DNA of 64,000 bases from Synechococcus sp. WH 8109. Its GTDB lineage: Bacteria; Cyanobacteriota; Cyanobacteriia; PCC-6307; Cyanobiaceae. The stretch's first letter is position 1. The number at the start of each line of letters is the position of its first letter. The stretch lies in contig NZ_CP006882.1 of assembly GCF_000161795.2 (NCBI RefSeq), positions 1,240,001 through 1,304,000 of the forward strand. The letters are read 5' to 3'. Both the position numbers and the translations under genes were made by a program. Shown here piece by piece: positions 1 to 64,000 of this stretch. The notes beneath the pieces are model-generated. The model worked only from the letters and a program-made list of their open reading frames with translations. It was not told the origin of the DNA and ran no database searches.

Positions 1-874
1 CTTCCCAGGGGCCCTCTCGATCGCGGAGGAATCAACCACCTGGCCGATGGTGACGCAGCCCACGGACAGCGGCGGCCTCGGATTCAACCTCAAATGGAAC
101 ATGGGTTGGATGCATGACATGCTCGATTACTTCGAGCTGGACCCGTGGTTCCGCCAGTTCCACCAGAACAACATCACGTTCTCGATCTGGTACACCTACA
201 CCGAGAACTTCATGCTGGCCCTGAGCCACGATGAAGTGGTGCACGGGAAGAGCCATCTCCTGCACAAGATGCCGGGAGATGACTGGCAGAAGTACGCCAA
301 CACCCGGGCGTTGCTCTCCTACATGTGGACGCACCCCGGCAAGAAGACGATCTTCATGGGGATGGAATTCGGCCAGCGGGCTGAATGGAATGTGTGGGGC
401 GATCTCCAGTGGGATCTGCTCAACTACGAACCTCACAAGGGCATCCAGCGGTTGGTGGATGACCTCAACGTTCTCTACAAGGCAGAACCGGCCCTCTGGC
501 GCGACGACTTCGACCAATTCGGCTTCCAGTGGATCGATTGCAACGACAACCGCCACTCCGTGATCAGCTTCATGCGTCGGGAGAGTGCCAGCGGCACCTG
601 GCTAGTGGTGGTTGCGAACTTCACGCCCCAAAGTCACTCCCACTACCGCGTGGGCGTTCCGCTCTCCGGCTTCTACGAGGAGATCTTCAACTCAGATGCA
701 GCCAAATACGGCGGCAGCAACCTCGGCAACATGGGTGGCAAACCAACGGACGAGTGGGGCATCCACGGCTACGAGAACTCCTTGGATCTCTGCCTGCCGC
801 CGCTGAGCCTGATGGTGTTCAAGCACGACCCGAAACGCAGCCTGAGCAGCAGCGAGCCGAACAACATCGTGTGA
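1..874 (+). CDS. glgB: 1,4-alpha-glucan branching enzyme, 3' part (5' end outside window)
   Basis: Forms alpha-1,6 branches in glycogen, the carbon store of cyanobacteria. The reading frame is open from base 2, so only about the last 290 residues are present. Visible GH13 motifs are IAEESTTWP near the start (catalytic glutamate region) and [10 protein letters not shown] (transition-state stabilising aspartate), followed by [12 protein letters not shown] and the C-terminal beta domain (VVVANFTP ... [15 protein letters not shown]). The gene stops at 872-874, about 80 bases before hemE on the same strand. The call is secure; only the upstream part is missing. Confidence 0.97.
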
Positions 875-955
875 CGAACGTGATGACAAAGAGGGGGTAA
901 AGCTCTAGCCAAGGCCTCGATTCGGGTAGGTTTCCGGCTGACCTAACCGGGCTTG

Positions 956-2014
956 ATGAGCGACTCTTTACCCCTGCTCCTGCGTGCTGCGCGCGGTGAA
1001 TCGGTGGAGCGTCCTCCGGTGTGGATGATGCGCCAGGCCGGTCGCTACATGAAGATCTACCGGGACTTGCGGGACAAGTACCCCAGCTTCCGTGAGCGTT
1101 CCGAAAACCCTGATCTCTCTTATGAGATCTCGATGCAGCCGTTTCACGCCTTCAAGCCCGATGGCGTGATCCTGTTCTCCGACATCCTCACTCCCCTGCC
1201 GGGGATGGGAATCGATTTCGACATCATCGAGAGCAAAGGCCCTCAGATCGGCGATCCAATCCGGAGCATGGACCAGGTGGATGCTCTGCACCCGCTCAAC
1301 CCCGCCGAGTCGATGCCCTTTGTGGGTGAGGTGCTGGGTCGTCTCCGCCAAAGCGTTGGCAACGAAGCAGCTGTTCTCGGCTTCGTTGGTGCTCCCTGGA
1401 CCCTTGCCGCCTACGTGGTAGAAGGCAAGAGCAGCAAAAACTACGCGGTGATCAAGGCCATGGCCTTCCGCGAACCCGAGATCCTGCACAAGCTGCTCGA
1501 CCACTTCGCCGAGTCGATCGCCAATTACCTGCGCTACCAGATTGATTCCGGCGCCCAGGTAGTGCAGATGTTTGATTCCTGGGCCGGCCAGCTCAGCCCG
1601 GCGGACTACGACACCTTCGCTGCTCCCTATCAGAAGAAGGTGGTGGATCTGGTCAAGCAGACGCACCCTGACACCCCCTTCATCCTCTACATCTCCGGCA
1701 GCGCCGGCGTGATCGAGCGGATGGCCAACACCGGTGTTGACATCGTTTCGCTGGATTGGACCGTGGACATGGCCGAAGCCTTGGCTCGTCTGCCGGAGCA
1801 CGTTGGTGTTCAGGGCAACGTGGATCCCGGCCTGCTATTCGGCACCCCGGAGGCGATTGAGGCCCGCATCGATGACTGCGTGCGCAAGGCCCGCGGCCGG
1901 AAGCACATCCTCAACCTCGGCCATGGAATCCTGCCGGGTACACCGGAAGAGAATGGTGAAGCCTTCTTCCGGGCCGGCAAGAGCGTGATGGACCGTCTCG
2001 GGGCTGTCGTTTGA
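956..2014 (+). CDS. hemE: Uroporphyrinogen decarboxylase
   Basis: Cytosolic enzyme that decarboxylates the four acetate side chains of uroporphyrinogen III to give coproporphyrinogen III, for haem, chlorophyll and bilins. The 352-residue length is normal. The N-terminal signature [13 protein letters not shown] is present, as are [15 protein letters not shown] and the C-terminal [19 protein letters not shown] 956 is chosen; the in-frame TTG one codon earlier (953) is unnecessary. The stop codon overlaps the TTG start of the next gene by four bases, suggesting translational coupling. Confidence 0.97.
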
Positions 2015-3030
2015 CCCGCATCCTGGTGACCGGCGCCAGCGGATGCGTCGGTCAGTACATCTCCCGCTGGCTTCTTGACCACTCGAATGCCGAGCTGCTG
2101 CTCTGGCTGAGGGACCCAGCCAAACTCACCGCTGTTCCAGCAGACCATCCCCGCATCCGCCTATTGGTGGGGGACCTGCGGGACACGGACCTTTTTGCCC
2201 AAGAGCTGGCCTCGGTAAACCGGGTGATTCACACCGCCACGGCCTGGGGTGACCCCGAGCGGGCCGAACAGGTGAATGTGATGGCGGTGAAACGGATGCT
2301 GGCGCTTCTGGATCCCAGCAAGCTGAAGCAAATCATTTACTTCTCAACGGCCAGCGTGCTCGATCGGCACCTGTGCCCCCTGCCGGAAGCTCTGGCCTAC
2401 GGCACCGAATACATCCAAACCAAGGCTCGCTGCCTCAGGGATCTTGAACAACACCCCCTGGCCAGCAAAATTATTGCGGTGTTTCCCACCTTGGTGTTCG
2501 GTGGACGGGTCGACGGCACCAGCCCCTTCCCCACCAGCTACCTCACCGAAGGTTTGGCTGAAGTCAGCCGTTGGCTCTGGCTGGCCCGCTGGCTTCGGGT
2601 GGATGCGAGCTTCCACTTCATCCATGCGGAAGACATCGCCCGCATCTGTGGCCTACTGGCCACACGCCCCCATGAACCCAACCGAGAACCCGGGCAAGGA
2701 GCTCTGCGCCGGGTGGTGATGGGACAACCGGCCGTCTCGGTGAATGACACCGTAAAAACCCTATGCCGCTGGCGCGGTGTGGCCCGAACGCCCGGCATTC
2801 CGCTCTGGCCATGGCTGATAGAGACTCTGATCAGCGTTCTGCCGATCGAAGTGAATTCCTGGGACCGGTTCAGCATTCGCCAGCGCCACTTCATCCATGA
2901 CCCGGTGACGCAGCCGGAACGTTTCGGTGGCAGCAGCCATGCCCCTGACTTGGCAACAGTTCTTAGCGATTCCGGCCTGCCCAATCGCGGAACCCCCAGA
3001 CCCGCGCGTAAGGTCAATGCATCGACCTAG
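2011..3030 (+). CDS. NAD-dependent epimerase/dehydratase family protein
   Basis: A 339-residue extended short-chain dehydrogenase-like protein. The N-terminus [19 protein letters not shown] carries the GxxGxxG dinucleotide-binding turn. [12 protein letters not shown] and YFSTASVLD match the positions of the NAD-contact and active-site strands, and [13 protein letters not shown] resembles the YxxxK region. The substrate cannot be read from sequence. The start is TTG within a TTGA overlap with hemE, so coupled translation is likely. It could act on a nucleotide sugar or a pigment/lipid intermediate. Confidence 0.85.
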
Positions 3031-3037
3031 CACTTTC

Positions 3038-3397
3038 ATGCGCTCCGTCATCCGCACCATTGCAGCCGCCTGCTGCGCCTTCCTGATGCTGATCGGCCTC
3101 AACGTCGGCAGCGCTCAAGCCGCCACTGTTGAAGTGAAGCTCGGAACCGACGGCGGTATGCTCGCCTTCGAGCCCGCTACCGTGAACATCAAGGCCGGCG
3201 ACACTGTCAAGTTCGTCAACAACAAACTGGCTCCTCACAACGCTGTCTTCGAAGGTCACGACGAGTACAGCCACTCCGATCTCGCCTTCAACCCCGGCGA
3301 ATCTTGGGAGGAAACCTTCGCCACCGCTGGAACCTACGACTTCTACTGCGAGCCTCACCGCGGTGCTGGCATGGTCGGCAAGGTGGTCGTTGAGTGA
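3038..3397 (+). CDS. petE: Plastocyanin precursor
   Basis: Soluble blue-copper electron carrier between cytochrome b6f and photosystem I in the thylakoid lumen. The precursor begins [18 protein letters not shown] and has a signal peptide cleaved after SAQA, leaving a mature protein of about 98 residues starting ATVEVKLG. Copper ligands are visible: His in LAPHNAVF, and Cys, His and Met in [11 protein letters not shown]. An in-frame ATG at 3017 could add seven residues but overlaps the upstream gene's end; 3038 gives a cleaner signal peptide. A strong terminator follows. Confidence 0.96.
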
Positions 3398-3446
3398 TTC
3401 CTGGATTTCTGAGGAAATCTTTGAAAATCTCAAACTGAACTGAATT

Positions 3447-3488
3447 CCCCGGGCTGTGTATCAACCACAGCCCGGGGTTCTTTTTTTT
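3447..3488 (+). terminator. Rho-independent terminator after petE
   Basis: A perfect 12-bp stem, ccccgggctgtg (3447-3458) with cacagcccgggg (3466-3477), a 7-base loop, then a run of T from 3478. It separates petE from petJ, so the two lumenal electron carriers are probably separate transcription units. Confidence 0.93.
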
Positions 3489-3530
3489 GCCGGCAACGAT
3501 GGATAGCTTGGGGCATTGAGGGGGGTTGCG

Positions 3531-3908
3531 ATGGCACGCCTATCAGGCCTGATCCTGACGTTGCTGTTGATCGTTGGCGCAACAGGTCTGCTGTCTGTTC
3601 CTGCGACGGCAATTGACACGATTGAAAGTTCCGCCTTGGAGCGAGGTGAGCAAATTTTCAACAGCAACTGTGCGGCTTGTCACATGGGTGGCGGCAATGT
3701 GATCAGCGCCAACCGAACGCTGAAGATCAGCGACTTGAACGACCATGTGGTGGCCTACTCCAGCTCCCCGCTGGAGGCCCTGGAGCATGAGATCGAGGAT
3801 GGGCTGAATGCAATGCCCAGCTATGCCGACAAACTGAGTGAGGAGGAGATCATGGCGGTGGCCACCTACGTCGAACAACGGGCCGAATTGGGATGGTCCA
3901 GGCGATGA
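3531..3908 (+). CDS. petJ: Cytochrome c6 precursor
   Basis: Lumenal c-type cytochrome that can replace plastocyanin between cytochrome b6f and photosystem I. The 125-residue precursor has a hydrophobic signal peptide ending VPATA, then IFNSNCAACHMGGGNVI with the CxxCH haem motif and an axial Met in AMPSYADKL. ATG 3531 follows a gaggggg purine run. An upstream in-frame TTG (3516) is not needed. It lies just downstream of petE, so the copper and iron alternatives are adjacent. Its last bases overlap the Nif11-domain gene. Confidence 0.95.
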   Translation: MARLSGLILTLLLIVGATGLLSVPATAIDTIESSALERGEQIFNSNCAACHMGGGNVISANRTLKISDLNDHVVAYSSSPLEALEHEIEDGLNAMPSYADKLSEEEIMAVATYVEQRAELGWSRR

Positions 3909-4165
3909 GTCGTGAAGCTTTTCGGGATTTTCTGCGGGCTGTGGAGCACAACCAAGGCTTGCGGCGTGATGCGGCCCAATGCCGTGATGACTATCAACTG
4001 TTGGCCCTGGCACGCCGCCACGGCTTCAATGTGGTCCAGCGGGATCTCTGGGACGACGCCTGCGAATCAGCCATCACCAGCTGGTTCGAAACCAGCCGGA
4101 TTCAGCGCTCTTTTCTTCAATCAACACCCCCGCAATCAACACCCTTCCAATCACCAAAGACCTGA
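3905..4165 (+). CDS. Nif11-domain small protein
   Basis: An 86-residue protein whose first ~50 residues (MSREAFRDFLRAVEHNQGL ... ALARRHGFNV) fit the Nif11 domain, a helical module that also serves as the leader region of some cyanobacterial RiPP precursors. The C-terminal tail is Gln/Ser/Pro-rich and lacks a Gly-Gly/Gly-Ala cleavage site or a Cys/Ser/Thr core, so a peptide precursor role is not supported. The start ATG overlaps the petJ stop (ATGA), indicating coupling with petJ. Confidence 0.75.
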   Translation: MSREAFRDFLRAVEHNQGLRRDAAQCRDDYQLLALARRHGFNVVQRDLWDDACESAITSWFETSRIQRSFLQSTPPQSTPFQSPKT

Positions 4166-4560
4166 TGGCCGTTGTCACCCTTCTCAGTGATTTTGTCGAC
4201 GGTACCAGCATGGCCCTGGCGGAAGACACCGATGCCGCCGATCTGAACGCCTTCATGACCGCCAATCAAGGCCGACTCTGGGCGAGCGTGCAGCAGCGCC
4301 GCCGGCAGCGAGAGCAAACCATCGAGCGGCGAGGTCCTGGAACGGTGTACTTCGCCGCGGACGCCCCAGGGGCTGCCGCCGTGGAGCGCTACCTCGGCAG
4401 TGAAACGGGCTCATCTGAGGAAGCAGCAGCACTGCAGGCCATGCGGAGCGCTGGGGTGGAGATCGCCCCCCATGTGGGAGCAGACCGTGAACGCGATGTT
4501 CTGCTCAACGGCCGGTTGAAAGACCTGACGGCCCAGGCCAAGGCCAAGGGTTTTGGTTGA
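4165..4560 (+). CDS. Conserved-looking hypothetical protein
   Basis: A 131-residue soluble protein, Ala/Arg-rich, with no recognised domain. It starts at an ATG overlapping the previous stop by one base (TGATG) and ends just before the next gene, forming a petJ-Nif11-hypothetical run. Central segment IERRGPGTVYFAADAPGAAA is followed by charged helices. No signal peptide or membrane segment. Function unknown. Confidence 0.7.
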   Translation: MAVVTLLSDFVDGTSMALAEDTDAADLNAFMTANQGRLWASVQQRRRQREQTIERRGPGTVYFAADAPGAAAVERYLGSETGSSEEAAALQAMRSAGVEIAPHVGADRERDVLLNGRLKDLTAQAKAKGFG

Positions 4561-4564
4561 AGCC

Positions 4565-4858
4565 ATGGGCGATGCAGCGATGAAACTTCCTGAGAACCCT
4601 CTTGGCCTGAAGAGTTTTGACGAGCTGGTGGAGTGGACCGTGTCCTACCTCCACTTCAAACACGCCCTAGAGGTGATTGCCTTCACCCCAGAGGCCGCAA
4701 CTTCGTATCTCTATCGCTTCAGCGCGTTCAGCAGCCGCTATGCCACGGAGATGAAAAAACAGGACATCCTTGAGGCCCTCCTCCCCAAAGAGATGCGGGA
4801 GACCATCGAAGCCGACAACGCTCACCGCGCACTTCTACGGGAGCTGCTCAACGGCTGA
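4565..4858 (+). CDS. Hypothetical protein
   Basis: A 97-residue alpha-helical protein (MGDAAMKLPENPLGLKSFDE ...) with no known motif. ATG 4565 follows the previous stop by four bases; ATG 4580 is an alternative start. It ends immediately before a convergent minus-strand gene at 4859. No transmembrane segment. Function unknown. Confidence 0.7.
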   Translation: MGDAAMKLPENPLGLKSFDELVEWTVSYLHFKHALEVIAFTPEAATSYLYRFSAFSSRYATEMKKQDILEALLPKEMRETIEADNAHRALLRELLNG

Positions 4859-5089
4859 TCAAGCTGCGGACTGGGCCTGCTTGGCCGCCTGCAACACAGC
4901 CAGATAGAGATCCTCGTCGATTTCCCGGATGTCGTACTCCGTGGGTTTCACCCCGTGGTGGTGCTCATGCACCACCATCCAACAGCTGCGTTCCAGCTCA
5001 CCGCCAGCCGTTGATGCGAGCGCCAAGCCCTGCTGCATGAGGGAGTCCACCAGCGGCTGATTAGGCATTGGCATCCAAGGGTTCGGCAA
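4859..5089 (-). CDS. Hypothetical protein with His-rich segment
   Basis: A 76-residue minus-strand protein with a VVHEHHHGVKPTEYDIREID segment that could bind metal, though this is only an inference from four closely spaced histidines. The N-terminus MPNPWMPMPNQ offers three Met starts, so the true start may be a few codons downstream. It is convergent with the upstream gene and divergent from clpB. Confidence 0.65.
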   Translation of the reverse strand: MPNPWMPMPNQPLVDSLMQQGLALASTAGGELERSCWMVVHEHHHGVKPTEYDIREIDEDLYLAVLQAAKQAQSAA

Positions 5090-5212
5090 ACTCTAAAAAG
5101 TCACCCCGGTTTGCCGCTCCCTGGCGTGAGGACCGATCCAAAGGCTTCGGTTTGCCCCCACTGAAGAGGGAACAAGCCCCATACGGTGAACCCAGTTTGA
5201 AACGCATCCGAG

Positions 5213-7801
5213 ATGCAACCCACGGCTGAACAGTTCACCGAACAAGCCTGGGCCGCCATCGTCGCCGCCCAGCAACTGGCGCACAGCGCTAGGCATCAGC
5301 AACTGGAAACGGAGCATCTCCTGCTTGCGCTGTTGCAGCAGAACGGTCTGGCTGGACGCATTCTCAGCAAAGCAGGGGTCGACGTTGGCACATTCCAGGC
5401 GGCCGTCGACAGCCATCTCAGGCAGCAGCCCAGTCTTGGCTCTCCACCGGAATCGGTGTTTCTAGGACGCTCCCTGAACAGCTGCCTGGATCGCGCCGAA
5501 ACAGCCCGCGATGGATTCAGTGACAGCTACATCGCTATCGAACATCTGATGCTGGCCCTGGCCGACGATGAACGCTGCGGCAGGCAACTGCTCAGCCAAG
5601 CGGGCGTTGACACCAGCAAACTCAAAGAAGCCATTACAGCTGTGCGAGGCAACCAGACGGTGACCGATCAGAACCCGGAAGGGACCTATGAATCGCTTGA
5701 AAAGTACGGACGAGACCTTACGGCCGCCGCTCGTGACGGAAAGCTGGACCCGGTGATCGGTCGAGACGAGGAGATCCGGCGCACTATCCAGATCCTCAGC
5801 CGGCGCACTAAAAACAACCCCGTGCTGATCGGCGAACCAGGGGTCGGAAAGACCGCCATTGTTGAGGGATTGGCGCAGCGCATCGTGAATGGCGATGTGC
5901 CCCAGGCCTTGCAGAACCGTCAGCTCATCGCCCTCGACATGGGAGCCCTGATCGCCGGCGCGAAATACCGAGGTGAGTTCGAGGAACGGCTCAAAGCTGT
6001 GCTCAAGGAGGTCACCGCTTCGGAAGGCCAGATCGTGCTGTTCATCGATGAAATCCACACGGTGGTGGGCGCTGGAGCCACCGGTGGAGCAATGGATGCC
6101 AGCAATCTGCTCAAGCCGATGCTGGCCAGGGGGGAACTGCGCTGCATTGGCGCCACCACCCTCGACGAGCACCGCCAGCACATCGAAAAAGACCCCGCCT
6201 TGGAGCGACGCTTCCAGCAAGTGCTGGTGAATCAACCGAGCGTGGAAGACACGATTTCAATCCTGAGGGGCCTGAAAGAGCGTTATGAGGTGCACCATGG
6301 CGTCCGCATCGCCGACAGTGCCCTGGTGGCAGCTGCTGTGTTGAGCAGCCGCTACATCGCCGACCGCTTTCTGCCAGATAAAGCGATTGATCTGGTAGAT
6401 GAATCAGCCGCTCGCCTGAAGATGGAGATCACCTCCAAACCGGAGGAGATCGATGAAATCGATCGCAAGATCCTGCAGCTGGAGATGGAGAAGCTCTCCC
6501 TCGGCCGTGAATCCGACAGTGCCAGCCAGGAGCGGCTGCAGAGGATCGAGCGGGAGCTGGCAGACCTGGGCGAACAACAAAGTTCCCTGAATGCCCAGTG
6601 GCGAAAAGAGAAAGGGGCGATAGATGAGCTGTCGTCGCTCAAGGAGGAGATCGAACGGGTGCAGCTGCAGGTGGAACAGGCCAAACGCAGCTACGACCTG
6701 AACAAAGCAGCGGAACTGGAATACGGCACCCTGGCCTCGCTGCAGAAGCAGTTGCTCGAACAGGACGCCCAGATCGCCTCAGAGGAGTCTGGCGAGAAAG
6801 GCTTGCTGCGGGAGGAGGTGAGTGAAGATGACATCGCTGAGGTGATCGCCAAGTGGACCGGAATCCCTTTGGCACGACTGGTGCAGAGCGAAATGGAGAA
6901 GCTGCTGCAGCTGGAGGATGACCTGCATCAGCGGGTGATCGGCCAGCACCAGGCCGTCACCGCCGTCGCCGATGCAATTCAACGGTCCAGGGCAGGGCTG
7001 AGCGACCCGAACCGCCCCATCGCCAGCTTCCTATTCCTCGGCCCCACTGGTGTGGGCAAGACGGAACTCTCTAAAGCCCTCGCCAACCGGCTGTTCGACA
7101 GCGATGACGCCATGGTTCGCATCGACATGTCGGAGTACATGGAGAAGCACACCGTGAGCCGTTTGATCGGGGCACCTCCCGGCTACGTGGGGTATGAGGC
7201 CGGTGGCCAGCTCACCGAAGCGGTGCGTCGTCGGCCCTACGCCGTGATCCTGTTCGACGAGGTGGAGAAAGCCCACCCGGATGTCTTCAACGTGATGTTG
7301 CAGATCCTCGATGACGGCCGTGTCACCGATGGGCAAGGCCACACAGTGGACTTCACCAACACCGTGCTGATTCTCACCAGCAACATCGGCAGCCAGTCGA
7401 TCCTGGAGCTGGCCAGCGATCCCGAGCAGCATGGAGCGATGGAAAGCCGGGTGAATGACGCTCTCCGGGCCCATTTCCGGCCGGAATTCCTCAATCGCCT
7501 CGACGATCAGATCATCTTCCACAGCCTCAGGCGGGAGGAACTGCGCCAGATCGTCACCCTGCAGGTGGAACGTCTGCGCCAGCGGCTGGCTGAGCGCAAG
7601 CTGGAGCTCAGCCTGAGCGATGGGGCCGCCGACTGGCTCGCCAATGCCGGATATGACCCCGTCTATGGGGCACGACCGCTGAAACGCGCTGTGCAACGGG
7701 AACTGGAGACACCCATTGCCAAAGCGATCCTGGCGGGTCGTTACAGCGAGGGGCAGGCGATCAGCGTGGAGCTGGAAGCGGACGTGTTAGCCCTGCGCTG
7801 A
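5213..7801 (+). CDS. clpB: ATP-dependent disaggregase ClpB
   Basis: Cytosolic AAA+ chaperone that threads aggregated proteins together with DnaK. At 862 residues it is full length. Order: an N-terminal double-Clp repeat domain (1-150), first AAA module with Walker A GEPGVGKT near residue 206 and sensor region [12 protein letters not shown], a coiled-coil middle domain (about 405-530, rich in E/K/L/Q), and a second AAA module with GPTGVGKT near 609 and [20 protein letters not shown]. The middle domain distinguishes it from ClpC/ClpA. The 3' end overlaps the convergent PTPS-like gene by 15 bases. Confidence 0.96.
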
Positions 7802-8263
7802 AAACCCATCGGGGACAGCGCTGTAGGTGGCCGCATTGCGGCTGTTCTCCCGCGCCTCCACGCCGAAGCAACAGGTGCGACCGCCGTCCCGCTCCTGCAG
7901 CAGCTCATTGGCCCAGGTCCAGATCAAGGCCGCCGTTGCCTCCATGCCCACGTTCTCCATCACGCGGAGATCAATGGCCTGGAGGTCATGCAGCCGCTGC
8001 CATTCCGCCAGCAGTGGATCGTCGGCATTGACCAGAAAGGTGTGGTCGAACTGCTGCCTCAGGCGTTCTTCGAAGGGGCGAAGGCTAGAGAAATCAACAA
8101 CAAACCCGCAGGCATCCAGCTCCGTTGCGGCGAACCAGAGGTTGAAACTGCGGCTGTACCCATGCACGAAGCGGCAATGGCCCTGGTGGCGCCACTGCCG
8201 GTGACAGCAGGGATAGCCGCTGAAGGCTTTGCTGCAGCTGTATGGAGTCGGAGAAACGAGCAA
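7787..8263 (-). CDS. 6-pyruvoyl-tetrahydropterin synthase / QueD-like protein
   Basis: A roughly 158-residue member of the PTPS/QueD fold. [33 protein letters not shown] and [14 protein letters not shown] match the conserved strands, the catalytic Asp/His and the C-terminal glutamate region. The zinc site is unusual: the usual CxxxHGH appears as [11 protein letters not shown], so the second His is Tyr, with extra Cys and His nearby ([13 protein letters not shown]). The start is uncertain; TTG 8263 gives a sensible N-terminus and leaves room for divergent hisIE. It may make a pterin or queuosine precursor, or have diverged in function. Confidence 0.75.
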
Positions 8264-8330
8264 GGGGGGAAAACGCGGAATGGAGCACGCTGCGGGAAGA
8301 TTCAGGCGTTGCCCGAATGTCCGAGGCCTG

Positions 8331-8999
8331 ATGCAGCCCCTCAGCCCCGCCTTCATTGACCAACTCCGTTTTAACGAAGCGGGGCTGATTCCAGCTGTGG
8401 CCCAGGACTGGCTGGACGGTGCGGTGCTGATGGTGGCCTGGATGAACCGGGACGCCATCGAAGCCACCCTGCGCAGCGGTGAGGTTTATTACTGGAGCCG
8501 CTCACGCCAGGAGCTCTGGCACAAGGGAGCCACCAGCGGTCACATCCAGACGATGCGGGAGATCCGCTACGACTGTGATGCAGACGTGCTGCTGGTGACC
8601 GTGGAGCAGGCTGGGGATGTGGCCTGCCACACCGGCTCCCGCAGCTGTTTCTACGAAAACAGCGATGCACGAACCACAGGTGGAGCCGAGGCTCTAGCGC
8701 CACCAACGGATGCCTGTACCGAACTGTTCCGGGTGATCGAGGGGAGACGCGAGCAGCCGGAGGGAGGCAGCTACACCAACAAACTGCTGGCGGGGGGAGA
8801 CAACAGCATCCTCAAGAAAATCGGCGAGGAGAGTGCTGAATTTGTGATGGCCTGCAAAGACGACAACGCCGCCGAGATCGCCGGCGAAGCGGCCGACATC
8901 ATCTTCCACATGCAGGTGGCCCTGGCCCATCACGGCGTGAGCTGGCGACAGGTGCAGGAAGTGCTGGCCGCACGACGTGGTGCCCCGCGCCGGCACTAA
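8331..8999 (+). CDS. hisIE: Bifunctional phosphoribosyl-AMP cyclohydrolase / phosphoribosyl-ATP pyrophosphatase
   Basis: Carries out the second and third steps of histidine synthesis. It is 222 residues with HisI first (AVAQDWLDGAVLMVAWMNRD, zinc/catalytic CHTGSRSCFY) and HisE second (GGSYTNKLLAGGDNSILKKI then GEESAEFVMACKDD). ATG 8331 directly precedes the conserved N-terminus. hisG, the first pathway step, is elsewhere in this window (32326-32976), so the genes are dispersed as usual for cyanobacteria. Confidence 0.95.
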   Translation: MQPLSPAFIDQLRFNEAGLIPAVAQDWLDGAVLMVAWMNRDAIEATLRSGEVYYWSRSRQELWHKGATSGHIQTMREIRYDCDADVLLVTVEQAGDVACHTGSRSCFYENSDARTTGGAEALAPPTDACTELFRVIEGRREQPEGGSYTNKLLAGGDNSILKKIGEESAEFVMACKDDNAAEIAGEAADIIFHMQVALAHHGVSWRQVQEVLAARRGAPRRH

Positions 9000-9652
9000 G
9001 GCAGACAGGGGCTGTCGCTGCTGATCACCACTTCATCGCCAAGCTCCACGGTGTCCAACAACAACCCCATGGTGAGCTTTCCGGCATTGATGCAACCGCC
9101 TGTCACCGCCTTGCCAATCCGGGACTCGTCATTGGTGCCGTGAATGGCGAAGCTGTACCAGCGGAAGACACCGTCGTAGGTATTGAAACGGAAGGGCTGC
9201 TCTGTGGCAGGCACAGGAGTCAGGCTGATGTAACCGATGCCGTATTCCCCGGTTTCCCCGTCACCTTTGAAGTCGATGGAGTTCATGTTGGTGAAGAGGC
9301 TCTCCCGCAGCTCCTCTTGTGATTTGCCGGATTGCTTCACCAGTTCGGGATCCATCTCGAAGCGGTCGTTGCTGAGGATGGCGTTGATCTGAAAGGTTCC
9401 GAGCGGGGTGACGCCCTCTTCAAAGGTGGTGCCTTCACAGGCAATGCCATGGCGACCATGGCCAACGGTGAAACGCAACGGCCCCTCAGCACGATCCAAC
9501 ACACCTTCACTGGCTGCTGGATTGCTGCCATCCAGCTGGATCCGAATCGGTGCTCGAACCTGTGGGTCCTGCTGGGGCAAGCTGTTGTTGGAACGACAAC
9601 CCACCAGACTCAGCAGAAGACCAGCCACCGCCAGAGAACGGATCAGGTGCAT
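8996..9652 (-). CDS. YkuD-type L,D-transpeptidase lipoprotein
   Basis: A 218-residue probable lipoprotein: MHLIRSLAVAGLLLSLVGC has a lipobox with Cys19. The catalytic YkuD signature is visible as FAIHGTNDESRIGKAV followed by TGGCINAGKL, with catalytic Cys and upstream His. L,D-transpeptidases cross-link peptidoglycan or attach proteins to it in the periplasm. It is convergent with hisIE, overlapping it by four bases, and lies downstream of a minus-strand zinc peptidase gene. Confidence 0.85.
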   Translation of the reverse strand: MHLIRSLAVAGLLLSLVGCRSNNSLPQQDPQVRAPIRIQLDGSNPAASEGVLDRAEGPLRFTVGHGRHGIACEGTTFEEGVTPLGTFQINAILSNDRFEMDPELVKQSGKSQEELRESLFTNMNSIDFKGDGETGEYGIGYISLTPVPATEQPFRFNTYDGVFRWYSFAIHGTNDESRIGKAVTGGCINAGKLTMGLLLDTVELGDEVVISSDSPCLP

Positions 9653-9698
9653 CGATCAGCCACGACTGCCGGCAGCATGCCGCGCCCGCATGGTGACG

Positions 9699-10364
9699 TC
9701 ACTCAAGTGATTCAGGTTCGGCCGATTCGATGGGCATTCGAAGCGTTGAACCGAAACGGGTGGTCTGCTGCATGACCCACGTCAGCGTGAGGCGATCCCG
9801 CTGTGATGGCACCAACACCGGACGCTTGCCTTGGCTGATCGCCAGAACATCAGTCGGAACAGAACTGTGGCCCCAGAGGCCGAAGGCGTGGCCTAGTTCA
9901 TGCAGAGCCGTGGCCTGCAGTGCTTCAGCTCGCATCCCTGGTGACACCATTACCTTCACCAGGGGTTCAAGCCTTCGGCGGCCCTGGCGCTGCACGTCCA
10001 CAACCTGAAGCTGTGTTCGTCCGTTGCTGGCGCGCCAAACCCCAGCCACCTGCCGGCGGGCCGGACGCTGCCGATGAATCAACACGTTCGCCTGTTCCGG
10101 ATTATCCACCAGCGTGAGCGGAACCAGTGCACCCCAGGTGGTCAGCGCCGATGACACCTGATCAAGCCAGCGTTGGTCCCAGCGGTTGGCCGGCGTGGCG
10201 GCGGCGGGCTGAACCCAGACGCACCAATGCTTCAACACGGGCAGGCCAAGGGAGGTGGTGGCGATGGAGGAGGCATAGCCCGGCCTTTGGCCTGGATGCT
10301 GGCGTTCCAAAACCACCTGCAGGGTTTGAACCTGCTGTTGTGGAGGACAGAGCTCGGGCTGCAT
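9699..10364 (-). CDS. Matrixin-like zinc metalloprotease
   Basis: A 221-residue protein with ATALHELGHAFGLWGHS, the HExxHxxGxxxH-type zinc signature of M10-like peptidases. The upstream strands ALTTWGALVPLTLVDNPEQA resemble the matrixin fold's N-terminal half. No clear signal peptide is visible in the chosen N-terminus, which is unusual for this group and may mean the start is misplaced. It shares its first bases with the stop of the DUF2214-like gene, so the two are likely co-transcribed. Confidence 0.75.
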   Translation of the reverse strand: MQPELCPPQQQVQTLQVVLERQHPGQRPGYASSIATTSLGLPVLKHWCVWVQPAAATPANRWDQRWLDQVSSALTTWGALVPLTLVDNPEQANVLIHRQRPARRQVAGVWRASNGRTQLQVVDVQRQGRRRLEPLVKVMVSPGMRAEALQATALHELGHAFGLWGHSSVPTDVLAISQGKRPVLVPSQRDRLTLTWVMQQTTRFGSTLRMPIESAEPESLE

Positions 10365-10891
10365 CAGGCGGCGGGAAGACCCACACCGCGGGCCATCAGG
10401 GTCGCCATCAACGGAATGCTGGCGAAGCCGACTAGTTCAATATTGATGATCCAGGCCAGACGGTTGGCGAGGGATTCGCTCACCTTCGGCAGCTCACCCT
10501 TGCGCAGCGGAATCGCCCAGAGGATGTAAGTGATCGTGGGATACAGCGACAGGCCTCCCACGGAGAGGTACAAACCAACCTTCCACCAGAACAATGGATT
10601 CTGGGTGTAAAACTCAGCCCCCTGGCCGAAGTGGATCACGCGCAGGATTCCGCTGACCAGAAGTGCCAGGGCAGCGATGCCATAAACGATGTCGGTGACC
10701 ACCATCGCCGTGGCCTCCTGGCGATTCGGATCAGCTTTGATCAGCTTCCGCTCCAGCACCAGCGCACCGAAACAGAGCATGAAACTGAGGTAGTGAACGT
10801 AGGCAACGCCAGCGTTTTTGGCGATGTCGGACGTGAGAGCGACGGCCAGGGGCATGGGCGTGGCGGTGGAAGGTGCGGCGACCTTAGCCAC
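10364..10891 (-). CDS. DUF2214-like integral membrane protein
   Basis: A 175-residue protein with four hydrophobic segments (around VAYVHYLSFMLCFGALVLE, IVYGIAALALLVSGILRV, WWKVGLYLSVGGLSLYPTI and IELVGFASIPLMATLMAR). This arrangement and the N-terminal HYLSF fit the DUF2214 family, whose function is unknown. It is the first gene of a minus-strand pair with the zinc peptidase and is divergent from the sigma factor gene. Confidence 0.75.
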   Translation of the reverse strand: MAKVAAPSTATPMPLAVALTSDIAKNAGVAYVHYLSFMLCFGALVLERKLIKADPNRQEATAMVVTDIVYGIAALALLVSGILRVIHFGQGAEFYTQNPLFWWKVGLYLSVGGLSLYPTITYILWAIPLRKGELPKVSESLANRLAWIINIELVGFASIPLMATLMARGVGLPAA

Positions 10892-11032
10892 CCAATTGAA
10901 TTAACAATGAAAGATTCACTTCAATAACAGGAAGAAAGAGTGAAATAGCGCACAAAGCATTAATTCGGGAGTCTTTATTATGACCGCCAGAAAAAAACAC
11001 TTTGGTTCTAGGTTCAATTCAGCCGTATCGTC

Positions 11033-11962
11033 ATGATGACGAGTTCTCTGAGTGCTTTTCTCGGCGAAATTGGTCGCCATCAACTGCTCACTCCAGAGCA
11101 GGAACTCATGATGGGGAGGAAGGTTCAGGCGATGGTCTCCATCACAGAACGCTGTCATCTGGCTGGCGGGACCGGCCCAGCCTGTGAGTACAGCGATGAA
11201 GAAAAGGGCGTGATTCGCCGTGGCGAACGGGCCAAGAATCAGATGATTACGTCCAACCTTCGTCTTGTCGTCAATCTTGCCAAGCGTTACCAGGGCAAGG
11301 GCCTGGATCTTCTCGATCTGATTCAAGAGGGCACCCTTGGCCTCACCCGAGCCGTCGAGAAATACGACCCCACCCGCGGCCATCGTTTCTCCACCTATGC
11401 CTACTGGTGGATTCGGCAGGGGCTGAATCGAGCGCTCTCCACCCAAAGCCGCACGATTCGCATTCCCGTGAATGTGAACGAAAAGCTCACCAAATTGCGG
11501 GCTGCCAAGGCACGCTTGATGCAGCGCAATGGCCTCAGCCCCAGCGGAGAGCAGCTGGCGGAGTTCATGGAGATCCCCATAGCTGAGGTGGAAGATCTGC
11601 TGGCCTGTGAACTGCGCAGCGTCACCGTGAGCCTGCAGGGGGTTGTGAAATCGAAATCGGATCCCTCCGAGCTGGTGGATGTGCTCCCAAGCGAGGAGCT
11701 ACCGCCGCTGGAACGGGCCGAGATCGCTGAACGCACCGCGTCGGCCTGGTCTTTGCTGGCCAAAGCCAATCTCACCCCGAAAGAACACACCGTTGTGACC
11801 CTGCGCTTTGGGCTGGATGGCACCAACGAATGGCGCACCCTTGCCGAGGTGGCTCGTCACATGAACTGTTCACGGGAGTATTGCCGTCAGGTGGTGCAGC
11901 GGGCCCTGCGCAAACTGCGCAAGACGGGCATTCAAAGCGGACTCGTGGAATCCACACCCTGA
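11033..11962 (+). CDS. Group-2 (RpoD-like) RNA polymerase sigma factor
   Basis: A 309-residue sigma-70 protein. Region 2 is clear: RLVVNLAKRYQGKGLDLLDL, then EGTLGLTRAVEKYDPTRGHR, FSTYAYWWIRQGLNRAL. Region 3 follows, then region 4 (EHTVVTLRFGLDG, LAEVARHMNCSREYCRQVVQ, ALRKLRK). It lacks region 1.1 of the principal sigma and is shorter, matching group-2 alternative sigmas that handle stress or nutrient responses in cyanobacteria. Start ATG 11033 is followed by a second ATG at 11036. Confidence 0.93.
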   Translation: MMTSSLSAFLGEIGRHQLLTPEQELMMGRKVQAMVSITERCHLAGGTGPACEYSDEEKGVIRRGERAKNQMITSNLRLVVNLAKRYQGKGLDLLDLIQEGTLGLTRAVEKYDPTRGHRFSTYAYWWIRQGLNRALSTQSRTIRIPVNVNEKLTKLRAAKARLMQRNGLSPSGEQLAEFMEIPIAEVEDLLACELRSVTVSLQGVVKSKSDPSELVDVLPSEELPPLERAEIAERTASAWSLLAKANLTPKEHTVVTLRFGLDGTNEWRTLAEVARHMNCSREYCRQVVQRALRKLRKTGIQSGLVESTP

Positions 11963-12029
11963 AGATCGGCCCGCCCCGCTGGCGTCTTGCTGAGGAACTG
12001 GGGAGAGTGGACCCACCCGGTTCCCCCGC

Positions 12030-12395
12030 ATGACTTACCAGGCTGCGCGAACCACCCTTGAAGCCGACGTGCTTGAACGGGAGGTGATCGACGAAACCCT
12101 GCTGCGGCGCCTGTTGCAGCGGGCCGGCAGGGTTCTTGCCGCCCCAGCCCTGGAAGCCCTGGAGTTGATGCTTGACCCCGAGACCCCCTCAGCTGCGCGG
12201 CTGACGATGCTCGCTGCCCTGAGTTATCTACTGATGCCCGCCGACCTGATTCCAGACCTGCTGCCGGTGGCCGGTTTAAGTGATGATCTGGTGGTGCTTA
12301 CGGCCATGGTGGGTCTGTGGAGCAATCACGTCACTCCAGCCATCCGGATGCGAGCTCGCCGCAAACTGGATCGCTGGTTTCCCCTGGCGCACTGA
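12030..12395 (+). CDS. YkvA/DUF1232 family membrane protein
   Basis: A 121-residue protein with the DUF1232 core: MLAALSYLLMPADLIPDLLP followed by VAGLSDDLVVLTAMVGL. This short hydrophobic motif with PxDLIPD is diagnostic of the YkvA family; its molecular role is unknown. It precedes a short hypothetical gene by about 25 bases on the same strand. Confidence 0.85.
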   Translation: MTYQAARTTLEADVLEREVIDETLLRRLLQRAGRVLAAPALEALELMLDPETPSAARLTMLAALSYLLMPADLIPDLLPVAGLSDDLVVLTAMVGLWSNHVTPAIRMRARRKLDRWFPLAH

Positions 12396-12419
12396 ATCGC
12401 TGAACTGAATCGCTGATCA

Positions 12420-12740
12420 ATGTCTGGCTGGACCCCTGAATTTGAAGCGGATCTCACTCTGCTGCTGAAGGACTGGTTGAAGCAGCAAGGGCGCACACAG
12501 GCCGACCTGCGTCGAAACCTGCGCGCTGTGTCAACCCGAATGCCCGCCCTGCTTGAGGTGCTGGAGCGCGAACACAACATGCATGGACTGTCTGGACTGG
12601 CTGATCGGCTATGCAGCGTTGAAGCCGAATGGCATGGCCAGCCTTCTAGCGAACCTGCTGGTGTCGCAACGGCCGACGACGATCCGTTCGGGCAACTTGA
12701 TCTGCTTTTGCAGGAAATTCGAGACGACTGCACCGATTAA
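12420..12740 (+). CDS. Hypothetical helical protein
   Basis: A 106-residue acidic protein (MSGWTPEFEADLTLLLKDWL ...) that appears fully helical: LLLKDWLKQQGRTQADLRRN and MPALLEVLEREHNMHGLSG. No known domain was recognised. It sits between the YkvA gene and the interrupted secreted-protein gene. Confidence 0.65.
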   Translation: MSGWTPEFEADLTLLLKDWLKQQGRTQADLRRNLRAVSTRMPALLEVLEREHNMHGLSGLADRLCSVEAEWHGQPSSEPAGVATADDDPFGQLDLLLQEIRDDCTD

Positions 12741-12780
12741 CGGCCGACACGGGCAAAGTGGTGGCTCAGACATCGCCCCG

Positions 12781-13023
12781 ATGACGCGAAATCACCTCCT
12801 CAGCGCCCCCGTTCTGTTGATGATGTTGGTGTTCGGCGCCTCCTCGGCCCAGGCGCAAACCGGGGGGTGGCTGCGGGGAGCGGATAGCGCCACTGGCAAA
12901 GACAACAAGATTTAAGCCGATTGCATCAAGACAGAGGACAGCTCCGTCACCTGCGACACCAAAGTGATCAACCCGGCCAGCGACACCAAGGCTGGCTCTT
13001 ATTACAACCCCTTCAACGACTGA
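12781..13023 (+). pseudogene. Small secreted protein gene interrupted by an in-frame TAA
   Basis: The open frame starts MTRNHLLSAPVLLMMLVFGA and has a signal peptide ending SAQAQ, then reaches TAA at 12913-12915 after 44 codons. The same frame continues for 35 codons (ADCIKTEDSSVTCDTKVINP ... YYNPFND) to TGA at 13021-13023. The downstream part has two Cys and an ordered, protein-like composition, so a single nonsense change (or sequencing error) in an 80-residue exported protein is the simplest reading. The GTG start of the psiE-like gene follows. Confidence 0.7.
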
Positions 13024-13028
13024 ACCCC

Positions 13029-13523
13029 GTGAGTGAACCCACGCGTTCCAAGAGAAGTTTCCTCGGTTTCGTTGATGCGGGTGAGCGCGAGGTCGCCAGA
13101 CTGCTCACCCTGATCACGGCAGTGGTGATCAGCGCCGCCATCATCCAGCTGGTGGTTTCCTTGGGCTCCAAATTGCTGACTGGGTCAGCGGCGACGTGGT
13201 TGGGCGATGGCCTGATCAAGATCCTTGGCGATCTGCTCACAGTGTTGATCGCGCTGGAGGTGCTGCAAAACATCACTAGTTACTTGAGGCGCCACGTGGT
13301 GCAGATCGAACTGGTTCTGGTCACCGCGCTGACGGCTGTGGCTCGAAAAGTGATCGTGCTGCCCTCCGGTGCTGAAAACAAACCCCAGCTGCTGGTGGGC
13401 CTCGGGATCGCAGTCGTCTCACTTTCAGCCGCTTACTGGTTGGTGAAGCGTGCGAACGCCACTCCCTCCCGCGAACGACTAGGCCGCGGAGGATCAGCCA
13501 CCAAGCTTGATTTCCAGGAATGA
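13029..13523 (+). CDS. PsiE-like (phosphate-starvation-inducible) membrane protein
   Basis: A 164-residue protein with four hydrophobic segments (LLTLITAVVISAAIIQLVVS, LLTVLIALEVLQNITSYL, LVLVTALTAVARKVIVL and LLVGLGIAVVSLSAAYWLV). The ILGDLLTVLIALEVLQ and TAVARKVIVL stretches match the PsiE family. The biochemical function is unknown; E. coli psiE is induced by phosphate limitation. Start GTG 13029 is inferred. Confidence 0.8.
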   Translation: MSEPTRSKRSFLGFVDAGEREVARLLTLITAVVISAAIIQLVVSLGSKLLTGSAATWLGDGLIKILGDLLTVLIALEVLQNITSYLRRHVVQIELVLVTALTAVARKVIVLPSGAENKPQLLVGLGIAVVSLSAAYWLVKRANATPSRERLGRGGSATKLDFQE

Positions 13524-13534
13524 GGCTTAACGAA

Positions 13535-13740
13535 CAAAAGGAAGGCCGCCCTTCCCGATGGAAAGACGGCCTAACTCGCTCGTTTGCGCATGGCAATCGA
13601 CCTCAACTTCAGTGTCTGATGCCTTGAAAAATCTCCTCAAGCAATGGAACTGAGGCAGGAAGGTCGAAGCGTCTGGCTCAAGGCACCCTGGGGCCATCGG
13701 GTCCAGGTGTGAAGCGGCTCTCCTGCGGGGCACCTACGAA
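13535..13740 (-). ncRNA. Candidate minus-strand small RNA or decayed mini-gene with terminator hairpin (copy 1)
   Basis: The gap 13524-14006 has no convincing gene. On the minus strand it ends in a GC hairpin: aggccgtc (plus 13569-13576) pairs with gcggcc about 20 bases on, followed by ttccttttg, which resembles a terminator. A related block occurs at 43090-43345 in the same orientation. The two share the hairpin with its flanks, and further upstream acacctggac followed by atggccccagg. Between these the sequence diverges. It may be a duplicated small RNA or a short-peptide gene; no further features were seen in the rest of the gap. Confidence 0.4.
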
Positions 13741-14006
13741 CGATGCAGAGGGGAGTCGACTGGCTTGACGCTCTTCGTTGTCGCGCCAGACGAATCGCTT
13801 ACGAATGGGTGGAAACTGTTGGAGCAGGGGCCAGAAAGTCAGTCTGCTTCTGGGGTTTGCTCAGGTGGAGTGTCGGCCGTCATGGGCTCCTCCTATCTCG
13901 ATCTACTCACTCTCTTGAGCGATGCGACCGAAGGCAATCAGCTGTCGTGCTCATTTCCTTTTGGGTGCTGCACGACCCATCATGGAAGTGGCGTGGCTCG
14001 ACGGGC

Positions 14007-14528
14007 TTAAGCAGCATCCCAGTGCAAGGCCAGCCACAGAGTTCCTGGATCGGGATCGGTGCGCTCCACCCGGTGGCGTTGATGGGGCAAAAGCAGCAAG
14101 TGATCTCCTGGACTGAGATCCACAATCCGATCGGGATTCTGCAGCGCAACACAGGCACTCCCCCGCAACACAAGCACCCATTCGTGATCGCACTGATCCA
14201 TCCATTCGTCATAGGGGGAGCTGAAGCCGTTCGATGCGATCAAAAGCAGTCTCCATGTTTCGGCAGACGCCAACACCTGGGTTGATTCCCCACCAGGAGG
14301 AGGGCATGGGGTCGCCAGCAGGTTGGCCTCTCCCCCCGGCCGATGGTCACGCTCACCCCAGCGCCGACCGATGTCGAACCCCCAGGATCTGGCCAGCCGA
14401 ACAACCTGGTTGTGGTCCGCACAAGCCGCCAGCTGTTCGCGGCTGCTGGAGTCATTCCTCACACGCTCAGCAAGGGCCTGAAGTTGGGAGATCTTGTTGA
14501 GGAAACGGATCAGATCCTGTTCCGCCAT
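14007..14528 (-). CDS. Nif11-domain/cupin fusion protein
   Basis: A 173-residue protein with two parts. Residues 1-55 (MAEQDLIRFLNKISQLQALA ... RLARSWGFDIG) fit a Nif11 domain. Residues ~95-173 are a small cupin barrel: DHEWVLVLRGSACVALQNPD, then LSPGDHLLLLPHQRHRVERT, with EWV...G(x)PGD...P...H spacing typical of RmlC-like cupins. His and Glu metal ligands are partly kept. ATG 14528 is chosen because it begins the Nif11 domain; 15 upstream codons are also open. No core peptide is present, so Nif11 here is likely a protein-interaction module. Confidence 0.8.
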   Translation of the reverse strand: MAEQDLIRFLNKISQLQALAERVRNDSSSREQLAACADHNQVVRLARSWGFDIGRRWGERDHRPGGEANLLATPCPPPGGESTQVLASAETWRLLLIASNGFSSPYDEWMDQCDHEWVLVLRGSACVALQNPDRIVDLSPGDHLLLLPHQRHRVERTDPDPGTLWLALHWDAA

Positions 14529-14618
14529 GGGGACCACCGCACAGCTCCAACGGTGATCCTGACAACAGACCAATCAGGGGATCGACGCAAAAGTCAGAAG
14601 ATGCTGACCTTCTGTTTA

Positions 14619-14852
14619 ATGCCGTCCGCAACCAAGGCACTCACAATCGGAGATCTGGAGGCTGGATTCTCGACCTACTGCCAGGCCCTGCGTCGCCTTG
14701 TAGCCGATGGACGCGACCTCAACGCCATTCGCCGGACGGTCTGCTGGGACTACCTCAACAGGTTGCACACCTCGCTTCCGAAGGATTACCGCTCTCCCGA
14801 TGAACTGATCCAGCGGTTCCAGAAGGAGGCATCACCTGCTCAAGCAAACTGA
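14619..14852 (+). CDS. Small conserved protein, paralogue of 34269-34496
   Basis: A 77-residue protein. KALTIGDLEAGFSTYCQALR, then RRTVCWDYLNRLHTSLPKDY, matches the product of 34269-34496 along its whole length (LTIG-LEAG, YC-ALRRL, RTVCW, LP-YKSP). No known domain. ATG 14619 is chosen because similarity begins there. The fixed RTVCW and YC motifs suggest a structured, possibly regulatory protein. Function unknown. Confidence 0.75.
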   Translation: MPSATKALTIGDLEAGFSTYCQALRRLVADGRDLNAIRRTVCWDYLNRLHTSLPKDYRSPDELIQRFQKEASPAQAN

Positions 14853-14871
14853 TCCAAGCCACACCATCCCT

Positions 14872-15228
14872 GTGCTGAGCCACCTCCTGCGCTGCTGCAT
14901 TGGTGCGTTTCTTGTTCTGCTGCTGAGCCTTGCTCCAGCCGGCGCTTCGCTGGCTACCGGGCCTGACGCCAGCCCCGGCGCTCTGTTGTTCGAACAGCAC
15001 TGCGCGGGATGCCACATCAACGGTGGCAACATCATTCGCCGGGGGAAAAACCTGAAGCTGAAGACCCTTGAGCGTGAGCAGATCGCAACGGTGGACGCCA
15101 TCTCAGCCATCGCCCGGGAAGGGCGAGGCCAGATGAGTGGTTACGCCGAAGCTCTAGGAAGCGATGGAGATCAGCTCGTGGCTGAATGGGTACTCATGCA
15201 GGCTCAGAACGCCTGGATCCAGGGATAA
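14872..15228 (+). CDS. Class I c-type cytochrome (cytochrome c6-like)
   Basis: A 118-residue precursor: signal peptide (LLRCCIGAFLVLLLSLAPAG ending GASLA), then LLFEQHCAGCHINGGNIIRR with CxxCH. The distal Met is probably in GQMSGYAEAL. It resembles petJ (3531-3908) but is diverged, suggesting the c6B/c6C-like lumenal cytochromes rather than a duplicate carrier. Start GTG 14872 is used; the end overlaps the convergent YciI gene by 25 bases. Confidence 0.85.
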   Translation: MLSHLLRCCIGAFLVLLLSLAPAGASLATGPDASPGALLFEQHCAGCHINGGNIIRRGKNLKLKTLEREQIATVDAISAIAREGRGQMSGYAEALGSDGDQLVAEWVLMQAQNAWIQG

Positions 15229-15473
15229 ACCTCGAGCGCCGTCCAGATTCCCTGCTTCCAATAGATGTCGTCCTCAACCAGCCTGCGAACGACGTCGATG
15301 CGGTCGGCCTCGAAGATCCCGAAAACATGGGTGCTTCCCTCGGTGGGTCCGAGCGTGACCAGCGTTCCCTGCTCTTTCAGACTTTGGAGACGAGCAAGGT
15401 GCTCATCCCGATAAGGAGCACGCTTCTCAAGAGCATCCGTGCAGTAAGTGCCCCACAAAACGAAACGTGCCAT
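15204..15473 (-). CDS. YciI-family protein
   Basis: An 89-residue protein of the YciI/YCII ferredoxin-like barrel family: MARFVLWGTYCTDALEKRAP, YRDEHLARLQSLKEQGTLVT, and GSTHVFGIFEADRIDVVRRL, with a conserved His in the second helix. The role in cyanobacteria is unknown. ATG 15473 begins the canonical N-terminus; 21 further upstream codons are open but not family-like. Confidence 0.85.
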   Translation of the reverse strand: MARFVLWGTYCTDALEKRAPYRDEHLARLQSLKEQGTLVTLGPTEGSTHVFGIFEADRIDVVRRLVEDDIYWKQGIWTALEVYPWIQAF

Positions 15474-15571
15474 AGCGAAGGATGAAATTACAGCGAACTT
15501 TTCAGTGGAAAATGATGGCATAGCAGCTTGAACCATGGCTATGTTGTGAAGGTTGATATCTCTCGAAAGCG

Positions 15572-15943
15572 ATGCTCACTGGGAGCGACCTTCTCAATAA
15601 AGTCACAGACCTGGGTGACATCAGCAAATCTGACCTTGTTCATGCCTGTGGCTATGTCTCCACAAAAAAAGATGGTGGTGAACGTCTGAATTTCACCGCT
15701 TTTTATGAAGCACTGCTGGAGGCCAAAGGCGTCAGTCTTGGCATGGGTGGTGTTGGCGGTGTGAGCAAAGGCGGCCGCAAACTCAGCTATATGGCCACTG
15801 TGCAAGGCAACGGCAATCTTCTCATCGGCAAGGCGTATACGGCACTGCTCGACCTGAAGCCTGGAGATGAATTTGAGATCAAACTGGGTCGCAAACAGAT
15901 TCGGCTGACACCAGTTGGTGCCACCGACGAAGACGACGAGTGA
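15572..15943 (+). CDS. AbrB-family (cyAbrB) transcriptional regulator
   Basis: A 123-residue DNA-binding protein of the cyanobacterial AbrB type: MLTGSDLLNKVTDLGDISKS at the start, GGVGGVSKGGRKLSYMATVQ in the middle and GKAYTALLDLKPGDEFEIKL with KQIRLTPVG at the end. The AbrB motif is at the C-terminus in cyAbrB proteins, as seen here. They regulate carbon/nitrogen balance genes and are partly essential in model cyanobacteria. The acidic tail is GATDEDDE. Confidence 0.9.
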   Translation: MLTGSDLLNKVTDLGDISKSDLVHACGYVSTKKDGGERLNFTAFYEALLEAKGVSLGMGGVGGVSKGGRKLSYMATVQGNGNLLIGKAYTALLDLKPGDEFEIKLGRKQIRLTPVGATDEDDE

Positions 15944-16015
15944 TTCAACAATTGAAAGCAATGCAACTCCTGCCAATGCCGGGGTTTTTTCATGCCTTGT
16001 TAAGGATGGCAGCCC

Positions 16016-16831
16016 CTAGGGCTGATCGGCAGCTGCACGCAACTCAGCGCAAAAACGACCAGCTTCCTGAGCAATGTCCCCGGGTAATGCTGCCGCCATC
16101 CGTTTCACAAGTGCACTGCCCACAATCGCTCCATCGGCACCCCAGCCCCGAACCTGACGCACTTGATCTGCACCGGAGATCCCAAAACCAACCGCAACAG
16201 GAACAGGTGAGGTTTGTTTGAGTTGCTGCACTAAACCTTCAACCCTGCTTTCCATCTGAGCTCGCTCACCGGTTACACCGGTGACACTCACCAGGTAGGT
16301 GAAACCTCGGCTGCATGTAGCAATCCGACCCATCCGATCTTGGGGAGTCGTGGGTGCAACCAAGAGCACCAAATCCAAGCCATGACGCTCTGCGATTGTC
16401 GACAGCCGCTCCGCTTCCTCGAGGGGTAGATCAGGGACCACCAAACCCGCCGCACCAGCCTCCGCTGCAGACTGGCAAAACGGCTCCATCCCCACATTGA
16501 GCAGTGGATTGGAATACGTGAACAGGATCACGGGAATCTGCAGCTGGCCTTTCAACGAGCGCAGCATGCCCAGAACTCCCTTTGGCGTGGTCCCGACAGC
16601 AAGGGCCCGGGACGCAGCAGCCTGAATGACCGGCCCATCAGCGAGAGGGTCGCTGTAGGGCATTCCCAGTTCGACCATGTCAGCCCCTGCACTTTGCAGG
16701 CTGAGCAGCACATCAGCGGTGACAGAGAGATCCGGATCGCCGGCCATAAGGAATGGCATCAAGGCGAGGCGACCGTCCTGCTTCAGCTGCTCAAAGCGCT
16801 GGGCGATGGAAGAGGACTGCTGATTGGGCAT
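16016..16831 (-). CDS. trpA: Tryptophan synthase alpha subunit
   Basis: Cleaves indole-3-glycerol phosphate to indole in tryptophan synthesis. The 271 residues include [20 protein letters not shown], the catalytic-Glu signature [32 protein letters not shown] and [20 protein letters not shown] for phosphate binding. ATG 16831 starts [20 protein letters not shown]; the ~44 upstream codons are not family-like. It follows a DUF3007 gene on the same strand. Confidence 0.96.
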
Positions 16832-16865
16832 CTCGGTCAACCGACCAGGAACAAACTTCGGAAGC

Positions 16866-17222
16866 CTATGAGTCGACGGGGGCATCACCGTCCGCGGGAA
16901 CCGAGGCATCCGCTCCAATCTTGCGCAGAAGTTTCTGTTTCTCCTCCTCGGGGAGAGCATCAAAATGGGCTTGAAGCACTTCAGCTTCCTGTTTGTCGTA
17001 CACCTCGCGGTAGCGACGCCGCTGATCCATGTAGGTCATCTGGCCGGTGACCACACGGAACAAGTAAGAGCTTGTCCAAACCACCACAATCACAATCAAA
17101 AGGGCCTCTGCAGCAATTCCTGCCGAAAACCCCTCAAAGCCTGCAGCCTGAAAGCCGACCTGCCCAAGCCCTCCCAGCAGGAGGACTGCAAGTCCGATCA
17201 GAAGAACCTTGCCACGCGTCAA
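16866..17222 (-). CDS. DUF3007 membrane protein
   Basis: A 118-residue protein with two hydrophobic segments ([20 protein letters not shown] and [20 protein letters not shown]) then the charged motif [20 protein letters not shown]. This arrangement fits the cyanobacterial/plastid DUF3007 family. It sits immediately downstream of ndhL, suggesting a link with the thylakoid NDH-1 complex, but this is inference from position only. Confidence 0.85.
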
Positions 17223-17223
17223 T

Positions 17224-17475
17224 TCAGACGTCTCCTTGCCCGCTCAGCCGGAAATTGAGGAAGGGGGCAAACAGAATCATCCCCGGGAAAAAGAGGAAGA
17301 CCAGGCCATAGATCCCCAGCCGCTCCAGCTTGCCCATGCGATGCCAACGCTGGTTCATCCACGTGTACAGGGCGAGGGGAACCACAACGAGATACAGGCC
17401 GCCCAGAAGGGTGTAGGCCAACAGGACTAACAACGTGTCCTGTGGGACTTGAGAAAGCAGGGACGAAAGGTCCAA
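17224..17475 (-). CDS. ndhL: NAD(P)H-quinone oxidoreductase subunit L
   Basis: An 83-residue subunit of the thylakoid NDH-1 complex, which carries cyclic electron flow and CO2 uptake. Two membrane helices are visible ([20 protein letters not shown] and [20 protein letters not shown]) joined by [18 protein letters not shown], typical of NdhL. It is one base from the DUF3007 gene and thus in an operon with it and probably trpA. Confidence 0.92.
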
Positions 17476-17514
17476 GGCCTGAGGACATCTATGGGAAATC
17501 TAAGATGTCTGTGC

Positions 17515-17600
17515 GGGGGCATGGCGGAATCGGTAGACGCACGCGACTTAAAATCGCTTGGGCCGAAAGGCCTGTGGGGGTTCAAGTCCCCCTGCCCCCA
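17515..17600 (+). tRNA. tRNA-Leu (anticodon UAA)
   Basis: Acceptor stem gggggca (17515-17521) pairs with tgccccc (17593-17599). The D arm has the class II ggcggaatcggtagacgc pattern, the anticodon loop is acttaaaat with TAA in the centre, a long variable arm follows (tgggccgaaaggcctg) and the T arm is ggggg-ttcaagt-ccccc. The CCA end is not encoded. Confidence 0.97.
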
Positions 17601-17610
17601 CTACCTGAGC

Positions 17611-17913
17611 TCAAGACGGCAGCAACTCAGCCAGCTTGGTGCGGAAATCTCCTTTGGGCATACCGCCCTTCAGTTCTCCCTCGATCGAAAAATCTCCATC
17701 GGGATCGTTCACCAGCAGGTAGGTAGGCCAGCCCATCCCCTCCTTGTTGGGGTACTGCTTGAGCAGGATCTTCCGGTATTTCCGATACATCTCCGTGTCC
17801 TGCAGCATCACGGAGATGAAGCTGCAGCCGAGTTCCTCGGCCACCTTGCCGTCGTAGTGACTCATGCGGTGACAGGTGCCGCAGTCTTCAGAGCTGAACT
17901 TGATCAGGTGCAT
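17611..17913 (-). CDS. Thioredoxin-fold protein (CGTC)
   Basis: About 100 residues with [20 protein letters not shown] at the start: a thioredoxin-like strand then a CxxC redox pair (CGTC). [17 protein letters not shown] supplies the cis-Pro-like region (WPTYLLV). It is probably a thiol oxidoreductase in the cytosol; the substrate is unknown. ATG 17913 overlaps the end of pyrC by 26 bases, so it is downstream of pyrC in one unit. An upstream Met (17964) is possible but would deepen the overlap. Confidence 0.8.
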
Positions 17914-18934
17914 CGGCAACGGCCCAGGAAAGGATCTCTCCAGCATGGAAAGGAACCAGTCCATTCACAAGTTCCGGCACGAGATGGTCACGCCGTCGCA
18001 ACGTGATGCGACACGTGTTGGCTGGACGGTTGTAAAAGGCCGGCCCATTCAGGCTGGTGAAGGCTTCGAGATGCTCCAGAGCACCCTCCTCATCAAAAAC
18101 CTGGGCGTAACTCTCCAAGGCGAAGGGCGCATTGAAGATGCCGGCGCATCCGCAGGCACTTTCCTTGAATGCTCGTTCGTGCGGTGCCGTGTCGGTGCCG
18201 AGAAAGAAGCGTGGGGCACCGCTGGTGGCCGCCCGGCGCAGGGCCTGACGGTGACATTCCCGCTTGGCCACTGGGAGGCAATAAAAATCACTGCGCAACC
18301 CGCCGGCGAACATCGCGTTGCGGTTGATGTGCAGATGGTGGGGGGTGATGGTGGCGGCGAGATGACGATCCGCTGAGCTGACGTACTGCACCGCTTGCTC
18401 GGTGGTGATGTGCTCGAACACAACCTTCAACTCGGGATGGCGGTCCCGCAGCGGTGCCAGATGGCGTTCTATAAAAACTGCCTCCCGGTCGAAGATATCG
18501 ATCTCGCTGTCCGTGACTTCACCATGGATCAGCAAGGGCATGCCGATCCGGGCCATCGTTTCCAGCACAGGATCGATCTGCAGCAGATCCGTCACCCCTG
18601 CGGCGGAATTGGTGGTGGCGTTGGCGGGATAAAGCTTGGCGGCAGCAAAAACGCCCTCTCGAAATCCTGTCTCCAACTCGGCAGGAGCGATCGAATCCGT
18701 GAGGTACGCCGTCATCAGGGGCGTGAACTCCAGATCAGCGGGGCACGCCGCCTGAATACGGTCGCGGTATGCCCGTGCAGCAGCCACCGTGGTGACAGGG
18801 GGACGCAGGTTGGGCATCACGATGGCCCGCTGAAAACGGCGGGCTGTATGGGCCACAACCTGGTTCAGCATCTCCCCATCGCGGAGATGCACGTGCCAAT
18901 CATCTGGGGCGATGATCGAGATCTGATCAGACAT
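17888..18934 (-). CDS. pyrC: Dihydroorotase
   Basis: Zinc enzyme of pyrimidine synthesis, closing N-carbamoyl-aspartate to dihydroorotate. It has 348 residues, typical for the short PyrC class. [20 protein letters not shown] carries the HxH metal ligands; [28 protein letters not shown] and [17 protein letters not shown] hold the others. The N-terminus overlaps bicA by eight bases, so transcription runs bicA to pyrC to the thioredoxin-like gene. Confidence 0.95.
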
Positions 18935-20576
18935 TCAGCGGCAAACCGTTCACTGCAAGTCGCAAGGCATCGAGGCGATCACCAGTGATGTGGCTTTGGG
19001 GGAGCCGATCCAACAGCTTCAGCTTCTGTAGGCGCTTCTCCGTGCTGCCCGTTGCACCGACCAGGAACACCTGACGACTCTCTTCAATCGCTTCCTTTAC
19101 GGCATTCTCGAGGGCGATCGCAGCGGTGACTCCCAGGTGGGACACCTCTGAGAGGTCGAAGACCACCGCCTGACAATTGCCGATGGCGTTGTGCTCACGA
19201 GAGATGGCCTTGGCCACGCCGAAGATCATCGGCCCGGCGAGCTGGAACAACAGAACCTTGCCGGAAGCCTGATCCAGCAACACCTGCTCTTCATCGGTCA
19301 GCTCCACATCGTCATCGGCGGTGCTGATCGTTTTCACTTTTCTGGACTGCAACGCGCTCATCCGATCAATGGTGAGCACGTTGGCCACGAAAACTCCGAT
19401 GCCTACTGCAGTGATGAGATCTACCAGCACCGTGAGCGCAATCACGCCGTAGGTGATCACCGCAGCTTTCACCGAGAGGTGGTGGGCCCGTTGGAGGAAA
19501 TCCCAATCAATGATGTCGATGCCCACCTTCAGGGCGATGCCCGCCAGCACAGCGAGGGGGATCGTGGATGCAAGAGGCGCGGCTGCCAGGACGACCACCA
19601 TCAGAATCAGCGCCCGGAAGATGCCCGACAGAGCCGAACGTCCGCCGGCCTGAATGTTGACCACGGTGCCCATCGTGGCTCCCGCCCCAGGGAGTCCGCC
19701 AAAGACGCCCGAAGCGATGTTGGCCAGTCCCTGACCCACCAATTCCTTGTTGGAGTTGTGCTCCGTGCGGGTGAGGCTGTCGGCCACAACCGAGGTGAGC
19801 AGCGCATCGATGCAGCCGAGCATGCCCAGCACTGCGGCATCTACGAACATCAAACGCAGCTGTCCGCCCGAAAAGGTGGGCACATGCAGGCTGGGGAGCT
19901 CAGCATTGAACGGCGGAATGGTTTTGAGACCGGCGTCGTGGAACAAGGTCATCGACAGCACCGTTCCCAACACCAGCGCCAGCAGCTGCGGCGGGCAGAA
20001 ACGCTTCAAGCTTGATGGGGTGAACCAAAGGATCGCAACAGTGATCAACGCCAGCGCCAGCTCCATCGGCTGAATACCGGCAATCAAGCCCGGCAGGTTG
20101 GACAGGGTTCCCATCACCCCGCCCGATGCGGTCTGCCCCAGGAAGGCGGGCAGCTGGAGAATCACCAAGATGGCTCCAATCCCCGACATGAAGCCAGAGA
20201 TCACGGTGTAAGGCATCTGGGTGACGTATCGACCCAGACGGAAGACGCCGAAAAGGATCTGAAACAGACCCGCCAGGATGACCACGGTGAAGGCCATGGC
20301 CATGGCCGTTTCCTTGTCCGGAGCTGTGGCGGTGAAGCTCAGGATCACCGACGTAAACACCACGGTCATTGGACCGGTGGGTTCGGAGATCAAGGTGGGC
20401 GTTCCCCCGAAAAGAGACGCCACCAAGCCGATGATCACGGCGCCCCAAAGCCCAGGGGCAGGGTCACCCGTTGCGGCGACCCCGAAGGCCAGGGCCATCG
20501 GAAGAGCAATCACCGCGGCGGTCACCCCACCAAAGGCGTCACCCCGCAGGTTGCTGGTGCTGATCCGGTTAAACAA
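18927..20576 (-). CDS. bicA: SulP-family bicarbonate transporter BicA
   Basis: Sodium-dependent, low-affinity high-flux HCO3- importer of the plasma membrane in the CO2-concentrating mechanism. The 549 residues have about 12 hydrophobic segments and a C-terminal STAS domain ([40 protein letters not shown]). Long stretches agree with my memory of PCC 7002 BicA, e.g. [50 protein letters not shown], and [13 protein letters not shown]. It is divergent from a cation antiporter that could maintain the sodium gradient. Confidence 0.92.
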
Positions 20577-20657
20577 GGTTTCTTATCTATTACCCAGGTG
20601 AGTGACCTTAGGTTGATTCGCCTCAAAGCACAATCCCCGAACAGCTGAGCTCGCCCC

Positions 20658-21758
20658 ATGCCTGAATTTCTGCAGGCCTCGATCCAAGTGCTATTTGGCA
20701 TCGGACTGCTGTTTGGTGGGGGAGAACTGTTCGTTCAGGGGTCCGTCGCCATGGCGGTGATCTTCGGCATTCCCCAGCTCGTGATCGGCCTCACGGTGGT
20801 GTCTCTGGGCACCAGCGCCCCGGAACTGTTCGTGAGCCTGAGTTCGGTGCTGCAGGGAGCTGACGCCCTCGCCGTGGGCAATGTGGTGGGCAGCAACATC
20901 TTCAACGTGATGGTGGTGCTGGGCAGCAGCGCCCTTGTGCTGCCCTTGCGGGTTGAAAGCCGCCTGGTGAGGCGAGATGTACCTCTGATGATTGCCATCT
21001 CGGCGGCGGTCTGGGGCATGGCCTCCGCAGGACGGGTCACCTGGCAAGCAGGCCTGGCCTTGCTGTTGGGGCTCGTGATCAACACCGTCTGGGAGATCCG
21101 CACCGCCCGTGAACAACCGGACGACAGCAGCAGCGCTGAACCCGAAATCAGTGTCGAAGCGAGCAAAGGTGGATTGATCCCCGCCTCAGTGCGATTAGTT
21201 GCCGGCATCACCGTTCTCTCAATCGGATCAAGGGTTCTGGTGAATGGCGCGGTCAGCGCCGCAACCCTTCTGGGAGTTAGTGAAGCAGTGATCGGTCTGA
21301 CGATCGTTTCAGCCGGAACGTCGATGCCTGAATTGATCACGTCCCTGGTGGCGGCCCTGCGCGGACGAACCGATCTGGCCATCGGCAACGTGGTGGGCAG
21401 CTGCCTATTGAACCTGATGCTGGTGCTGGGCGGTGGAGCCATAGCGGCAGCTGGCAACGGACTTGAAGTCAGCCCGGAACTGATTCAGGACGACCTGCCG
21501 GTAATGCTGCTCACCAGCCTGGCCTGCATGCCGATCTTTTGGACGAAAGGTCGCATCTCACGCGTTGAAGGAGGGCTACTTCTCGGACTCTATGTTCTGT
21601 ATCTGATCGATAATGTTTTACCCCGAACGGCTATGGCCAACTGGGCTGATGAATTTCGCCTTGTGATGCTCTGCGCTGTAATTCCAATCGTAATGATCGT
21701 GATTTGCACTCAGGCAGTTTTTTATTGGCGGAACAACCAGAACAGCCCAACCATTTGA
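20658..21758 (+). CDS. Calcium/sodium antiporter (CaCA family)
   Basis: A 366-residue membrane protein with the two inverted alpha repeats of Na+/Ca2+ exchangers: GLTVVSLGTSAPELFVSLSS ... AVGNVVGSNIFNV and GLTIVSAGTSMPELITSLVA ... AIGNVVGSCLLNL. About ten helices with a short central loop (ISVEASKGG). It resembles bacterial YrbG-type exchangers. It is divergent from bicA with ~80 bases between, suggesting shared control and a role in ion balance during bicarbonate import (inference). Confidence 0.9.
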   Translation: MPEFLQASIQVLFGIGLLFGGGELFVQGSVAMAVIFGIPQLVIGLTVVSLGTSAPELFVSLSSVLQGADALAVGNVVGSNIFNVMVVLGSSALVLPLRVESRLVRRDVPLMIAISAAVWGMASAGRVTWQAGLALLLGLVINTVWEIRTAREQPDDSSSAEPEISVEASKGGLIPASVRLVAGITVLSIGSRVLVNGAVSAATLLGVSEAVIGLTIVSAGTSMPELITSLVAALRGRTDLAIGNVVGSCLLNLMLVLGGGAIAAAGNGLEVSPELIQDDLPVMLLTSLACMPIFWTKGRISRVEGGLLLGLYVLYLIDNVLPRTAMANWADEFRLVMLCAVIPIVMIVICTQAVFYWRNNQNSPTI

Positions 21759-21767
21759 AATCAATAC

Positions 21768-22391
21768 CTAGAAAGCAATTGCTTTTTGACTATTAGCCGC
21801 CACATGGTCCAACTCATCTCTGGCAATTAATTCGATTACATCTCGAAGAGTTTCTGGCTCACGTTCATCACGGGCAGCCCACATATTTCCCTCTTTTCTC
21901 CAATAGGCCGTCGCAATCGGCGTTACGGGCTGCTGCAACCACCCCTCTGGCTGCTCCAAAAGCATGCGCCGGTACGTTTTGACAGCTTCGGCCTCAACAG
22001 CTTCTCCAAGCAAAGAGGCCAACTCGTGATCCAACAAGGTAGTAAGAGCAAATATCCAATAAACAAGGACAGCTACATGCCTCGCCACAAAGCGATCTAT
22101 CCATAAAGACAGTCCACCAAGATCACGAGAAAAAATGTCTTCATGCGTCTGCTCATTACTGTCCTGCCGACGTGCCAGCTCCAGAGTCTTACGTATAGCA
22201 CCGCTCTGATCAAGGCCAATCGTTTCAAGGTAATGACAAGCACTTTCCTCAGCCGTATAAGCCGTGCGAGCAATAATCTCTAAAGATGCTGCCCGACGAG
22301 CATCAGCTGCAGGCCAAAGAAGACTGAGCAACTGCTCGCCTGATTCAATCAAAAAATGAGCAAAATCAGCCTTATGACCTCGAGTCTGCAT
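21768..22391 (-). CDS. Plastoquinol terminal oxidase (PTOX / alternative oxidase family)
   Basis: A di-iron carboxylate oxidase that moves electrons from plastoquinol to oxygen, acting as a safety valve. All six expected ligands are visible: Glu in LEIIARTAY, Glu and His in SNEQTHEDI, Glu in EAVEAEAVKTY, and Glu and His in RDELDHVAAN. GLSLWIDRFVARHVAVLVYW and PITPIATAYWR-like segments also match PTOX. About 207 residues from ATG 22391 (GTG 22403 also possible). The gene is visibly AT-richer than its neighbours, suggesting transfer; cyanophages carry ptoX. It is convergent with the CaCA gene. Confidence 0.85.
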   Translation of the reverse strand: MQTRGHKADFAHFLIESGEQLLSLLWPAADARRAASLEIIARTAYTAEESACHYLETIGLDQSGAIRKTLELARRQDSNEQTHEDIFSRDLGGLSLWIDRFVARHVAVLVYWIFALTTLLDHELASLLGEAVEAEAVKTYRRMLLEQPEGWLQQPVTPIATAYWRKEGNMWAARDEREPETLRDVIELIARDELDHVAANSQKAIAF

Positions 22392-22490
22392 GAATGATTC
22401 CACGTCATATATATCGATCTAATCGTGGTCTAGATCGCCATATATGCATTGTCTTGCACCTTTCATACTGTCGAAAGGATTGTCGGATCA

Positions 22491-23849
22491 CTACATCGTT
22501 ACGAACTCCTCTGAAACAGAGGGGTGCAGCGCCATGGTGCGATCGAAATCAGCCTTGGTGGCGCCCATCCCCACGGCAATCGCCGCCATCTGAATGATCT
22601 CCGCGGCATGCTCGCCCACCATGTGGCAGCCCAGCACCCGATCGGTGTGCTTCTCCACTACCAACTTGAGCAGACAACGGGGGCCAGAAGCGGGCAGGGC
22701 CCGCGCCATGGACCGGAAGCGGGCGCGATGCACAACAACACCATCCACGCCATGGCGTTCGATGGCCTGTTCTTCCGATAGGCCAACGGTCGCCAGCTCT
22801 GGATCGCTGAACACGGCACTTGCCACCAGGTCGTGATTCACCTGTCGCTGACGCGACCCGAAGACGCTGTCGGCAAAAGCACGACCTTCATCAATGGCCA
22901 CAGGCGTGAGGTTGACCCGATCGGTGACATCGCCAACGGCATGGATGTGGGGCACCGAGGTGCAGGAGTTGGCATCGACCGTGATGCGGCCGTTCTCGAC
23001 CGCAACGCCGGCAGCGTTCAGCCCAAGATCCGCAAGCCAGGGGCGACGCCCGGTGGCCATCAACACACCGCCGCAAGCCAAAGACTCACCACTCCCCAGC
23101 CGCGCCGTCAGCGCCCCGGGCTCTCCTGCCACAGCCACCAGCGTCTGGTCCAACAGCACCTCAATGCCCTGCTCACGCATGCCACCCAGCACGGCATCGG
23201 CCAACTCGGCATCAAAACCGCGCAGCAAGCGCGGACCACGCACCACCTGGGTTACTGCAACACCAAGGCCGCGCAGGATGCAGGCGAACTCACAGGCAAT
23301 GAAGCCTGCACCCACCACCACTACGGCGGAAGGGACATCCTTCAGCAGGAAAATGTCGTCACTGACCCAGGAGTGTTCAACCCCAGGAATCTCCGGCCGG
23401 GCCGGCCGGCCACCAACCGCCACCAGAAAGCGCGGGGCCGATAGTTCCTCTCGCACGGGCCCACCGCGTTGATCGGAAATGCCGATGCGATCTGCTGCCG
23501 TGAAGCGTCCCCAACCGGAGATCAACTGAACGCCGGCCTTCTCCAGAAATCCCAGATGGAGCGCATTGAGCCGATCCACTTCGGCGCGCACCCGACGCAG
23601 GAGATCAGGCACATCCGAACGCACCGAACCGATCTCAAGGCCGTAGGCCGAGGCATCCGCCAGCTGATGGCGGGCCTGGGCGCCGTACACCAAAAGCTTC
23701 TTGGGAACACAGCCGCGGATCACGCAGGTGCCGCCGACGCGATCGCCCTCCACTATTGCGACGCGGGCTCCATGACGGGCCGCGCGTTTCGCAGCGGCCA
23801 GCCCACCGGACCCCGCCCCAAGAACAATCAGATCCAAATCAGCGCCCAC
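22491..23849 (-). CDS. gor: Glutathione reductase
   Basis: NADPH- and FAD-dependent enzyme that keeps glutathione reduced. The 452 residues include the FAD-binding IVLGAGSGGLAAAKRAARHG, the redox disulfide in GGTCVIRGCVPKKLLVYG, an NADPH fold around VVVVGAGFIACEFACILRGL, and the C-terminal MALHPSVSEEFVTM with the catalytic His and Glu. Start ATG 23849. It is divergent from the short gene at 23966. Confidence 0.95.
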   Translation of the reverse strand: MGADLDLIVLGAGSGGLAAAKRAARHGARVAIVEGDRVGGTCVIRGCVPKKLLVYGAQARHQLADASAYGLEIGSVRSDVPDLLRRVRAEVDRLNALHLGFLEKAGVQLISGWGRFTAADRIGISDQRGGPVREELSAPRFLVAVGGRPARPEIPGVEHSWVSDDIFLLKDVPSAVVVVGAGFIACEFACILRGLGVAVTQVVRGPRLLRGFDAELADAVLGGMREQGIEVLLDQTLVAVAGEPGALTARLGSGESLACGGVLMATGRRPWLADLGLNAAGVAVENGRITVDANSCTSVPHIHAVGDVTDRVNLTPVAIDEGRAFADSVFGSRQRQVNHDLVASAVFSDPELATVGLSEEQAIERHGVDGVVVHRARFRSMARALPASGPRCLLKLVVEKHTDRVLGCHMVGEHAAEIIQMAAIAVGMGATKADFDRTMALHPSVSEEFVTM

Positions 23850-23965
23850 AACAGAAGGGTGCTCGAGACGACGGGCGTCATCGTAAAGATCGCGTTATGG
23901 TCCGGGGAAGAGGGGCCATAAAGGCCCAAGACGAGTTGATCGTATTTCAACCGCGTCCTTAAACC

Positions 23966-24211
23966 ATGAACCGTTCTTCCAAGCGCCGCAGGCAGCCGCC
24001 TGAACCCGAGCTGCGCCTCAAACGATCGCAACGCCGCGAGATCGTGATGATGATCACCAGCGACGACATGAAACTGCGGCTAAAGCGGTTAGCTGATCAG
24101 GGCCGCCAGCAGGACTGTCTGGCGCTGATGCACGAACTGGGCGACTGGCAGTCCTATGGACGGGCAACGCTTGCGCCGATCCTGCATGCCCCTTTCATCG
24201 GAATCAGCTGA
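23966..24211 (+). CDS. Basic hypothetical protein
   Basis: An 81-residue, strongly basic protein (MNRSSKRRRQPPEPELRLKR ...), with MMITSDDMKLRLKRLADQGR further on. No known domain. It is divergent from gor and its end overlaps the start of the GST gene by 26 bases, so the two are probably co-transcribed. Confidence 0.6.
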   Translation: MNRSSKRRRQPPEPELRLKRSQRREIVMMITSDDMKLRLKRLADQGRQQDCLALMHELGDWQSYGRATLAPILHAPFIGIS

Positions 24212-25418
24212 ACCCCTGAGTTGGTCGGAGCTGGCCAGCCTGGCGACGCCGGAACCGAATCGGATTGAGGGGCCTACCAGTGCCCAGGCCACGTTGCGCC
24301 TGTTCGGACAGCCCGAGTCCAACGTGATGGTCACTCTGTACCGCGACCACCACGCCTGGTGCCCCTACTGCCAAAAAATCTGGCTCTGGCTGGAGTTCAA
24401 GCGCATCCCTTACAAGATCCGCAAAGTCACCATGCGCTGCTACGGCCCGAAGGAGCCGTGGTTCCTGGAGAAAGTGCCTTCGGGGATGTTGCCGGCCCTG
24501 GAGCTCAACCGGCGGCTGATCACCGAAAGCGACGACATCCTGCTGGCCCTCGAACAGCAGTTTGGCCCGCTGGGCATGGCGATGACAGAGCCGGAAGCTC
24601 ATCAGCTGCGCCGTCTTGAACGGCTGCTGTTTCAGGCCTGGTGCATTTGGCTTTGTTCACCACGGCTGAGTCCGAGGCAACAGGTTCTGGCCCGAGAGCA
24701 GTTTCAAGACACCGCCCGGCGCTTCGAACGGGAGCTGAACCAGGACAGAGGACCGTGGCTGCGGGGCCCGGAGCCGCAGACCGTGGATCTGATCTTTATT
24801 CCCTACGTGGAACGGATGAATGCCTCGCTGGCTTACTACAAGGGATACCGGCTGAGGGCTGAGCATCCAGCCATTGACCGCTGGTTGCGTGCACTGGAGC
24901 AACTGGAGACCTACCGCGGCACCCAAAGCGACTTTCACACCCATGTCCATGACCTGCCTCCCCAGATGGGCGGCTGCTGGTCGGACGATGGAGCAGAAGC
25001 GAAGCGCCTGGCCGAATGGATCGACCGAGGTGATGGCCTTGGCGAGGACGAAGCCTGCTGGGATGCTGACCATCAAGCCGATCAGGCCGTTATCGCCCTG
25101 AGCCGGGTACTACGTCACCAGCAACGTCTGCGAGACGTGAACCCCATGGGTGCTGCCGCCTTTGACCAGCCCCTGCGCTGTGCCCTCACCCGGTTGGTTC
25201 GCAACACACCCTGCCCGCCTCCAGCGGGAAGTGCCGCCGGGCTGCGCTATCTGCGCGATCGCATTTCGGTGCCAAGGGATATGCCGCTCCCGGCTGCTCG
25301 ACTGCTGCGTCAGGCCCTTGAAGCCACCGCCCAGCTGGATGGCCCTGAGCAGGCACATACCTTGCCGGTGAGGGATCGCTTTGATCAGGATCCCCGACCC
25401 TTCCAAAGTGGGTCATAG
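24186..25418 (+). CDS. Glutathione S-transferase family protein
   Basis: About 410 residues, longer than typical 200-residue GSTs. The N-terminal thioredoxin-like domain has the motif VTLYRDHHAWCPYCQKIWLW (CPYC) and the cis-Pro region SGMLPALELNRRLITESDD. The helical C-terminal domain follows (LERLLFQAWCIWLCSP, LIFIPYVERM), and ~120 extra residues form a tail not typical of the family. ATG 24186 is chosen because it gives a clean start; an upstream ATG (24156) overlaps the previous gene more. Probable glutathione-dependent redox or detoxification enzyme next to gor. Confidence 0.82.
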   Translation: MPLSSESAEPLSWSELASLATPEPNRIEGPTSAQATLRLFGQPESNVMVTLYRDHHAWCPYCQKIWLWLEFKRIPYKIRKVTMRCYGPKEPWFLEKVPSGMLPALELNRRLITESDDILLALEQQFGPLGMAMTEPEAHQLRRLERLLFQAWCIWLCSPRLSPRQQVLAREQFQDTARRFERELNQDRGPWLRGPEPQTVDLIFIPYVERMNASLAYYKGYRLRAEHPAIDRWLRALEQLETYRGTQSDFHTHVHDLPPQMGGCWSDDGAEAKRLAEWIDRGDGLGEDEACWDADHQADQAVIALSRVLRHQQRLRDVNPMGAAAFDQPLRCALTRLVRNTPCPPPAGSAAGLRYLRDRISVPRDMPLPAARLLRQALEATAQLDGPEQAHTLPVRDRFDQDPRPFQSGS

Positions 25419-25441
25419 TGCGGAGGCCTCAACGCTGAGTT

Positions 25442-26110
25442 GTGCCCCTGCGGCTGCCCGCTTACCAACCGATCCCAGCCCCCGATCGGGGGACCGATCT
25501 GATTGAAGTATCAGCGGCGCAGCTGCAGCCGACCCAGTGGTGTGTGGGACTGGCGGAGATCTGGTCGCGCGAGAAAGATTTCGCGCAAGACACCCGTCAG
25601 CAGCGTCTTGACTACCTGCGCGGCAAACCGGTCCCCTTGATCCGATCTGCCAATGGCGCTATGTGGATGCTGGACCGGCACCACCGGCTGCGAGGCCTGA
25701 TCGGCATTGATCCAGGGGCCACCACCTGGGCTTACGTGGTGGTGGAGCTCTCAACTACCGACCGAAGCGCTGTGTTGGCCTATCTGCACAACCAGGGCTG
25801 GCTCTACCTCTACGACGGACGAGGCAACGGCCCCCGTCCGGCCGAGCAGCTGCCCACGAGCCTGCTGGGACTGGATGACGACCCCTACCGGAGCCTTGTA
25901 TGGAAGCTGAAGCAGGAGGGGTGGATCAAACCTCAGCCCCTGATCCCATATCACGAGTTTCGTTGGGGTGCCTGGCTGCGCAGCAGACCCCTGCCCCCCT
26001 TCAGCTCCAGGCGCCTGGAGCCGGCGCTCGCAGCAGCCCGCCAGCTGGTGTGCTCTGCCGCTGCACAAGATATGCCGGGCTGGAAAGGCGACAAGAAAGC
26101 CTGCCGCTGA
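25442..26110 (+). CDS. ParB-like nuclease-fold protein (ParBc_2 type)
   Basis: A 222-residue protein. LRGKPVPLIRSANGAMWMLD then RHHRLRGL resembles the ParB/sulfiredoxin fold's GxxHR-type motif (here DRHHRLRG). It lacks the helix-turn-helix of true chromosome-partitioning ParB, so segregation is not implied. GTG 25442 is the start. It is convergent with dnaA, abutting its stop. Function unknown. Confidence 0.7.
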   Translation: MPLRLPAYQPIPAPDRGTDLIEVSAAQLQPTQWCVGLAEIWSREKDFAQDTRQQRLDYLRGKPVPLIRSANGAMWMLDRHHRLRGLIGIDPGATTWAYVVVELSTTDRSAVLAYLHNQGWLYLYDGRGNGPRPAEQLPTSLLGLDDDPYRSLVWKLKQEGWIKPQPLIPYHEFRWGAWLRSRPLPPFSSRRLEPALAAARQLVCSAAAQDMPGWKGDKKACR

Positions 26111-27508
26111 TCAGCGCTTCTTGCGGGAATCGATCTGCAGCAGATCCTTCACCTTCTGCACCTGACCGGCGAGTTGAGGGTCGGAGGCCAGTTTTTTCTC
26201 CACCTGCTCGATCGCGTACATCACCGTGGTGTGGTCTTTTCCGCCGAAGTTGTCCCCGATCCTCGGCAGGCTGAGGTCGGTGCCCTGGCGCATGAGGTAC
26301 ATCCCCACCTGACGGGCCTGGCTCACGGCACGGCGACGGGTGCTGCTGCACATCTCCTCGGCAGTGACATCAAACACTTCAGAAACCTTGTCGATCACCT
26401 GTTGCGGCGTGACCTCCACCCCCTGCCCCGTGGGGTCGAGCATCGGTGCCACGGATTCCACGGTCATCGGCAGCCCCGTGATGGAGGCGAAGGCCACAGC
26501 CCGGGTCAGGGCCCCTTCCAACTCGCGGATGTTCGAGGTGAAGCGACCGGCGATGTACTGGATCAGATCACGGGGAAGCGACATGCGCTCCTGCTCCGCT
26601 TTCTTCTGAAGAATCGCCATGCGTGTCTCCAGGTCAGGCGACTGAATGTCAGCGATCAGGCCCATCTGGAACCGGGAGATCAGGCGCTGCTGCAACCGCG
26701 GAATCTGGCTGGGGGGGCGATCACTGGCGATCACCACCTGACGGCCTGCCTCATGCAGGGCATTGAAGGTGTGGAAGAACTCCTCCTGGGTGTACTCCTT
26801 GCCCTCGATGAATTGAATGTCATCCACCAGGATCAGATCGGCAGCGCGGTAGCGATCGCGGAAGGCCTGCATGCCGTCCTTACGGATGGCCTGGATCAGG
26901 TCATTGGTGAAGGTTTCGGTAGAGACATAGGCCACACGAGCCCTGGGATCGATTTCCAGGCGGTAATGGCCAATGGCTTGCATCAGGTGGGTTTTGCCCA
27001 GGCCCACACCACCGCAGATGAACAGGGGGTTGAACTCCCGGCCCGGAGCTTCGGCCACAGCCAAAGCCGCCGCATGGGCCATCCGGCTGTTGGGACCGAC
27101 CACAAAACGGCCGAACACGTAGCGGGGATTGAGCCCGGGCAGGTAGCGGCGTGGGGAGCCGTTCCGCGCTGGAGCCGATGCCGACTCCTGAGCCGCTGGA
27201 GGCGACGCCGCATCAGCAGCGGCTGAGGCCTCATCGGTGGCGTCCGGCAGCGGCAAGGCGGTTTCCGCCAGAACCGTCACCTGGACGGGCTGACCGCTGA
27301 TGCTGCTGGCCATCTCGGCGATCGTGGGCAGCAGCTGCTCCCGGAGACGAACGCTGGCAAAGGGATTCGGGGCCAGAAGCTTCAGCTCTCCATTGGCAAA
27401 GCCGCTGCAACCCGTGGGGCGAATGAAGGTCTCGAAGGTGGGCTTGCTCAGCTTCGCCTGCAACCCATCCCGCACCTTGATCCAGAGCTCTTCGCCCGTC
27501 TGCGCCAA
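26111..27508 (-). CDS. dnaA: Chromosomal replication initiator DnaA
   Basis: AAA+ initiator of replication. 465 residues: domain I ([20 protein letters not shown]), a low-complexity Ala/Pro/Ser linker, domain III with Walker A ([20 protein letters not shown]) and Walker B ([20 protein letters not shown]), and domain IV with [20 protein letters not shown] and [20 protein letters not shown], which contacts the DnaA box. No TTATCCACA-like boxes were seen in the upstream 83-base gap, so the origin is not obvious here. Confidence 0.97.
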
Positions 27509-27591
27509 AACCGCCCATCGCCCGAGCGCTGAATCTACGCATGTCGATCCGCTCAGGCCGTCTTAAATGCATCAGCACACATCTCGTCGTG

Positions 27592-28719
27592 ATGCCCAAC
27601 GCCCAGCATTGGCTCGCTATCGCCCTGGCCGGGAGCGCACTCTCCGGATGCAGCCTGGTGAGAGAACAGCTGGGTCTGACCCCCAAGCCACCGATGACGG
27701 CGCCGCCAGTGGTGCACGATCAGCCCCGCAGTGCTCCTCTGCAACCGGGGGACAACGTGATCGTGAAGGCGGTGGATCGCGTCGGTCCGGCGGTGGTTCG
27801 CATCGATGTGGTGAAGGAGATTGCCAACCCCTTCGGAGGGATTTTTGGCATGGGTCCCTCCAGCCAGCGGCAGCAGGGCCAGGGCTCCGGCTTCATCACC
27901 CGGGCCAGCGGCCTGATCTTCACAAATGAGCACGTGGTGCGTGGTGCCGATCAGGTGGCGGTGACCCTGCCGGACGGACGGAGTTTCAAGGGCAAGGTTC
28001 TCGGCACCGACCCCCTCACTGACGTGGCGGTGGTGAAAGTGGTGGCCGACAACCTGCCGGTGGCGGCCCTGGGCAACTCCGACCAGCTCAAGCCAGGGGA
28101 ATGGGCCATTGCCATCGGCAATCCCTTCGGCCTGAACAACACCGTGACGGCCGGCATCATCAGCGCCGTCGGCCGCCTCAATGCGATCGGTGACGGCCAG
28201 CGGGTTCCCTACATCCAAACCGATGCAGCGGTGAACCCCGGCAACAGCGGCGGCCCTCTGATCAATGCCGCCGGTCAGGTGATCGGCATCAACACGGCGA
28301 TCCGCACTGCCCCAGGTGGCGGCTTGAGTTTTGCGGTTCCGATCAACCTGGCCAAGCGGATCGCGCAACAGATTGTCAGCACCGGTCAGGCCTCCCATCC
28401 CTTCATCGGCGTGCAGCTAATGAACCTCACGCCTCAGCTGGCGCGGGAAATCAATGCCACCAACAGCGCCTGCACGGTGCCCGAGCTGAATGGCGTTTTG
28501 GTGAAAGAGGTAGTGAAAGGCACGCCGGCCGCTGCTGCCGGCATCCGCCAGTGCGATCTGATCCTCAAGGTGGAGAACAACCCCGTTCAAACCCCCACCG
28601 AAGTGCAACTCGCTGTGGACCGCGGCCAGGTGGGGGAACCGATGCAGCTCACCCTTCAACGCAACGGAGAGGAGCTCACCCTGCAGGTGCGCCCACGGGA
28701 ACTGCCTCGCAGCAACTGA
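27592..28719 (+). CDS. HtrA/DegP-like trypsin-type serine protease
   Basis: Periplasmic/lumenal quality-control protease. The 375-residue form starting MPNAQHWLAIALAGSALSGC has a lipobox ending at Cys. Catalytic residues: His in LIFTNEHVVRGADQV, Asp in GTDPLTDVAVVKVV, Ser in DAAVNPGNSGGPLINAAG. A C-terminal PDZ domain follows (NGVLVKEVVKGTPAAAAGIR). Cyanobacterial HhoA/HhoB/HtrA subtype is not resolved. It is divergent from dnaA. Confidence 0.9.
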   Translation: MPNAQHWLAIALAGSALSGCSLVREQLGLTPKPPMTAPPVVHDQPRSAPLQPGDNVIVKAVDRVGPAVVRIDVVKEIANPFGGIFGMGPSSQRQQGQGSGFITRASGLIFTNEHVVRGADQVAVTLPDGRSFKGKVLGTDPLTDVAVVKVVADNLPVAALGNSDQLKPGEWAIAIGNPFGLNNTVTAGIISAVGRLNAIGDGQRVPYIQTDAAVNPGNSGGPLINAAGQVIGINTAIRTAPGGGLSFAVPINLAKRIAQQIVSTGQASHPFIGVQLMNLTPQLAREINATNSACTVPELNGVLVKEVVKGTPAAAAGIRQCDLILKVENNPVQTPTEVQLAVDRGQVGEPMQLTLQRNGEELTLQVRPRELPRSN

Positions 28720-28720
28720 G

Positions 28721-29362
28721 ATGGTGCAGATCGTCGTGATGGCCCGCTGGCCATCACCGGGCCGATGCAAACTCCGCTTAAGGCACGATTTCAACAATGA
28801 GCTGGGCTTGGCCAACAGCAGCGAACGCGCCACAAAGATCCAACGGCGGCTCACGCAGCACACCGCTGCGGTGTTGCGGGGCCTCGCCGGCGCCGTGGAG
28901 GTCGAGCCGGTGCTTGCGGTGAGCGGACTCGGCCCCCGTGCGGCCGATCGCTGGGGGCGACAGCTGGGGCTGAGGAAGGTGCGGCTGCAGGGGAGGGGGC
29001 AACTCGGCACCAAATTGCGACGGCAATTGATGCACGGCCATCGCCACAACAGGCCCTGCCTGGTGATCGGTACAGATCTGCCCGAACTCAATCCCGATGA
29101 TTTGAAGCAGGCCATTGAGCACTTGGAGCACCATGACCTGGTGCTGGGACCAGCCTCCGATGGGGGCTACTGGCTGTTGGGGATCGGCGCATCCCTGATC
29201 CGCAGCCCGCAGCACTGGCCGCTGATCGGCATTCCCTGGGGCGGCCCCACCGTGCTGGAGGCAACATTGGAGGCGGCGCGAAAGCGGCAGCTCTCATCGG
29301 CCCTCGTGCCCCAACGGAATGATCTGGATCACTGGAGCGATCTGAAGCCATGGCAGGGCTGA
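28721..29362 (+). CDS. Arsenosugar-type glycosyltransferase (TIGR04282-like)
   Basis: A 213-residue GT-A fold protein. MARWPSPGRCKLRLRHDF resembles the nucleotide-binding N-terminus; CLVIGTDLPELNPDDL has the DxD-like Asp, and LGPASDGGYWLLGIG is highly typical of the family. Members occur near arsenosugar genes, but here no arsenic gene is next door, so the substrate is uncertain. It overlaps the next glycosyltransferase by 13 bases, forming a pair. Confidence 0.8.
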   Translation: MVQIVVMARWPSPGRCKLRLRHDFNNELGLANSSERATKIQRRLTQHTAAVLRGLAGAVEVEPVLAVSGLGPRAADRWGRQLGLRKVRLQGRGQLGTKLRRQLMHGHRHNRPCLVIGTDLPELNPDDLKQAIEHLEHHDLVLGPASDGGYWLLGIGASLIRSPQHWPLIGIPWGGPTVLEATLEAARKRQLSSALVPQRNDLDHWSDLKPWQG

Positions 29363-30039
29363 GCGTTGTGATTCCAACCCTGGAGGAAGCCAGCAGGGTG
29401 CCGCTGCTGCTGGCGGATCTGCAGCGATGGCCGGGGGAATTGGAGGTGATCGTTTCTGACGCCGGCAGCAGGGATCAAACCCGGGCGGTGGCTCAGCTGG
29501 CCGGTGCCACCGTGCTCGACAGTCCCAACGCCGGACGGGGTCACCAGCTGCGCTGGGGCGTTGGCCACAGCTTTCATGCCTGGGTGCTGGTGCTGCACGC
29601 CGACAGCCGCCTGCCGGACACCTGGCACCACAAGGTGGGAGCGATTCTGAACAGGCCTGAGGCTCACCTGAGCGCCTGGTGCTTCGACTTCAAGGTGGAG
29701 GTGGAGGGGCGGCCGCTGCTGTGGCTGCTGGAGCGGATGGTGAACCTGCGCAGCCGTTGGCTGCAACGCCCTTACGGCGATCAGGGCCTATTGATTCAGC
29801 GCCAGCTGTATGAACGCGTGGGCGGCTACCGGCCCCTGGCGCTGATGGAAGACCTGGACCTGGTGGAACGCCTGAGCCAGGTCGCTCCCCTCCGTTCATT
29901 GAACTGTGCCCTGCTCACCAGCGGAGAGCGCTGGCAGAAGCGAAGCGTGCTGGTGCAGGCCTGGCGCAATGCCCGGCTGCGCTGGCTGTGGCGTCAGGGC
30001 CGATCAACGGAGCAGCTGTTGCGGCTCTACCGGCGCTGA
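29350..30039 (+). CDS. Family 2 glycosyltransferase (TIGR04283-like)
   Basis: A 229-residue GT-A enzyme. Start LSVVIPTLEEASRVPLLLAD, VIVSDAGSRDQTRAVAQLAG (UDP-binding) and VLVLHADSRLPDTWHHKVGA with the DxD motif (HADSR); ALMEDLDLVERLSQ matches the ED acceptor region. It follows the previous gene with a 13-base overlap, as TIGR04283/04282 pairs usually do. The natural sugar acceptor is unknown. Confidence 0.85.
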   Translation: MAGLSVVIPTLEEASRVPLLLADLQRWPGELEVIVSDAGSRDQTRAVAQLAGATVLDSPNAGRGHQLRWGVGHSFHAWVLVLHADSRLPDTWHHKVGAILNRPEAHLSAWCFDFKVEVEGRPLLWLLERMVNLRSRWLQRPYGDQGLLIQRQLYERVGGYRPLALMEDLDLVERLSQVAPLRSLNCALLTSGERWQKRSVLVQAWRNARLRWLWRQGRSTEQLLRLYRR

Positions 30040-30047
30040 AGGATCCA

Positions 30048-30551
30048 TCAGTTGGCGTACCAGAAGGCACAGCGATGGCCCTGGGGCTCGAGATCCCAGC
30101 CCTGGCCCTGATAGAAGCTGACTACGCCCGGATCGGCGAACAGGCTGACCCGCTCGGTCCCCATCTGATCAAGGGCCTCGAGGATGTAAGCCATCATCTG
30201 CTTGCCCAGACCATTGCCCTGGTACAGGGGATGCACAGCCACGTCCCAGACGGTGGCTTCAAACACCCCGTCACCGGTGCAGCGCGCAAATCCCACCAGA
30301 CGGGGCACCCGTGGGTCGTGCCGCCAGAGGCCAACTTTGAGCAGGCTGTGGCTGAGAGCTTTACGCACCCGGCGAATCGGCCTGCGGCTCCAGCCCACCG
30401 CTTCCAGCAACTGCTCGAGTTCCACCAGATCGAAGTGGTACTCCTGGCTGAACACCAAGGTGATCTGGTCATTGGCGCAGGGGCAGAGACGCGCCCCCTG
30501 GCCGTACTGCTCCAACAGAGGATCAGCAGGCATGGGCAGAGGAGCGATCAC
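30048..30551 (-). CDS. GNAT-family N-acetyltransferase
   Basis: A 167-residue acetyltransferase: VWDVAVHPLYQGNGLGKQMM is the acetyl-CoA-binding Q/RxxGxG/A segment and VSLFADPGVVSFYQGQGWDL the C-terminal strand. It resembles the plastid NSI/GNAT group in length and layout. The acceptor is unknown. Its first bases overlap the ABC exporter's 3' end by four. Confidence 0.85.
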   Translation of the reverse strand: MIAPLPMPADPLLEQYGQGARLCPCANDQITLVFSQEYHFDLVELEQLLEAVGWSRRPIRRVRKALSHSLLKVGLWRHDPRVPRLVGFARCTGDGVFEATVWDVAVHPLYQGNGLGKQMMAYILEALDQMGTERVSLFADPGVVSFYQGQGWDLEPQGHRCAFWYAN

Positions 30552-32326
30552 AGACGCGCCAACCCCCGCTCCTGCAGCTCAGCCAGCTGGGCGTAGAGCC
30601 CACCCCGGGCCCTGAGCTCGCGATGGGTTCCCTGCTCGATCAGTTCACCGCGGCGCAGCACAAGAATGCGATCCGAGGCCTCTACCGTGGCGAGGCGATG
30701 GGCAATGACGATGGCGGTGCGCTTTTGCAGAAGCCGATCGAGATCAGCCTGCAGCGTCGCCTCCGTTGAAGGGTCCATGAAAGCGGTGGCCTCATCCATC
30801 ACCAACACCGTTGGCTTGCGGATCGCCACCCGGGCCACTGCAAGCAGTTGGCGCTCTCCTGAGGAGAGATTGCCGCCGCGCTCGCGCAGCTCCGTGTCCA
30901 GCCCATTGGGAAGCTTGGCCAACAGCTCGTTGAGACCAAGCTCAGCACAGACCTGAGCCAGCTCTCGATCGCTCACCGAAGCATTGAGCCGAAGGTTGTC
31001 GGCCACATTGCCGCTGAACAGGAACGTGTCTTGAAGCACGACGCCCAGCTCACGCCGTAGATCTGCCATCGGGATCGTGCGGATGTCCCGTCTATCGAGA
31101 AGGATGCGTCCCTGCTGGGGTTCATACAAGCGGCAGAGCAGGCGGATTATCGTGCTTTTGCCAGAACCTGTGGGGCCCACCAGGGCTACATTTTCTCCGG
31201 GAGCGATGCGGAAGGAGAGGTTGCGGAGGATCGGATCGTCCGGCCGATAGGCAAAGCTCACGTTCTCGAAGATCACCTCGCCGCCACCGCCACTCACGTG
31301 GGGGATAACTCCCTTCGCCTCAGCGATCTCGAGGGGCTCCTCCATCAACTCGCCGATGCGTTCGACAGCCGTCAGCCCACCCTGAATCTGGGTGAAACGC
31401 TCCGCCAGCTGACGCAGCGGATCGAACAGACGCTGGGAGGCAAGGATGAAGGTGGTGAGAGTGCCAAGGCCCATGGCGCCATTGGTCACCATCAAGCCGC
31501 CAAGGGCCAGAACCAGGGCAATGGCGGCCAGAGCCACCCATTCAAGGAAGGCTGAAATGCTGCTGTCGAAAAAGATCGTTCCGTTCACAGCGCTGCGGTA
31601 GTCCATGCCGGTGCGCAGGAAGCGGGCGCTGTTGACCGTTTCACGGCCATACATCTGAACCACCTCGAGACCCTGGAGGTTCTCCTGGAAATCTGCATTG
31701 AGCTGGGAGAGCTCCTCACGCACGCGGTAATTGGCCTTGCGATAACGGCGCTGCAGCCAAAGCACAGCCAGGGTGACAGGCACCTGCGTGAACAACAGCA
31801 GCAGCCCCAGCCTCCACTCGATGAACAACATCGTTGAGGCCAGCACCAGCAGGCTCACCAGATCATTGAGCACCCCAACGGCACCACTACCAAACACCTC
31901 AGCCAGGGCATCCACATCGCTGGTCAGCCGTGTGAGCAACTTGCCCACCGGCATGCGGTCGTGAAAACGCAGAGACAGCGACAACGCATGTTCAAACAAG
32001 TCATCGCGGATCCGAGCTGTGAGCCGTTGTCCAACGGCCAGGATGCTGAATTGCTGCACCCCCTGCAAGCCGAGCCGCAGAAGCACCGAGACGAAGTAAA
32101 GCCCGATGATCACGCGGATCGAGGCAGAGAGGCTCAACCCAGAGAGGAAAGGAAGACTGGGCTCTCCACGCAGCACGCTGACGGCCTGCCCCAGCAGCAC
32201 GGGCTGCAGTGCTCCCGCAAAGGCCAAGGGCAGCAGCAACAGCAGGGCGACCAGCAGCCGCCGGCGATCCCGCACGAGGTAACGGCCCAGACGACGAACC
32301 CGGCGCCAATCGGCGACAGCCCCCAT
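30548..32326 (-). CDS. ABC exporter, fused membrane and ATPase domains
   Basis: 592 residues: six membrane helices (residues ~20-320) and an ATPase with Walker A VALVGPTGSGKSTIIRLLCR, signature NLSSGERQLLAVARVAIRKP, Walker B PTVLVMDEATAFMDP and a downstream H-loop (AIVIAHRLATVE). It forms homodimers or heterodimers in lipid, peptide or drug export. The substrate cannot be read. It overlaps hisG by one base at its start and the GNAT gene at its end. Confidence 0.93.
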   Translation of the reverse strand: MGAVADWRRVRRLGRYLVRDRRRLLVALLLLLPLAFAGALQPVLLGQAVSVLRGEPSLPFLSGLSLSASIRVIIGLYFVSVLLRLGLQGVQQFSILAVGQRLTARIRDDLFEHALSLSLRFHDRMPVGKLLTRLTSDVDALAEVFGSGAVGVLNDLVSLLVLASTMLFIEWRLGLLLLFTQVPVTLAVLWLQRRYRKANYRVREELSQLNADFQENLQGLEVVQMYGRETVNSARFLRTGMDYRSAVNGTIFFDSSISAFLEWVALAAIALVLALGGLMVTNGAMGLGTLTTFILASQRLFDPLRQLAERFTQIQGGLTAVERIGELMEEPLEIAEAKGVIPHVSGGGGEVIFENVSFAYRPDDPILRNLSFRIAPGENVALVGPTGSGKSTIIRLLCRLYEPQQGRILLDRRDIRTIPMADLRRELGVVLQDTFLFSGNVADNLRLNASVSDRELAQVCAELGLNELLAKLPNGLDTELRERGGNLSSGERQLLAVARVAIRKPTVLVMDEATAFMDPSTEATLQADLDRLLQKRTAIVIAHRLATVEASDRILVLRRGELIEQGTHRELRARGGLYAQLAELQERGLARL

Positions 32327-32976
32327 CAGTTAGAGCTCCCGACGGGTGTTGCTGTGCGAATCGCATCAACGATGGAGGCCAAGGGGCCGTGATCGAGGCG
32401 AACGGACAAGGGGTGCCCCACCAGTCGAGCTGTGGAGTGGAACAGGTCTTCGATGGCAATCAGGCCGTTCTCACGCAGGGTGCGACCGGTGGCCACCAGG
32501 TCGACAATGGCTTCCGACATTCCCGTGATTGGCCCCAGCTCCACCGAGCCATTGAGGTGAACCAACTCAACGGGAAGGTCGAGGGCATCGAAATATTTCC
32601 GGGCGCAGTGGGTGAATTTGCTGGCGACGCGGCAGTGGGCGGGCAGATCAGCGGCCCGGGTGTAACCACTGCTCTCCTGAACCGCCACAGCCATGCGGCA
32701 GCCGCCAAAGCCCAGGTCCACCAGTTGGGCGACCGGGAGTTGATGCTCCTTGAGCACGTCGTAACCCACAACCCCCAGCTGAGCCTGGCCGTAGGCCACG
32801 TAGGTAGGCACATCTCCGTTGCGAACCAGCAGGGCCCGGGCGCGCCCGCAAGGGGTGGGCACCATCAACTGGCGGTTGTTCTTGTCCAGAACAGCGGAGA
32901 AATCAAGACCAGCCGCCGCAAAGCGGGCCACCGAGTCTTTGAGCAGCGCTCCTTTGGCCAACGCGACGGTGATCAT
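32326..32976 (-). CDS. hisG: ATP phosphoribosyltransferase, catalytic subunit
   Basis: First and rate-limiting enzyme of histidine synthesis. The 216 residues are the short HisG form, which needs His[61 protein letters not shown]. The short form lacks the C-terminal regulatory domain. It overlaps the ABC exporter by one base; co-transcription with an unrelated transporter is likely. Confidence 0.94.
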
Positions 32977-33016
32977 GGGTCCAGCGCTGACCGGTTAACC
33001 AGGCAGGACTTTAACG

Positions 33017-33766
33017 ATGCATTCCTCACTTCATGCCTTGCCGGTGCTTCAGGACAATGTGATCTGGATTTGGGTGAGGGGCGCGGAGGCTGTGGTGATC
33101 GACCCAGCCGTGGCGCCGCCGGTGCGGGAGTGGCTGGATGAACGGCAATTGAGCCTGGCCGCCGTGCTGCAGACCCATCACCACGCCGACCACATCGGGG
33201 GCACACCGGAGTTGCTGAAACGCTGGCCCAGGGCTGCGGTGATTGCCTCCGCTGAGGACCGGGAGCGGATTCCGTTCCAGACCATGCCGGTGCGGGATGG
33301 GGACCAGATCATTGTTCTTGGGCACGAGGTGGAGGTGCTGGATGTGGCGGCCCACACCAGGGCCCACGTCGCCTTTTTCGTCCCGAACCAGGAGGGCGGC
33401 GAGATCGGGCCCCTGTTGTTCTGCGGGGACACCCTGTTCAGCGGGGGCTGTGGCCGACTGTTTGAAGGCAGCGCTGAACAGATGTATCACGCCCTTCAGA
33501 AGCTGGCGGAACTGCCTGAGGCCACAAGAGTTTGTTGTGCCCACGAGTACACCGAGGCCAACCTGCAATGGGCCGTTGAGCAACGCCCCAGTGACACAGT
33601 TCTGGCTGAGCGCTACCGGGAGGTGCGGACGCTACGTGCCGAAGGAGGGCTCAGCCTGCCCAGCAGCATCGGCATGGAACGCCGCACCAACCTGTTCATG
33701 CAGGCCGGTTCAGCCGCGGAGTTGGCCGTGCTGCGCCAGCACAAGGATCAGTGGCGACCGGCATGA
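33017..33766 (+). CDS. gloB: Hydroxyacylglutathione hydrolase (glyoxalase II)
   Basis: Metallo-beta-lactamase-fold enzyme that hydrolyses S-lactoylglutathione, ending methylglyoxal detoxification. 249 residues with [20 protein letters not shown] (THHHxDH), [19 protein letters not shown] and [20 protein letters not shown], all metal-site motifs of the family. Divergent from hisG. Confidence 0.93.
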
Positions 33767-33830
33767 GCGATGGCGAAGCACGCATTCACCAACGGCGATG
33801 ATCATGGTGACTGCTGTTGAGAACCACCCC

Positions 33831-34223
33831 ATGAGCGCCAAGGCCATCACTACTCAAGCCGCACCTACACCGGTTGGGCCTTACAACCAGGCGGTGCTTG
33901 CAGGCGAGTGGCTCTATTGCTCCGGGCAGATTCCACTGGATCCAGCCACCGGCGAGATGGTGGGGAATGGTGATGTGGCGGCGGAAACACATCAGGTGCT
34001 GAAAAACCTTTGTGCTGTGTTGAAAGAAGCTGGCGCCACCCCGGCTCAGGTGGTGCGCACCACTGTGTTCCTGGCGGACCTGGGCGATTTCCAAACGGTG
34101 AATGGCATCTATGCCGAGGTATTCGGCGAGGGGGTCAGCCCAGCTCGCGCCTGCGTTCAGGTGGCAGCCCTCCCCAAGAGAGCACGCGTGGAAATCGACT
34201 GCGTGGCCTGGCTCGGCAGCTGA
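33831..34223 (+). CDS. ridA: RidA family enamine/imine deaminase
   Basis: A 130-residue trimeric protein that hydrolyses reactive 2-aminoacrylate released by PLP enzymes. The core is TQAAPTPVGPYNQAVLAGEW, LYCSGQIPLDPATGEMVG and GVSPARACVQVAALPKRARV, with the Arg/Glu active-site residues (RACVQVAALP, EID). ATG 33831 is the family start; upstream in-frame Met codons at 33798 and 33804 are alternatives. Confidence 0.93.
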   Translation: MSAKAITTQAAPTPVGPYNQAVLAGEWLYCSGQIPLDPATGEMVGNGDVAAETHQVLKNLCAVLKEAGATPAQVVRTTVFLADLGDFQTVNGIYAEVFGEGVSPARACVQVAALPKRARVEIDCVAWLGS

Positions 34224-34268
34224 GCCAGGCCCGCGGGGGCATAGGTTGGAATTGGCTTCAGTGGTCCT

Positions 34269-34496
34269 ATGCCTCAGGCGAAACTCACCATCGGTGAATT
34301 AGAGGCGGGCTATCCGATGTATTGCAAGGCGCTGCGGCGTCTCCTCCAGCAGGGAAAAACCGTTCAAGACATTGAGCGCACCGTCTGCTGGGGGCATCTG
34401 GAAACGCTGAACCGCTGCCTGCCCACCCGCTACAAATCGCCCTCCTACCTGCTGGCCCTGATCCGCCGCGACCTGGAGAACCCAAAAGAGGATTGA
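34269..34496 (+). CDS. Small conserved protein, paralogue of 14619-14852
   Basis: 75 residues: MPQAKLTIGELEAGYPMYCK, ALRRLLQQGKTVQDIERTVC and ETLNRCLPTRYKSPSYLLAL. It matches the product of 14619-14852 through LTIG(D/E)LEAG, YC(Q/K)ALRRL, RTVCW and LP-Y(K/R)SP. No domain is known to me. It marks the last conserved-looking gene before the accessory island. Confidence 0.75.
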   Translation: MPQAKLTIGELEAGYPMYCKALRRLLQQGKTVQDIERTVCWGHLETLNRCLPTRYKSPSYLLALIRRDLENPKED

Positions 34497-34594
34497 GAGC
34501 GGTTGACTAGGCGTTTTCCCAGCGTTCTCGTGACCAACACTTCAATTTGAGTCGAAAAGAAGCGGTAAACCAGGCTGAGAAGCAACGGCCTGGC

Positions 34595-34807
34595 ATGACC
34601 CGCTGGATTTTTCGCAAGCCCAAAAGGCGACTTAATCTGAGTCAGGGGCTTGGGGTGATGACGGTGATGCTGGGAGCTGCCCTGTGCCTTGAACTACAGA
34701 ACGAGCTGAATCCCAAACCGTCGAGGATGCAAGGGACAACCTTGCTGGGAGAACGCGGGACAATGCAGGGATGGACATCGAACAGCTCGAACAGATTGCC
34801 GCAGTAA
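34595..34807 (+). CDS. Hypothetical small protein with one hydrophobic segment
   Basis: A 70-residue ORF (start inferred at ATG 34595; TTG 34547 is an upstream possibility) with a basic N-terminus MTRWIFRKPKRRLNLSQGLG and a hydrophobic stretch GVMTVMLGAALCLELQ. No recognised domain. It overlaps the next ORF by 37 bases in a different frame, so at least one of the pair may be non-coding. Confidence 0.4.
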   Translation: MTRWIFRKPKRRLNLSQGLGVMTVMLGAALCLELQNELNPKPSRMQGTTLLGERGTMQGWTSNSSNRLPQ

Positions 34808-34971
34808 TCGTGACGGCAGGACTGGTGGCCGGAAATTTCCTGATGTTTACTCCCTGGCGCAATGGGGAGGATCCGAGGCAGGGACAACCGGAGAGCCTGA
34901 TGCCACAGAACAAGTCGGTTTTTCACATCACCAATAGTGGGAAGACAAGCGAGACACACATCCCTGATTAG
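34771..34971 (+). CDS. Hypothetical small membrane protein
   Basis: A 66-residue ORF starting MDIEQLEQIAAVIVTAGLVA with one predicted membrane segment (IAAVIVTAGLVAGNFLMF) and a hydrophilic tail. No family recognised. A strong hairpin (34978-35029) immediately follows its stop, consistent with a 3' end. Confidence 0.5.
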   Translation: MDIEQLEQIAAVIVTAGLVAGNFLMFTPWRNGEDPRQGQPESLMPQNKSVFHITNSGKTSETHIPD

Positions 34972-34977
34972 GGGGGA

Positions 34978-35029
34978 GATACTCCAACTGAGACCTCCCT
35001 CATCGGAGGGAGAGGTTGCTGAGTATCAC
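34978..35029 (+). terminator. Long stem-loop after 34971, possible terminator or structured RNA
   Basis: gatactc (34978-34984) pairs with gagtatc (35023-35029) and an internal acctccctc pairs with gagggagaggt-type sequence. The stem is strong, but no clear T run follows (cacctcatcc), so it may be a structured element and not a typical terminator. It lies at the boundary with the decayed region. Confidence 0.5.
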
Positions 35030-35071
35030 CTCATCCATGCGCTTGGCTTCGTAATCTTCTTAGGATGATTG

Positions 35072-35314
35072 ATGAACTCTCTTAAGCTGTTCGATCGTTT
35101 TCGTCGCTAGTTAGGTTGGGTCGCAACAGGACGCCAACTGTGGGAACGCAACCCTGAGCAGTTGGCCCCGGATCGCTCTGATAATTAGCTCTTGGAGCCG
35201 CCAAGCCTGGAGGAGGCTCGTTTGTTATTTCCTCAGCTGGATGAAGAACGGGCCTTGCTTCGCTACCAGCAACTCTGCCTCGAAATGCGGGAGCCCGACA
35301 GCCGCAGGTGTTGA
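35072..35314 (+). pseudogene. Broken gene with two in-frame TAG codons
   Basis: One 81-codon frame runs from ATG 35072 (MNSLKLFDRFRR) through TAG 35108-35110, LGWVATGRQLWERNPEQLAP, TAG 35186-35188, then LLEPPSLEEARLLFPQLDEE and RALLRYQQLCLEMREPDSRR to TGA 35312-35314. The composition is protein-like on both sides of each TAG. Two ambers in one short frame suggest nonsense decay, not a random gap. No family recognised. Confidence 0.6.
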
Positions 35315-35412
35315 TCACTCTGCTCACGGTTCAAGCGCCCTTAGTCAATGGGCCACTCAGCTAGCGTATCGCACGGAACAGTTGAGCCATAGCTGAGGTT
35401 CTACGGGACGGT

Positions 35413-36260
35413 CTAAGACCAGCTACGTAAAGGTGAACGCGTCAGCCGGGTTGCGATTGGAGACTGCATCGCTGCGAATGATTCGGCATGACGCACAGCA
35501 ATATCAATCGACTGCCGTGCCCTGATTCCCTTCATGCCTTTAGCGAAGTCGGTGTAACAGTCCACCAGGATTTCCAGCGTCCCGAAGAAACCAATCAGCA
35601 GATCAGCGAAATTCCCGTAGATGACAGCTGACAAGTCGGTCCCTGAGCCCTTTGTGAGGTTTGAGGTGACGTTGTTGCTGACCTCAAAACGCCACCCTGC
35701 AATCTGGGAACGGCCAAGTTCAGTTCCATAAGGGCTGAAGAGGTACTGGCTCTGCAGGTCCTTGGCCTTTGCCAGAACCGCCTCGACCTTAGTGGTGGTG
35801 AGGAAACCGCAAGAGGCCACATCTGCGTTGTCAACGGAAACCACCTTCTTCAGATCTAACAAGTGGTCCAAGGCTGGGGCCAAACCGTTGGTGCCTACTG
35901 ATACCGAACCAATTCCTGACGTTTGAAGCATCCCCGTCGGGTGGATGCTGCTGCGACTGCCATTGATGGCAGCGGTGTCGATCGCATCGGTCAGCAGGGC
36001 AACGAAGTCAACCCGGATCAACTGCTCGGTGTCAGGCGTTGATTACAAATTCATCAGATAGCTGAACTTGCTCAATGCGCCAACGGTCTGGGGCGTCATC
36101 ATCACGGAGCTGATGGTGCAGGGCTTTCGTTGACGCTGTCGCTGTCATCAGCACCAAGCCAATAAGCGGAAGCCGTGCCGATGCGCTTCGGGATGCTCAC
36201 GTCACCAACAAAGCCGCCGAGGAACATGGCGCCAGCGGCGTTCAGCCTGGGAACCACAGA
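35413..36260 (-). pseudogene. Decayed HK97-type phage major capsid protein (remnant 1)
   Basis: Three adjacent minus-strand pieces reconstruct a capsid gene. Piece one (about 36260-36130) reads NAAGAMFLGGFVGDVSIPKR and IGTASAYWLGADDSDSVNES. A frameshift then leads to TISSVMMTPQTVGALSKFSY, a TAA where capsids usually have Gln (after LMNL), and STPDTEQLIRVDFVALLTDA. The remainder keeps GTNGLAPALDHLLDLKK, GWRFEVSNNVTSNLTKGSGT, LSAVIYGNFADLLIGFFGTL and ARQSIDIAVRHAESFAAMQ, all recognisable HK97 gp5-family segments. The gene is inactive. It is one of two copies in the window. Confidence 0.85.
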
Positions 36261-36517
36261 TGAAGGCTGCAGCGCTAAAGGCAAGGGCAGCTCCCAGCAG
36301 GAGGGCACTGCGTGCAGCGCGAATCACAACCAACACATTGAGTTGTTGCACTGTTGCTTTTATTACTGAAACAATATCCTTGCATTTCAAAAATAAATAA
36401 GGTCAAATCAAGAGCGAATTAAGGCAAATTACTTGCCTTATAGGCATTAGTGGGGTCAGCCATCTATATACATAGTAGCTTGTTAAGCCTGTTGCTGGGG
36501 CATTAAATCGTGGAGTC

Positions 36518-39500
36518 TTATGCAACCGTCCAGGCCTGATCAAACTCGAAATAGTGAAAATAATTTTGTTGCAGAAGTTCTGAAACATATGAATAAGCGT
36601 CCGTTAATCCATCAAAATTTAACGCATACAAATTGCTTGTAAGCTCTTCAAATTGATGGACGGGCAATATTGGCATGTTATCAATCTCCGAGAAATTTTC
36701 AAACTGACAAGTGTCGCTGGCGCGGCCAATCAATATCCCCGAAAACTCTTCTGGGCTAAAACTAGATACATTCTCCGCTGTAATGAATGCATTGCCATAT
36801 GTTATTTCGTCATAAATTAAATTTGCACTAGAAAGGTAATTAACAGATGAATCACTTATGGTGTTGCTAGCGGTACCTGTAAGCAAGTCTGCAATTGACT
36901 CTGCCGATAGGCTTGGGTCGTATCCACTTAATAATGCTGCTGCACCGGCAACATGAGGAGTTGCCATTGATGTCCCGCTATAAAAAGCGTAACTGTCTCC
37001 GGGTATTGATGAATAAACATCCACACCAGGTGCAGTCACATAATCGATCGTGGTGGAGCCAGCAAGATTTGAAAAATCAGCAAGATTTTCATATTGATCT
37101 ACAGCTCCGACGGCTAATCCATTGTTAATCGCATGTGCTGCAGGATACTCGGGACTGATACCACCTGAATTACCAGCTGCCATCACGACCACACTTCCTC
37201 GGTTCGTTGCATATTCAATGGCATCAGCCATTGATTGACTATACCCGCCTCCACCTAGTGACAAATTAATTACATCAGCATTATTGTCTGCTGCATAACG
37301 GATACCTGAAATAATGTCACTGGTATAACCTGTTCCATCATTTCCTAAGACTCTAATAGGCATTATTTCCGAATCAAATGCTACGCCTGTAACACCAAAG
37401 TCGTCATAAGCTCCGGCGATCGTGCCAGCAACATGTGTTCCGTGGCCATTCCCATCATCAGCAATTAAATCATTATCAACAAAATCATATCCCTGCACTA
37501 TTCTTCCCGTAAATTCACGATGATCAAGATCTACACCAGTATCTATAACCGCGACTACTGCACCAAGCCCTGTTGCACCCGCAAAGCCTTCACTCTGGCG
37601 CCAGACTTCTGGAGCATAAATATTATCAAGTGTCCAGGAATTGCCCCCCAATGCATCTGCTGCCGCGAGTGTTACATTTAAATATTGTTCAAAAGCTCTT
37701 TGAATATTTATTTGTCCATAACCATTGCTTGAGCTATATCCAGCAGGTGGCAATGGCGTTTCATTTATCGATACAATATAGTTTCCGGTACCGGTATCAG
37801 CATAGGCCCCTACTCCTAAGTAATAATCACCAGTAACTTCTGCCTGATAATTATTTATTGCGCTGTTGAGGCCATTGTAATCGTCATTTTCCTCTAGAAG
37901 ATTACCGTTTGAATCATAAAATCTTAAGTATGTATCATCAAGAGCCTGGCCTTCGACAGCAAAGCTGTATACATTACCCGCAACAAGATTAATTCTTAGC
38001 CAATCACGATCTCCGCTAACTTCAAGTGTTCCTTCCGCAGTTCCTCCAACTTCTATGTAGCCACTAGTATTCGTCGTATTGTCGTAATCGTCATTATTAT
38101 CCTGCGGTGGCTCATCTATTTGATTATTGTTGTTTGCCGATACAATATAGTTTCCGGTACCGGTATCAGCATAGGCCCCTACTCCTAAGTAATAATCACC
38201 AGTAACTTCTGCCTGATAATTATTTATTGCGCTGTTGAGGCCATTGTAATCGTCATTTTCCTCTAGAAGATTACCGGTTGAATCATAAAATCTTAAGTAT
38301 GTATCATCAAGAGCCTGGCCTTCGACAGCAAAGCTGTATACATTACCCGCAACAAGATTAATTCTTAGCCAATCACGATCTCCGCTAACTTCAAGTGTTC
38401 CTTCTGCAGTTCCTCCAACTTCTATGTAGCCACTAGTATTCGTCGTATTGTCGTAATCGTCATTATTATCCTGCGGTGGCTCCTCTATTTGATTATTGTT
38501 GTTTGCCGATACAATATAGTTTCCGATACCTGTATCAGCATAGGCCCCTACTCCTAAGTAATAATCACCAGTAACTTCTGCCTGATAATTATTTATTGCG
38601 CTGTTGAGGCCATTGTAATCGTCATTTTCCTCTAGAAGATTACCGTTTGAATCATAAAATCTTAAGTATGTATCATCAAGAGCCTGGCCTTCGACAGCAA
38701 AGCTGTATACATTACCCGCAACAAGATTAATTCTTAGCCAATCGCGATCGCCGCTAACTTCAAGTGTTCCTTCCGCAGTTCCTCCAACTTCTATGTAGCC
38801 ACTAGTATTCGTCGTATTGTCGTAATCGTCATTATTATCCTGCGGTGGCTCCTCTATTTGATTATTGTTGTTTGCCGATACAATATAGTTTCCGGTACCG
38901 GTATCAGCATAGGCCCCTACTCCTAAGTAATAATCACCAGTAACTTCTGCCTGATAATTATTTATTGCGCTATTGAAGCCATTGTAATCGTCATTTTCCT
39001 CTAGAAGATTACCGTTTGAATCATAAAATCTTAAGTATGTATCATCAAGAGCCTGGCCTTCGACAGCAAAGCTGTATACATTACCCGCAACAAGATTAAT
39101 TCTTAGCCAATCACGATCTCCGCTAACTTCAAGTGTTCCTTCCGCAGTTCCTCCAACTTCTATGTAGCCACTAGTATTCGTCGTATTGTCGAAATCGTCA
39201 TTATTATCCTGCGGTGGCTCCCCAATATGACCATCATTGTCGAGATCTAGATTGAATATACTTTCATAACCCTGTTGTCTTAAATCTTCTCCTGACTGCC
39301 ACCCGGTACCGGAGGCAATTTGTCCATTATTATCTGTCAACCATATCCGATATTGCCCCAATCTTCGTTGGCTGGTTCCTGCTCTTAGAACTGCGTAGCC
39401 GTCTTCGGATTCAGCTGCAGCAATGACATCCCAATTCCTATTTGTATTATCACTGTAAGTTCTTCCACGCCTATTTTGGATTACAATTGCCTGTCCACCG

Positions 39501-39664
39501 CTATATATTTCATAGCCATAATCCTCGCTACCATCTACAATACCATTGAAGTCTAAGTCAATATTCCTATAGGGTCCAAGCCCTCTAAACCCAAGTTGCC
39601 GATAATCTATTGAAATTCTTTGAGGGAATAAAGGCTCATAGGGACAAAAGATTCTTGGAGGCAT
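36518..39664 (-). CDS. Secreted subtilase (S8) with tryptophan-rich domain and four PPC repeats
   Basis: A 1048-residue AT-rich protein. Residues ~20-130 resemble the tryptophan-rich W_rich_C module (VIQNRRGRTYSDNTNRNWDV, YRIWLTDNNGQIASGTGW, FNLDLDNDGHIG). Residues ~143-632 are four nearly identical pre-peptidase (PPC) domains of 123 residues. The S8 catalytic domain follows: Asp ~708 in VAVIDTGVDLDHREF, His ~744 in DDGNGHGTHVAGTIAG, Ser ~899 in GTSMATPHVAGAAALL. No Sec signal peptide is obvious, so another export route is possible. Likely extracellular; substrate unknown. Confidence 0.9.
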   Translation of the reverse strand: MPPRIFCPYEPLFPQRISIDYRQLGFRGLGPYRNIDLDFNGIVDGSEDYGYEIYSGGQAIVIQNRRGRTYSDNTNRNWDVIAAAESEDGYAVLRAGTSQRRLGQYRIWLTDNNGQIASGTGWQSGEDLRQQGYESIFNLDLDNDGHIGEPPQDNNDDFDNTTNTSGYIEVGGTAEGTLEVSGDRDWLRINLVAGNVYSFAVEGQALDDTYLRFYDSNGNLLEENDDYNGFNSAINNYQAEVTGDYYLGVGAYADTGTGNYIVSANNNNQIEEPPQDNNDDYDNTTNTSGYIEVGGTAEGTLEVSGDRDWLRINLVAGNVYSFAVEGQALDDTYLRFYDSNGNLLEENDDYNGLNSAINNYQAEVTGDYYLGVGAYADTGIGNYIVSANNNNQIEEPPQDNNDDYDNTTNTSGYIEVGGTAEGTLEVSGDRDWLRINLVAGNVYSFAVEGQALDDTYLRFYDSTGNLLEENDDYNGLNSAINNYQAEVTGDYYLGVGAYADTGTGNYIVSANNNNQIDEPPQDNNDDYDNTTNTSGYIEVGGTAEGTLEVSGDRDWLRINLVAGNVYSFAVEGQALDDTYLRFYDSNGNLLEENDDYNGLNSAINNYQAEVTGDYYLGVGAYADTGTGNYIVSINETPLPPAGYSSSNGYGQINIQRAFEQYLNVTLAAADALGGNSWTLDNIYAPEVWRQSEGFAGATGLGAVVAVIDTGVDLDHREFTGRIVQGYDFVDNDLIADDGNGHGTHVAGTIAGAYDDFGVTGVAFDSEIMPIRVLGNDGTGYTSDIISGIRYAADNNADVINLSLGGGGYSQSMADAIEYATNRGSVVVMAAGNSGGISPEYPAAHAINNGLAVGAVDQYENLADFSNLAGSTTIDYVTAPGVDVYSSIPGDSYAFYSGTSMATPHVAGAAALLSGYDPSLSAESIADLLTGTASNTISDSSVNYLSSANLIYDEITYGNAFITAENVSSFSPEEFSGILIGRASDTCQFENFSEIDNMPILPVHQFEELTSNLYALNFDGLTDAYSYVSELLQQNYFHYFEFDQAWTVA
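37769..39244 (-). repeat. Four tandem 369-bp repeats encoding PPC domains
   Basis: The motif cgatacaatatagtttcc recurs at 37769, 38138, 38507 and 38876, exactly 369 bases (123 codons) apart. Copies are almost identical at DNA level, including third positions, which indicates recent duplication or gene conversion. Each encodes TSGYIEVGGTAEGTLEVSGD, RDWLRINLVAGNVYSFAVEG and YYLGVGAYADTG. This is coding repeat, not CRISPR. Confidence 0.95.
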
Positions 39665-40054
39665 AAGTCAACGAATCAAGAGATCCAAAATCTATTTTGC
39701 TGTCATTTTAAACCATCCCTTCCAAAGGGTAAAAACTTTAAGCCGAATTTGATAATTCGAAGAGGAGCTTAATGTTGGGCAATGATCCTAGATTCTCTCT
39801 ACATTTCTTCTGCACCTAGTCATCTTGCAAGTGTAGTTTTCATTACCTAATGATCCGTCATGTTTGCAGGGGGAAAGGACCTGTGGTTGCTTTATCAGGG
39901 TTTACACGGCTGAGCATCCGCTGTCTATTCGATCTCTCTACGTCTTGCTTGTCATGGTCCTAAGTGCCTGGGTACTGGGAGCTGCCTACTTTTAAGCGCT
40001 GAGTTGGCCGGATGATGAGTCCGCTGAGCGATGGCGGTAACAAAAAAGGCTCGA

Positions 40055-40150
40055 CGCATTTAAGGCACCACTGCCACGCCTTGGGAGATGAAATCCAGCG
40101 GGTTCCCTCGCCCGTATCTCCCTCAATTTTCATTGCACAGGCGGCACTTT
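40055..40150 (-). repeat. Dispersed coding-like repeat B, copy 1
   Basis: On the minus strand this reads MKIEGDTGEGTRWISSPKAW. At 47430-47530 on the plus strand the same stretch recurs as LKIQGDAGERTCWISSPKVF. The two copies are in inverted orientation and both lie in otherwise uninterpretable sequence. The surrounding 39665-40339 (about 675 bases) contains no other convincing gene. The repeat looks like the decayed tail of a gene family. Confidence 0.6.
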
Positions 40151-40339
40151 GGTTCTTTCCCTGGGCCAAGGATGGAAATTGGGTCAACAAATACCGGGAG
40201 CAACAGTAGTCGGCGCGAAAACCGAGACGTCGCAGCTTTAGGGACTGAGAAAGCACCACCAAAAAATTAGGCAAATCGACTCTGGACTCGGAAGTCTTAT
40301 TCGTCGTAAGAATTAGTGCATCAGCCAACAGGAGGCTGC

Positions 40340-40519
40340 ATGTTCGAAGTCCTCAAAGGCCACACAGGTAGCTGCCAGCGTAGAACCTGCTTGAAGTGGG
40401 AAATCAATGGTGAGCTTTCAGCCTTAGATCGAAAGAACCTGATGGCACTGCTGTGCCAAGTAGACAAACAAGCTTGCATCGATCTCGACGAAGCAGACAG
40501 AGTCGACAACGATTGTTGA
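40340..40519 (+). CDS. Small Cys-containing hypothetical protein
   Basis: 59 residues starting MFEVLKGHTGSCQRRTCLKW, with an aggaggctgc ribosome-binding site just before ATG 40340 (the in-frame ATG 40319 lacks one). Central segment NGELSALDRKNLMALLCQVD. No domain recognised. The strong RBS supports translation. Confidence 0.6.
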   Translation: MFEVLKGHTGSCQRRTCLKWEINGELSALDRKNLMALLCQVDKQACIDLDEADRVDNDC

Positions 40520-40523
40520 GTCT

Positions 40524-40796
40524 TTACCTGACGGGCGAGGGGCAGCGCCTCCAGCCTGTCTTCTGCATCGTCTGCCAAGCCTCAATCGTGTTGTGCCGCA
40601 GCATCCGAAAATGAGTCATCGGCTCTGTTGGGCGGGGCGGAACGTAGCTGTAGGTCCTGATCGCTACCCAATACGCGTGCACCGTCGCAGTATCGGGCTT
40701 CAAGTGGCAAAGATTCTGTTGCTGCTCGGAGTACAGCCACCCTTCACCACCAGCCTTTTCTGGCGCCTCGTGAAAGCTGCGGTCCTTGTTGGGCAT
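40524..40796 (-). CDS. Hypothetical protein ending in the GWRRC tail motif
   Basis: A 90-residue minus-strand ORF. Its last ~25 residues, IEAWQTMQKTGWRRC followed by PSPVR, match tails at 44688-44790, 53070-53150, 47170-47263 and, weakly, 42373-42453. The N-terminal part (MPNKDRSFHEAPEKAGGEGW) has no partner. Only the tail is conserved, so the real protein may start downstream, at MTHFRMLRHN. Function unknown. Confidence 0.5.
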   Translation of the reverse strand: MPNKDRSFHEAPEKAGGEGWLYSEQQQNLCHLKPDTATVHAYWVAIRTYSYVPPRPTEPMTHFRMLRHNTIEAWQTMQKTGWRRCPSPVR

Positions 40797-40841
40797 ACCT
40801 CAACTACTAGCCAGACTGGATGGAATACCGAGCCTTTTGAT

Positions 40842-41183
40842 GTGAAACGGCTACTGCTGCTTTCGCTTCTCTGCCTGGTGTCTGGGTCGCACGCTATGGA
40901 TTACGTCCAATGCGAAGCCATACAAAGGGCTGCTGCACGCTTAAAGGCCGCTATGGATACCGAAGCTCTAGCGAGTCAAAACGCAATCATTTTGCCTGCA
41001 ATGGAGAAAGCCAAGGCCAAATGTTCTGCAGAATTTGGCGGCAATGGGGTCCTCAACTGCATTGGGATCAGGATGGCTTCCTACGAAGCAGAGGGAGTCT
41101 TAGCCAGAGAGGCAGTTATCGAGAAATACGCCCCACGGGTTGATCGGGTGCTAGCCGACTATGAAGCCATGGGCTGCTACTGA
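40842..41183 (+). CDS. Secreted small Cys-containing protein
   Basis: 113 residues with a signal peptide: MKRLLLLSLLCLVSGSHA, cleaved before MDYVQCEAIQRAAARLKAAM. The mature part has Cys pairs (VQCEAI, AKCSAEFGG, LNCIGIRMAS, MGCY) and is helical. GTG 40842 starts a perfect signal peptide; the long upstream open frame to 40593 is not coding-like. The next mini-gene begins two bases after its stop. Confidence 0.7.
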   Translation: MKRLLLLSLLCLVSGSHAMDYVQCEAIQRAAARLKAAMDTEALASQNAIILPAMEKAKAKCSAEFGGNGVLNCIGIRMASYEAEGVLAREAVIEKYAPRVDRVLADYEAMGCY

Positions 41184-41185
41184 AG

Positions 41186-41287
41186 ATGAGCCCTATTCTC
41201 ATGCTGGTTGGCTTAGGGCTTGGGGCTTATCTCGCCGTATGGCGCAATAAGCGAGCCTTAAAAATCAAAGCAAGGCACAGGCGCTAA
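41186..41287 (+). CDS. Mini membrane protein, 33 residues
   Basis: ATG 41186, two bases after the previous stop: one hydrophobic helix (SPILMLVGLGLGAYLAVW) then a very basic tail RNKRALKIKARHRR, stop 41285-41287. Its short distance from the secreted-protein gene suggests co-transcription. Too short for a reliable family call. Confidence 0.5.
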   Translation: MSPILMLVGLGLGAYLAVWRNKRALKIKARHRR

Positions 41288-41655
41288 AAGACTTGTAAGA
41301 GCAGCAGCAGTGCTGCAAAGTTCCCGTAAATAACAGCCGAGAGGTTGGACCCAGAAACCTTTGTGAGGTTTGAGGGGACGTTGTTGCTGACCTCAAAACG
41401 CCGCCCTGCAATCTGGCTACGGCCAAGTTCAGTGCCATAAGGGCTGCGGAGGTACTGGCTCTGCGAGTCCTTGGCTTTGGCGAGAACGGACTCCTCCTGG
41501 GCGTTCGTGAGGTAGCCACATCTGGCAACGTCTGCATTGTCTACGGCGAACTCCCTATTGAGATCGAGGAGACGATCGAGCGTTGGGGCTAATCCGTTTG
41601 TGCCGACCGCTACGAAGCCGAGGCCTGAAGTTTTCAGGATGCCGCCAGAGTAGCT
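41284..41655 (-). pseudogene. Decayed HK97-type phage major capsid protein (remnant 2)
   Basis: The minus strand reads GGILKTSGLGFVAVGTNGLA, PTLDRLLDLNREFAVDNADV, SPYGTELGRSQIAGRRFEVS and NNVPSNLTKVSGSNLSAVIY, then GNFAALLLLLQVF and a stop. It aligns closely with remnant 1 (35413-36260), but the sequence ends before the C-terminal strand and the N-terminal half is gone. It is a separate, more diverged copy, showing that two related prophage genes were once here, or one was duplicated. Confidence 0.8.
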
Positions 41656-41722
41656 GCTGTTGCCCGATCGACAGAGTCGGCGCTGACGCTCGAGCCAATG
41701 CTCAGCTTTCGACTGGCAACTT

Positions 41723-41815
41723 TCAGGCCGTTGCTTTAACGACGAAGGCCATGACAAGGACTGCAATCGCGACAGTGCCACCGAAGTAAGCAACGTTCGT
41801 GTGGAGTCCTTTCAT
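41723..41815 (-). CDS. One-helix mini-protein of the FGGTV family
   Basis: Thirty residues: MKGLHTNVAYFGGTVAIAVL then VMAFVVKATA. The NVAYFGGTVAIAVLVMAF core matches 50898-51116 (NIAFFGGTVVIAIMVMAAF), and more loosely 62678-62878. One membrane segment. The family is spread over the island in at least three places. Function unknown; length is below normal gene-calling limits. Confidence 0.7.
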   Translation of the reverse strand: MKGLHTNVAYFGGTVAIAVLVMAFVVKATA

Positions 41816-41996
41816 GCTGAATCTGAAGGTAGTTTGAGTCTGATGTTTTTTCTCTGGCCGGTGGCTAAGGCTTAATGCCTAAATCCCCGCCAAAGAGATG
41901 GGCCGATCTTCCTGATAACAAGGCAACCGGCCCTGAGGGGTTGCATCAGTAGTGATTAAGGAGATTCACTTCTCCCCCGCCAGTAGGGGGGTGGCG

Positions 41997-42453
41997 ATGG
42001 TCCACTGTGGAGAAGACCTTTGGTCCGAGGACCCAGCGAGAGAACTCAACAACCAAATCTCGGAACTTCAAGCCCGAGTCGCCTTCCCACAGCACTGGAG
42101 CAGCGGAGAGCATGAGCAGCACATCACAAAGCTCCGTCAACTCACCTACGAAAAAAGCCTTCTGACTGATCGATCAGGCTCTTCTCCTATGGAGCGAACT
42201 CATCACTGAAGAACTCTCCTACAAGTCAGTTGGTGCATGGCTTGCCAATGAGCCACAGCAGCTTTACTACCAATTCACCGCTTCCAAGGATGGCTCCCAA
42301 GGCGATTCGATCGTCATGCGCAGTTTCCATTGGCGACCACCTGACGACCCGATCCCTCAGGGCAGTCAACTGATGACACGACAAGAGGCGCTGGAGAAAT
42401 GGAATGCGCTCAAGTCAATGGGCTGGAGAAGATGCGCTGGTCCACTTCGATAG
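41997..42453 (+). pseudogene. Probable frameshifted gene ending in a GWRRC tail
   Basis: Frame one starts MVHCGEDLWSEDPARELNNQ and ends near 42165 after KLRQLTYEKSLL. A second frame continues immediately as LIDQALLLWSELITEELSYK, then SFHWRPPDDPIPQGSQL and MTRQEALEKWNALKSMGWRR with the tail CAGPLR before TAG 42451-42453. There is no start codon near the second frame's beginning, so one insertion or deletion near 42165 would join them into a ~150-residue protein. Alternatively they are two separate small ORFs. Confidence 0.45.
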
Positions 42454-42488
42454 GGCAGTCAACGAGATAGCCAAGTCCGTAAAAGCAG

Positions 42489-42755
42489 TTGGCAACTAAA
42501 GCAAAACCAGCAGTAGTCCAGAGTGCTGTCATGAAACAGCCGAACACTCAGCAACTCCGGGCTCTGCGGCTGTCTGCACTCGCGAGGGACAACAAGGTTG
42601 TTAATGCTATTCGCTCCTCGATCACTAAGGCCCCTGATGCTCTGGTTAAGGAGTTGATGGATGTTCATGGGTGGCCTGCCCATGAAGCTCTCTGTGCAGT
42701 TCAGCAGCTTCAGCAAGATGTCCTCGATGACACGACGGAACAGGCATCGGCGTGA
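42489..42755 (+). CDS. Hypothetical helical protein
   Basis: 88 residues from TTG 42489, or 74 from ATG 42531 (MKQPNTQQLRALRLSALARD). Helical with VNAIRSSITKAPDALVKELM and GWPAHEALCAVQQLQQDVLD. No domain recognised. It precedes a short overlapping ORF of low credibility. Confidence 0.5.
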   Translation: MATKAKPAVVQSAVMKQPNTQQLRALRLSALARDNKVVNAIRSSITKAPDALVKELMDVHGWPAHEALCAVQQLQQDVLDDTTEQASA

Positions 42756-42899
42756 AGCAATCGTTCGCGGCGGCCAAGATTTGGTTGGGTGATTGCAGTC
42801 CCAGCCAGCACTTGCCATCGATTGAAGTGAGGGCTCACTGGCATTCGATGCACGCTCATCTCATATGTCTACGTTGCGAGCGTCGTCCTTTTCAGGGAC

Positions 42900-43067
42900 A
42901 TGGGATTCGACGGAGTAGACAAGACAGACCGTTTCATCATTGCTGCTAGGGCACGTGCCGTAGCTGCATTACATGAAACGTCTCCAAAGCTGACGGCACT
43001 TGAGAAAGCGATGTGGCTCAAGTTGAAGCGAGGTGAACGCCCCTGCAAAAACAGCAAGGCTTCCTAG
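42900..43067 (+). CDS. Small basic hypothetical protein
   Basis: 55 residues: MGFDGVDKTDRFIIAARARA, VAALHETSPKLTALEKAMWL and KLKRGERPCKNSKAS. The composition is protein-like although short. RBS weak (cagggac). No family recognised. Confidence 0.4.
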   Translation: MGFDGVDKTDRFIIAARARAVAALHETSPKLTALEKAMWLKLKRGERPCKNSKAS

Positions 43068-43089
43068 GGAACTGCTCATCTGCACTTCA

Positions 43090-43345
43090 ACAAAGGAGGA
43101 GGCCGCCCCTCCAAGGTGGAAGAGACGGCCTAGCTAGCTCGCTTGCTCATCTGTAAACCAGTGATGTGATCAAGGGTTGAAAGACCAGCCCACCTACGAC
43201 AGGAATGGGGTGACCTCCTTTATGACTCGCTTCCGACACCCCTGTGATGACGGAACAGGGGCCATGCCGTAGCCATTGCTGGAGTCGGGCGAAGTGTCGG
43301 GCTGTCAGTTTCCTGGGGCCATTACGTCCAGGTGTTGGGCTGGTC
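43090..43345 (-). ncRNA. Candidate small RNA or decayed mini-gene with terminator hairpin (copy 2)
   Basis: Second copy of the 13535-13740 element, same orientation. The minus strand ends aggccgtctcttccaccttg, then gaggggcggcctcctcctttg: a GC hairpin then a U-rich stretch. Upstream it shares acacctggac and atggccccagg with copy 1. Unlike copy 1 it is ~90 bases longer in the middle. The 43068-43357 gap contains nothing else recognisable. Confidence 0.4.
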
Positions 43346-43357
43346 TCCTGGAGCGGG

Positions 43358-43438
43358 CTAGCCCCAATGGGGAAACCAGTGGGGAAGAAGTCCTGCGCGA
43401 GCTAGGCCAATCACGACTGCCAGCGTCGCGAGCTTCAT
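43358..43438 (-). CDS. Possible 26-residue hydrophobic peptide
   Basis: ATG 43438, MKLATLAVVIGLARAGLLPH then WFPHWG. One short hydrophobic helix. There is no family and no clear RBS; included because the island is rich in such peptides. Confidence 0.3.
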   Translation of the reverse strand: MKLATLAVVIGLARAGLLPHWFPHWG

Positions 43439-43668
43439 GCCCGTCAGGATGCCTGCCGTCTTCCAGTTGAACAGCGATTTCGACAGGGTAATCACTTGAA
43501 ATCCTTAGCCAAAGGACATCATGTGCCATTGACGAGCTGGGCTCGTAAGGCTGACTGGCTCCCTTGCTCACTGGTCACCAACTGAAGACATGATCCCAAA
43601 GCTCATTTGGAGATAGCAAGCGAGCAGCTCTGCCCTCTCCAAGCTGAGAGGGTCAATTGATACAGATG

Positions 43669-43884
43669 ATGTTCTGCGTTGAACGAAGCGATGGGCCCGA
43701 CATTTGGTTTCAAGAGCAGTGCTTCGAGACTGAGTTCAAGGCTTTCACCAACGCCCGAGCCAAATCGCTGAATACTTTCGGGCTCTATCGAGTCATGTAC
43801 GAAAGTCCCGGCAACTCAGGTGAGGTGCTGAGGATTTCAAAAGGGAAAGCGATCCTGGCTGAAGATGACCGACTCGTTGGATAA
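43669..43884 (+). CDS. Tandem paralogue 1 (hypothetical)
   Basis: 71 residues from ATG 43669: MFCVERSDGPDIWFQEQCFE, TEFKAFTNARAKSLNTFGLY and GEVLRISKGKAILAEDD. It aligns with the next gene (43969-44157): W, (E/V)..., F-TEF-A, AR-KS, Y-V, EV--I-(K/H)G. No known domain. Two divergent copies in a row suggest an old tandem duplication. Confidence 0.6.
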   Translation: MFCVERSDGPDIWFQEQCFETEFKAFTNARAKSLNTFGLYRVMYESPGNSGEVLRISKGKAILAEDDRLVG

Positions 43885-43968
43885 GTGCTGGTGCCTAAAC
43901 AGCGGAAATTCCGTGATTTGGACTGACGCCTCTAAGGCATTGCTAAAGCAAGGGTCCAGGCAATAGTC

Positions 43969-44157
43969 GTGTACAACGTCGTCAAGCAAGAAGCTCCCGA
44001 CCGTTGGGTCAAGGAGCTTTACTTCCAAACGGAGTTCAGGGCTTACCTGTGTGCCCGCACAAAGTCGAAAGCGCTGATGAGCACTTACATGGTGGTTGAC
44101 GCGACCACAAACGAAGTGACCTCGATCGTTCGTCACGGCAGACCCCTTATCGCATGA
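43969..44157 (+). CDS. Tandem paralogue 2 (hypothetical)
   Basis: 62 residues from GTG 43969: MYNVVKQEAPDRWVKELYFQ, TEFRAYLCARTKSKALMSTY and NEVTSIVRHGRPLIA. See the preceding gene for the shared pattern. The downstream 44158-44468 (about 310 bases) contains no convincing gene. Confidence 0.55.
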   Translation: MYNVVKQEAPDRWVKELYFQTEFRAYLCARTKSKALMSTYMVVDATTNEVTSIVRHGRPLIA

Positions 44158-44468
44158 GTAATGCTGACAGCGCCATCTGCCTGATCAGGGATTACGACGT
44201 TTAGCGCCATGCTGTTGTTGTGGAGGCTCTTTTACTGCTGTTGATGGAATGACCTTCTTGCTTCTGAGGAGGATCGTTAGAAGGGCTTATTCCCGCTCAT
44301 CCAAGCTTCCGCCTCAAGAGGTTGATGTAGATGAACTCTGAAGCAAAGCCGGTTCGTAAGGTCTGCGAGAGGGCGAGCGTCAATCACCAGGCATCGCGCG
44401 GCAAGCGTCAGCACCAGCTGCTGAAACAGCGTAGTCAGAGGCAAAATGACTGAACTCTTGATTCGCTG

Positions 44469-44672
44469 ATGGAGCTGAAAATTAATGGGCGCCCAATCAG
44501 CGTTCGCTTTAGAAGCGACGCGGTCGTAGCCCAAAGAGTCGCGGCTCATATCCAGCGCCGCATAGAGGAAGACGATTGGCTTCCCTTTCAATCCAAAGAG
44601 GATGCGCTGCAGACATGGCAAAAACTTGGGGGCATTCGCGTTCAGGTATTGATGGCGTACGACCTCATCTGA
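44469..44672 (+). CDS. Hypothetical protein
   Basis: 67 residues: MELKINGRPISVRFRSDAVV, AQRVAAHIQRRIEEDDWLPF and QSKEDALQTWQKLGGIRVQV. The DALQTW segment is vaguely like the IEAWQTM tails but too weak to link. No domain recognised. Confidence 0.5.
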   Translation: MELKINGRPISVRFRSDAVVAQRVAAHIQRRIEEDDWLPFQSKEDALQTWQKLGGIRVQVLMAYDLI

Positions 44673-44687
44673 TCAGCGCACAGGCGG

Positions 44688-44790
44688 GGGGCAGAGCCTC
44701 CACCCCGTCTTCTGCATCGTCTGCCAAGCCTCAATGACGCTGTGCCGCAGCAACCGAGTGCAAGGCGGCCCAGGCAGCCTGAGCACAACA
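44688..44790 (-). pseudogene. GWRRC-tail fragment
   Basis: The minus strand reads LLRHSVIEAWQTMQKTGW then RLCPPPVR and TGA. It matches the tail of 40524-40796 nearly base for base around ccgtcttctgcatcgtctgc. There is no credible N-terminus, so it is a stranded gene tail. Confidence 0.55.
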
Positions 44791-44829
44791 AAAGGCCCTG
44801 AAGCCCTCGACATTGAGTGATGGAGTTCT

Positions 44830-44979
44830 TTAAGCAGCCTCTGCATCAGTGTTGTCTACAGATGCCTGAGCGTCCTTTAAGACCTGATCAGCCTTCTGCA
44901 TCAACATGTAGTAAGTAATTTTGTCTTCGGCGGCATACGCAGCTTCCATCAGGAGGATGTACTTTTCTTCTGGAGACAT
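44830..44979 (-). CDS. Small acidic helical protein
   Basis: 49 residues from the second Met: MSPEEKYILLMEAAYAAEDK, ITYYMLMQKADQVLKDAQAS then VDNTDAEAA. A longer form starting MRHYWLTSDW (45012) is possible. No family recognised. The region 45013-45348 has no other gene. Confidence 0.5.
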   Translation of the reverse strand: MSPEEKYILLMEAAYAAEDKITYYMLMQKADQVLKDAQASVDNTDAEAA

Positions 44980-45348
44980 CTGCCAGTCGCTAGTGAGCCA
45001 ATAATGTCGCAATCCTGAAGTTGATCAGTAGCCAAAATGCTTAATATTTGTCCAACGAATGTATAAATTGCTACCCAGGCAAAACACTTGAAACCTGAAG
45101 ACTCTTCAGGCAGCACTCAGCATCCCATCGGTCAGCAAATTCCAAGCACAGCCCACTCGATACGCACACAACAAATCGCTTGTCGCCTAGCTGATGCACC
45201 CTCGGCGGAGGCCGAGAAATCTTGCTGAACTCTTGGATCATCTCTCATCCACTTTGTCTAAGTGTCGGCTAACAACCTATTTTTAATTGCATCAAGCGGC
45301 ACACATCACAAGTAGCGGAATGCTCAGTAGATGTGTTATCCAGAAATC

Positions 45349-45510
45349 ATGGACACTGAATTACTCAAAGAATCCTGGGAGAAGTTGACCGAACGCGGTT
45401 ACACGCTGAGTCGCCCTGCTCCTGAAGTGGTGAACATCATCACGCCTACGGGTTACTCGACTCAGATTCGATTGAAACGACTGCCCAGCTACGCCCGCTA
45501 TGTGCGGTGA
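45349..45510 (+). CDS. Small hypothetical protein
   Basis: 53 residues: MDTELLKESWEKLTERGYTL, SRPAPEVVNIITPTGYSTQI and RLKRLPSYARYVR. Protein-like, ending ARYVR before TGA. It is followed by a ctccta/taggag inverted repeat around 45519-45538 containing a T run, which could be a terminator. The following stretch up to 45690 has no gene. Confidence 0.5.
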   Translation: MDTELLKESWEKLTERGYTLSRPAPEVVNIITPTGYSTQIRLKRLPSYARYVR

Positions 45511-45689
45511 TTTCCGAGCTCCTAGTCTTTTTTAGGAGGCGCAGCCCCCTCTATCGGCGGGGCTGACTTCCAACAGCCTTAGCCGAAGCAATGATGTGGG
45601 GCGACGGAACCGCGAGGAGAACAGCGTTCTCCCCGAGCGATGCGGTTACCGTTCCACAACGTTGACGAGGCTTTAGACAATTAGGTGCG

Positions 45690-45857
45690 ATGCACCGAAT
45701 CTTTCCCGTTATCGGAAGACACGATTAAGCGCAGAAAGCCAGCCCCATCACGCTTGCCGTGTACTGGGACTGGTTTGTCTGCCAGCTACGGGTCGCTCTC
45801 CCGTACTGCCGCGATGACTCACTCTGCCGTAAGAGGAGGTGTCGCAGGTCTCCTTGA
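45690..45857 (+). pseudogene. Possible broken mini-gene with in-frame TAA
   Basis: ATG 45690 reads MHRIFPVIGRHD, then TAA (45726-45728), then in the same frame AQKASPITLAVYWDWFVCQL and RVALPYCRDDSLCRKRRCRR to TGA at 45855-45857. The Cys/Arg-rich tail is unusual for random sequence. Other frames are also open here, so this is a weak call. Confidence 0.25.
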
Positions 45858-46057
45858 TAGGGAATCTCCCGTGCTTTCGCACACCATTTTTCGGAGACCT
45901 TTGGGATCAAGGATTTCTTCCGTGAAAGTCTTATAAGCAGGTCGCAATAGCTACAGAAAATCGCTGGATGTGCTCCTAACTCCTACTGAACCAACGCCGT
46001 AGACGAGACATCAACTGGCTTAACGCTGAAATCCTTGGCTCCGGCCTTAATAGGCCA

Positions 46058-46243
46058 ATGAGAAGGCGACAATGGATTCCCTCGGCTGTGCTTGTGACTG
46101 TGAGTGGCCTAGGAGCTCGGGCTTACTACACCCATGCAGACGCGTTCCTCTCAACGACGCATGTTCGGCATTTCGGCATGTGGAAGGACTCCGAAACCAC
46201 CCGCGAAGAAGCGCAACGATTCAACGAGGCGGTGAAGTCATAA
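46058..46243 (+). CDS. Hypothetical protein
   Basis: 61 residues, MRRRQWIPSAVLVTVSGLGA, then HFGMWKDSETTREEAQRFNE. Hydrophobic start with basic residues resembles a signal or anchor. The next short ORF begins three bases after its stop. Confidence 0.4.
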   Translation: MRRRQWIPSAVLVTVSGLGARAYYTHADAFLSTTHVRHFGMWKDSETTREEAQRFNEAVKS

Positions 46244-46245
46244 AG

Positions 46246-46416
46246 ATGCCTAGCGATGCAGAGCTGGCCGAGATCTACAAGTTCACGCTCCACACACTGT
46301 CGGGCATCGAAGGTGCGAGAGGTTCTGGCATCGGTGCTGATGACGATTTCACCTGCATGTGCGACAGCTGCCGCAACTCACGCAGGGATCGTTGGGCTAA
46401 GGAACAACCGGCATAA
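46246..46416 (+). CDS. Small Cys-motif protein
   Basis: 56 residues: MPSDAELAEIYKFTLHTLSG, then DDDFTCMCDSCRNSRRDRWA. The CxCxxC cluster could bind zinc. It follows the preceding gene closely and is likely in one unit with it. Confidence 0.5.
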   Translation: MPSDAELAEIYKFTLHTLSGIEGARGSGIGADDDFTCMCDSCRNSRRDRWAKEQPA

Positions 46417-46422
46417 CCGGTG

Positions 46423-46620
46423 TTAAAGCCTGCCCCAGCAGTGCAATTGCTGTCTACTCCAGTAGTCGAGATGAGCCTGGGCGGTTGCGTAATCATCGCA
46501 ATAGACACGGTTGCCGTTCAACTCGGCTAAGTAGCGAGTGTTGGTATCACCGACTAGCAAACGAATTGTCCCGCCTAGTTTTGACCTCCAAACAAGTGAA
46601 GGGGCTAGAGACATACTCAC
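46423..46620 (-). CDS. Hypothetical protein
   Basis: Up to 65 residues: MSMSLAPSLVWRSKLGGTIR, LLVGDTNTRYLAELNGNRVY, CDDYATAQAHLDYWSRQQLH. The second half has good protein composition; the start is uncertain. Convergent with the previous gene. No domain recognised. Confidence 0.4.
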   Translation of the reverse strand: MSMSLAPSLVWRSKLGGTIRLLVGDTNTRYLAELNGNRVYCDDYATAQAHLDYWSRQQLHCWGRL

Positions 46621-46816
46621 CTCCCATTTGTTTTATAGGGAAAATATGTTGTAAGCGCCGCAAGATGCAAGCTGTTTGTGAACGAAAATAAAGTACTTAG
46701 GTAAATGTACCTTTATTCGCCTTCAGGCGTAAATGTAGTAGCAAAGGAAAAAGGCTCCAGCTACAAGAACAGACATGCTAATCCTGGCGGCGAGGGTTTG
46801 TGTTGCCGCTGCATCC

Positions 46817-47056
46817 TTAGGTTTCCTGATCAGTGCGCATTCTCCACAGACTCCATGGCCGTTGGGCTTGAGGAGCGATCTCCTGTTGACGTGAGATCTG
46901 CTGTGCTGTCTTGGCCTTCTGCAGAGTTTGCTGTTCGAGTTCCGCAGATAGGAATAGTCCAGCAATGAAGATCATCAGGATGCTCAGAAGTGCTGCGACC
47001 AAATACATCATTGACCGAGCAATGGCTTGCTCATGCTTATTGCTCGGGTCACCCAT
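46817..47056 (-). CDS. Small single-pass membrane protein
   Basis: 79 residues: MGDPSNKHEQAIARSMMYLV then AALLSILMIFIAGLFLSAEL and QQTLQKAKTAQQISRQQEIA. One strong hydrophobic helix and a Gln-rich cytoplasmic-type tail. An overlapping frame further downstream encodes another hydrophobic stretch (ARISMSVLVAGAFFLCYYIY), so a frameshift is possible. Confidence 0.5.
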   Translation of the reverse strand: MGDPSNKHEQAIARSMMYLVAALLSILMIFIAGLFLSAELEQQTLQKAKTAQQISRQQEIAPQAQRPWSLWRMRTDQET

Positions 47057-47169
47057 GGGCGTGCCAAATTCATGTCAAGCTGTATCAGTAAGAACTCCGT
47101 CCTGCGATTACAGAGGGTGTTGTTTTGTGTGCGAACTTCAAGCCAGGTTCCCCGTCCACCTGAGCCGAT

Positions 47170-47263
47170 GACTCGGCGGAGGATATCTGGCACAACGCGA
47201 TTGAGGCTTGGGAGACAATGCGAAAGGCAGGAACATGCGTTGCCCACCGCCTGTGCGGTGAAG
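47170..47263 (+). pseudogene. Frameshifted GWRRC-tail fragment
   Basis: Three frames are needed to follow the conserved tail: MTRRR, then IWHNAIEAWETMRKAG, then RCPPPVR followed by TGA. The same tail occurs at 53070-53150. Small deletions or insertions have broken this copy, so it is decayed. Confidence 0.6.
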
Positions 47264-47429
47264 AGCAATCATTTTTCGCTAAGACAGACGGACCCAGCAG
47301 TTGCCGCTGACATGGGTCCGCGTCCCGTCCGGAGCCCTCCAGAACGGAACGCACCTGAGATACGCCAGTGACACCAGTCGACTCAGCGTGTATTGATACC
47401 AAACTTGGTATTTTGTTGCCAAGTGAAAA

Positions 47430-47530
47430 ATGGCTAGAGGCGCTGCCCTCTGATCGTGAATTGAAGATTCAGGGAGACGCGGGAGAGAGAACCTGCTGGA
47501 TTTCATCTCCCAAGGTGTTTGCAGTGGTGC
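47430..47530 (+). repeat. Dispersed coding-like repeat B, copy 2
   Basis: Reads LKIQGDAGERTCWISSPKVF, matching copy 1 (40055-40150, minus strand; MKIEGDTGEGTRWISSPKAW). DNA-level identity is high in tggatttcatctcccaagg. Flanks differ. The gap 47264-47639 shows no other gene. Confidence 0.6.
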
Positions 47531-47639
47531 CAGCGCCAAGACGATTCTCATAACAAACTTGAGGAGATCTGGATAGTGATTAATGCCTAATTAGGCGCAT
47601 TTGTTACTCGGAGAGGGCCCCTAGTTAGACAAAATGCAT

Positions 47640-47705
47640 AAGGAGGCATCATGCCTTCAATGCGTCTGTTTGGGGTGGGCTGAGGGGCCTGCCTCCTTTT
47701 TTTGT
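47640..47705 (+). terminator. Possible small RNA 3' end / terminator
   Basis: aaggaggc near 47640 pairs with gcctcctt near 47692, across ~44 bases, followed by eight Ts. The long loop contains no ORF. It could be the 3' end of a small RNA or a long-loop terminator for a plus-strand transcript. Confidence 0.5.
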
Positions 47706-47760
47706 TACTGCCTGTGCGCTGATGAAGAATAACGACCTACTGTGTTAATTGCCTCAGGGC

Positions 47761-47964
47761 CTACTTCAAGCCACACCTTATCTCCTTGCAAAAGAATGAG
47801 GGTGCGACATAACATTGGATCTTAATATAATTCCGCTTATTTTGATTATGGACAGGTTCATGCCACACAAAATACAAAGAAGTTGACATTTTCATCTCAA
47901 TGCATTCTCTATTTAAATAGTAAGCATTCTGAGACCACCTACACGGCTTGCCAATGATCTTCAT
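47761..47964 (-). CDS. AT-rich hypothetical ORF
   Basis: 67 residues: MKIIGKPCRWSQNAYYLNRE then CIEMKMSTSLYFVWHEPVHN. No family. The AT-rich composition matches the adjacent phycobilisome linker gene, so it may belong to the same transferred block. It may also be chance. Confidence 0.3.
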   Translation of the reverse strand: MKIIGKPCRWSQNAYYLNRECIEMKMSTSLYFVWHEPVHNQNKRNYIKIQCYVAPSFFCKEIRCGLK

Positions 47965-48114
47965 GCCTGCATAAGGATGAGGTCATAGAAAAGAAGGATA
48001 AATATAAATAATCTCTTACAAGAAAAGTGAAACATTATGGGTAGTAGTGACTGAATAATTAGCACAGTCCCAAGCCAAGATTAGTTTATAGCCATCATTC
48101 ACAGCGAGGACCGG

Positions 48115-49053
48115 TTAGAGGCCGAGGAACATAGCAGGGATACGGTCGAGTGCTTGGATCCCAAGCATTTGCGATATCACATTCACCAACATTCCAGCGA
48201 GGTGAGCAGCACCTACGAGAGCCAAGCCTCTCCACAGCTTTTCATAATCGGCGGGCGGCTTATTTCCAATCCATGTAGGAGAAACAGATACGAATTCAAG
48301 CGCTGGCGGCACATCAATGGCCATAGCCATACCACCGGCAAGGCTGCCACGAATCAAGCTGTCGGTCCCATTTGATCGATCGCTGCTCGCAAAATTTTTC
48401 TCAAGAATCGCAATTCGGATAAAGTTGAGCATTGGCATTCCGCTTGCCGAGGTGAACGAGCGAACGTATGGAATCCCATGATCCCCGAAAACTTCTGCAT
48501 ATTCCGCAGAATCAATGATGGTATCAATTAGTGCTTCGAAGCCTTGCGCTGATTGAATTAAAGCTGCATTTGCAATCTCTTGCTGATTAAGGGGCGGTCG
48601 ACCTAGTAAATGCTTAAAATTCAGCTCAATTCCACGATACGCAGATACTTTAAAGAAATAACGAGACTTATAGGCTTCACTTTTGGCGAGACCCCTAACG
48701 AATTCGCGAGTACAAAGACGTCCATCGGTAAATTGTGCTTCAAGAACACCGCAGCGTTCATAGTCCATCACATGTGCATTACCCAACACTTGTCTATATG
48801 CAGCCTCAATGCCCTGATGCAAAGCTTCTCTATCGGATGGAGCCAAACGATCAGTCGTCACCCGATGTGGACATTCAGAATGATCTCGAGGGCCTACAGG
48901 AATTTGCATCTGAGCGCATGATTGTCTTAAGTACTCAGGATTTGTCAATGCAGCTTGGCTCTGCCCAACGGTTACCTGCGGAGATATAAACCTTAAATCT
49001 ACCGCTTTATACTCAGCGCCGAATCTGAATTTTGGAGAGAGAGAGGCGTTCAT
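48115..49053 (-). CDS. Phycobilisome linker with C-terminal hydrophobic segment (CpcL-like candidate)
   Basis: 312 residues. Residues ~75-230 form a PBS linker domain: AYRQVLGNAHVMDYERCGVL, EAQFTDGRLCTREFVRGLAK, YRGIELNFKHLLGRPPLNQQ and TIIDSAEYAEVFGDHGIPYV. The C-terminus contains a hydrophobic stretch, GLALVGAAHLAGMLVNVISQ then MLG, resembling the membrane anchor of CpcL linkers that tether rod-type antennae to thylakoids near photosystem I. It lacks the chromophore domain of ApcE. The gene is AT-rich and isolated from any phycobilisome operon, suggesting transfer. Partner phycobiliprotein unknown. Confidence 0.8.
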   Translation of the reverse strand: MNASLSPKFRFGAEYKAVDLRFISPQVTVGQSQAALTNPEYLRQSCAQMQIPVGPRDHSECPHRVTTDRLAPSDREALHQGIEAAYRQVLGNAHVMDYERCGVLEAQFTDGRLCTREFVRGLAKSEAYKSRYFFKVSAYRGIELNFKHLLGRPPLNQQEIANAALIQSAQGFEALIDTIIDSAEYAEVFGDHGIPYVRSFTSASGMPMLNFIRIAILEKNFASSDRSNGTDSLIRGSLAGGMAMAIDVPPALEFVSVSPTWIGNKPPADYEKLWRGLALVGAAHLAGMLVNVISQMLGIQALDRIPAMFLGL

Positions 49054-49064
49054 TTAAAAGGGAG

Positions 49065-49313
49065 TCACTGAAAATGCTTGCAAAGCAAATACGAGAATAA
49101 ATCTCGCTTATGTGGTATTTGCCTTGAAGCGCTAAACCAAAATAATTGATCGATTACGATTTTTTCCTTCCGCAAAGAAAATTCAATTAAACTATGAATA
49201 GATATGTTTACGTTCCTAAAGATTAACGGAAAATCTGCAACAATTTTCTTTGTAGCGATCTTTGGATGCTCCAAGCAACTATTGGTCATCAAGCTGTTCA
49301 GCTGGGCAGTCAA
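49065..49313 (-). CDS. AT-rich hypothetical ORF
   Basis: 82 residues: MTAQLNSLMTNSCLEHPKIA, then IFRNVNISIHSLIEFSLRKE. It lies just upstream of the phycobilisome linker on the same strand with similar base composition. No family; coding status doubtful. Confidence 0.25.
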   Translation of the reverse strand: MTAQLNSLMTNSCLEHPKIATKKIVADFPLIFRNVNISIHSLIEFSLRKEKIVIDQLFWFSASRQIPHKRDLFSYLLCKHFQ

Positions 49314-49406
49314 TGCAGCACAAATGTGCCATCAAGAGGATATTCTTTCAATCCTCATGACCAAAAGAACTTAGTTTGAATAGCATCAATAGCTTATTTC
49401 AGTGCT

Positions 49407-49547
49407 CTAGTAAAAACAGCTTTTCTCAGTCAAAGCTAAGTTTGAGAGAAGCTCCTGTGGCTTCTCTGTTTCCACTTCTTGAGCCCTGACTATTGTTGGC
49501 GTGAGCACCAGCAGAGAGGCAGCAACCGCCGAGACCAGGTAGTTCAT
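49407..49547 (-). CDS. Secreted mini-protein, 46 residues
   Basis: ATG 49547: signal peptide MNYLVSAVAASLLVLTPTIV then cleavage after RAQ, leaving a ~25-residue acidic mature peptide (EVETEKPQELLSNLALTEKS then CFY). The clean signal peptide supports real translation. Too small for a family call. Confidence 0.55.
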   Translation of the reverse strand: MNYLVSAVAASLLVLTPTIVRAQEVETEKPQELLSNLALTEKSCFY

Positions 49548-49765
49548 GAAGTACTCAAGGCCGATCTACCCCTGGCCCAGGACTGGGTGGACGAGCTTCG
49601 CCACGTGGGTGAAGCCGAGCGAATGAAGCCTCGGAGCCCAGTTCATCTACTTCTGTGATGTTATCCCTGTGGCGTTGGGTCAGGGGGTAGCCCCTAGAGC
49701 AGCTATGTGATTCTGCGATTAACCATCTGGAGCCCCCTCAATACAGCTGCTCAGATGATCTGGAC

Positions 49766-50011
49766 ATGAAACAAGCTCTCTTTGCACTGCTTATTATCGA
49801 ATCAGCGACACCTTCTGCGTTAGCTCAAAAGGAGATACCTAAGGCTTTAAATCATGACCAGTGTCCTCTGGGTAACCTAAACACCCTCGGCTCGACTTGC
49901 GTCTGTCCCATTTATTACGAGGTCGCACCCACGAACGGCAAAGCCTGCAAGTCGGGCTGGATGAATATTGGCGCTGCCTACTGCAAGAAGAAGACACTCG
50001 GGATCTTTTAA
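49766..50011 (+). CDS. Secreted Cys-rich small protein
   Basis: 81 residues. Signal peptide MKQALFALLIIESATPSALA, mature part QKEIPKALNHDQCPLGNLNT then TCVCPIYYEVAPTNGKACKS and YCKKKTLGIF. Five mature Cys are visible and a GNLNTLGSTC turn. Resembles small exported Cys-knot-like proteins, but no family is recognised. Confidence 0.65.
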   Translation: MKQALFALLIIESATPSALAQKEIPKALNHDQCPLGNLNTLGSTCVCPIYYEVAPTNGKACKSGWMNIGAAYCKKKTLGIF

Positions 50012-50103
50012 TCGGATCAACGTTGTGCTCTACGAAAGCAGCGATTCAGATATTGGGAGCTATGCGTTAAAAGGACAGCATTGACCCAGTTAATGACGCC
50101 TGT

Positions 50104-50238
50104 CTAGATGGTTTCACAAGTCACAATGACCGCCATGGCGGCGAAGAAAAGGAACGTCAACCAGTTCCCGCCAGCCGCGGTTACAAACATTGCCGCAATG
50201 AGCACCGCGCTAATAGCGATCTTCAAGCGGTCGTCCAT
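50104..50238 (-). CDS. Two-helix mini membrane protein
   Basis: 44 residues: MDDRLKIAISAVLIAAMFVT then AAGGNWLTFLFFAAMAVIVT and CETI. Two hydrophobic segments separated by GGN. No RBS is obvious. It lies downstream of the PirA-like locus and may be an independent gene. Confidence 0.5.
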   Translation of the reverse strand: MDDRLKIAISAVLIAAMFVTAAGGNWLTFLFFAAMAVIVTCETI

Positions 50239-50328
50239 AAAAAGCTGATTCCTTTTTTCAGTCTGGCGTCAGCCCGCTTCGTTCGAGAGCCGAGCCCACT
50301 AGCTTCTGCCATGTCGGCGCTTGCAGGC

Positions 50329-50355
50329 AAAAAGAACCCCCGCCGAGGGCAGGGG
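50329..50355 (-). terminator. Terminator of DUF4278 unit 1
   Basis: Minus strand: cccctgccctcggcgggg hairpin followed by gttctttttgcc. It ends the transcript of the DUF4278 gene at 50382-50549 and matches the equivalent element at 51194-51222. Confidence 0.85.
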
Positions 50356-50381
50356 ATAGGGATCTTCTGATTAAGCCCTGA

Positions 50382-50549
50382 TCACTTGGTGTAGGACGCA
50401 CCTCGGTAGTTCAGGATTGGATGAGCATTGTGAGCGATTTCTTCGCGGCAGGTGTTGTAGTGCTCGCGGCGGTAGGTCAGCTCGACACAAGCTTTGGGCG
50501 AGGCTGCTGGAGCTTCGTAGGAGTGACCTCTGTAGAGAAGAGCAGTCAT
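50382..50549 (-). CDS. DUF4278 (PirA-like) small protein 1
   Basis: 55 residues: MTALLYRGHSYEAPAASPKA, then LTYRREHYNTCREEIAHNAH and LNYRGASYTK. The (L/M)x(L/I)(T/N)YRG...Y pattern, appearing three times, is diagnostic of DUF4278. From memory, the Synechocystis protein PirA, a PII-interacting regulator of arginine synthesis, belongs to this group. Start ATG 50549 follows a gaggaac RBS. Its leader carries a candidate glutamine riboswitch and an NtcA-type palindrome. Confidence 0.85.
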   Translation of the reverse strand: MTALLYRGHSYEAPAASPKACVELTYRREHYNTCREEIAHNAHPILNYRGASYTK

Positions 50550-50570
50550 GGTTAGTTCCTCAGAAAATTC

Positions 50571-50632
50571 CAAGTCCCCGTTCCGTGGCTTGGAGTGTCT
50601 GCGCCCCTTCGAAAGGGGTGAACGTTGTGTAG
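50571..50632 (-). promoter_or_regulatory. Candidate glutamine riboswitch (Downstream-peptide type) upstream of DUF4278 gene 1
   Basis: On the minus strand the leader runs aacgttcacc, a ccccttcgaaagggg-type hairpin, gcgcagacact, then cggaacggggac. The cgttc (50620-50624) pairs with gaacg (50579-50583) as P1; cgttcacc, gcgcaga and ggaacg are the conserved blocks I associate with glnA/Downstream-peptide RNAs, which bind L-glutamine. The downstream short ORF fits the class name. The same leader precedes gene 2, with the hairpin sequence changed but pairing kept. Confidence 0.75.
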
Positions 50633-50654
50633 CAGTTGCTACAAATAAACTATA
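50629..50654 (-). promoter_or_regulatory. NtcA-type palindrome overlapping the start site, with -10 hexamer
   Basis: gtagcagttgctac (50629-50642) is a perfect GTA-N8-TAC inverted repeat. TATAGT (50649-50654, minus strand) lies six bases upstream and suits a -10 element, which puts transcription start within or beside the palindrome. That arrangement fits NtcA acting as a repressor. Exactly the same layout occurs at 51429-51454. Confidence 0.65.
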
Positions 50655-50693
50655 CGCCTAAGCCAAGCCCTGGGTTTACAGCCTTGCCTGGTT

Positions 50694-50760
50694 TCAGGAG
50701 CCCAGCCGATAGAAGGGGCTCTCAGCCCCTGGGAACGCCAATGGTGATCGACGTTCAGCG
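50694..50760 (-). repeat. 3'-end element, copy 1
   Basis: The block caggagcccagccgatagaa, then ggggctctcagcccctgg follows the 50755-50898 gene on the minus strand. A copy follows the 61955-62671 gene (61895-61959). In both cases the minus strand forms aggggctgagagcccct-type hairpins, so these may be shared terminators. Confidence 0.55.
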
Positions 50761-50898
50761 GTCGTCCTCCTTAGATCTCGGATCGTTCTCCTTGTATCTA
50801 GGCAGGTCAGTGGGGTGAGCCAGGACGTAAACGACTGCCGCAGAGATCACCACGGTCACGATGATGAGTGCAGTGATTGCTGATGAATAGTCGGTCAT
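50755..50898 (-). CDS. Small membrane protein coupled to the FGGTV-type gene
   Basis: 47 residues: MTDYSSAITALIIVTVVISA then AVVYVLAHPTDLPRYKENDP and RSKEDDR. One helix and a charged tail. Its ATG overlaps the stop of the upstream gene (ATGA at 50898), so the two are translationally coupled. Confidence 0.65.
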   Translation of the reverse strand: MTDYSSAITALIIVTVVISAAVVYVLAHPTDLPRYKENDPRSKEDDR

Positions 50899-51116
50899 CA
50901 GGCTTCAACCTCAGCCTTTTTATCGCCTGTGCCTTTGATCTCTTCAGTTGTTGCTTCGGCTGATTTGGACTTGCTGAAGGAGCAACCGCCAGCGTTGGCG
51001 ACGTTGGCGAAAGCAGCCATAACCATGATCGCGATGACCACAGTGCCACCGAAGAAGGCGATGTTCGGATGACGGCTCACGAGAGCTATTGCTGGAAGTT
51101 TGCGAAGCCTATTCAC
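50898..51116 (-). CDS. FGGTV-family small membrane protein
   Basis: 72 residues: MNRLRKLPAIALVSRHPNIA, then FFGGTVVIAIMVMAAFANVA and a Lys/Glu-rich tail with GGCSFSKSKSAEATTEEIKG. NIAFFGGTVVIAIMVMAAF aligns with the 30-residue peptide at 41723-41815. It is followed by the coupled gene at 50755-50898. Function unknown. Confidence 0.7.
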   Translation of the reverse strand: MNRLRKLPAIALVSRHPNIAFFGGTVVIAIMVMAAFANVANAGGCSFSKSKSAEATTEEIKGTGDKKAEVEA

Positions 51117-51193
51117 CTGTTCAAGGAATCTGCGTCACCCCGCTTCGTGTGTTTAGCCCATCTCCTTCAGCACCTCGGGGCTGACAAATAGGC

Positions 51194-51222
51194 AAAAAGA
51201 AACCCCCGCCGTAGGCAGGGGC
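51194..51222 (-). terminator. Terminator of DUF4278 unit 2
   Basis: Minus strand gcccctgcctacggcggggg then tttctttttgcc; a 7-bp GC stem with a loop and T run. Same design as 50329-50355 and 60635-60663. Confidence 0.88.
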
Positions 51223-51247
51223 TTGTGATCTTCTGACTAAGCCTTGA

Positions 51248-51349
51248 TCACTTGGCGTAGGAAACTCCGCGGTAGGTCAGAGCAGGCTTATCGGAGGTGC
51301 CAGCCACTTTTTGCTGGTCGTACTTCTGGCCGCGGTAGGTCAGGGTCAT
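51248..51349 (-). CDS. DUF4278 (PirA-like) small protein 2
   Basis: 33 residues: MTLTYRGQKYDQQKVAGTSD then KPALTYRGVSYAK. Two LTYRG...Y units, the DUF4278 repeat, make up nearly the whole protein. RBS gaggaac precedes ATG 51349. Its leader, promoter palindrome and terminator are duplicates of those of gene 1. Confidence 0.85.
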   Translation of the reverse strand: MTLTYRGQKYDQQKVAGTSDKPALTYRGVSYAK

Positions 51350-51368
51350 TTGTGGTTCCTCAGAAATC

Positions 51369-51425
51369 CAGGTCCCCGTTCCTTGGCCTGGTGATCTGCG
51401 CCTCGCAGAAGCGAGGTGAACGTTG
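51369..51425 (-). promoter_or_regulatory. Candidate glutamine riboswitch upstream of DUF4278 gene 2
   Basis: Minus strand: aacgttcacc, hairpin cctcgcttctgcgagg, gcgcagatcacc, then ccaaggaacggggacctgg. P1 is cgttc (51418-51422) with gaacg (51377-51381). The conserved blocks match unit 1 while the hairpin bases differ, which is the covariation expected of a structured RNA. Confidence 0.78.
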
Positions 51426-51428
51426 TTT

Positions 51429-51454
51429 GTAGCAGTTGCTACAGACCCTTTATA
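51429..51454 (-). promoter_or_regulatory. NtcA-type palindrome overlapping the start site, copy 2
   Basis: gtagcagttgctac (51429-51442) is identical to the copy at 50629-50642. The -10-like TATAAA (51449-51454, minus strand) is again six bases upstream. Equal spacing at both genes supports a functional operator. Confidence 0.68.
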
Positions 51455-51994
51455 GGGGCAGTGCCAGACCCTGTGTCGTTCAGATGGATACACAGCGCGT
51501 TTCTGGCTGTATTCAGCTCAATGCCCTCATCCAATATCCAGGCAAGCGGAGCCCCGAGCGATTGAAGCTCCGCTGCACCACCAGCTCTGCCAGTGCGGTG
51601 CGATTCAGTAGTAACCGTCCTAACTTCGGCTGAATCGCGTTACCAACTACCGAATCGCAGACAGGGTGATCCGCCGTGCATGAGAAGCAGATCATCCGAG
51701 CCAAGCCCACCACCTCTCTCGGGGGCGAGTCTCTGCAGAGGTCATAGCCCCAATTGCCTTCACGGCGCCACAACGCATAAATCGCGCCTGCGTCAACTGG
51801 CTTGAGGCTTTGACTTGCAAGCTCCAGCTGCAATGGGTGAGCAGCTGGAGATACTGGAGAACGGTGGCCGCGTCCTTGACGTGTGACGAAGGCAACAGTT
51901 TGTGTTGTTGAGTCCCGGACATTGCGCTACGTGGACCACAGCGTTTTCGAAATTCGTGCAGGGTTGATGAGTTCTCCGTTTTTTGGAGTGTGTT

Positions 51995-52171
51995 GTGGAC
52001 TATTCCTACCGTGATTGTCTGAGCGAAGAAATTGAGATCCTTCAATTAATGCTTTACCGGGAAGAGTTCGTTCAAGATCCAAGTGCACGCAAGCATTGTG
52101 AACCTCTTTTGGATAAGTTAGAAGTAGATATAAAGGCACTTTCTGATCTCGATGCTCAGGTGGCTGCTTAG
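51995..52171 (+). CDS. Small acidic hypothetical protein
   Basis: About 58 residues from GTG 51995: MDYSYRDCLSEEIEILQLML, YREEFVQDPSARKHCEPLLD and KLEVDIKALSDLDAQVAA. Helical and acidic. No domain recognised. The interval 51455-51994 carries no convincing gene. Confidence 0.45.
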   Translation: MDYSYRDCLSEEIEILQLMLYREEFVQDPSARKHCEPLLDKLEVDIKALSDLDAQVAA

Positions 52172-52318
52172 TTCCTATGAGCGATGGTTGTTTGGCGCCG
52201 AATTGAATGAGTAGGGATAAGCATCCGGGGTGGTTGGTATGTAGATCAACTTCCGCTATGTAAAGCAGCGTTAACCGTGAGCAACAAACCAACTCCTCGT
52301 TGTGGGAAGGTTCAGAAC

Positions 52319-52465
52319 ATGAGTGAAAACACAAAAGAGATTCCGGTCTGGGTCGGCGGAGAGTCAGGGCAGCGGAAGCGGTACTTGAGATCTTTAGAGA
52401 AGGACCTGGCAGCTGAGCTGGGGCCTGATTGGCGGAATGTGATTGAGCTGGCTGAGGACAGCTAA
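52319..52465 (+). CDS. Small protein, paralogue of the partial ORF at 63941
   Basis: 48 residues: MSENTKEIPVWVGGESGQRK then RYLRSLEKDLAAELGPDWRN and VIELAEDS. The first ~20 residues are repeated, with 27 bases identical (gtcggcggagagtcagggca ...), at 63941-64000. No domain recognised. Confidence 0.65.
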   Translation: MSENTKEIPVWVGGESGQRKRYLRSLEKDLAAELGPDWRNVIELAEDS

Positions 52466-52468
52466 AGC

Positions 52469-53002
52469 TCAGTAACGAGCAAATACAGAGGTTGTTCCGT
52501 CATGGTTAATGGCAAGAACCTCAAAAGGTTCAGCCTCGACGCCAGGAACTTCCATCCCAGGAGAACTCATTGGCATCCCTGGAACCGCCAGACCTCGGAT
52601 ATTGGGCCGTTCCCTCAAAAGGCGCTGAATCGCAGATGCAGGTACATGCCCTTCAATCACAAATCCCTCCACATCAGCGGTGTGACAAGAAGCCTGTTGA
52701 GAGCTGACACCATGCTCCTGCTTCACGTCATTCATGTCCTCGGTGACATGGTCATCAATGCGAAACCCCGCGGAGGCGATGTGTGCTCCCCATTGAGTAC
52801 AGCAGCCGCAACTCGTTGATCGATAAACCGTCATCTGCGGGCCCGCCGCACTGCTGGTATCAGGCATCGCAGCATCCCCTTTCACGTCTCCATGTCCGTG
52901 AACAGGTTGAATCCCCAGGAGCAGCGAGCCGACTACGCAAGCTACAACGAAGCCCTGTCGCGCAGAAGCTTGCCAACGGGCTACGGAACGCGATTCCTTC
53001 AT
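52469..53002 (-). CDS. DUF411 metal-binding protein (exported)
   Basis: 177 residues. Signal-like N-terminus KESRSVARWQASARQGFVVA then CVVGSLLLGIQPVHGHG. The DUF411 core is clear: MTVYRSTSCGCCTQWGAHIA, EHGVSSQQASCHTADVEGFV and HVPASAIQRLLRERPNIRGL, VPGMPMSSPGMEVPG. Members occur with copper-resistance genes and have a CxCC motif for metal. ATG 53002 is chosen for its signal peptide. No copper genes are adjacent here. Confidence 0.85.
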   Translation of the reverse strand: MKESRSVARWQASARQGFVVACVVGSLLLGIQPVHGHGDVKGDAAMPDTSSAAGPQMTVYRSTSCGCCTQWGAHIASAGFRIDDHVTEDMNDVKQEHGVSSQQASCHTADVEGFVIEGHVPASAIQRLLRERPNIRGLAVPGMPMSSPGMEVPGVEAEPFEVLAINHDGTTSVFARY

Positions 53003-53069
53003 GGAGTCGTCTACGAAGCGAACATAGTCGATTTCTGCATTATCGCGACTTGCTCTGACTCGTCGGCAA

Positions 53070-53150
53070 ATGCTGCTGCGCAACGTGATTGAGGCTTCGG
53101 AGGCGATGCGGAAGACGGGGTGGAGACGCTGCCCTCCGCCTGTCCGATAG
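53070..53150 (+). CDS. Short peptide with intact GWRRC tail
   Basis: 26 residues from ATG 53070: MLLRNVIEASEAMRKTGW then RRCPPPVR. The open frame extends upstream as SISALSRLALTRRQ without a start. It lies antisense to the DUF411 leader. It represents the intact tail of a family whose other copies are at 40524, 44688 and 47170. Confidence 0.4.
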   Translation: MLLRNVIEASEAMRKTGWRRCPPPVR

Positions 53151-53163
53151 CCATCATTTGGAC

Positions 53164-53400
53164 ATGACCAGGCCACAGCGAATCGCCATCACCGCTTTTC
53201 TGTCGGCTCTGTTTGTGCCGTCGTTGTTCCTTCTGCCTGTCTGGTGTTTGAAGAGCGAAGCAATGAAGTCGCTGCTCTGGGGTCTGAGTTCCAGCACGCC
53301 TCCATTGGTCACCACGTTGGTGGCTTGGGCCATCCCATTGATCGTGTTTGCCGTCCTTTGCTCGGTGTTTGCTTGGGTCGTCGCAAGGATCTGGCGCTGA
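53164..53400 (+). CDS. Two-helix membrane protein
   Basis: 78 residues: MTRPQRIAITAFLSALFVPS then LFLLPVWCLKSEAMKSLLWG and LVTTLVAWAIPLIVFAVLCS. Two hydrophobic helices. Convergent with the integrase remnant, abutting it. No family recognised. Confidence 0.6.
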   Translation: MTRPQRIAITAFLSALFVPSLFLLPVWCLKSEAMKSLLWGLSSSTPPLVTTLVAWAIPLIVFAVLCSVFAWVVARIWR

Positions 53401-53945
53401 CTACTGCTGTTGCTGCATCTGCTGCTGACGCTTGGTCTGTGATGCAGTGAGCTTGACGTTGGCTGCACCAAAGGCAGCATCTAGTCCAGCCTCATCAGTC
53501 CATTGGCCGTAGTGCTTCATGTGGGTTCGCACGTTATGGCCCATAGATGCGGCGAGCTGTCTGAGAGGTATGCCGGCTAAGGCTCCTCGGTAGGCGTAGC
53601 CATGCCGAAGGCTGTATGGGGAGAGCCCAGGATTGGCTTTCACCAGCGCAGCCCAATAGCGATGACAATCTAGGTATTGCCTGAAGGTGTGCCCACAGGT
53701 TTTGAAGTCTTGGGCGTTCAGGATGCCGACCGGCAGCTTGATTAGCCCGCTGCTGACTTGAGCCAGAGCCTGACCTGATGCATCTGCGAGTTCTGGAATC
53801 TCCAGTGGGTAGGCAATGCGATCGGGCTTGGGAGCCTTTGCTGTTGCTCGGTTGCGTTTGACGTTGCCGATCTTGAGCTCCCCGCCCTCCACACGCGTTG
53901 CTTTCAGCTCTGCTGGACGTAGACAAACAGACCAACAAGCGTGAC
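53401..53945 (-). pseudogene. Tyrosine-recombinase (phage integrase) catalytic domain, N-terminus missing
   Basis: The minus strand keeps the integrase catalytic boxes: box I CLRPAELKATRVEGGELKIG, box II SPYSLRHGYAYRGALAGIPL (R-H with Arg), then QLAASMGHNVRTHMKHYGQW with the nucleophile Tyr. The open frame ends with a TGA upstream (plus 53971-53973) after about 10 residues beyond box I, so the N-terminal core-binding domain is absent. Another ORF (53898-54287) overlaps its 5' end. It probably drove entry of an element and is now inactive. Confidence 0.85.
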
Positions 53946-54287
53946 GGCGAGGCGTATCTGATCTTGTTTTTCATCGGCGTCACCATGGCTGCTTTGACCA
54001 TGTTTGTGGCCTACGCAATCGATGAGCACAGCAAACACGATCACAGCGGTTACATCGCTTTGCTTTGGATGTTGATTGGCTTGGGTGGTGTTGTGTGCTC
54101 AGCAGACCTGGGAAGTCTTCAATGCAGGGTCAAGCTTTTTCTTCTAGGGCTCTGGCAGAGGGAGCAGGAGCTGCTGGGTTTTACCACTTTAGGTTTTGGT
54201 CAATCCATGGACCTCACTGATGCTTGCAGGAAGGTTCATCAGATAGGCGGGGATTGCCCTCCATTCGCTCTGAAGGAAATTGGATAA
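53898..54287 (+). CDS. Hypothetical membrane protein
   Basis: Up to 129 residues from TTG 53898. Helices LILFFIGVTMAALTMFVAYA and IALLWMLIGLGGVVCSADL; DEHSKHDHSGY between them has several His. It overlaps the integrase fragment for ~48 bases. Only the first half is convincing; the tail (TDACRKVHQIGG) could be chance read-through. Confidence 0.4.
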   Translation: MLSALLDVDKQTNKRDGEAYLILFFIGVTMAALTMFVAYAIDEHSKHDHSGYIALLWMLIGLGGVVCSADLGSLQCRVKLFLLGLWQREQELLGFTTLGFGQSMDLTDACRKVHQIGGDCPPFALKEIG

Positions 54288-54353
54288 GCGCGTAAGATTA
54301 AATGCGTTGACGATTAGGCATCTCAACAAAATTCTAACGAGCGGGAAATCCAC

Positions 54354-57300
54354 ATGCGTCCTAATCAGCTTCAAAATAAAATAGAGACATCAGTACTTCA
54401 CTCAAGAGGATGCACCTGTAAATGTTGCAACGGTAATACTACAGTCAAGGGAGGCCAAAGCACCAATAATTTTGCAGCATCACTTGGGACACTCGATGAA
54501 TTAGCCAATTATCTTGAAAGCGGCTACTGGAATGCACAAGGTCGTAGCACCCGCAAATTCAACCTCGCATCCAAGCCAAATCTTTATTACAATACAACAG
54601 GGAATACTAAAGATTCAAATGGCGTCTCATCGGAGCGCTCAAACTTAATTGAAGAAGCATTCAAATTACTGGCATCAACTCTAGGAATTAATTTTCAAAA
54701 AACAAATGCCGCTGGGGCGGATTTTCGTTTTGGAGATAATGATAGTGGAGCATACGCGCGAACGTGGACCTCGGAAGGCGAAGTAACGTATTCAGAAATA
54801 AATATCGCATCAAGTTGGCACTCCGGGAGCACCTCCCTCGGAGACTATTATTTTCAGACAACACTTCACGAAATAGGTCATGCATTAGGCCTCGGTCATC
54901 TTGGAAATTATAATTTTTCTGCCAACTATTCATATGACGCTGATTTCATAAATGACTCATGGCAATCATCCATGATGTCGTATTTTGATCAGACAGATAA
55001 TACTTCTATAGACGCAAGTAAGGTGTATCTAAGTACTCCGATGGTGGCAGACTGGATTGCATTAGACGACCTATACGGCCAATATGGCTTCGGAATAAAC
55101 AATGCTTTCACGGAAGACACGATTTATGGATTTGATACAAATATCGGAGAAACAACAAGTCTCGTATTCAATAAACTAAAAGATTTAATTCCTACTACCG
55201 CATACACGATTGTGGATGGAGGTGGAAGTGACACTCTAGACCTAAGCGGCTTTGCTGCAACTCAATTAATTGATCTGCGCCCATCAGACAAGTACGCCAC
55301 TAATATTTATGCATCCAATATTGGCGGAAAGATTGGCAACCTAAGCTTTGCGCCAGGAACCTTCATAGAATCAGTAATTGGCGGTTCTGGGGCGGATACA
55401 TTTCGCGGGAATAATGCTAATAATAACTTTGATGGTCGAGATGGAGACGATACGGCACTATTTAATGGAGAATTAAGTGATTATAGCTTTAATTTAGACG
55501 GACAAAGTATTGTTGTTTCTGACCTTAGAGATGGCAGTCCTGACGGACAGGATACCCTCACAAATATTGAGAACATTGATTTTAATGGAACTATTTTTGG
55601 GTGGAACGATCTACTCATACGTCTAGATGTAATCGCGCCAACCATCGCCATCACTCATGGCGATGCTGATGACTCCCTGCGCGCAGGAGAAACCGCAGCC
55701 CTCACCTTCACCCTTTCAGAAGCATCCACCGATTTCGTTGAATCCGATGTCACTGTCTCTGGCGGATCGCTTTCTAACTGGACTGCTGTTTCCAGCACCG
55801 TCTATACCGCCACCTTCACCCCAACAGCCGACAGCACCACCAACGGTGTGATCTCAGTCGCGAGTTCGAAATTTTCCGATGCCGCAGGCAACACCAACAA
55901 CGACGGTTCCGATGCCAATAACTCTGTCACCTTCACCGTTGATACCGTTCGCCCAACCATCGCCATTACTGATGACGATGCTGATGACTTCCTGAGCGCA
56001 GGCGATACATCAACACTCACCTTCACCCTTTCAGAAGCATCCACCGATTTCGTTGAATCCGACGTCACGGTCTCTGGTGGATCGCTTTCCAACTGGATCG
56101 CTGCTTCCAGCACCGTCTACACCGCCACCTTCACTCCAACAGCCGACAGCAGCATAAATGGCGTGATTTCAGTGGCGAGTTCGAAATTTTCTAACTCCTC
56201 TGGCAACACCAACGACGACGGTTCTGATGCCAATAACTCCGTCATTTTCTCTATCGATACCGTCAGGCCCACTATTGCTGTCACATCCGATGTCTCGTCC
56301 CTGAAAGCAGGAGAAACCGCAGCCCTCACCTTCACCCTTTCAGAAGCATCCACCGATTTCGTTGAATCCGATGTCACTGTCTCTGGCGGATCGCTTTCTA
56401 ACTGGACTGCTGTTTCCAGCACCGTCTATACCGCCACCTTCACCCCAACAGCCGACAGCACCACCAACGGTGTGATCTCAGTCGCGAGTTCGAAATTTTC
56501 CGATGCCGCAGGGAACACCAACAATGACGGAGCTGATGCCAATAACTCCGTCATTTTCTCTGTCGATACCGTCAGGCCCACCATTGCTGTCACATCTGAT
56601 GTCTCCTCTTTAAAAGCTGGTGAAACCTCGACACTGAAATTCACCCTCTCAGAAGCATCCACCGATTTCGTTGAATCCGACGTCACCGTCTCTGGTGGAT
56701 CTCTTTCCAACTGGACCGCTGTCTCCAGCACCATCTACACCGCCACCTTCACCCCAACAGCCGACAGCACCACAAATGGTGTGATTTCAGTGGCGAGTTC
56801 GGAATTTTCCGATGCCGCAGGGAACACCAACAACGACGGAGCTGATGCCAATAACACCGTCACCCTCTCCGTCGACACCGTTAGGCCCACCATTGCCATC
56901 ACATCTGATGTCTCCTCTTTAAAAGTTGGTGAAACGTCGACATTGACATTCACCCTCTCAGAAGCCTCCACCGATTTCGTTGAATCCGACGTAAGCGTTT
57001 CTGGTGGATCTCTTTCCAATTGGACCGCTGTCTCCAGCACTGTTTACACAGCTACGTTCACGCCAACAGCAGATAGCACCACAAATGGTGTGATCTCAGT
57101 CGCAAATTCGAAATTTTCCAACTCTTCTACCAACAACAATAACGACGGAGATGATGCCAATAACACTGTCACCCTCACTGTTGATACGGTCAAACCCACC
57201 ATTGGTATCAGCGCTCAAATCGGCAGCGACATCGATGGAGAAGCTGCAGGTGACTACAGCGGCTTCTCCGTCTCACTTTCAAGCGACGGCAGCGTCGTCG

Positions 57301-59702
57301 CCATTGGCGCATACGGCAACGATGGCAATGGCAACGATTCAGGCCATGTGCGCCTCTACGAATGGAATGGCAGCGCCTGGGTGCAACGCGGCAGCGACAT
57401 CGATGGAGAAGCTGCAGGTGACACGAGCGGCGTTTCGGTCTCACTTTCAAGCGACGGCAGCATCGTCGCCATTGGCGCTGATTTCAACGATGGCAATGGC
57501 AACAATTCAGGCCATGTGCGCCTCTACGAATGGAATGGCAGCGCCTGGGTGCAACGCGGCAGCGACATCGATGGAGAAGCTGCAGGTGACATGAGCGGCT
57601 ATGCGGTCTCGCTTTCAAGCGACGGCAGCGTCGTCGCCATTGGCGCATACGGCAACGATGGCAATGGCAGCAATTCAGGCCATGTGCGCCTCTACGAATG
57701 GAATGGCAGTGCCTGGGTGCAACGCGGCAGCGACATCGATGGAGAAGCTACAGGTGACGACAGCGGCTTCTCCGTCTCACTTTCAAGCGACGGCAGCGTC
57801 GTTGCCATTGGCGCATACGCCAACGATGGCTATGGCAGCAATTCAGGCCATGTGCGCCTCTACGAATGGAATGGCAGTGCCTGGGTGCAACGCGGCAGCG
57901 ACATCGATGGAGAAGCTGCAGGTGACATGAGCGGCACTTCGGTCTCACTTTCAAGCGACGGCAGCATCGTCGCCATTGGCGCATACGGCAACAATTCAGG
58001 CCATGTGCGCCTCTACGAATGGAATGGCAGCGCCTGGGTGCAACGCGGCAGCGATATCGATGGAGAAGCTGCAGGTGACATGAGCGGCTATGCGGTCTCG
58101 CTTTCAAGCGACGGCAGCGTCGTCGCCATTGGCGCATACGGCAACGATGGCAATGGCAACGATTCAGGCCATGTGCGCCTCTACGAATGGAATGGCAGCG
58201 CCTGGGTGCAACGCGGCAGCGACATCGATGGAGAAGCTGCAGGTGACACGAGCGGCGTTTCGGTCTCACTTTCAAGCGACGGCAGCATCGTCGCCATTGG
58301 CGCTGATTTCAACGATGGCAATGGCAACAATTCAGGCCATGTACGGATTTTTGATCTATCAATTCCCACCATTGCCATCAGCTCTGATGTCTCCTCTTTA
58401 AAAGCTGGTGAAACCTCGACACTGACATTCACCCTCTCAGAAGCATCCACCGATTTCATCGAATCCGATGTTGTCGTTTCTGGTGGATCCCTCTCCAACT
58501 GGACCGCTGCTTCCAGCACCGTCTACACCGCCACCTTCACACCAACGGACAACAGCACTACCGATGGTGTGGTCTCCGTTGCCAGTTCAAAGTTCTCGGA
58601 TTCAGCAGGCAACACCAACTACGACGGAGTTGATGCCAATAACACCGTCACCCTCTCCGTCGACACCGTTAGGCCCACCATTGCCATCACATCTGATGTC
58701 TCCTCTTTAAAAGCTGGTGAAACGTCGGCACTGACATTCACCCTCTCAGAAGCCTCCACTAACTTCATCGAATCCGATGTCACCCTCTCCGGTGGATCCC
58801 TCTCCAACTGGACCGCTGTCTCCAGCACTGTTTACACAGCTACGTTCACACCAACAGCAGATAGCACCACAAATGGTGTGATCTCAGTCGCAAGTTCGAA
58901 ATTTTCCAACTCTTCTACCAACAACAATAACGACGGAGATGATGCCAATAACACTGTCACCCTCACTGTTGATACGGTCAGGCCAAGTATTTTAATTTCG
59001 GCAGCGACGAGTTCGGTGGAAAGAGGCGGTACTACCACCATTACCTTTACGTTGTCGGAGAAATCATTGAACTTTGGCCTAGAAGACGTAGACGTTAGCA
59101 ATGGAAAGCTTGTCAGCTGGAGCGAGATTTCCAGTAATAAATATACGGCAGTTTTTGAGCAGTCTGATATTCTTGATGCGGAAATTGTTGTGAGTGCTAA
59201 TTCGTTTACTGATATAGCTCTTAATCCTAATGTCAATATCGAGCGTCAAGGAATACTTGCCTCAATACCTTATGTATATAGGCTAAGGAATGACATTTCT
59301 GGAAAATATCTGTTTTCATCGAATCAAGTAGAAATTGATATAATTACAGGAATGGACTGGACAAACGAGGGCATAGCCTATAAATCTCCACCACAATCCC
59401 TAACAAAAACATCATCCCTGCACCGCTACAGCATGAATGGCGAAGGTCATTTTTATACAGCAAATGAATACGAGAAAGGGATTATTGATTCGACTATGAG
59501 CTGGCAATATGAAGGAGTAGCTTTTACTGTTTATAGCCACGAGCAAGTGCTACCCGAGGTGAATACAGTAGCTGTAAAGCGTTACCTAAACACCGAATCG
59601 AATATCCATTTGTATTCAACCAGCAGCTATGAACAAGGTATTCTGAATGCTTCACCTGAATGGGTTTATGAGGGAATTGCTTGGTACGGCGAGACTGTCT
59701 GA
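54354..59702 (+). CDS. Giant M10 serralysin-like metalloprotease with Ig-like, FG-GAP-like and DUF5648-like repeats
   Basis: 1782 residues, AT-rich, probably secreted. Residues 1-~260: protease domain with the zinc signature TLHEIGHALGLGH (172-182) and Met-turn SSMMSYFD. About 343-371: RTX-like GGSGADTFRGN, NFDGRDGDDTALF. About 424-955: five ~103-residue Ig-like (Big_12-type) units (TLTFTLSEASTDFVESDVTV). 956-1338: seven 52-56-residue FG-GAP-like repeats. 1338-1632: three further Ig-like units. 1640-1782: DUF5648-type repeats (GEGHFYTANEYEKGI, NIHLYSTSSYEQGI). No Sec signal; type I secretion is plausible. Confidence 0.9.
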   Translation: MRPNQLQNKIETSVLHSRGCTCKCCNGNTTVKGGQSTNNFAASLGTLDELANYLESGYWNAQGRSTRKFNLASKPNLYYNTTGNTKDSNGVSSERSNLIEEAFKLLASTLGINFQKTNAAGADFRFGDNDSGAYARTWTSEGEVTYSEINIASSWHSGSTSLGDYYFQTTLHEIGHALGLGHLGNYNFSANYSYDADFINDSWQSSMMSYFDQTDNTSIDASKVYLSTPMVADWIALDDLYGQYGFGINNAFTEDTIYGFDTNIGETTSLVFNKLKDLIPTTAYTIVDGGGSDTLDLSGFAATQLIDLRPSDKYATNIYASNIGGKIGNLSFAPGTFIESVIGGSGADTFRGNNANNNFDGRDGDDTALFNGELSDYSFNLDGQSIVVSDLRDGSPDGQDTLTNIENIDFNGTIFGWNDLLIRLDVIAPTIAITHGDADDSLRAGETAALTFTLSEASTDFVESDVTVSGGSLSNWTAVSSTVYTATFTPTADSTTNGVISVASSKFSDAAGNTNNDGSDANNSVTFTVDTVRPTIAITDDDADDFLSAGDTSTLTFTLSEASTDFVESDVTVSGGSLSNWIAASSTVYTATFTPTADSSINGVISVASSKFSNSSGNTNDDGSDANNSVIFSIDTVRPTIAVTSDVSSLKAGETAALTFTLSEASTDFVESDVTVSGGSLSNWTAVSSTVYTATFTPTADSTTNGVISVASSKFSDAAGNTNNDGADANNSVIFSVDTVRPTIAVTSDVSSLKAGETSTLKFTLSEASTDFVESDVTVSGGSLSNWTAVSSTIYTATFTPTADSTTNGVISVASSEFSDAAGNTNNDGADANNTVTLSVDTVRPTIAITSDVSSLKVGETSTLTFTLSEASTDFVESDVSVSGGSLSNWTAVSSTVYTATFTPTADSTTNGVISVANSKFSNSSTNNNNDGDDANNTVTLTVDTVKPTIGISAQIGSDIDGEAAGDYSGFSVSLSSDGSVVAIGAYGNDGNGNDSGHVRLYEWNGSAWVQRGSDIDGEAAGDTSGVSVSLSSDGSIVAIGADFNDGNGNNSGHVRLYEWNGSAWVQRGSDIDGEAAGDMSGYAVSLSSDGSVVAIGAYGNDGNGSNSGHVRLYEWNGSAWVQRGSDIDGEATGDDSGFSVSLSSDGSVVAIGAYANDGYGSNSGHVRLYEWNGSAWVQRGSDIDGEAAGDMSGTSVSLSSDGSIVAIGAYGNNSGHVRLYEWNGSAWVQRGSDIDGEAAGDMSGYAVSLSSDGSVVAIGAYGNDGNGNDSGHVRLYEWNGSAWVQRGSDIDGEAAGDTSGVSVSLSSDGSIVAIGADFNDGNGNNSGHVRIFDLSIPTIAISSDVSSLKAGETSTLTFTLSEASTDFIESDVVVSGGSLSNWTAASSTVYTATFTPTDNSTTDGVVSVASSKFSDSAGNTNYDGVDANNTVTLSVDTVRPTIAITSDVSSLKAGETSALTFTLSEASTNFIESDVTLSGGSLSNWTAVSSTVYTATFTPTADSTTNGVISVASSKFSNSSTNNNNDGDDANNTVTLTVDTVRPSILISAATSSVERGGTTTITFTLSEKSLNFGLEDVDVSNGKLVSWSEISSNKYTAVFEQSDILDAEIVVSANSFTDIALNPNVNIERQGILASIPYVYRLRNDISGKYLFSSNQVEIDIITGMDWTNEGIAYKSPPQSLTKTSSLHRYSMNGEGHFYTANEYEKGIIDSTMSWQYEGVAFTVYSHEQVLPEVNTVAVKRYLNTESNIHLYSTSSYEQGILNASPEWVYEGIAWYGETV
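55627..57200 (+). repeat. Tandem Ig-like domain repeats
   Basis: Five ~309-bp units inside the metalloprotease gene encoding SLSNWTAVSSTVYTATFTPT, then ADSTTNGVISVASSKFSDAA. Neighbouring units are nearly identical in long stretches, which suggests recent expansion. Two more units (58361-58975) and one diverged unit (to about 59240) lie after the FG-GAP block. Confidence 0.9.
57222..58368 (+). repeat. Seven tandem 168-bp FG-GAP-like repeats
   Basis: Units begin at 57222, 57390, 57558, 57726, 57894, 58050 and 58218. Each encodes GSDIDGEAAGDYSGFSVSLS, SDGSVVAIGAYGNDGNGNDS and GHVRLYEWNGSAWVQR. Unit 5 lacks four codons. Units 6-7 copy the 57390-type unit almost exactly, showing block duplication. 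This is beta-propeller-type protein repeat, not CRISPR. Confidence 0.9.
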
Positions 59703-59771
59703 TAGTCAGAACCAGTAGAGCTGAACGCCACAAGCGTCGTGAACAGCGTTGTCCTAGTCAGTCAGTCAGGC

Positions 59772-60014
59772 ATGGCCTGCCAGTTATGCCTGGGCGATCT
59801 GTAAGGCTATGACAGCTTCGACGCGCACCTAATCCTTAAGTGCCTCAAGGGGCGTTTTTGCGAGGAAGGTACTGCTTGGAATCTGGATGGGTGCAAAGAG
59901 AACTACTCGCACCGTGTGGTCAGCGTTTTTGACCCGTCTGATTTGCTGCCGCTCAAAAGCAACGATACCAAAAATAAGGCGCTGGCTTTGATCCAAGGAC
60001 GTGGCAGGCAATGA
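59772..60014 (+). pseudogene. Broken small gene with in-frame TAA at codon 11
   Basis: ATG 59772 gives MACQLCLGDL, TAA (59802-59804), then the same frame reads GYDSFDAHLILKCLKGRFCE, EGTAWNLDGCKENYSHRVVS and VFDPSDLLPLKSNDTKNKAL before TGA 60012-60014. The continuous, Cys-containing, protein-like text argues for one nonsense mutation. No family recognised. Confidence 0.6.
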
Positions 60015-60027
60015 ACCACTAAGGAGT

Positions 60028-60231
60028 TCAGTCAACGAGTTCAGTGTCTTTGCGGACAAACCAGTCGTTCTCATCCGCGAATCTCTTATCGATTCGGCGC
60101 CGAGTCTCGACGACGTGGCGGCGTTGTGCCCACAACTCGCTAACGAACTTGGCGAGTCGTTCCCGGTGACCCCCAGACTGCATGGGTACCAAGGGATCCT
60201 GCTCCGTTATTTCGGGATATCCAGAGGTCAT
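60028..60231 (-). CDS. Charged hypothetical protein
   Basis: 67 residues: MTSGYPEITEQDPLVPMQSG then GHRERLAKFVSELWAQRRHV and VETRRRIDKRFADENDWFVR. Helical and highly charged; plausible coding. No RBS is obvious. A minus-strand terminator lies upstream (60290-60321), so it needs its own promoter. Confidence 0.45.
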   Translation of the reverse strand: MTSGYPEITEQDPLVPMQSGGHRERLAKFVSELWAQRRHVVETRRRIDKRFADENDWFVRKDTELVD

Positions 60232-60289
60232 CTAGATCGGGTTGGTTGGACTCAACCCTTAGCTAGATCTTTGGTTGGAGGCCATTCCC

Positions 60290-60321
60290 CAAAAAGAAAC
60301 CCCGGAGGTGTCTCCGAGGTC
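60290..60321 (-). terminator. Minus-strand terminator
   Basis: Minus strand cctcggagacacctccgggg (eight pairs) then tttctttttgg. It ends an unidentified minus-strand transcript starting beyond 60325. No gene was found between 60325 and 60511, so an untranslated RNA is possible. Confidence 0.75.
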
Positions 60322-60511
60322 GCTAATCCTTTCGGTTGATCCCCATCACCCGACCGGACGGGACAAAACTAGCCTCGGTGGACTCAGAAGTGCAAACAAA
60401 TCCATATTCCGGACATAGTGCGATGAAGTTCTGTACCGACTCTTAAGACAACAAATGTGGGGCTAGGCAGTGGCTAAGAGCTGGGCCATATTGTCAGTTC
60501 CCCCATCACCT

Positions 60512-60545
60512 GGCCCGATGTGCGCGTCACAGCGGGTTTTTTTAT
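60512..60545 (+). terminator. Plus-strand terminator
   Basis: cccgatgtg (60512-60520) pairs with cacagcggg with one mismatch, then seven Ts. Upstream, 60325-60511 holds no ORF, so this may end a small plus-strand RNA. Confidence 0.7.
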
Positions 60546-60634
60546 GCCTTGAAGCACTAGCAGTAGTGCTTTTGAGGCGTTTTAAGGCGCGAAGCTTCAG
60601 GTAAGGGCCACTTGGTCTGTAGATAACCCGAGGT

Positions 60635-60663
60635 AAAAAGAAACCCCCGCCGAAGGCAGGGGC
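60635..60663 (-). terminator. Minus-strand terminator, same design as 51194
   Basis: Minus strand gcccctgccttcggcggggg then tttctttttacc. It is nearly identical to the DUF4278 terminators but no DUF4278 gene is found upstream, between 60664 and 60873. It may be a leftover from a lost copy. The remaining bases contain no gene. Confidence 0.75.
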
Positions 60664-60873
60664 TCCAAAACGTCTCTCGAGAGTGTGACCTTGTTTCCAC
60701 CCCGTGAGGCGTTTTTCCTCACAAATTCACTATCCCTGCCCAACTGGCACTGTGACAGTTGTTGGTGGACGGCTTGTCGCTTGTCCTCAGCTCGTCTCAG
60801 GAGCCCAACCCATCTCCTTCTGCCACGTCGGCGCCCAGAGCTAGAACGTGTGGGTATTGCCTAGCCCTGAGCG

Positions 60874-61068
60874 ATGTCTTCCAGAAACTACAGAGCTGGG
60901 AAATGGTTGCCTGATCAGCCTGGGCATGACTGGGGTGCAAAACCACAGAAGGTGAAAGGTGTCTCTTCTAAGCCCAGCAATGAAAAGACGATCTCTTTGG
61001 AAGAACTCAATAAGAACAACAAGCCTGAGTTCGACATACCTAACAAAGGTTCTGCGCCAAGCATCTAG
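60874..61068 (+). CDS. Small basic hypothetical protein
   Basis: 64 residues: MSSRNYRAGKWLPDQPGHDW then GAKPQKVKGVSSKPSNEKTI and SLEELNKNNKPEFDIPNKGS. Lys/Asn/Pro-rich and disordered-looking. No family recognised. Confidence 0.5.
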   Translation: MSSRNYRAGKWLPDQPGHDWGAKPQKVKGVSSKPSNEKTISLEELNKNNKPEFDIPNKGSAPSI

Positions 61069-61276
61069 CCCACTTAAGGAGCCCAGCCCATCACCCTCTG
61101 GTACGTCGGCGGGATGTCTCGCCTGTGGCATGGGGTTACTCAACGCGCAACGTGATCGACGTTTGAGTGCAAATGTCGTCGTCTACACCGCAATTCTTGT
61201 CCAATATTGAGATCTTTAACACACGCGGCTGGGTCAGGCAGACCACTACGCGAGCACCACAAATCAATCCAGTTCA

Positions 61277-61477
61277 ATGAGCCGAAGAGGAATCCACCCG
61301 CTGCTGATGGGTTTAGACAAACCGAAGTCCAAGCTGCATTTCACAAAACAGACAGATCTGAGTGGTTACGAGTCAGCCCAGAGAAAACGGTTTCTGCGGG
61401 CGGAAATAGAAGAGGAAAAGTTGGCTGCGGCAGCGGGGCGGCGACATCTTCTCAACCTGGAACGGCAAGTGGCGTGA
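61277..61477 (+). CDS. Small charged hypothetical protein
   Basis: 66 residues: MSRRGIHPLLMGLDKPKSKL then HFTKQTDLSGYESAQRKRFL and RAEIEEEKLAAAAGRRHLLN. YESAQRKRFLRAEIEEEKL faintly resembles GESGQRKRYLRSLEKDLAAE in the 52319 protein. No domain recognised. The interval 61478-61954 holds no convincing gene. Confidence 0.5.
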   Translation: MSRRGIHPLLMGLDKPKSKLHFTKQTDLSGYESAQRKRFLRAEIEEEKLAAAAGRRHLLNLERQVA

Positions 61478-61894
61478 TCGACGTCTGCTGGCTTTTGGGC
61501 ACGGGCTGGTAGACGTTTCGTCGGTAGTCCGCGATACCAATGAACAGACGTTCACGGAAGATTTTTTGGAAACTAAAACCTGTCCAATAAGTCGCTTCAA
61601 ACTCCGGTACTAGCTCTCATATTTGGTGTCCAGGCAGCAAACGCTTATCACGTGTCACTGTCCAGGCAGCACCGGGAGAGCGACCTGGTAACTGGCAGAA
61701 ATAGCTCCCTTGGCACGGGCGATTGCCAGGGTGAGCTTTCTGCCCTCTTCATGTCTCTGAAAAGAGTCAGCGCATTTGTTACAAGCCTGTGTAGCGAAAC
61801 GAGCTTGTTCAAGCGGATACTGCATCGCTCGAGGAAAGCAGGGTTCTCCTCGCGGGTCCGTGGCCCCACGTCCTTGATTCGGTTAGCGGCTGTT

Positions 61895-61959
61895 AGTCAG
61901 CCCAACCGATTGAAGGGGCTGTCAGACCCTTGGGCCGCCAAGCTCGATCGACGTTTAAG
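61895..61959 (-). repeat. 3'-end element, copy 2
   Basis: Follows the stop of 61955-62671 on the minus strand and matches 50694-50760 (cagcccaaccgattgaaggg, then gctgtcagacccttggg). Both copies end with gatcgacgtt(c/t)a. They may be shared transcript ends. Confidence 0.55.
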
Positions 61960-62671
61960 CCTTCGTTCTCTTCTTCTCCAGCAAGAGCTTGGCTTTTTCG
62001 TAGCGCTTTTGAAAACCAGCTTTCAGACCCGAGTGCTGTGCCATCAGCTGCGCTCTAGCTCCATCCCGTTTCTTGCATTCATAAACCTGATCACACAGCT
62101 GCCAATACAGCTGAATTATTCCGATCTCGCGGGCGTAATACTTCTGCTTGTGCAGGATGATCGCCACCCGCTTGAAGCAGGCAGGATCAGGGAAACAAAG
62201 GTTGGTCTGAGCCGACTTCATCTCTACCTTGCAACAGGCCAGCATGAGATCAAGATCGTTCTTGTTTTCTGGGGTCTGCTTGAGAATTTCCAAGGCCTGC
62301 TTCCCATCGACAAGCGTCTGAGTAAAAATCATTTCGAGTATTTCGCCAGAGGTCTTCCCTGAGCTGGCTTGCTCGAAGTACCAGTCGGCATCGAACTCAG
62401 TTGTTTCGACTATGGGTGGCTTAGAAGGTTTCTGCGGCTTCGCCTCAAGCAACGAAGATTGAGGCTCTGGCAACGTTGGAGCCTTGGAAGGATCTTCAGG
62501 GAACACCACTCCCCTAGCGCGTGCATCGTCCTTAAGGCCTTCCATGAAGGCCTTCCACTCGGAGTCACGCCTCGGAGTTTTTGGAGACTTTTGAGTCCCA
62601 CTATCAAAGATCACCTTGGCAACAACAAAGGCAATTGCCAGGACGGCCAGCAGAAAGCCAAGAAGCTCCAT
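61955..62671 (-). CDS. Membrane-anchored hypothetical protein
   Basis: 238 residues. N-terminal helix MELLGFLLAVLAIAFVVAKV, a disordered Pro/Ser/Lys-rich stretch (PKTPRRDSEWKAFMEGLKDD), then a helical Cys-containing domain (MLACCKVEMKSAQTNLCFPD, QLCDQVYECKKRDGARAQLM). The domain resembles no family I know. It follows the small membrane gene by six bases on the same strand, in a cassette similar to 50755-51116. Confidence 0.7.
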   Translation of the reverse strand: MELLGFLLAVLAIAFVVAKVIFDSGTQKSPKTPRRDSEWKAFMEGLKDDARARGVVFPEDPSKAPTLPEPQSSLLEAKPQKPSKPPIVETTEFDADWYFEQASSGKTSGEILEMIFTQTLVDGKQALEILKQTPENKNDLDLMLACCKVEMKSAQTNLCFPDPACFKRVAIILHKQKYYAREIGIIQLYWQLCDQVYECKKRDGARAQLMAQHSGLKAGFQKRYEKAKLLLEKKRTKA

Positions 62672-62677
62672 TATTGA

Positions 62678-62878
62678 TCAGGCTTCGAGCTCAGCCTTCT
62701 CGTCAGCTTTCTGAGGAGCCTCGGTGAAGGTCTGCTCGGCTGTCTCAGCATTGTGATGACAAGCCTTGGCGCCGCTAACGAAAACAAGCACAGTCATGAT
62801 CGCGGCTATCACTACAGCGGCACGGACGCTTGAGACGCCGTACGAGGCACTGATGTCAGCCGTGTTCAGGTGTTTCAT
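62678..62878 (-). CDS. Small single-pass membrane protein, FGGTV-family relative
   Basis: 66 residues from ATG 62878: MKHLNTADISASYGVSSVRA then AVVIAAIMTVLVFVSGAKAC and HHNAETAEQTFTEAPQKADE. Like 50898-51116 it has one helix, then a Cys near the helix end, a charged tail and a KAE(L/V)EA end. Start 62878 is favoured over 62920. It heads a two-gene cassette. Confidence 0.65.
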   Translation of the reverse strand: MKHLNTADISASYGVSSVRAAVVIAAIMTVLVFVSGAKACHHNAETAEQTFTEAPQKADEKAELEA

Positions 62879-62989
62879 GTCGTTGAAACTATCGGCGTTT
62901 TGAACCCTTAGGTACGTCATTTGATACGAGGTTCAAATCCTGGGGGACGAATCGAGGGTGGAACTCCCGACGTTATTGACGTTCAGTCC

Positions 62990-63283
62990 CTACGAGTTAC
63001 CTGCCTCTAGGACCATCACTTGGTCCATTCTCTTTTCCTCAGCAGTGAGGAAATCGGCCCACATCCCTATTAGGAAGCTCAGAGTCGCTAAAGCCTGAAC
63101 CTGCTCCTTCGAGCCAGGACGGGTGTATTTGAAGTCCATAAACATACGGTCAGCGGCTGATCGCTGTTCCTGGCATCGAGCATCAATCGACATTGTCAGG
63201 GTCCGATTAACTACTCGACAACCATAGTTCGTTGCATTTCGTAATGAATTCGCTTTCGGGTCTATATGTCCATCTCCAGTCAA
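62990..63283 (-). CDS. Hypothetical protein
   Basis: Up to 97 residues; MSIDARCQEQRSAADRMFMD from 63193 gives a 67-residue version that is convincing (GSKEQVQALATLSFLIGMWA). The N-terminal extension overlaps a plus-strand mini-gene. No family recognised. Confidence 0.45.
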   Translation of the reverse strand: MTGDGHIDPKANSLRNATNYGCRVVNRTLTMSIDARCQEQRSAADRMFMDFKYTRPGSKEQVQALATLSFLIGMWADFLTAEEKRMDQVMVLEAGNS

Positions 63284-63367
63284 TACCTGATCGTCTTCTT
63301 CGCCAGCTTCGGCGTGGCTCTCGTCGCTCTGAGCCTCTACAAGCTGTCTCAGCCTGCGAAAGGCTGA
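63266..63367 (+). CDS. One-helix mini membrane protein
   Basis: 33 residues: MSISSQYLIVFFASFGVALV then ALSLYKLSQPAKG. A single membrane helix. Its start overlaps the 5' end of the opposing ORF. Similar in size and layout to other mini-proteins in the island. Confidence 0.5.
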   Translation: MSISSQYLIVFFASFGVALVALSLYKLSQPAKG

Positions 63368-63383
63368 GGTCTCAGACCCTTGG

Positions 63384-63605
63384 TCAGATGCGGGTCACCA
63401 AGTCGGCGTTTACTCAGTTCATGACGACTGTCTCGACGTCAGCCACCTGGAACAACGTCGGAGTCTTGGGGTTCCTGGCGCCACCATCAACCCAGATCAC
63501 ATCAGCCATCCGCCAAGCACCTTCCGGGTCGGTGACGATCGCGGTCATGCCTGGTTTGATGTGCAGGAAAACGGGATCCGACTTGGGCGCTGCAACGGCG
63601 CTCAC
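63384..63605 (-). pseudogene. DUF3104 gene with premature TGA
   Basis: The minus strand reads MSAVAAPKSDPVFLHIKPGM, TAIVTDPEGAWRMADVIWVD and GGARNPKTPTLFQVADVETV then VMN and TGA (63414-63416). DUF3104 proteins normally continue ...NWVNADLVTH; here the bases after TGA read VNADLVTRI to a second TGA at 63384-63386. So TGG became TGA, cutting off the last ten residues. The 63-residue product may still fold. Confidence 0.8.
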
Positions 63606-63609
63606 GCGA

Positions 63610-63909
63610 TCAACCGACGGACTGCTCTTTATAGTATGCCTGTATTAGTTTAGGCAGATGTAGCCCGGCAATGGAGGCCGCCTGAAGAAAACAGGAGGCT
63701 TCGGCAGACCGTTCAAATGGCAGGCGCATCTTGATCCTGCAGGCATGAGGGATCTGCTTGCCGCTGGGAGTCGAGGACCACTTGACCTCCTCCCTGACAA
63801 CATGGGAATCGAGGGCCGCAAGGACTCTTCCCCATGCCATTGAAAATCGGGTGTGGTCGTCCAGTGCTCCGTCTTCAGCTTGCGGAGACGAACTACCGGT
63901 GAAAAACAA
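63610..63909 (-). CDS. Hypothetical protein upstream of DUF3104
   Basis: 99 residues: MFFTGSSSPQAEDGALDDHT, RFSMAWGRVLAALDSHVVRE and PFERSAEASCFLQAASIAGL. Its stop is four bases before the DUF3104 start, so the two form a unit. No domain recognised. Start codon may be internal. Confidence 0.5.
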   Translation of the reverse strand: MFFTGSSSPQAEDGALDDHTRFSMAWGRVLAALDSHVVREEVKWSSTPSGKQIPHACRIKMRLPFERSAEASCFLQAASIAGLHLPKLIQAYYKEQSVG

Positions 63910-63940
63910 TCAATCCCCTTGATGTGGGAGGGTTTCACGT

Positions 63941-64000
63941 ATGAGTGAAACCACGAAAGAGATTCCGATTTGGGTCGGCGGAGAGTCAGGGCAGCGGAAG
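63941..64000 (+). CDS. Partial small protein, paralogue of 52319 (cut by window end)
   Basis: ATG 63941 reads MSETTKEIPIWVGGESGQRK to the window edge. It shares 27 consecutive bases with the 52319-52465 gene. The remainder lies outside the window. Confidence 0.65.
   Translation, partial: MSETTKEIPIWVGGESGQRK

Follow-up and report, generated by a model that had tools for sequence, protein, structure and literature searches.

Does the linker gene at 48115-49053 of this DNA from Synechococcus sp. WH 8109 (the window, the whole stretch of 64,000 nucleotides that was analysed) encode a protein that could hold an antenna rod directly on the thylakoid membrane, and how did it come to lie in an AT-rich island? 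A preliminary description made from the letters alone had proposed a phycobilisome (PBS) linker with a CpcL-like membrane anchor, acquired by transfer. The underlying observation is confirmed, because the ORF is intact, matches PF00427, ends in a hydrophobic tail, and lies in an AT-rich, phage-marked island with no further PF00427 gene within 400 kb. The reading given to that observation stands in part, and the locus resolves into the following features:

49054..49173, minus strand: 120 bp upstream of mpeG, alike by eye in G021, G299, G004 and G008 despite different neighbouring genes
48115..49053, minus strand: mpeG ORF; its 312-aa product is a phycobilisome linker of PEII type with a predicted C-terminal anchor (ORF, Pfam, orthologs, tree)
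48871..48918, minus strand: Cys46 and Cys61 region, residues 46-61, equivalent to the phycourobilin (PUB)-binding cysteine region of PEII linkers (conservation; role according to passages of PMC2246261)
48460..48831, minus strand: PF00427 linker domain, residues 75-198 (Pfam; AF2 pLDDT ~75-93 over most of it; tree)
48274..48459, minus strand: spacer, residues 199-260, predicted to be disordered (AF2 pLDDT < 50 over most of it)
48118..48273, minus strand: 52-aa anchor module, residues 261-312 (homology to a free 59-aa ORF and to CpcGII C-termini)
48163..48252, minus strand: long helix predicted at residues 268-297, probably membrane-spanning (AF2; hydropathy)
48118..48162, minus strand: conserved post-helix tail, residues 298-312, GIQALDRIPAMFLGL

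The gene, its island and its spread

The ORF starts with ATG and contains one domain only (PF00427, E=7.6e-42); a Pfam search found no CpcD domain in it. Its GC content is 0.473. Over the opening 34 kb of the window GC is about 0.60, and from about 36 kb onward it drops to 0.41-0.55. The phage remnants of this AT-rich island are:

35413..36021, minus strand: phage capsid fragment (PF05065, E=4.7e-21)
53401..53892, minus strand: weak C-terminal remnant of an integrase (PF00589, below the Pfam cut-off)

The search for other PF00427 genes covered the whole genome, and mpeG sits outside both the rod and core regions of the phycobilisome genes. The island also carries a 1048-aa subtilase (PF00082) with PPC domains (36518-39664, minus strand), and a 1782-aa surface-type protein with Big_12 repeats, FG-GAP and a weak M10 peptidase match is encoded at 54354-59702 (plus strand).

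Judged by sequence, the gene is mpeG, already named by Six et al. (2007), because its ortholog stands in the named RCC307 record: the RCC307 gene (record CT978603) encodes a full-length ortholog that is 58% identical over residues 1-312 and falls in the same clade of the tree. In the passages of that paper found by term matching (PMC2246261), MpeG is described for RS9916 and RCC307 as an additional linker of PEII type, with a single domain related to the N-terminus of MpeD and a gene outside the phycobilisome regions; no protein-level difference sets it apart from the WH 8109 protein. The gene had been called an orphan, which holds for its location, but it is not an unknown one. Full-length orthologs, 55-84% identical, are found in 8 of the 33 sampled same-genus genomes besides the window's own, and MpeG orthologs also occur in two other genera, to one of which RCC307 belongs. 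One of these 8, the G013 copy (L017), has an in-frame stop; a further copy, in G016 (L116:2036-2317), is fragmentary and likewise interrupted by in-frame stops. Such interruptions suggest that some lineages have lost the gene or that their assemblies contain errors.

The insertion site of mpeG differs by lineage: its neighbours are surE/pheS, recB/recC, or a ScpB-like gene on one side and a YggT-like gene on the other, and in further cases it lies in an AT-rich island (recC was named by Pfam; surE, pheS, ScpB, YggT and recB by eye from sequence). Nor does the divergence of MpeG keep pace with that of other rod genes: it exceeds theirs when the window's genome (G000) is compared with G008 and falls short of theirs in the comparison with G299. 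Differing sites, patchy presence and discordant divergence together suggest lateral transfer of mpeG within marine Synechococcus. The earlier idea of an antenna extended by transfer is thus plausible, but a topology test did not reject the four-genome clade (p-AU 0.20 for protein, 0.43 for DNA), so that vertical grouping stands, and no phage-borne copy was found in viral contigs or phage records.

A linker domain of the PEII type

In a tree of 81 PF00427 domains, MpeG forms one clade with modest support (93/48), beside the N-terminal half of MpeD and MpeC/E, whereas CpcGI and CpcGII form their own branch (100/99) with MpeG outside it. On this comparison of sequences the domain is a member of the PEII linkers, and a CpcL ortholog as judged by the linker domain is ruled out. 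Its nearest paralog is the N-terminal half of MpeD (~50-53%), which shares the two cysteines of the PUB region; MpeD, however, has another linker domain after this half, ends in a CpcD-like part and lacks the anchor.

Both Cys46 and Cys61 are present in 11 of 12 MpeG proteins, as well as in the MpeD and MpeC of the window's own genome. According to passages of PMC2246261, the phycourobilin of PEII linkers is bound in this cysteine region. The exception is the MpeG of G023 (L049:9007-9939), which has neither cysteine while the MpeD of G023 retains both, and which thus offers a natural test for linker chromophorylation.

The preliminary description had named two things together as grounds against a CpcL-like protein, namely a tree position among soluble rod linkers and the lack of a predicted membrane helix. 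The tree does place the domain among such linkers, beside MpeD-N and MpeC/E, but a helix is predicted. The likeness to CpcL accordingly survives for the predicted C-terminal anchor, which shares homology with the end of the CpcGII encoded in this genome, and not for the linker domain.

A predicted C-terminal anchor module and its free form

The segment GLALVGAAHLAGMLVNVIS (residues 276-294), singled out earlier as hydrophobic, is indeed the top 19-residue window of MpeG, with a Kyte-Doolittle (KD) value of 1.72 that is barely above the usual threshold of 1.6. KD ranges from 1.33 to 1.75 in MpeG (mean 1.60), from 1.55 to 2.18 in CpcGII and from 2.08 to 2.33 in MpeF, against at most 1.36 in the 44 non-anchored linkers compared. 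Mean hydropathy is highest in CpcGII, MpeF and MpeG, which appear to be the only anchored linkers in this comparison. As the lowest MpeG value falls within the non-anchored range, hydropathy alone is indecisive; the hydrophobicity of MpeG is borderline by scale, and the putative anchor is argued for by homology and conservation.

Mean pairwise identity within MpeG is highest in the tail (0.81), followed by the linker domain (0.65) and the spacer (0.60), and dN/dS of 0.06-0.21 indicates purifying selection on mpeG. AF2 predicts, after the disordered spacer, a long helix at residues 268-297 (pLDDT about 50-66) and a short helix at 300-309, with moderate to low confidence; H284, N291 and Q295 in the helix are invariant. 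The prediction is therefore of a single C-terminal transmembrane helix after a PF00427 domain, as in CpcL. A profile built from CpcGII tails alone retrieves all MpeG proteins (E 2.8e-6 to 0.013), the free peptides described below (3.9e-11 to 0.02) and MpeF (7e-4 to 0.11) from 20,038 ORFs plus reversed decoys, where a single decoy scored under E=1 (E 0.65). Tail conservation and these profile tests rule out a chance hydrophobic stretch.

The anchor module is common over its whole length to a free 59-aa ORF and over its first ~38 positions, gapless, to the C-termini of marine Synechococcus CpcGII, whose linker domain, in contrast, belongs to the CpcG rod-core family and whose gene is in the PBS rod region. 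The MpeG tail has no match in Pfam, NCBIfam or PDB, and the anchor sequence was not detected in the CpcL chains of PDB or in the sampled non-Cyanobiaceae genomes, so that the tie to true CpcL runs only via position and CpcGII. At position 24 of the anchor alignment (A4), in mid-helix, MpeG and the free peptide have His and CpcGII and MpeF have Glu, often with Arg three residues after it in the latter two; this position is possibly a pigment ligand or part of an intramembrane pair.

The free 59-aa ORF is homologous to all 52 positions of the MpeG tail and occurs in most same-genus genomes, including the window's own (G000:C1:841197-841373, L100:7198-7374, minus strand). It matches no Pfam or NCBIfam family and, where dN/dS could be computed (0.04-0.16), is under purifying selection. 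The genes around it differ between lineages; in G020 and G023 it lies within the phycobilisome rod region near cpcGII. For PE-containing Synechococcus, passages of PMC2246261 locate Unk6 upstream of cpeS, within the rod region. The free peptide is not Unk6, since its gene in WH 8109, at 841 kb, is outside that region.

In distant lineages a Nif11-type gene adjoins the free peptide (L101:10589-10915, L104:7219-7545, with a Pfam match in L104) and resembles Unk10 of CA4 islands. Weaker relatives are small ORFs in two same-family genomes of ~1.3-1.4 Mb (L109:6781-7005, L110:7008-7262), which align with positions 13-52 of the tail (E ~1e-7); PF00427 has a single match in one of these genomes, and none was found in the other. 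A second orphan linker family, in G005 (CC9902-like), is presumably the MpeF of Six et al. (2007). MpeF, a PEII-type orphan linker that passages of PMC2246261 record as undetected in phycobilisome preparations, resembles MpeG in its C-terminal hydrophobic helix after a WxGGxPP motif; it differs in its length of 298 aa, its separate clade and the lack of the LDRIPAMFLGL extension.

The term-matched passages of PMC2246261 do not mention an anchor on MpeG; "transmembrane" appears there once, for Unk3, and "hydrophobic" does not appear. Nor does an anchor figure in the passages found in other literature naming MpeF or MpeG, a body of text that leaves most subscription papers and preprints outside. 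As no passage found mentions an anchor, a PEII linker with a membrane anchor, the module it shares with other linkers and the free form of that module appear to be undescribed within the literature covered, the mpeG gene itself being known.

A proposed rod-membrane linker for PEII

Beyond the domain identity, cysteine conservation, anchor homology and purifying selection demonstrated for MpeG, its most likely role, and one that we consider probable, is that of a PEII rod-membrane linker that is CpcL-like in function, in which a PEII linker has been joined to the shared anchor. The PF00427 domain would occupy the cavity of a phycoerythrin-II hexamer, Cys46/Cys61 would probably carry one phycourobilin, and a flexible spacer of about 65 residues would lead to a single CpcGII-type C-terminal transmembrane helix. 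MpeG would thereby fix a PEII hexamer or short PEII rod straight onto the thylakoid membrane, without an allophycocyanin core. The C-terminus of a PBS linker faces the core/membrane (proximal) end of the rod, which is why a direct membrane hold by MpeG is proposed. CpcL (CpcG2) of Synechocystis and Anabaena has the same arrangement of PF00427 domain, spacer and single C-terminal transmembrane helix without CpcD, as well as a similar proposed role, although the domain of MpeG is PEII-type, not CpcG/PC-type, and the anchor sequences are not detectably similar.

Passages of Six et al. (2007, PMC2246261) record that CpcGII, MpeF and MpeG were missed by mass spectrometry in most of the phycobilisome preparations. 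Anchoring would explain this absence, because partitioning takes CpcL into the Triton layer (PMC12461855), and the anchor is in this respect a testable reason for the absence of MpeF and MpeG. The same passages report CpcGII once, in WH8102 phycobilisomes, which counts against a strict membrane-only reading. Borderline KD, moderate AF2 helix confidence and the cysteine-less G023 member also speak against a rod-membrane linker. Photosystem I as the partner, suggested by analogy only, is the weakest step. PEII emission overlaps chlorophyll poorly, which likewise counts against the proposed role. Direct phycobilisome-to-PSI antennae are known for CpcL-based phycocyanin rods. If MpeG acts as proposed, the blue-green light that phycourobilin absorbs could bypass the core on its way to membrane complexes in a very abundant marine phototroph, and an undescribed small membrane peptide would gain a link to the antenna.

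It is somewhat unlikely, but deserves weight, that the anchor has a different membrane target, such as PSII, NDH-1 or one particular small membrane protein, and that the free 59-aa peptide competes or cooperates with it at the same site. The conserved free peptide has the full 52-residue module, and the invariant H284, N291 and Q295 with the post-helix tail resemble a binding surface more than a generic anchor; against this, the neighbours of the free peptide vary by lineage. A tether at the rod tips, in which an ordinary hemidiscoidal phycobilisome would have MpeG in its distal PEII hexamer and the anchor would fasten the tips to the membrane, is unlikely: the long disordered spacer could permit it and the lack of a detected CpcD domain agrees with it, but a linker C-terminus faces the proximal end. 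According to passages of PMC2246261, normal rods have PEII at their distal end, as such a tether would need, yet intact phycobilisomes showed neither MpeF nor MpeG. Similarly improbable is a soluble, amphipathic helix packed in or on the phycobiliprotein ring, which would suit the borderline hydropathy and the conserved polar residues of the helix but not the fact that its homologues include a stand-alone peptide and the tails of CpcGII and MpeF, which are more hydrophobic (KD up to 2.33). That mpeG is a decaying transferred gene without a current role in this strain is very improbable, since the phage-scarred AT-rich island, patchy presence and interrupted copies in the related G013 and G016 are set against an intact ORF and dN/dS of 0.11-0.21 relative to the nearest ortholog.

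The proposed rod-membrane role of MpeG can be widened, tentatively and at somewhat less than an even chance, to a transferable anchor module that exists as the free 59-aa peptide and has been joined to CpcG, MpeF and MpeG linkers, yielding core-independent PEII rods that feed membrane complexes, with chromatic-acclimating lineages mostly carrying one PEII version. A link with chromatic acclimation is suggestive only: the tally for FciA gives 7/1/4/7 in 19 near-complete genomes of the genus (Fisher p=0.059, counted by hand and without correction for phylogeny). The CA4-B arrangement is present in the window's genome.
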